Positions 1 through 10,716 of a stretch of 10,716 nucleotides of DNA are shown here, in pieces (the stretch's first letter is position 1; each line of letters starts with the position of its first letter). The stretch lies in assembly GCA_029262935.1 (NCBI GenBank), contig JAJCYK010000495.1, positions 1-10,716 of the forward strand. The letters run 5' to 3'. Below the pieces are notes generated by a model, which saw nothing but the letters and a program-made list of their open reading frames with translations, was not told the DNA's origin and ran no database searches. The DNA comes from Cytophagales bacterium (lineage in GTDB: Bacteria; Bacteroidota; Bacteroidia; Cytophagales; Cyclobacteriaceae). The position numbers and the translations under genes are program-made.

Positions 1-389
1 AACTCTAAGTCACTGAAACGGTAAGCTCCCCGTCCCCAAATTAAGGAACGTCCTCCCGTTTGATATCCTCTAAACCATCTAAAGGGTTTGTCTTCTGGAT
101 ACAGATAGGGGTGTTCTTTATCATTCACAAAAAAATGCTTGCTGGCAGCATCAAAATTATATTTATGACTTTGAATATGATACTGCTCTTTTTCCTGCTT
201 AGTAAGGTGTCCTCGGTGTGGATAATCCCAGGGAGCTTTCGAAGTAGTGGAATAGTCTTCCACATGTCGTACCTCTCTTCCACGCTCCAACACGAGAGTT
301 GATAGTCCTTTCTCTGTTAATTCTTTGGCCGCCCATCCTCCGGTAATTCCAGACCCTACTATAATGGCATCATAGGTGTTTGCTTTCAT
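1..389 (-). CDS. GMC family oxidoreductase, N-terminal part (partial at window edge)
   Basis: This is the first 129 codons of an FAD-dependent GMC (glucose-methanol-choline) oxidoreductase; the rest lies beyond position 1. The protein starts MKANTYDAIIVGSGITGG, so the dinucleotide-binding Gly motif is at residues 12-18, followed by the second Rossmann strand TLVLERG with Glu35, which normally binds the ribose of FAD. Near the window edge, GGRSLIWGRGAYR (about residues 112-124) matches the GMC segment that packs on the flavin. There is no signal peptide. The gene begins 8 nt after the stop of the subunit-3 gene, so the two are almost certainly co-transcribed. In such pairs the small subunit carries the Tat signal and the flavoprotein is co-exported, oxidising a sugar or alcohol in the periplasm. 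The substrate cannot be read from the sequence. Family call is firm. Confidence 0.9.
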   Translation of the reverse strand, partial: MKANTYDAIIVGSGITGGWAAKELTEKGLSTLVLERGREVRHVEDYSTTSKAPWDYPHRGHLTKQEKEQYHIQSHKYNFDAASKHFFVNDKEHPYLYPEDKPFRWFRGYQTGGRSLIWGRGAYRFSDLE

Positions 390-397
390 CAGTCCAC

Positions 398-970
398 TTA
401 CATGTTATTTCCCACACTTATTTTATCTGATTTGTTTAATAGAATGTCGCCCTGATACGGACCTGGAATAGGAATATAATGGAGATTTTGTTTAGCTCCT
501 TGCTCCGATGTAAAATAAGCCGTACAGGTAAGCTGCTTAAAAGTGTAGTAAAAAGGAACAGATTCCTCATATGCTTTACTCATCACTTCACGATCCAGAG
601 GTTCTAAATAACTAGTTTGCTGCTGTTGATCCAGTTCCTCAAACCCATAACCTGTAGCGGTTCTACAAAGGTTGTTGAATTCCTCCAATCCTTGCAAAAA
701 CTGCTGTACTTCTTCATTTGTAAAAACATCTTGGAGTAACACATCCATAAATAAGGAAACACTAACGTCCGAAGCGCTTGGTGTAGCGGTCCGAGGTATG
801 ATGGTATCGGCAATATCTCTTACCAGGTGTTCTTGCTCATCATCAAATACTAGAAGTGTAGCATGGCGTGGACCTTGTTGGCAATTTTGTAGAGCTGTCA
901 AAACGGCAGGAGCACAAATTGTTGCTTTTAACATCCAGGAAGTTTTCTTCAAAGCCTCTCGTCTTTTCAT
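398..970 (-). CDS. Gluconate 2-dehydrogenase subunit 3 family protein
   Basis: A 190-residue small subunit of a membrane-associated GMC dehydrogenase. The N-terminus MKRREALKKTSW followed by a hydrophobic stretch ending at ALQNC (Cys30) looks like a twin-arginine signal; the Cys could be a lipidation site, although the lipobox is poor. After it come the family hallmarks: LVRDIADTIIPRTATPSASD (about residues 49-68), the 'IADTIIPxTxTPGA' type segment of subunit 3, then helical sequence and a Tyr/Phe-rich C-terminal part. I chose the ATG at 970 because it puts the RR motif next to the start; a TTG two codons upstream (976) is possible. The GMC gene follows after 8 nt, and the subunit probably escorts it through the Tat pathway (inference from known homologous pairs). 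Confidence 0.85.
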   Translation of the reverse strand: MKRREALKKTSWMLKATICAPAVLTALQNCQQGPRHATLLVFDDEQEHLVRDIADTIIPRTATPSASDVSVSLFMDVLLQDVFTNEEVQQFLQGLEEFNNLCRTATGYGFEELDQQQQTSYLEPLDREVMSKAYEESVPFYYTFKQLTCTAYFTSEQGAKQNLHYIPIPGPYQGDILLNKSDKISVGNNM

Positions 971-1083
971 AGGCAAGAATTGATGATGTTTGTTTACTGA
1001 GCCATACTAAGCTACAAAAAATATTGAGTATCTTATTTCAAGGACTATTTAGAAAGAACTAGCTTTAATATCAGCCCTCGTCA

Positions 1084-1539
1084 ATGATTGAAATTAGAAA
1101 AGTTACAGAAGATGATGTAACCGTATTATACGATTTAATTATGGCAATTGCCGTACATCACCAGCAACAACAGTATGTTTTAACCTGTCCTGAAGAGCTT
1201 TTAGCCGCAGGATTTGTAAAGTCGCCTAAATATGGGGCGCACTTAGCTGAATATGAGGGTACTACAGCTGGATTCATATCCTACACGCATGACTACTCTA
1301 TATGGCTAGGTGCCGATTATTTACGTATAGATGATCTATACGTTTTGGATGAATTTCGAGGAAATAAAATTGGTGAAGCATTAATGAATCACGTAGCGGA
1401 ATCATGTAAGGCTCAAGGCATCGATAAAATCAAATGGGAAGTTCAATCAGATAACTTGCAGGCGATCCGTTTTTATCAAAGATTAGGGGCAGAGCTAAAC
1501 TCAAAGGGCGTATTTACATGGATTTTAAATGATCTATAA
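1084..1539 (+). CDS. GNAT family N-acetyltransferase (SSAT-like)
   Basis: A complete 151-residue single-domain GNAT acetyltransferase that transfers acetyl from acetyl-CoA to an amine. The acetyl-CoA-binding motif A is clear at residues 81-98, IDDLYVLDEFRGNKIG, with the RGNKIG pyrophosphate loop. Motif B follows, with Asn124 and FYQRLGAE (130-137), in which Tyr131 is placed like the general-acid Tyr of spermidine/spermine acetyltransferase. The spacing and the phrase 'LYVLDEFRG' most resemble the diamine/polyamine acetyltransferase group, but the substrate is not determined by these motifs. A short Gln run (residues 27-30) is an oddity without evident meaning. The gene is divergent from the dehydrogenase pair across a 113-nt gap and stands 150 nt before the permease gene. 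No Shine-Dalgarno site is seen before the ATG. Confidence 0.88.
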   Translation: MIEIRKVTEDDVTVLYDLIMAIAVHHQQQQYVLTCPEELLAAGFVKSPKYGAHLAEYEGTTAGFISYTHDYSIWLGADYLRIDDLYVLDEFRGNKIGEALMNHVAESCKAQGIDKIKWEVQSDNLQAIRFYQRLGAELNSKGVFTWILNDL

Positions 1540-1649
1540 TTGATTATCAGTAACTAAGGCAGCCATTGCTAGGTTATATTGTAGCCCCTCTATTGGACAT
1601 GACCCGTTGGCTTTTCCCAAAAATTCTTAACCCTCTATGGTGCAACTAC

Positions 1650-1679
1650 TTGTATAAAAAGGAGTCTTTGGAGTATAAT
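1650..1679 (+). promoter_or_regulatory. Possible promoter before the FtsX-like permease
   Basis: TTGTAT (1650-1655) and TATAAT (1674-1679) are separated by 18 nt, a classical sigma-70-like arrangement. The -10 box would put transcription start only a few bases before the ATG at 1690, giving an almost leaderless mRNA. Bacteroidota promoters usually follow TTTG / TAnnTTTG instead, so this may be chance in AT-rich DNA. Confidence 0.25.
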
Positions 1680-1689
1680 CATACTTGCC

Positions 1690-4083
1690 ATGCTGCTGAA
1701 CTATCTAAAAATCTCCCTGCGCAAATCGTGGAAAAGCAAAACCCATTCACTCATCAAACTTATAAGTCTCACTACTGGAATCGTAACCCTGTGTTACATT
1801 TCCTTTTATGTACACGAGGAAGTAAGTTACGATAAATTCCATACTCAAAGTGCCAATATTTACCGGCTCAATACTACGATCAACACACCTACTGGGACGC
1901 TTGATTTAGCGTTAACCGCTACCCCAGTAGCGGAGTACTTAGCTGGAGTGGCTCCTGAAATTGAAGAATTTGTCCGTATCAATAAAGAATATGGCAGTCA
2001 CGCGATTCGATTTCAAAACAATCTTTTTTCAGAAAGTGAAAACATCTACTATGCCGATGACAATTTTTTCGAAGTATTCGATTTTGAATTGTTGAAAGGC
2101 GATAAGCTTTCGGCACTTCAAGGTCCAGACAAGATTATTATAAGTAGGAAAATGGCCATCAAATACTTTGGGTCCCTAGAGGTTGTTGATAAGACACTAC
2201 TCTATGACGGAGATGAATTCAAAGTAACTGGAGTCTTGGAGGACATCCCCGTGTACAGTCAGTTGCAGTTTGAATTTTTAATTTCCATGGATACTTTCCT
2301 GAAAAGCAGGCCAAACGCCAATGAGAACTGGACCTGGCTACCCATGAATTCTTATATCCTTCTTACTTCCCCTAAAGCCGTTACTTCACTGCAGGAAAAA
2401 GTGCAGTCCATTCCCCATTATACCGCCAAAAATACTCCTGACGAAGAATATGTGCTATCCATTGAATCATTTAAAGGGCTCCATTTTAGCAGCCCCAAAC
2501 TAGGTGAATTGGGGTTAAAAGGGAGTCTTTCCAATGTTTATATTCTGCTAACTATAGGTATCATGATTCTGCTGTTGGCGGTATCCAATTACATAAACTT
2601 AAGCGTGGCCCAAACTTCTATCCAAGGAAAAGAAGTATCAGTAAAGAAAACTCTAGGAGCATCAGGAACACAAATTTTTAAACAATTTTTTGTCGATTCA
2701 ATATTGTATTCAGTTTTGGCAATACTACTCTCTGTGATCGTTCTAATACTTACCCTATCGGGCGTCGAGCGGTTTATAGGACACTCCTTCGATTTATCTA
2801 TTCTGTTCAGTTACAAAGCAGCAATCCTAGCCTTAGCCTTTCCCATAATACTTGCGGCGCTGAATGGACTATATCCTGCGCTTCAGTTTTCCAACATATC
2901 TCCTATTCTTACGCAAAAAACTCAAAAGATTCCCCAGAGGTCCAAGTTAGACTTTAGGACGGCATTGCTTATGTTCCAATTCACCATTACCAGTGCTTTG
3001 ATTATTGGGGCATTTATTATATACAACCAGCTGTCGTTTCTACAGAATAAAGATCTTGGGATAACCACAGATCAAATCTTAGTAATCGACTTCGGACCGA
3101 ATAGTGAGATTGGCAATTCTTTTGAGTCACTCAAAGCGGAGTTTGGGACTATTAGCGGCGTAAATAGTGTGTCATTCAGTTCCCACATACCTGGCCAGAT
3201 ACCTAACGGGGTCACGACTAAGATTGTAGATGGTACAGGGCAAACACGTAGCGGTGAAATTAACTTAACATTGATTGACTACGACTTTATTCCCGATTAT
3301 GGGTTATCCTTAGTGGCCGGTCGCTCTTTCTCTGCAGATAGAAGAGTCGCGGATGACACCTCAGCTTTAATTCTCAATGAAGCCGCAGTCAAAGCATACG
3401 GCTTTACTAATCCAGAGGACATAATTGGTGCATCTTATGAACAATGGGGAGGAAATGGGACCGTAATTGGAGTGGTAAAAGATTTCAACTATCTGTCTTT
3501 ACACAACGATGTCGGACTGCTGTCTCTCAAAATGTGGTCAGATCAATTTCAGAAAATGAGTATGAAGATAACTCCTGAAAGTCTAGAAGGCACTTTAAAA
3601 TCTTTGCAATCCAAGTGGGAATCATTGTATCCCAACATTCCCTTTAACTATTATTTCGTTGCAGATAACTTTGGTACTCAATATGCCAAGGACCGACAGT
3701 TTGCTGATTTCATATTAATATTTACCTTGATCTCCGCTACCATTGGGATTTTAGGTTTGATTGCTTTTGCTACATTTTGGTGTGAAAGAAGAAAAAAAGA
3801 AATATCCATCAGGAAAGTACTAGGAGCCGCACCCATTGAACTTATTTGGAAATTTTACAAAGAATTCAGCACCCCGGTCCTCGTTAGTTTTATCGTGGCA
3901 ACCCCAATCGCGCTCTATTTAGGCAATCAGTGGTTACAGAAGTTCGCCTACCAGTTTAACCTCAGTTGGACGCTATTAATACTGCCCTTATCGATCGTAA
4001 TGCTAATCATAGGGTTATCTGTGGGTTTTCAATCCTTAAAAGTAGTGTTAACCAATCCGCTAATCAATTTGAAGGAAGAATAA
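1690..4083 (+). CDS. FtsX/MacB-like ABC transporter permease
   Basis: A complete 797-residue inner-membrane permease of the duplicated MacB_PCD-FtsX architecture that is abundant in Bacteroidota. Hydrophobic segments fall at about residues 21-42, 281-303, 331-358, 376-398 (first half) and 424-446, 674-696, 728-746, 761-782 (second half), with two large periplasmic domains (about 43-280 and 447-673). Each half has the cytoplasmic coupling motif: KEVSVKKTLGAS (314-325) and KEISIRKVLGAA (703-714). The N-terminus MLLNYLKISLRKSWKSK is typical of the family and supports the ATG at 1690. Relatives act with a separate ATPase as mechanotransmitters or exporters of peptides, lipoproteins or drugs; no ATPase gene lies next to it here, so substrate and partner are unknown. 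It converges with the CPBP gene, with 20 nt between the stops. Confidence 0.92.
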   Translation: MLLNYLKISLRKSWKSKTHSLIKLISLTTGIVTLCYISFYVHEEVSYDKFHTQSANIYRLNTTINTPTGTLDLALTATPVAEYLAGVAPEIEEFVRINKEYGSHAIRFQNNLFSESENIYYADDNFFEVFDFELLKGDKLSALQGPDKIIISRKMAIKYFGSLEVVDKTLLYDGDEFKVTGVLEDIPVYSQLQFEFLISMDTFLKSRPNANENWTWLPMNSYILLTSPKAVTSLQEKVQSIPHYTAKNTPDEEYVLSIESFKGLHFSSPKLGELGLKGSLSNVYILLTIGIMILLLAVSNYINLSVAQTSIQGKEVSVKKTLGASGTQIFKQFFVDSILYSVLAILLSVIVLILTLSGVERFIGHSFDLSILFSYKAAILALAFPIILAALNGLYPALQFSNISPILTQKTQKIPQRSKLDFRTALLMFQFTITSALIIGAFIIYNQLSFLQNKDLGITTDQILVIDFGPNSEIGNSFESLKAEFGTISGVNSVSFSSHIPGQIPNGVTTKIVDGTGQTRSGEINLTLIDYDFIPDYGLSLVAGRSFSADRRVADDTSALILNEAAVKAYGFTNPEDIIGASYEQWGGNGTVIGVVKDFNYLSLHNDVGLLSLKMWSDQFQKMSMKITPESLEGTLKSLQSKWESLYPNIPFNYYFVADNFGTQYAKDRQFADFILIFTLISATIGILGLIAFATFWCERRKKEISIRKVLGAAPIELIWKFYKEFSTPVLVSFIVATPIALYLGNQWLQKFAYQFNLSWTLLILPLSIVMLIIGLSVGFQSLKVVLTNPLINLKEE

Positions 4084-4103
4084 GGGTTATCTAGTACTTA
4101 TTT

Positions 4104-4631
4104 TTAACTCATAAAAGCTAGTGGAAAATCCACCATTGCATGAAGCATAACGGCCGCCAGGATGGAACCATCTTTTTCTCGAATGAAGCCTAGCGTCAAT
4201 CCAAAAATAAATGTCCAAAGGGCCCAAGGCCAGGTAGACGGAACGGAAACCAAAGCATGTGACAAGCCAAACACAACCGATGTAAGTAATAACCCCCATC
4301 CAAAGGAGACCTCTCCCAGCTTAAATGATTTGCCAAAATACCGGTTAACGGAAGACTGGAAATACCCCCTAAAAAATAGCTCTTCGCCTAGTGCCACAAT
4401 AAAGAGATAATACAACAGTTTCGAAGCAAAAGGAAAAAAATCATAACTCAAATGAGCTAATAGCAGGGTTATTATGCTGAGTGACACCACCAAGAGGATA
4501 TTCCGGTTTGGCACATGAATGGCACTCCTTGACGGTAGTTTTTCCGTGGTTCTTGGAATAAAATACAAAACCAATAAAAAGGCACCGCTCAAGGCTATTG
4601 AACCAGGCCAATCTTCAAAATTCCACCCCAC
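4104..4631 (-). CDS. CPBP family intramembrane metalloprotease, C-terminal part (frameshifted)
   Basis: This open frame holds the catalytic part of a CPBP/Abi (Rce1-like) membrane protease. The three motifs are intact: EELFFR (Glu83, Glu84, Arg88, counted from the GTG at 4631), FGLSHAL with His125, and HAMVD with His164 and Asp168. Several hydrophobic helices surround them. The GTG at 4631 is probably not a true start: the frame is open further upstream and reads as sensible protein (DFGIYFPK, then a helix containing ITFLLIALVG) back to the nine-A run at 4739-4747. There it would join the frame of the N-terminal piece if one A were added or two removed. Bacterial CPBP proteins cleave membrane substrates or take part in bacteriocin immunity or maturation; the target is unknown. 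Whether the cell makes an active protein depends on slippage, phase switching, or whether the shift is a sequencing error. Confidence 0.8.
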   Translation of the reverse strand: MGWNFEDWPGSIALSGAFLLVLYFIPRTTEKLPSRSAIHVPNRNILLVVSLSIITLLLAHLSYDFFPFASKLLYYLFIVALGEELFFRGYFQSSVNRYFGKSFKLGEVSFGWGLLLTSVVFGLSHALVSVPSTWPWALWTFIFGLTLGFIREKDGSILAAVMLHAMVDFPLAFMS

Positions 4632-4684
4632 AAGTGCAATTAATAAAAAAGTGATGCAAGCTGGTCCTGCTAGCGAAAAGGCTT

Positions 4685-4978
4685 TTAATGCGAGTTTGAA
4701 TGAATCAGTCTCTTTTGGAAAGTAGATCCCGAAATCGCTTTTTTTTTATACAAAATATGGATAAGCACCAAAGGAAGTAAAATAGTAAAGATCACTTTTG
4801 CCAGGTACCTTACCACCACCTCATCCTTTGGGGTAAAGTCATAGGGAATATGCTTCACATTCCAAAACGCCCATAGCATCCCCATCCACACCAATATGGG
4901 AAGAACAAGATTCTTTACTACCAGCTTTAATTGATATGGATCTGCACTAGTATCATTCCTCTTTATGTTAAAAATCAT
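4685..4978 (-). CDS. CPBP protease, N-terminal part (frameshifted)
   Basis: A 97-residue reading frame beginning MIFNIKRNDTSADPYQLK, with two hydrophobic helices (about residues 24-40 and 60-77). The last genuine residues appear to be HILYKKK; after the nine-A run the frame continues for only 17 unrelated residues (AISGSTFQKR...) and stops. In the frame offset by one, the sequence after the run reads SDFGIYFPK and continues without a stop into the CPBP catalytic part. Fused, the two give about 290 residues, close to the usual CPBP length of 250-300. I therefore read this as the 5' half of one gene rather than an independent small protein. The start lies 131 nt after the stop of the M56/amidase gene on the same strand. 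Confidence 0.7.
   Translation of the reverse strand: MIFNIKRNDTSADPYQLKLVVKNLVLPILVWMGMLWAFWNVKHIPYDFTPKDEVVVRYLAKVIFTILLPLVLIHILYKKKAISGSTFQKRLIHSNSH
4739..4747 (-). other. A9 homopolymer at the CPBP frameshift
   Basis: Nine consecutive A on the coding (minus) strand at the exact point where the CPBP gene changes frame. Runs of this length are prone to polymerase slippage, replication slippage and sequencing miscounts. A10 or A7 would give one uninterrupted reading frame; A9 gives a stop 18 codons later. Confidence 0.85.
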
Positions 4979-5003
4979 AGGCTAACTTGCTGGTGTTGGT
5001 TTT

Positions 5004-5012
5004 AAATGTAGT
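5004..5012. promoter_or_regulatory. Possible BlaI half-operator upstream of the CPBP gene
   Basis: AAATGTAGT on the plus strand repeats nine consecutive bases of the 16-nt operator before the BlaI-like gene. It lies 26 nt before the CPBP start. The other half-site is absent, so binding would be weak at best, and the match may be chance. Confidence 0.25.
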
Positions 5013-5109
5013 GATTTCTTATGACTACTAATATGTCGGCTAAAGCAATTTGTCCAACCTAGTCTGCTCTAAAGAAATAAAGTCAAATTAACCGTGAATA
5101 ACAGCTGCT

Positions 5110-6576
5110 TCAATTTTTGCTAAAATCTACAATAGTGTTTACAATTTGTTCTGCTAGAAGTATTTGGTTTTCCTCTTTGTTAAGAAATTTCAAGTCCTCG
5201 ACGTTAGATAAAAACCCTAAGTTTAGCAATACCGCTGGGCAGCCCGAATCTCTTAATACGAAAAAGTTGCCTTTCTTTATTAAGGTTTCAGTGTTTGCTC
5301 CAATCCTTAGGTTTTTGGCAAATTTGGAACTATAGCCACTTGATATTTGGCTTTGAGTATTTTCATCAAAATAATATACTTCTAGCCCCCTTTGCAGCGG
5401 GTTTTCATGATTATTAATATGCAAGGAAACGAACAAATCCGCTTTATGGACTTTAGCCAAATTCGCTCGATCTGCCAAGCCTACCTGCTTATCCAAGCTT
5501 CTTGTATAAATAAACTCGATGGATGTCTCCTTGCTTACCTCCTTAATGGCATTCGCAATTGATAAAACGATGTCTTTCTCCAAATATTGATGATTTAGGT
5601 CTGTGGCACCTGGGTCCTCTCCTCCATGAGCGGCATCAATTATAACCGTGAATTTAGAGGAATCAGCATCAACATTCCCTCTAAGCCCTGTATCCGTAAA
5701 TGAAAATGCAATTAATGCAACTGCCAGGAACGAAAGGGAAACCAATAGTTTTTGTCCAAAAATAAGTTTTGAAGATTTTTTACTTGTCATCATAATAATT
5801 CTGTTTTTAATTAAAGAATAATTAAACCCACTAACAGGAAGCGGTTGTTTAGTTTGATTCAAAAATTTGAGCAATTTGCCACTATAAGATTCACATGAAG
5901 ATCCATGATTTAGCACATGATTATCCGCATAATACTCATGATTGGCTTTGACTAAGTAGCGATAGCACCACAGCAGAGGGTTGAACCAATAAAAGATTAG
6001 TACAAGCTCTATAAATAAGATATCCAAAGTATGAAGATGTCTGGCATGAGCCCCTTCATGACTTACTATGTCAGCATCTATTCGTTGGTTTATATAGTCA
6101 TCTTTATTTAAAAATATATCTTTCCCAAAACAGAATGGGTTGGTTTTTTCAGATATCAGAACTAATCGTTGCGTGCCCCAGCTATGTACTTCTGATTTAG
6201 CTCTTAGCGTTAGCAAAAGCCGAATATTGTTAAAGTATCGGACAGCCATAATCAAGACACTCATCAGATACATCATCTTAGCTAGGTTATACTCCAGTTG
6301 ATAATCATTCAGCTGGACATTCTCCACAGCTAAAGCCAAATTCGACTGTTTTAAGTTGATTATTCCATCATTTACAAAATTAAGGTGGCTATTATCTGGA
6401 TGGGCCATCGATTCTGGAATCGATAAGTTTAGCACCGGTGTGATTAAAGAAAATACCACTGCAAAAAGCAGATAAAACCTGTTGAACAGTAACCATTTAT
6501 CTCTTCTGAAAAGAAAATAATAACTCACCAATAGAACAAATAGGTAAAGATTTGATTTCAAGATATATACCAGCAT
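5110..6576 (-). CDS. BlaR1-like M56 peptidase fused to N-acetylmuramoyl-L-alanine amidase (Amidase_3) domain
   Basis: A 488-residue membrane sensor-protease. Hydrophobic helices lie at about 4-23, 33-52, 100-115, 184-204 and 276-294. Between the third and fourth is the M56 zinc-peptidase core with HEGAH (HExxH: His173, Glu174, His177) and the downstream HEYYAD (Glu214, Asp218), as in BlaR1/MecR1. After the last helix, where BlaR1 has its penicillin-binding sensor, there is instead a periplasmic Amidase_3 domain (about 308-485). Its zinc ligands are in place: His317 in IDAAHGGEDPGA, Glu333 in LEKD, His386 in SLHIN. The second, catalytic Glu, expected in 'VLVExGFLSN', is Asn452 here (VLLNLGFLSN, codon AAC at 5223-5221), so hydrolytic activity is doubtful. 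The ATG overlaps the stop of the BlaI-like gene by one base (TAATG), indicating translational coupling. Probable role: bind a cell-wall ligand outside, then cleave the repressor inside. That role is inferred; the domain calls are firm. Confidence 0.88.
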   Translation of the reverse strand: MLVYILKSNLYLFVLLVSYYFLFRRDKWLLFNRFYLLFAVVFSLITPVLNLSIPESMAHPDNSHLNFVNDGIINLKQSNLALAVENVQLNDYQLEYNLAKMMYLMSVLIMAVRYFNNIRLLLTLRAKSEVHSWGTQRLVLISEKTNPFCFGKDIFLNKDDYINQRIDADIVSHEGAHARHLHTLDILFIELVLIFYWFNPLLWCYRYLVKANHEYYADNHVLNHGSSCESYSGKLLKFLNQTKQPLPVSGFNYSLIKNRIIMMTSKKSSKLIFGQKLLVSLSFLAVALIAFSFTDTGLRGNVDADSSKFTVIIDAAHGGEDPGATDLNHQYLEKDIVLSIANAIKEVSKETSIEFIYTRSLDKQVGLADRANLAKVHKADLFVSLHINNHENPLQRGLEVYYFDENTQSQISSGYSSKFAKNLRIGANTETLIKKGNFFVLRDSGCPAVLLNLGFLSNVEDLKFLNKEENQILLAEQIVNTIVDFSKN

Positions 6577-6950
6577 TATTTCTTTTTTTCCTTGATTTGT
6601 TCATCAATAAGTTTCTTGAGCTCTTCAAGTTGCTCTATAGATAAGTCCGACTTCGAAGTAAAGTACGATGCAAATTGTGCGGTAGAGTTGTTGAAAAAAT
6701 TACTGATCATCTGATTCAAATGATGTTGAAAGTAGTCTGACTTTTTAATTTTTGGAAAATACTCTCTGACCTTACCCCTTTGTATGAAACCAATGTGACC
6801 TTTTTCCACCATACGGGTGAGAATAGTGGCAATTGTAGTATAAGCAGGTTTAGGATGAGGGAACTCGTCTACAAGATCCTTCATATACCCTTTCTCAATT
6901 TTCCACAAATGTTTGATCAATTGTTCCTCGGTTTTTGTGAAATTTTGCAT
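6576..6950 (-). CDS. BlaI/MecI/CopY family transcriptional repressor
   Basis: A 124-residue winged-helix repressor of the BlaI (Penicillinase_R) family. Residues 1-70 form the DNA-binding domain, with the typical opening 'FTKTEEQLIKHLWKIEKG' and recognition-helix region PAYTTIATILTRMVEKG (35-51), then the wing (GKVREYFP). Residues 71-120 form the helical dimerisation part, ending in a Lys/Glu-rich tail. In the characterised BlaI and MecI systems this half is cut during induction; a comparable site here cannot be pinpointed. The gene is first in an operon with the M56/amidase gene, which overlaps its stop codon. A palindrome over its own promoter suggests autorepression. No beta-lactamase or penicillin-binding protein gene is nearby. 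The ATG at 6950 fits the family N-terminus; there is no recognisable Shine-Dalgarno site. Confidence 0.92.
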   Translation of the reverse strand: MQNFTKTEEQLIKHLWKIEKGYMKDLVDEFPHPKPAYTTIATILTRMVEKGHIGFIQRGKVREYFPKIKKSDYFQHHLNQMISNFFNNSTAQFASYFTSKSDLSIEQLEELKKLIDEQIKEKKK

Positions 6951-6970
6951 TACTAAGTATGTGGCTTATG

Positions 6971-6986
6971 TACTACAAATGTAGTA
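6971..6986. promoter_or_regulatory. BlaI-type operator palindrome
   Basis: TACTACAAATGTAGTA is a perfect inverted repeat with 7-nt arms and a 2-nt centre. It contains the TACA-N2-TGTA core known from BlaI/MecI operators and lies 20 nt before the ATG of the BlaI-like gene. Its position over the predicted -7 element fits classical repression by blocking RNA polymerase. Confidence 0.75.
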
Positions 6987-7005
6987 ATATAATTCATACC
7001 CCAAA
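6976..7005 (-). promoter_or_regulatory. Predicted Bacteroidota-type promoter of the blaI-like/M56 operon
   Basis: On the minus strand TTTG (7005-7002) is followed after 18 nt by TACATTTG (6983-6976), an exact match to the TAnnTTTG -7 consensus of Bacteroidota with a suitable -33 element. Transcription would start near 6970, leaving a leader of about 20 nt. The -7 box lies inside the operator palindrome. Confidence 0.55.
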
Positions 7006-7301
7006 ACCATCTGCACTTTATTTGATTAAAATCATGCCACAAGCACATGTACCACTCGTCTAAACCCACCCCCTTACATTACAAAAAGGGACCCTTCCCA
7101 AAGGCTCCGGCTCAAGAATCTTGTGTTGGAACCTTCGTTGCTAAAAGGCCAGTGAGGCCGTGTGTCAATACGGATTTAATATTTAAATAACTCGTGTCTT
7201 TCTTAACCATTAAACTTTTGCATAAAACATTCGTAAATTATGTTGAAAAATAAAACTAATTATTTTGCTTTTTGTTAAACTAGTAGCTACTTACCAGTTC
7301 A
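6987..7301. other. Intergenic region between the divergent blaI-like operon and the small secreted-protein gene
   Basis: About 315 bases without a gene that I can support. The first 20 bases hold the -33 part of the minus-strand promoter. Between about 7050 and 7170 the sequence is more GC-rich than its AT-rich surroundings and contains two 11-nt palindromes, AAGGGACCCTT (7086-7096) and CAAGAATCTTG (7113-7123), and the repeat GGCCAGTGAGGCC (7148-7160). No tRNA, known riboswitch or clear terminator is seen. The last 100 bases are AT-rich and should contain the plus-strand promoter, but no convincing TAnnTTTG box with a spaced TTTG could be placed. Confidence 0.5.
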
Positions 7302-7625
7302 TTGAGCTTAACTTATACTATTCGAACGATCTCCACATACATCGTTGTAGGTATGATGCTAGTATTCATAGCAAACCTTACTGTGCCATCCTGGGTAGCA
7401 GGAGATACGCTGTCAATAGTTGCTGAATGGCAAAATAGCGCGGACGCAGAAGGTGAATCAGAAGGTAAAAAGGGCGAAAGTGAAAAGGACGACAAAGTGC
7501 AACCAACAAATGACTTCCAGATTTTTGCCAGTAACACCCTTCATTCCGGGCAATCCCAATATTTACCGGAGGACTATAATCATTACCCTGAAATGGTCTC
7601 CCCTCCCCCTCAGTATTTCACTTAA
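7302..7625 (+). CDS. Small secreted or membrane-anchored protein, hypothetical
   Basis: I do not recognise this family. The reading frame gives 107 residues: an N-terminal hydrophobic segment (about 10-34, after Arg8) that could be a signal peptide or anchor, then a strongly charged stretch rich in Glu, Lys, Asp and Gly (about 46-66), then a polar C-terminus rich in Tyr, Pro and Gln ending PPPQYFT. The start is TTG at 7302; an in-frame stop at 7284 excludes a longer form, and the only ATGs (7353, 7356) would cut into the hydrophobic segment and lose the Arg. The TTG is therefore preferred but uncertain. The gene lies 98 nt before the SulP transporter on the same strand, so the two may share a transcript. 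The charge pattern and ordered hydrophobic start argue for a real gene. Function unknown. Confidence 0.55.
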   Translation: MSLTYTIRTISTYIVVGMMLVFIANLTVPSWVAGDTLSIVAEWQNSADAEGESEGKKGESEKDDKVQPTNDFQIFASNTLHSGQSQYLPEDYNHYPEMVSPPPQYFT

Positions 7626-7723
7626 TGAGTGGGACTAGCACACTATCATTTTATTATATTTCAGCTTAATCCAAAAGCTCCTTCTATCAACAGCGAGGCT
7701 TTGGTATCAAAACATAAAATACA

Positions 7724-9601
7724 ATGAAAAACTTTTTCGGTTTTAACTTTACACATTTTAAAGGTGATCTGTTCGGGGGTATTACCGCGGGAATAGTCGC
7801 CTTACCCTTAGCCCTGGCTTTCGGGTTACAATCAGGGCTTGGTGCTGCGGCCGGACTTTATGGCGCCATATTTATCAGTTTTTTTGCAGCCTTGTTCGGG
7901 GGCACAAATACTCAAATTTCAGGCCCTACAGCCCCTATGACAGCTATAAGTATGGTGGTTATAGCGGGTATTCTAGCGGTTAACGAAGGGGACATGAGTA
8001 GAGCCTTACCCGCTATATTAATGGTCTTTATTTTGGCAGGCCTTATGCAAATAGGATTGGGCGCATTGAAAGTTGGTAGCTATATCCGATACATCCCTTA
8101 CCCTGTAGTATCGGGGTTTATGACAGGGATTGGAGTGATCATAATTATCACTCAGATACTACCCATAATAGGCTATTATCCAAAAGAAGATCTTGATTAT
8201 GTAAACCGTTTCAAACCTCAAGCAGAAGAGCTGCTTATGGAAAGGATCTTACGTGAGGAAGCAGCTGAAGAGATTTTGGTTTTAGAAGATTTTAAGGAAA
8301 CTGTACGACGAGCAGGCAATATTACCACCCATGAGATTAAACAAGAGGCGGAGGTACTAGCTGCCAATGAATCGTCCGGGGTCATTGGAGCAATAAGCGT
8401 ATTTCCTAAAGCTTTTAAGAACATCAATAATATTGATCTGATTCTAGGTCTGGCCACTATTATAATCATTTATGGCTTTAAAAGGATTACCACGGTAGTG
8501 CCCAGCAACCTGGTCGCTTTGCTGGTGGTTTCGGGAGTTGCATTTGCCTTCATCCCAGAATATCGAGCTATTGGTGATATACCCAGTGGGTTTCCCGGAT
8601 TTAAACTGCAAATCATTAAAAGCCTGCAATGGGGGCAAATTTCTCCCTATATTTTTACGGCGGCAACTTTGGCGGCCCTGGGTGCCATTGATTCTTTGCT
8701 AACTTCCGTAGTGGCTGATAACATGACCAAAACAAAGCATGACCCCAACAAAGAGTTGGTAGGTCAAGGTATTGGAAATGCCATTGCCGGTTTCTTTGGA
8801 GGTATACCAGGTGCCGGAGCTACCATCCGTACCGTAGTTAACATTGAGGCTGGTGGAAAAACCAAACTTTCAGGCATGATCGCTGGGCTTTTAATGTTAG
8901 TTATCCTCCTGTCCTTAGGGCCCTTAGCTTCAAAAATACCAGCGGCAGTATTGGCTGGGATCTTAGTTACAGTGGGTATTGGAGTCATGGATTACAAAGG
9001 AATAAAACACCTGCGCATTCTAGCCCTTGACGAAGTACTGGTGATGATCATGGTATTGGGGCTTACAGTATTTGTAGGTTTAATTCAGGCAGTAGCAGCA
9101 GGTCTAATTTTGTCTTCTATTCTGTTTATGAAAAAGATCTCTGATGTAGTGGAACATCGGGCAAAGACCGCCCCCTTGAGAGATTTTTCACGAGAAATGC
9201 CCTGGACGGATGAAGGAAACATTATCGATCGTGTGGGTGATAAAGTCTTTATTAAGCATTTAGATGGGCCTTTGTTTTTTGGGTTTGCATCGCGATTCAA
9301 AGACATGTTGCGCGCATTGCCCGAAGTAGAAGTAGTGATTATTCGTATGGATAAAGTACCCTACATTGATCAGTCAGGATTATACGCCATGGAAGATGCC
9401 ATTATGGATCTTCAGTCCCAGGGAATAAAAGTGGTATTTACAGATGTACATGGCCAGCCATTGGATAACCTGGAGCGCTTTAACCTGATCCCCGGACTGG
9501 TGGAGCGAGAATTTTGTTTTGAAGATTTCACTGCCTGTTCAAATTGGTTGGAACACTATCTTAAAGACAAACACCCACATGTCACCACACTAGAGAATTA
9601 A
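7724..9601 (+). CDS. SulP family anion transporter with STAS domain (BicA-like)
   Basis: A complete 625-residue inner-membrane transporter: a transmembrane domain (about 14-470) and a cytoplasmic STAS domain (about 500-615). The N-terminal part reads GDLFGGITAGIVALPLALAFG and FFAALFGGTNTQISGPTAPMT, and the core reads IDSLLTSVVADNMT and GAGATIRTVVNIEAGG. From memory these are closer to the cyanobacterial sodium/bicarbonate symporter BicA than to classical sulfate permeases. The BicA sodium-site residues (Asp258, Thr262, Gly300, Thr302) align at constant spacing with Asp323, Thr327, Gly365 and Thr367. Bicarbonate uptake with sodium is thus the best guess; sulfate cannot be excluded. Residues about 155-217 form an extra, Glu-rich hydrophilic loop not present in BicA. 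The STAS domain keeps YIDQSG with Ser551, at the site phosphorylated in anti-sigma antagonists. No carbonic anhydrase gene is adjacent in the window. Confidence 0.92.
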   Translation: MKNFFGFNFTHFKGDLFGGITAGIVALPLALAFGLQSGLGAAAGLYGAIFISFFAALFGGTNTQISGPTAPMTAISMVVIAGILAVNEGDMSRALPAILMVFILAGLMQIGLGALKVGSYIRYIPYPVVSGFMTGIGVIIIITQILPIIGYYPKEDLDYVNRFKPQAEELLMERILREEAAEEILVLEDFKETVRRAGNITTHEIKQEAEVLAANESSGVIGAISVFPKAFKNINNIDLILGLATIIIIYGFKRITTVVPSNLVALLVVSGVAFAFIPEYRAIGDIPSGFPGFKLQIIKSLQWGQISPYIFTAATLAALGAIDSLLTSVVADNMTKTKHDPNKELVGQGIGNAIAGFFGGIPGAGATIRTVVNIEAGGKTKLSGMIAGLLMLVILLSLGPLASKIPAAVLAGILVTVGIGVMDYKGIKHLRILALDEVLVMIMVLGLTVFVGLIQAVAAGLILSSILFMKKISDVVEHRAKTAPLRDFSREMPWTDEGNIIDRVGDKVFIKHLDGPLFFGFASRFKDMLRALPEVEVVIIRMDKVPYIDQSGLYAMEDAIMDLQSQGIKVVFTDVHGQPLDNLERFNLIPGLVEREFCFEDFTACSNWLEHYLKDKHPHVTTLEN

Positions 9602-9664
9602 TGAGGTTTGTATTTGGGTTTAAGAAGGCTTTTCGTTTCTTGATAAGAAATTAATTGGTCACTT

Positions 9665-10141
9665 ATGCGTCTTTTGATATTTCTAATCATAATACCTGCC
9701 CAGGTAGTATTAGGACAGGCAAATAACCTTCAGGAAGAAGCTGCGGTATTGAAAACGGTGGAATTGTTTTTCAACAGCATGGCGGCTCATGATACTGCAA
9801 CTGCTAGACAGGTACTTACTTCCGACGGGCAGTATTACGCCTTGAGAAATGACTCCGATAGTATTTTCCAAAGGATGAGTAGCAATAAGGCTTATCTGGA
9901 AAACCTCTCCCAACAAACGGATGTGGTTAAAGAGCGTATGTGGGACCCCACTGTACTTATTCATCAGCAGATCGCCATGGTATGGGCACCCTATGACATC
10001 CATGTCAATGGCAAATTTCTCCATTGTGGCGTGGATTGTTTCTCTTTGGTTAAATCCAGTGAAGGTTGGAAAATTGCAAGTGTAATCTTTACCATGGAAC
10101 CACAAGGCTGTGCACCTAGCCCTTTAGGACCTCCTAAATAG
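9665..10141 (+). CDS. Secreted NTF2-like (SnoaL/DUF4440-type) protein
   Basis: A complete 158-residue protein with a signal peptide (MRLLIFLIIIPAQVVLG, cleavage probably near residues 17-19) and one NTF2-like alpha+beta domain. The pattern is typical: VLKTVELFFNSMAAHDTATARQVLTSDG (about 28-55), a middle helix, then the strands IAMVWAPYDIHVNGKFLHCGVDCFSLVKSSEGWKIASVIFTM (about 103-144). Cys121 and Cys125, with Cys149 near the tail, could form a disulfide after export. Such domains bind small molecules or act as enzymes, but nothing here fixes a ligand. It follows the SulP gene after 63 nt and precedes the reductase gene by 63 nt on the same strand, so co-transcription is possible. Confidence 0.8.
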   Translation: MRLLIFLIIIPAQVVLGQANNLQEEAAVLKTVELFFNSMAAHDTATARQVLTSDGQYYALRNDSDSIFQRMSSNKAYLENLSQQTDVVKERMWDPTVLIHQQIAMVWAPYDIHVNGKFLHCGVDCFSLVKSSEGWKIASVIFTMEPQGCAPSPLGPPK

Positions 10142-10204
10142 TGCGTGCTTATGCGCCATGTTCCATAAAATTTGAATATATAGTTACCATCGAATTATGC
10201 AACC

Positions 10205-10716
10205 ATGAGACTAAAAGGTAGAACCGCTATCATTACCGGAGGGGCCAAAGGAATTGGTGAATCTACTGCGCAATTATTTGCAGAAGAAGGAGCTCATGTG
10301 GTGATCTGGGACATTTTAAATCTTGGGGCTGAAGTTAGTACCCGCATCAATATCAGTGGCGGCTCTTGTGAATTTCAACAAGTGGCGGTCAACCACCCGC
10401 ACGAAGTATTGGAAGCAGTCAATACAATTATCTCCAAGCATGGAAAAATTGACATTCTAATAAATAATGCGGGCATTACCCGCGATCGTAGCATAGTTAA
10501 AATGGATCAGTCGGAATGGGCCAGCGTACTGGATGTAAACTTGACCGGTGTGTTTAACTGTGTCAACCAGGTGGTACCTCACATGAAAGAACAAGGTTAT
10601 GGGCGCATTGTATCTGCCGCGTCTGTGGTAGGGCTGAAAGGAGGGTTCGGTCAATCCAATTATGCAGCCACCAAGGCGGGAGTCATCGGAATGACCAAAA
10701 CTTGGGCGCTTGAACT
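10205..10716 (+). CDS. FabG-like SDR family oxidoreductase (partial, 3' end outside window)
   Basis: The first 170 codons of a classical short-chain dehydrogenase/reductase, cut by the window end. The cofactor motif TGGAKGIG is at residues 11-18, NNAG at 87-90, the structural Asn112 in VNLTG, and the catalytic Ser140 (SAAS), Tyr153 and Lys157 (YAATK). The overall sequence (INNAGITRD, GRIVSAASVVG, NYAATKAGVIGMTKTWALEL) is of the FabG/PhaB type, that is 3-oxoacyl-ACP or acetoacetyl-CoA reductase. Asp36 at the end of the second strand (VVIWD) normally favours NAD(H) over NADP(H), which would suit an oxidative or accessory role rather than the main fatty-acid FabG; this is inference. No fatty-acid synthesis genes are seen upstream. 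No Shine-Dalgarno site precedes the ATG. Confidence 0.88.
   Translation, partial: MRLKGRTAIITGGAKGIGESTAQLFAEEGAHVVIWDILNLGAEVSTRINISGGSCEFQQVAVNHPHEVLEAVNTIISKHGKIDILINNAGITRDRSIVKMDQSEWASVLDVNLTGVFNCVNQVVPHMKEQGYGRIVSAASVVGLKGGFGQSNYAATKAGVIGMTKTWALE

Follow-up and report, generated by a model that had tools for sequence, protein, structure and literature searches.

A BlaR1-like membrane protease of a Cytophagales bacterium with an amidase-fold candidate sensor that has Asn at the catalytic Glu position

In the BlaR1 and MecR1 systems of Staphylococcus and Bacillus, a membrane-embedded M56 gluzincin carries a penicillin-binding (transpeptidase-like) sensor domain past its last membrane helix and is encoded beside a repressor of the BlaI family. 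Extracts from the literature on BlaR1 give its zinc ligands as H201, H205 and E242, plus D246, and describe an outer loop that competes for the sensor site. We analyzed a 10,716-nucleotide stretch of DNA from a Cytophagales bacterium (the whole stretch is referred to as the window) encoding a protein of similar layout: an HExxH...ExxxD protease site in register with that of BlaR1, an equal membrane fold in the predicted model, a sensor domain past the last membrane helix, and an adjoining BlaI-family gene. Unlike BlaR1 and MecR1, the window protein has an Amidase_3 domain as its sensor, and the palindrome of its system is extended to TACTACANNTGTAGTA. The protein scores 25.5 bits against the NCBIfam model blaR1_generic, for which the curated cut-off is 400. 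Since its sensor is not that of the BlaR1 family, the protein appears to work like BlaR1 but is not BlaR1.

The sensor-slot domain resembles the zinc amidases CwlV, CwlD, AmiC and Rv3717 in fold and in its three zinc ligands, but lacks their catalytic Glu and is fused behind a membrane protease. Some animal PGRPs are non-catalytic receptors. PGRPs use the muramyl peptide binding site of an amidase domain for recognition, as passages of one article state (PMC6448482), but they have the Type 2 amidase fold and belong to unrelated organisms and an unrelated relay. The essential role of mycobacterial CwlM, an amidase homologue of the AmiA/LytC type, is one of regulation, according to a portion of PMC4946905; CwlM is a cytoplasmic MurA activator that has lost its zinc-coordinating residues, whereas the window protein keeps the ligands and loses the Glu. 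Other Bacteroidota M56 fusions, with TonB, M23, TlpA-like or FGE-like tails, likewise join the protease to varied C-terminal domains, but the tail in the window is a wall-amidase domain.

Anatomy of the fusion gene and its catalytic site

The original prediction of an M56 membrane peptidase with an Amidase_3 domain in the sensor slot was borne out by Pfam and by alignment to solved amidases. The features of the gene are as follows.

5110..6576, minus strand: M56-amidase fusion gene, 488 aa (open reading frame and Pfam)
5791..6471, minus strand: Peptidase_M56 match, residues 36-262 (Pfam, above curated cut-off)
6046-6060, minus strand: HEGAH, residues 173-177 of the M56 part (residues and codons read from the DNA)
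5935-5937, minus strand: E214 of the M56 part (codon read from the DNA)
5923-5925, minus strand: D218 of the M56 part (codon read from the DNA)
5701..5769, minus strand: last transmembrane helix, residues 270-292 (helix in the model; hydrophobic peak 271-289)
5131..5646, minus strand: Amidase_3 domain, residues 311-482 (Pfam, above curated cut-off)
5626-5628, minus strand: zinc ligand H317 (alignment to solved amidases)
5578-5580, minus strand: zinc ligand E333 (alignment to solved amidases)
5419-5421, minus strand: zinc ligand H386 (alignment to solved amidases)
5221..5223, minus strand: Asn452 (codon AAC), in the place of the catalytic Glu (alignment and codon read from the DNA)

The spacing of HEGAH, E214 and D218 equals that of H201/H205/E242 and D246 in BlaR1, and the zinc protease site HExxH...E is unchanged in all 45 dereplicated fusion rows described below. 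Helix 270-292 is the linker between the protease and the outer domain. In the predicted model, the M56 part adopts the BlaR1 membrane fold and the C-terminal domain an amidase fold (VIA-align). When aligned to 5emi, 4rn7 and CwlV (1jwq), H317, E333 and H386 fall on the zinc ligands of the family, while N452 stands opposite the Glu of VETG, IECG and LEVG in an ungapped motif. Asn452 therefore occupies the catalytic position, as had been proposed, and comparison with the three solved amidases revealed no alternative catalytic Glu inside the aligned motif of the window. Sequencing error or isolated mutation was rejected as the source of Asn452 because Asn is found at this column again in independent contigs and genomes. 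Profile, fold and His/Glu/His ligands place the domain in Amidase_3, with the catalytic Glu absent. As read from the sequence and the predicted model, the protein combines an intact M56 gluzincin site with an amidase fold and a complete zinc site in which Glu has changed to Asn.

Loss of the Glu need not destroy the fold, given that CwlD E199A abolished function without lowering CwlD levels in spores, unlike zinc-ligand mutants, as described in part of PMC8496864. We speculate, by analogy, that loop 56-88 of the window protein, where the confidence of the model is among its lowest, may play the part of the competing outer loop of BlaR1.

The catalytic position across the fusion family

The full set of 66 amidase rows, near-copies included, has the zinc ligands His/Glu/His in 66/66 and, at the catalytic column, Glu in 49, Asn in 11, Asp in 3, Ile in 2 and Gln in 1. 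Removal of 4 identical rows and of 17 rows of 685 residues, the latter one tight Glu-bearing group, left 45 dereplicated M56-amidase fusions, among which the near-identical Asn pair L090/P0009 remains. All 45 keep the zinc ligands whatever their catalytic residue, which is Glu in 31, Asn in 9, Asp in 2, Ile in 2 and Gln in 1. Asn or Gln is not conserved at this column across the fusions, and the window protein is not an isolated mutant among Glu-keeping homologues: the nearest kin do keep Glu, but Asn recurs in the family. The position toggles, and Asn is one of its states, not the rule of the fusion family.

A tree of the 45 fusions, built from 484 columns including the catalytic one and unpolarized as to the direction of change, implies no fewer than four Glu/non-Glu changes, with six changes of state in total; the program flagged the joining of L093 with L098/L099 as a possible long-branch effect. 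The smallest supported clade around the window protein (96/81) includes the Glu-bearing P0002, L092 and P0006, so that re-gain and repeated loss of Glu are indistinguishable. That these nearest relatives keep Glu indicates a position that toggles, and catalysis looks dispensable but not forbidden, as Glu is kept in most fusions including the nearest kin.

In the 31 Glu rows, 23 columns reach a conservation of 85% or more, and of these only the catalytic column is altered in all 14 non-Glu rows. D314, H317, G318, G319, G323, E333, R359, D362, R370, S384, H386, P447, N458 and A475 are constant in 14/14 non-Glu rows. Column 461, which is Asp in 31/31 Glu rows, is altered in 8/14 non-Glu rows, and column 388 in 5/14. 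The window itself keeps Asn388, and its Ala316 stands in place of a Gly present in 30/31 Glu rows. In L093, L098 and L099, which have Asp or Ile at the catalytic column, Glu replaces Asn388, two residues past the zinc His, and is a possible relocated acid.

Selection was estimated within lineages lacking Glu as dN/dS by the Nei-Gojobori method, with synonymous sites near saturation in all pairs except L089/L090. Three pairs of three Asn species, not independent of one another, gave 0.059, 0.086 and 0.087 for the amidase against 0.162, 0.141 and 0.136 for the protease. One Ile pair, with identities of 89% in the amidase and 61% in the protease, gave 0.041 against 0.208. One Glu pair gave 0.104 against 0.148; the Glu pairs L095/L096 and L100/L101 were left out as more divergent and partly or wholly saturated (amidase 0.336 in one). 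In two non-Glu lineages, neither of them the window's own, the amidase domain is under strong purifying selection and more constrained than the protease. These values argue against a decaying pseudodomain in the two relatives' lineages, the window's lineage lying outside that comparison.

Standalone amidases served as a control. The 14 fusion genomes contain 24 amidase matches outside fusions, 16 of which were looked at. Those of the main type (L129-L141) keep Glu in 13/13; L156 has Glu within a diverged motif, and L155 gave no match in the motif search. The only other Amidase_3 match in the window's own genome, which is only 60% complete, is L002 (G000:C87; 64 bits). By eye it seems degenerate, with SIRLN at the second zinc His and TRSGF at the Glu motif.

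Distribution, repressor partner and predicted operator

An amidase domain was found in 48, query included, among the best 120 of 228 homologues. Four candidates were scored per genome and groups were sampled, which makes the following genome counts lower bounds. In the family (390 genomes), 15 have a match at E 1e-78, of which 14 are full fusions from eight genera, the window's own included, and the 15th (L102) has a different tail. In the phylum (395 genomes), a full-length match at E 1e-60 occurs in 5, again counting the window's own, while in the order (390 genomes) the window's own genome has the sole full-length match among the matches listed. The M56-Amidase_3 fusion is rare, yet present in other orders of the class. 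M56 proteins are common in Bacteroidota; a match to the window protein, in some cases to its amidase part only, was detected in 58/59 relatives' genomes.

In a tree of the protease halves, P0014, P0015 and P0050, whose tails are not Amidase_3, are nested in the fusion clade (support 99/99), suggesting that the C-terminal tail is a swappable input module; the M23-tailed P0115, on a long branch, joins another amidase clade. The tails of P0014, P0015, P0050 and L102 share the motif GWxxxGSxPxSYxxGT, seemingly another input domain, which Pfam did not recognize in P0014 or L102. The Pfam columns of the homologue list also show M56 proteases with TonB, M23, thioredoxin-like, FGE-sulfatase, TPR and Plug tails. 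M56 tails are a broad, little-explored sensor repertoire; the available passages of a review call the combination of M23 with M56 rare. Among the matches listed in open-licence PMC, no title or abstract describes an M56-Amidase_3 fusion. The names in public records do not reflect the sensor reading: the Glu-bearing P0017 and P0045 are entered as N-acetylmuramoyl-L-alanine amidase, and P0008, with Asn, as M56/M15 family metallopeptidase.

The repressor gene and its predicted sites are located as follows.

6576..6950, minus strand: BlaI/MecI-type repressor, 124 aa (Penicillinase_R E 1e-24; aligns to MecI 1okr)
6660-6662, minus strand: Phe97 of the predicted BlaI cleavage site Tyr96-Phe97 (sequence; P1' Phe)
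6971..6986, no strand: predicted BlaI operator TACTACAAATGTAGTA, 20 bp before the blaI start codon (sequence and conservation)

The blaI and fusion genes overlap by one base, and the repressor scores 87.4 bits against Penicillinase_R (cut-off 22.6). In 13/13 family contexts besides the window, the fusion is immediately preceded by a BlaI gene on its own strand, in agreement with the proposed BlaI-like partner. Such a gene is also directly upstream of the fusion in L197-L199; the L200 stretch begins 100 bases before its fusion. At the predicted cleavage site, partner repressors have S-[FY]-F in 15/17.

The operator core of BlaI/MecI repressors is TACA-NN-TGTA. The exact core ACTACANNTGTAGT was found in 9/14 fusion genomes, in all 9 before the fusion operon. 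These account for 9 of the 12 exact sites over the 14 genomes; since a reversed-pattern control gave 19 sites, the number proves nothing and it is the location that is telling. In 14/14 contexts, window included, the operon is preceded by the palindrome ACTACA-NN-TGTAGT or a close variant of it. The relaxed pattern ACTA[CT]ANNT[AG]TAGT, selected after seeing five exceptions to the exact core, lies upstream of the operon in 14/14 and is absent elsewhere in the 3.9-15.4 kb stretches examined, with at most 0.04 occurrences expected per locus from simple base shuffles. L115 has two adjacent copies. The palindrome is also present in L197, a fusion with Glu that belongs to another order of the class, but was not found in L198 or L199, though both have blaI.

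A regulon built on sites with one or two mismatches was rejected, because such sites are no more numerous than those of the reversed-pattern control; on inspection, the two one-mismatch sites in the window's own genome were both put down to chance. A second TACANNTGTA, at window positions 9439-9448 within a SulP-type transporter gene, was likewise judged a chance match. In one fusion genome, a different BlaI-M56 pair (L128, G434:C10) has a one-mismatch operator before its blaI, making cross-talk between such pairs possible.

Proposed relay, alternatives and possible targets

Because the cutting residue is lost while the rest of the domain is well preserved, the domain probably reads the state of the cell's own wall. 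We favor, with a probability of roughly 60%, a BlaR1/BlaI-type relay in which the penicillin-binding sensor is replaced by an amidase turned peptidoglycan receptor and cleavage of BlaI controls envelope-sugar modification. BlaI would keep the operon off at the palindrome until the zinc pocket binds a MurNAc-peptide ligand, either a wall strand or a released muropeptide, and retains it uncut. Movement of the amidase domain relative to the last membrane helix (270-292) would then open the cytosolic protease, which would cleave BlaI, probably at Tyr96-Phe97. Derepression of the operon, joined in some relatives by that of a YeiB/DUF418 acyltransferase-like gene and of a polysaccharide deacetylase gene, would alter envelope sugars. 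An amidase that also signals is possible, as P0002, L092 and P0006 keep Glu, and in such relatives the receptor may reset itself by cutting its own ligand. A second wall-derived input is also possible, since passages of PMC3305447 describe binding of a peptidoglycan dipeptide by BlaI/MecI of Gram-positives. The original prediction of direct sensing of peptidoglycan fragments or wall damage is partly supported, being right in anatomy and in the direction of the function, although Asn is not the rule among the fusions.

The retention of most conserved pocket residues despite loss of the catalytic one, in a fold shared with amidases acting on wall strands, would also suit a dead domain that anchors the protein to peptidoglycan and conveys a mechanical or positional signal (the wall detaching or thinning) in place of a soluble ligand. 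We consider this unlikely, as the swap of the C-terminal module for a tail without Amidase_3 in the same protease clade suggests distinct inputs. A slow or conditional amidase, in which zinc by itself or some other acid activates the water, would make the protein a wall hydrolase tethered to the membrane and controlling its own synthesis via BlaI; Glu in 31/45 fusions, Asp in two non-Glu rows and the Glu at position 388 in L093, L098 and L099 are in keeping with such an enzyme. Ile, however, is unable to act as a base and occupies the column in two species, and the window retains Asn388. Together with the loss of function of CwlD E199A (PMC8496864), this renders an active enzyme quite unlikely. 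That the zinc site or a protein partner is itself the signal, through periplasmic zinc sensing or activator binding, is improbable: the zinc ligands are constant in 45/45, stable zinc binding by CwlD requires its partner GerS and LytH binds ActH (7tj4), as excerpts on these proteins report, but R359, R370, S384 and N458 are kept in 14/14 non-Glu rows, beyond the needs of a bare zinc site, and no protein that looked zinc-related was seen among the ten from the window run through Pfam. Nor was a beta-lactamase or PBP recognized among these ten.

For the peptidoglycan-receptor relay, neighboring genes suggest possible targets. In L103-L105 (Asn), the operon begins with a DUF418/YeiB gene, which follows the palindrome and precedes blaI; in L112-L113 (Ile), a homologue immediately follows the fusion. 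Pfam on one stretch of each kind and phmmer on the others found no such gene in the remaining 9 fetched stretches, the window among them. According to portions of PMC12423673, DUF418/YeiB falls into the transmembrane acyltransferase superfamily, as do OafB, HGSNAT and the AT3 type, of which the peptidoglycan O-acetylase OatA is a member. The genomes of L112 and L113 each have just one further intergenic exact site, located where a PF01522 polysaccharide deacetylase gene starts; the two genes are orthologous, with the palindrome kept and the flanks different, and the enzyme is probably secreted. In L163, the mechanical reading frame begins before the palindrome and a Met follows the site. NCBIfam matches of the deacetylase, to spore, peptidoglycan and chitooligosaccharide deacetylases, are all far below cut-off. 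A third exact site in one of these genomes (L162), within a nagB-like coding region, was dropped as chance, and a NagX-like gene about 500 bp downstream in L114 (NCBIfam 173.6 against 480 bits) is a hint only. In the window, the deacetylase and YeiB links were not found, and the operon looks like blaI and the fusion only.

A broader reading, which we offer tentatively and regard as somewhat doubtful, is that of a bacterial counterpart of animal PGRPs: an amidase joined to a membrane protease, and disarmed time and again at a single residue, would read the acetylation or damage of the cell's own peptidoglycan and, via BlaI, switch genes for wall-sugar deacetylation and acylation. The fusion family suggests a ligand class for BlaR1-type relays outside beta-lactam resistance, its natural Glu/Asn/Gln/Asp/Ile series at one position provides a test case for the change from enzyme to receptor, and the predicted operator offers a defined read-out for the relay. 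If this suggestion is right, penicillin sensing would be one specialized input of a broader wall-sensing relay.

Two further observations concern flanking genes. At window positions 4104-4978 (minus strand), a CPBP/Rce1-like membrane protease apparently falls into two separate reading frames, of 97 and 175 aa, with a T run near 4740-4750 between them, through either an assembly error or breakage of the gene; no CPBP protease gene was recognized by eye in the gene listings of the 13 family contexts. In L109-L111, all of one genus, the fusion is followed by a similar set of same-strand genes encoding a GyrI-like protein (Pfam on L109 only), a lipoprotein-looking protein of 304-308 aa and a 349-aa protein.
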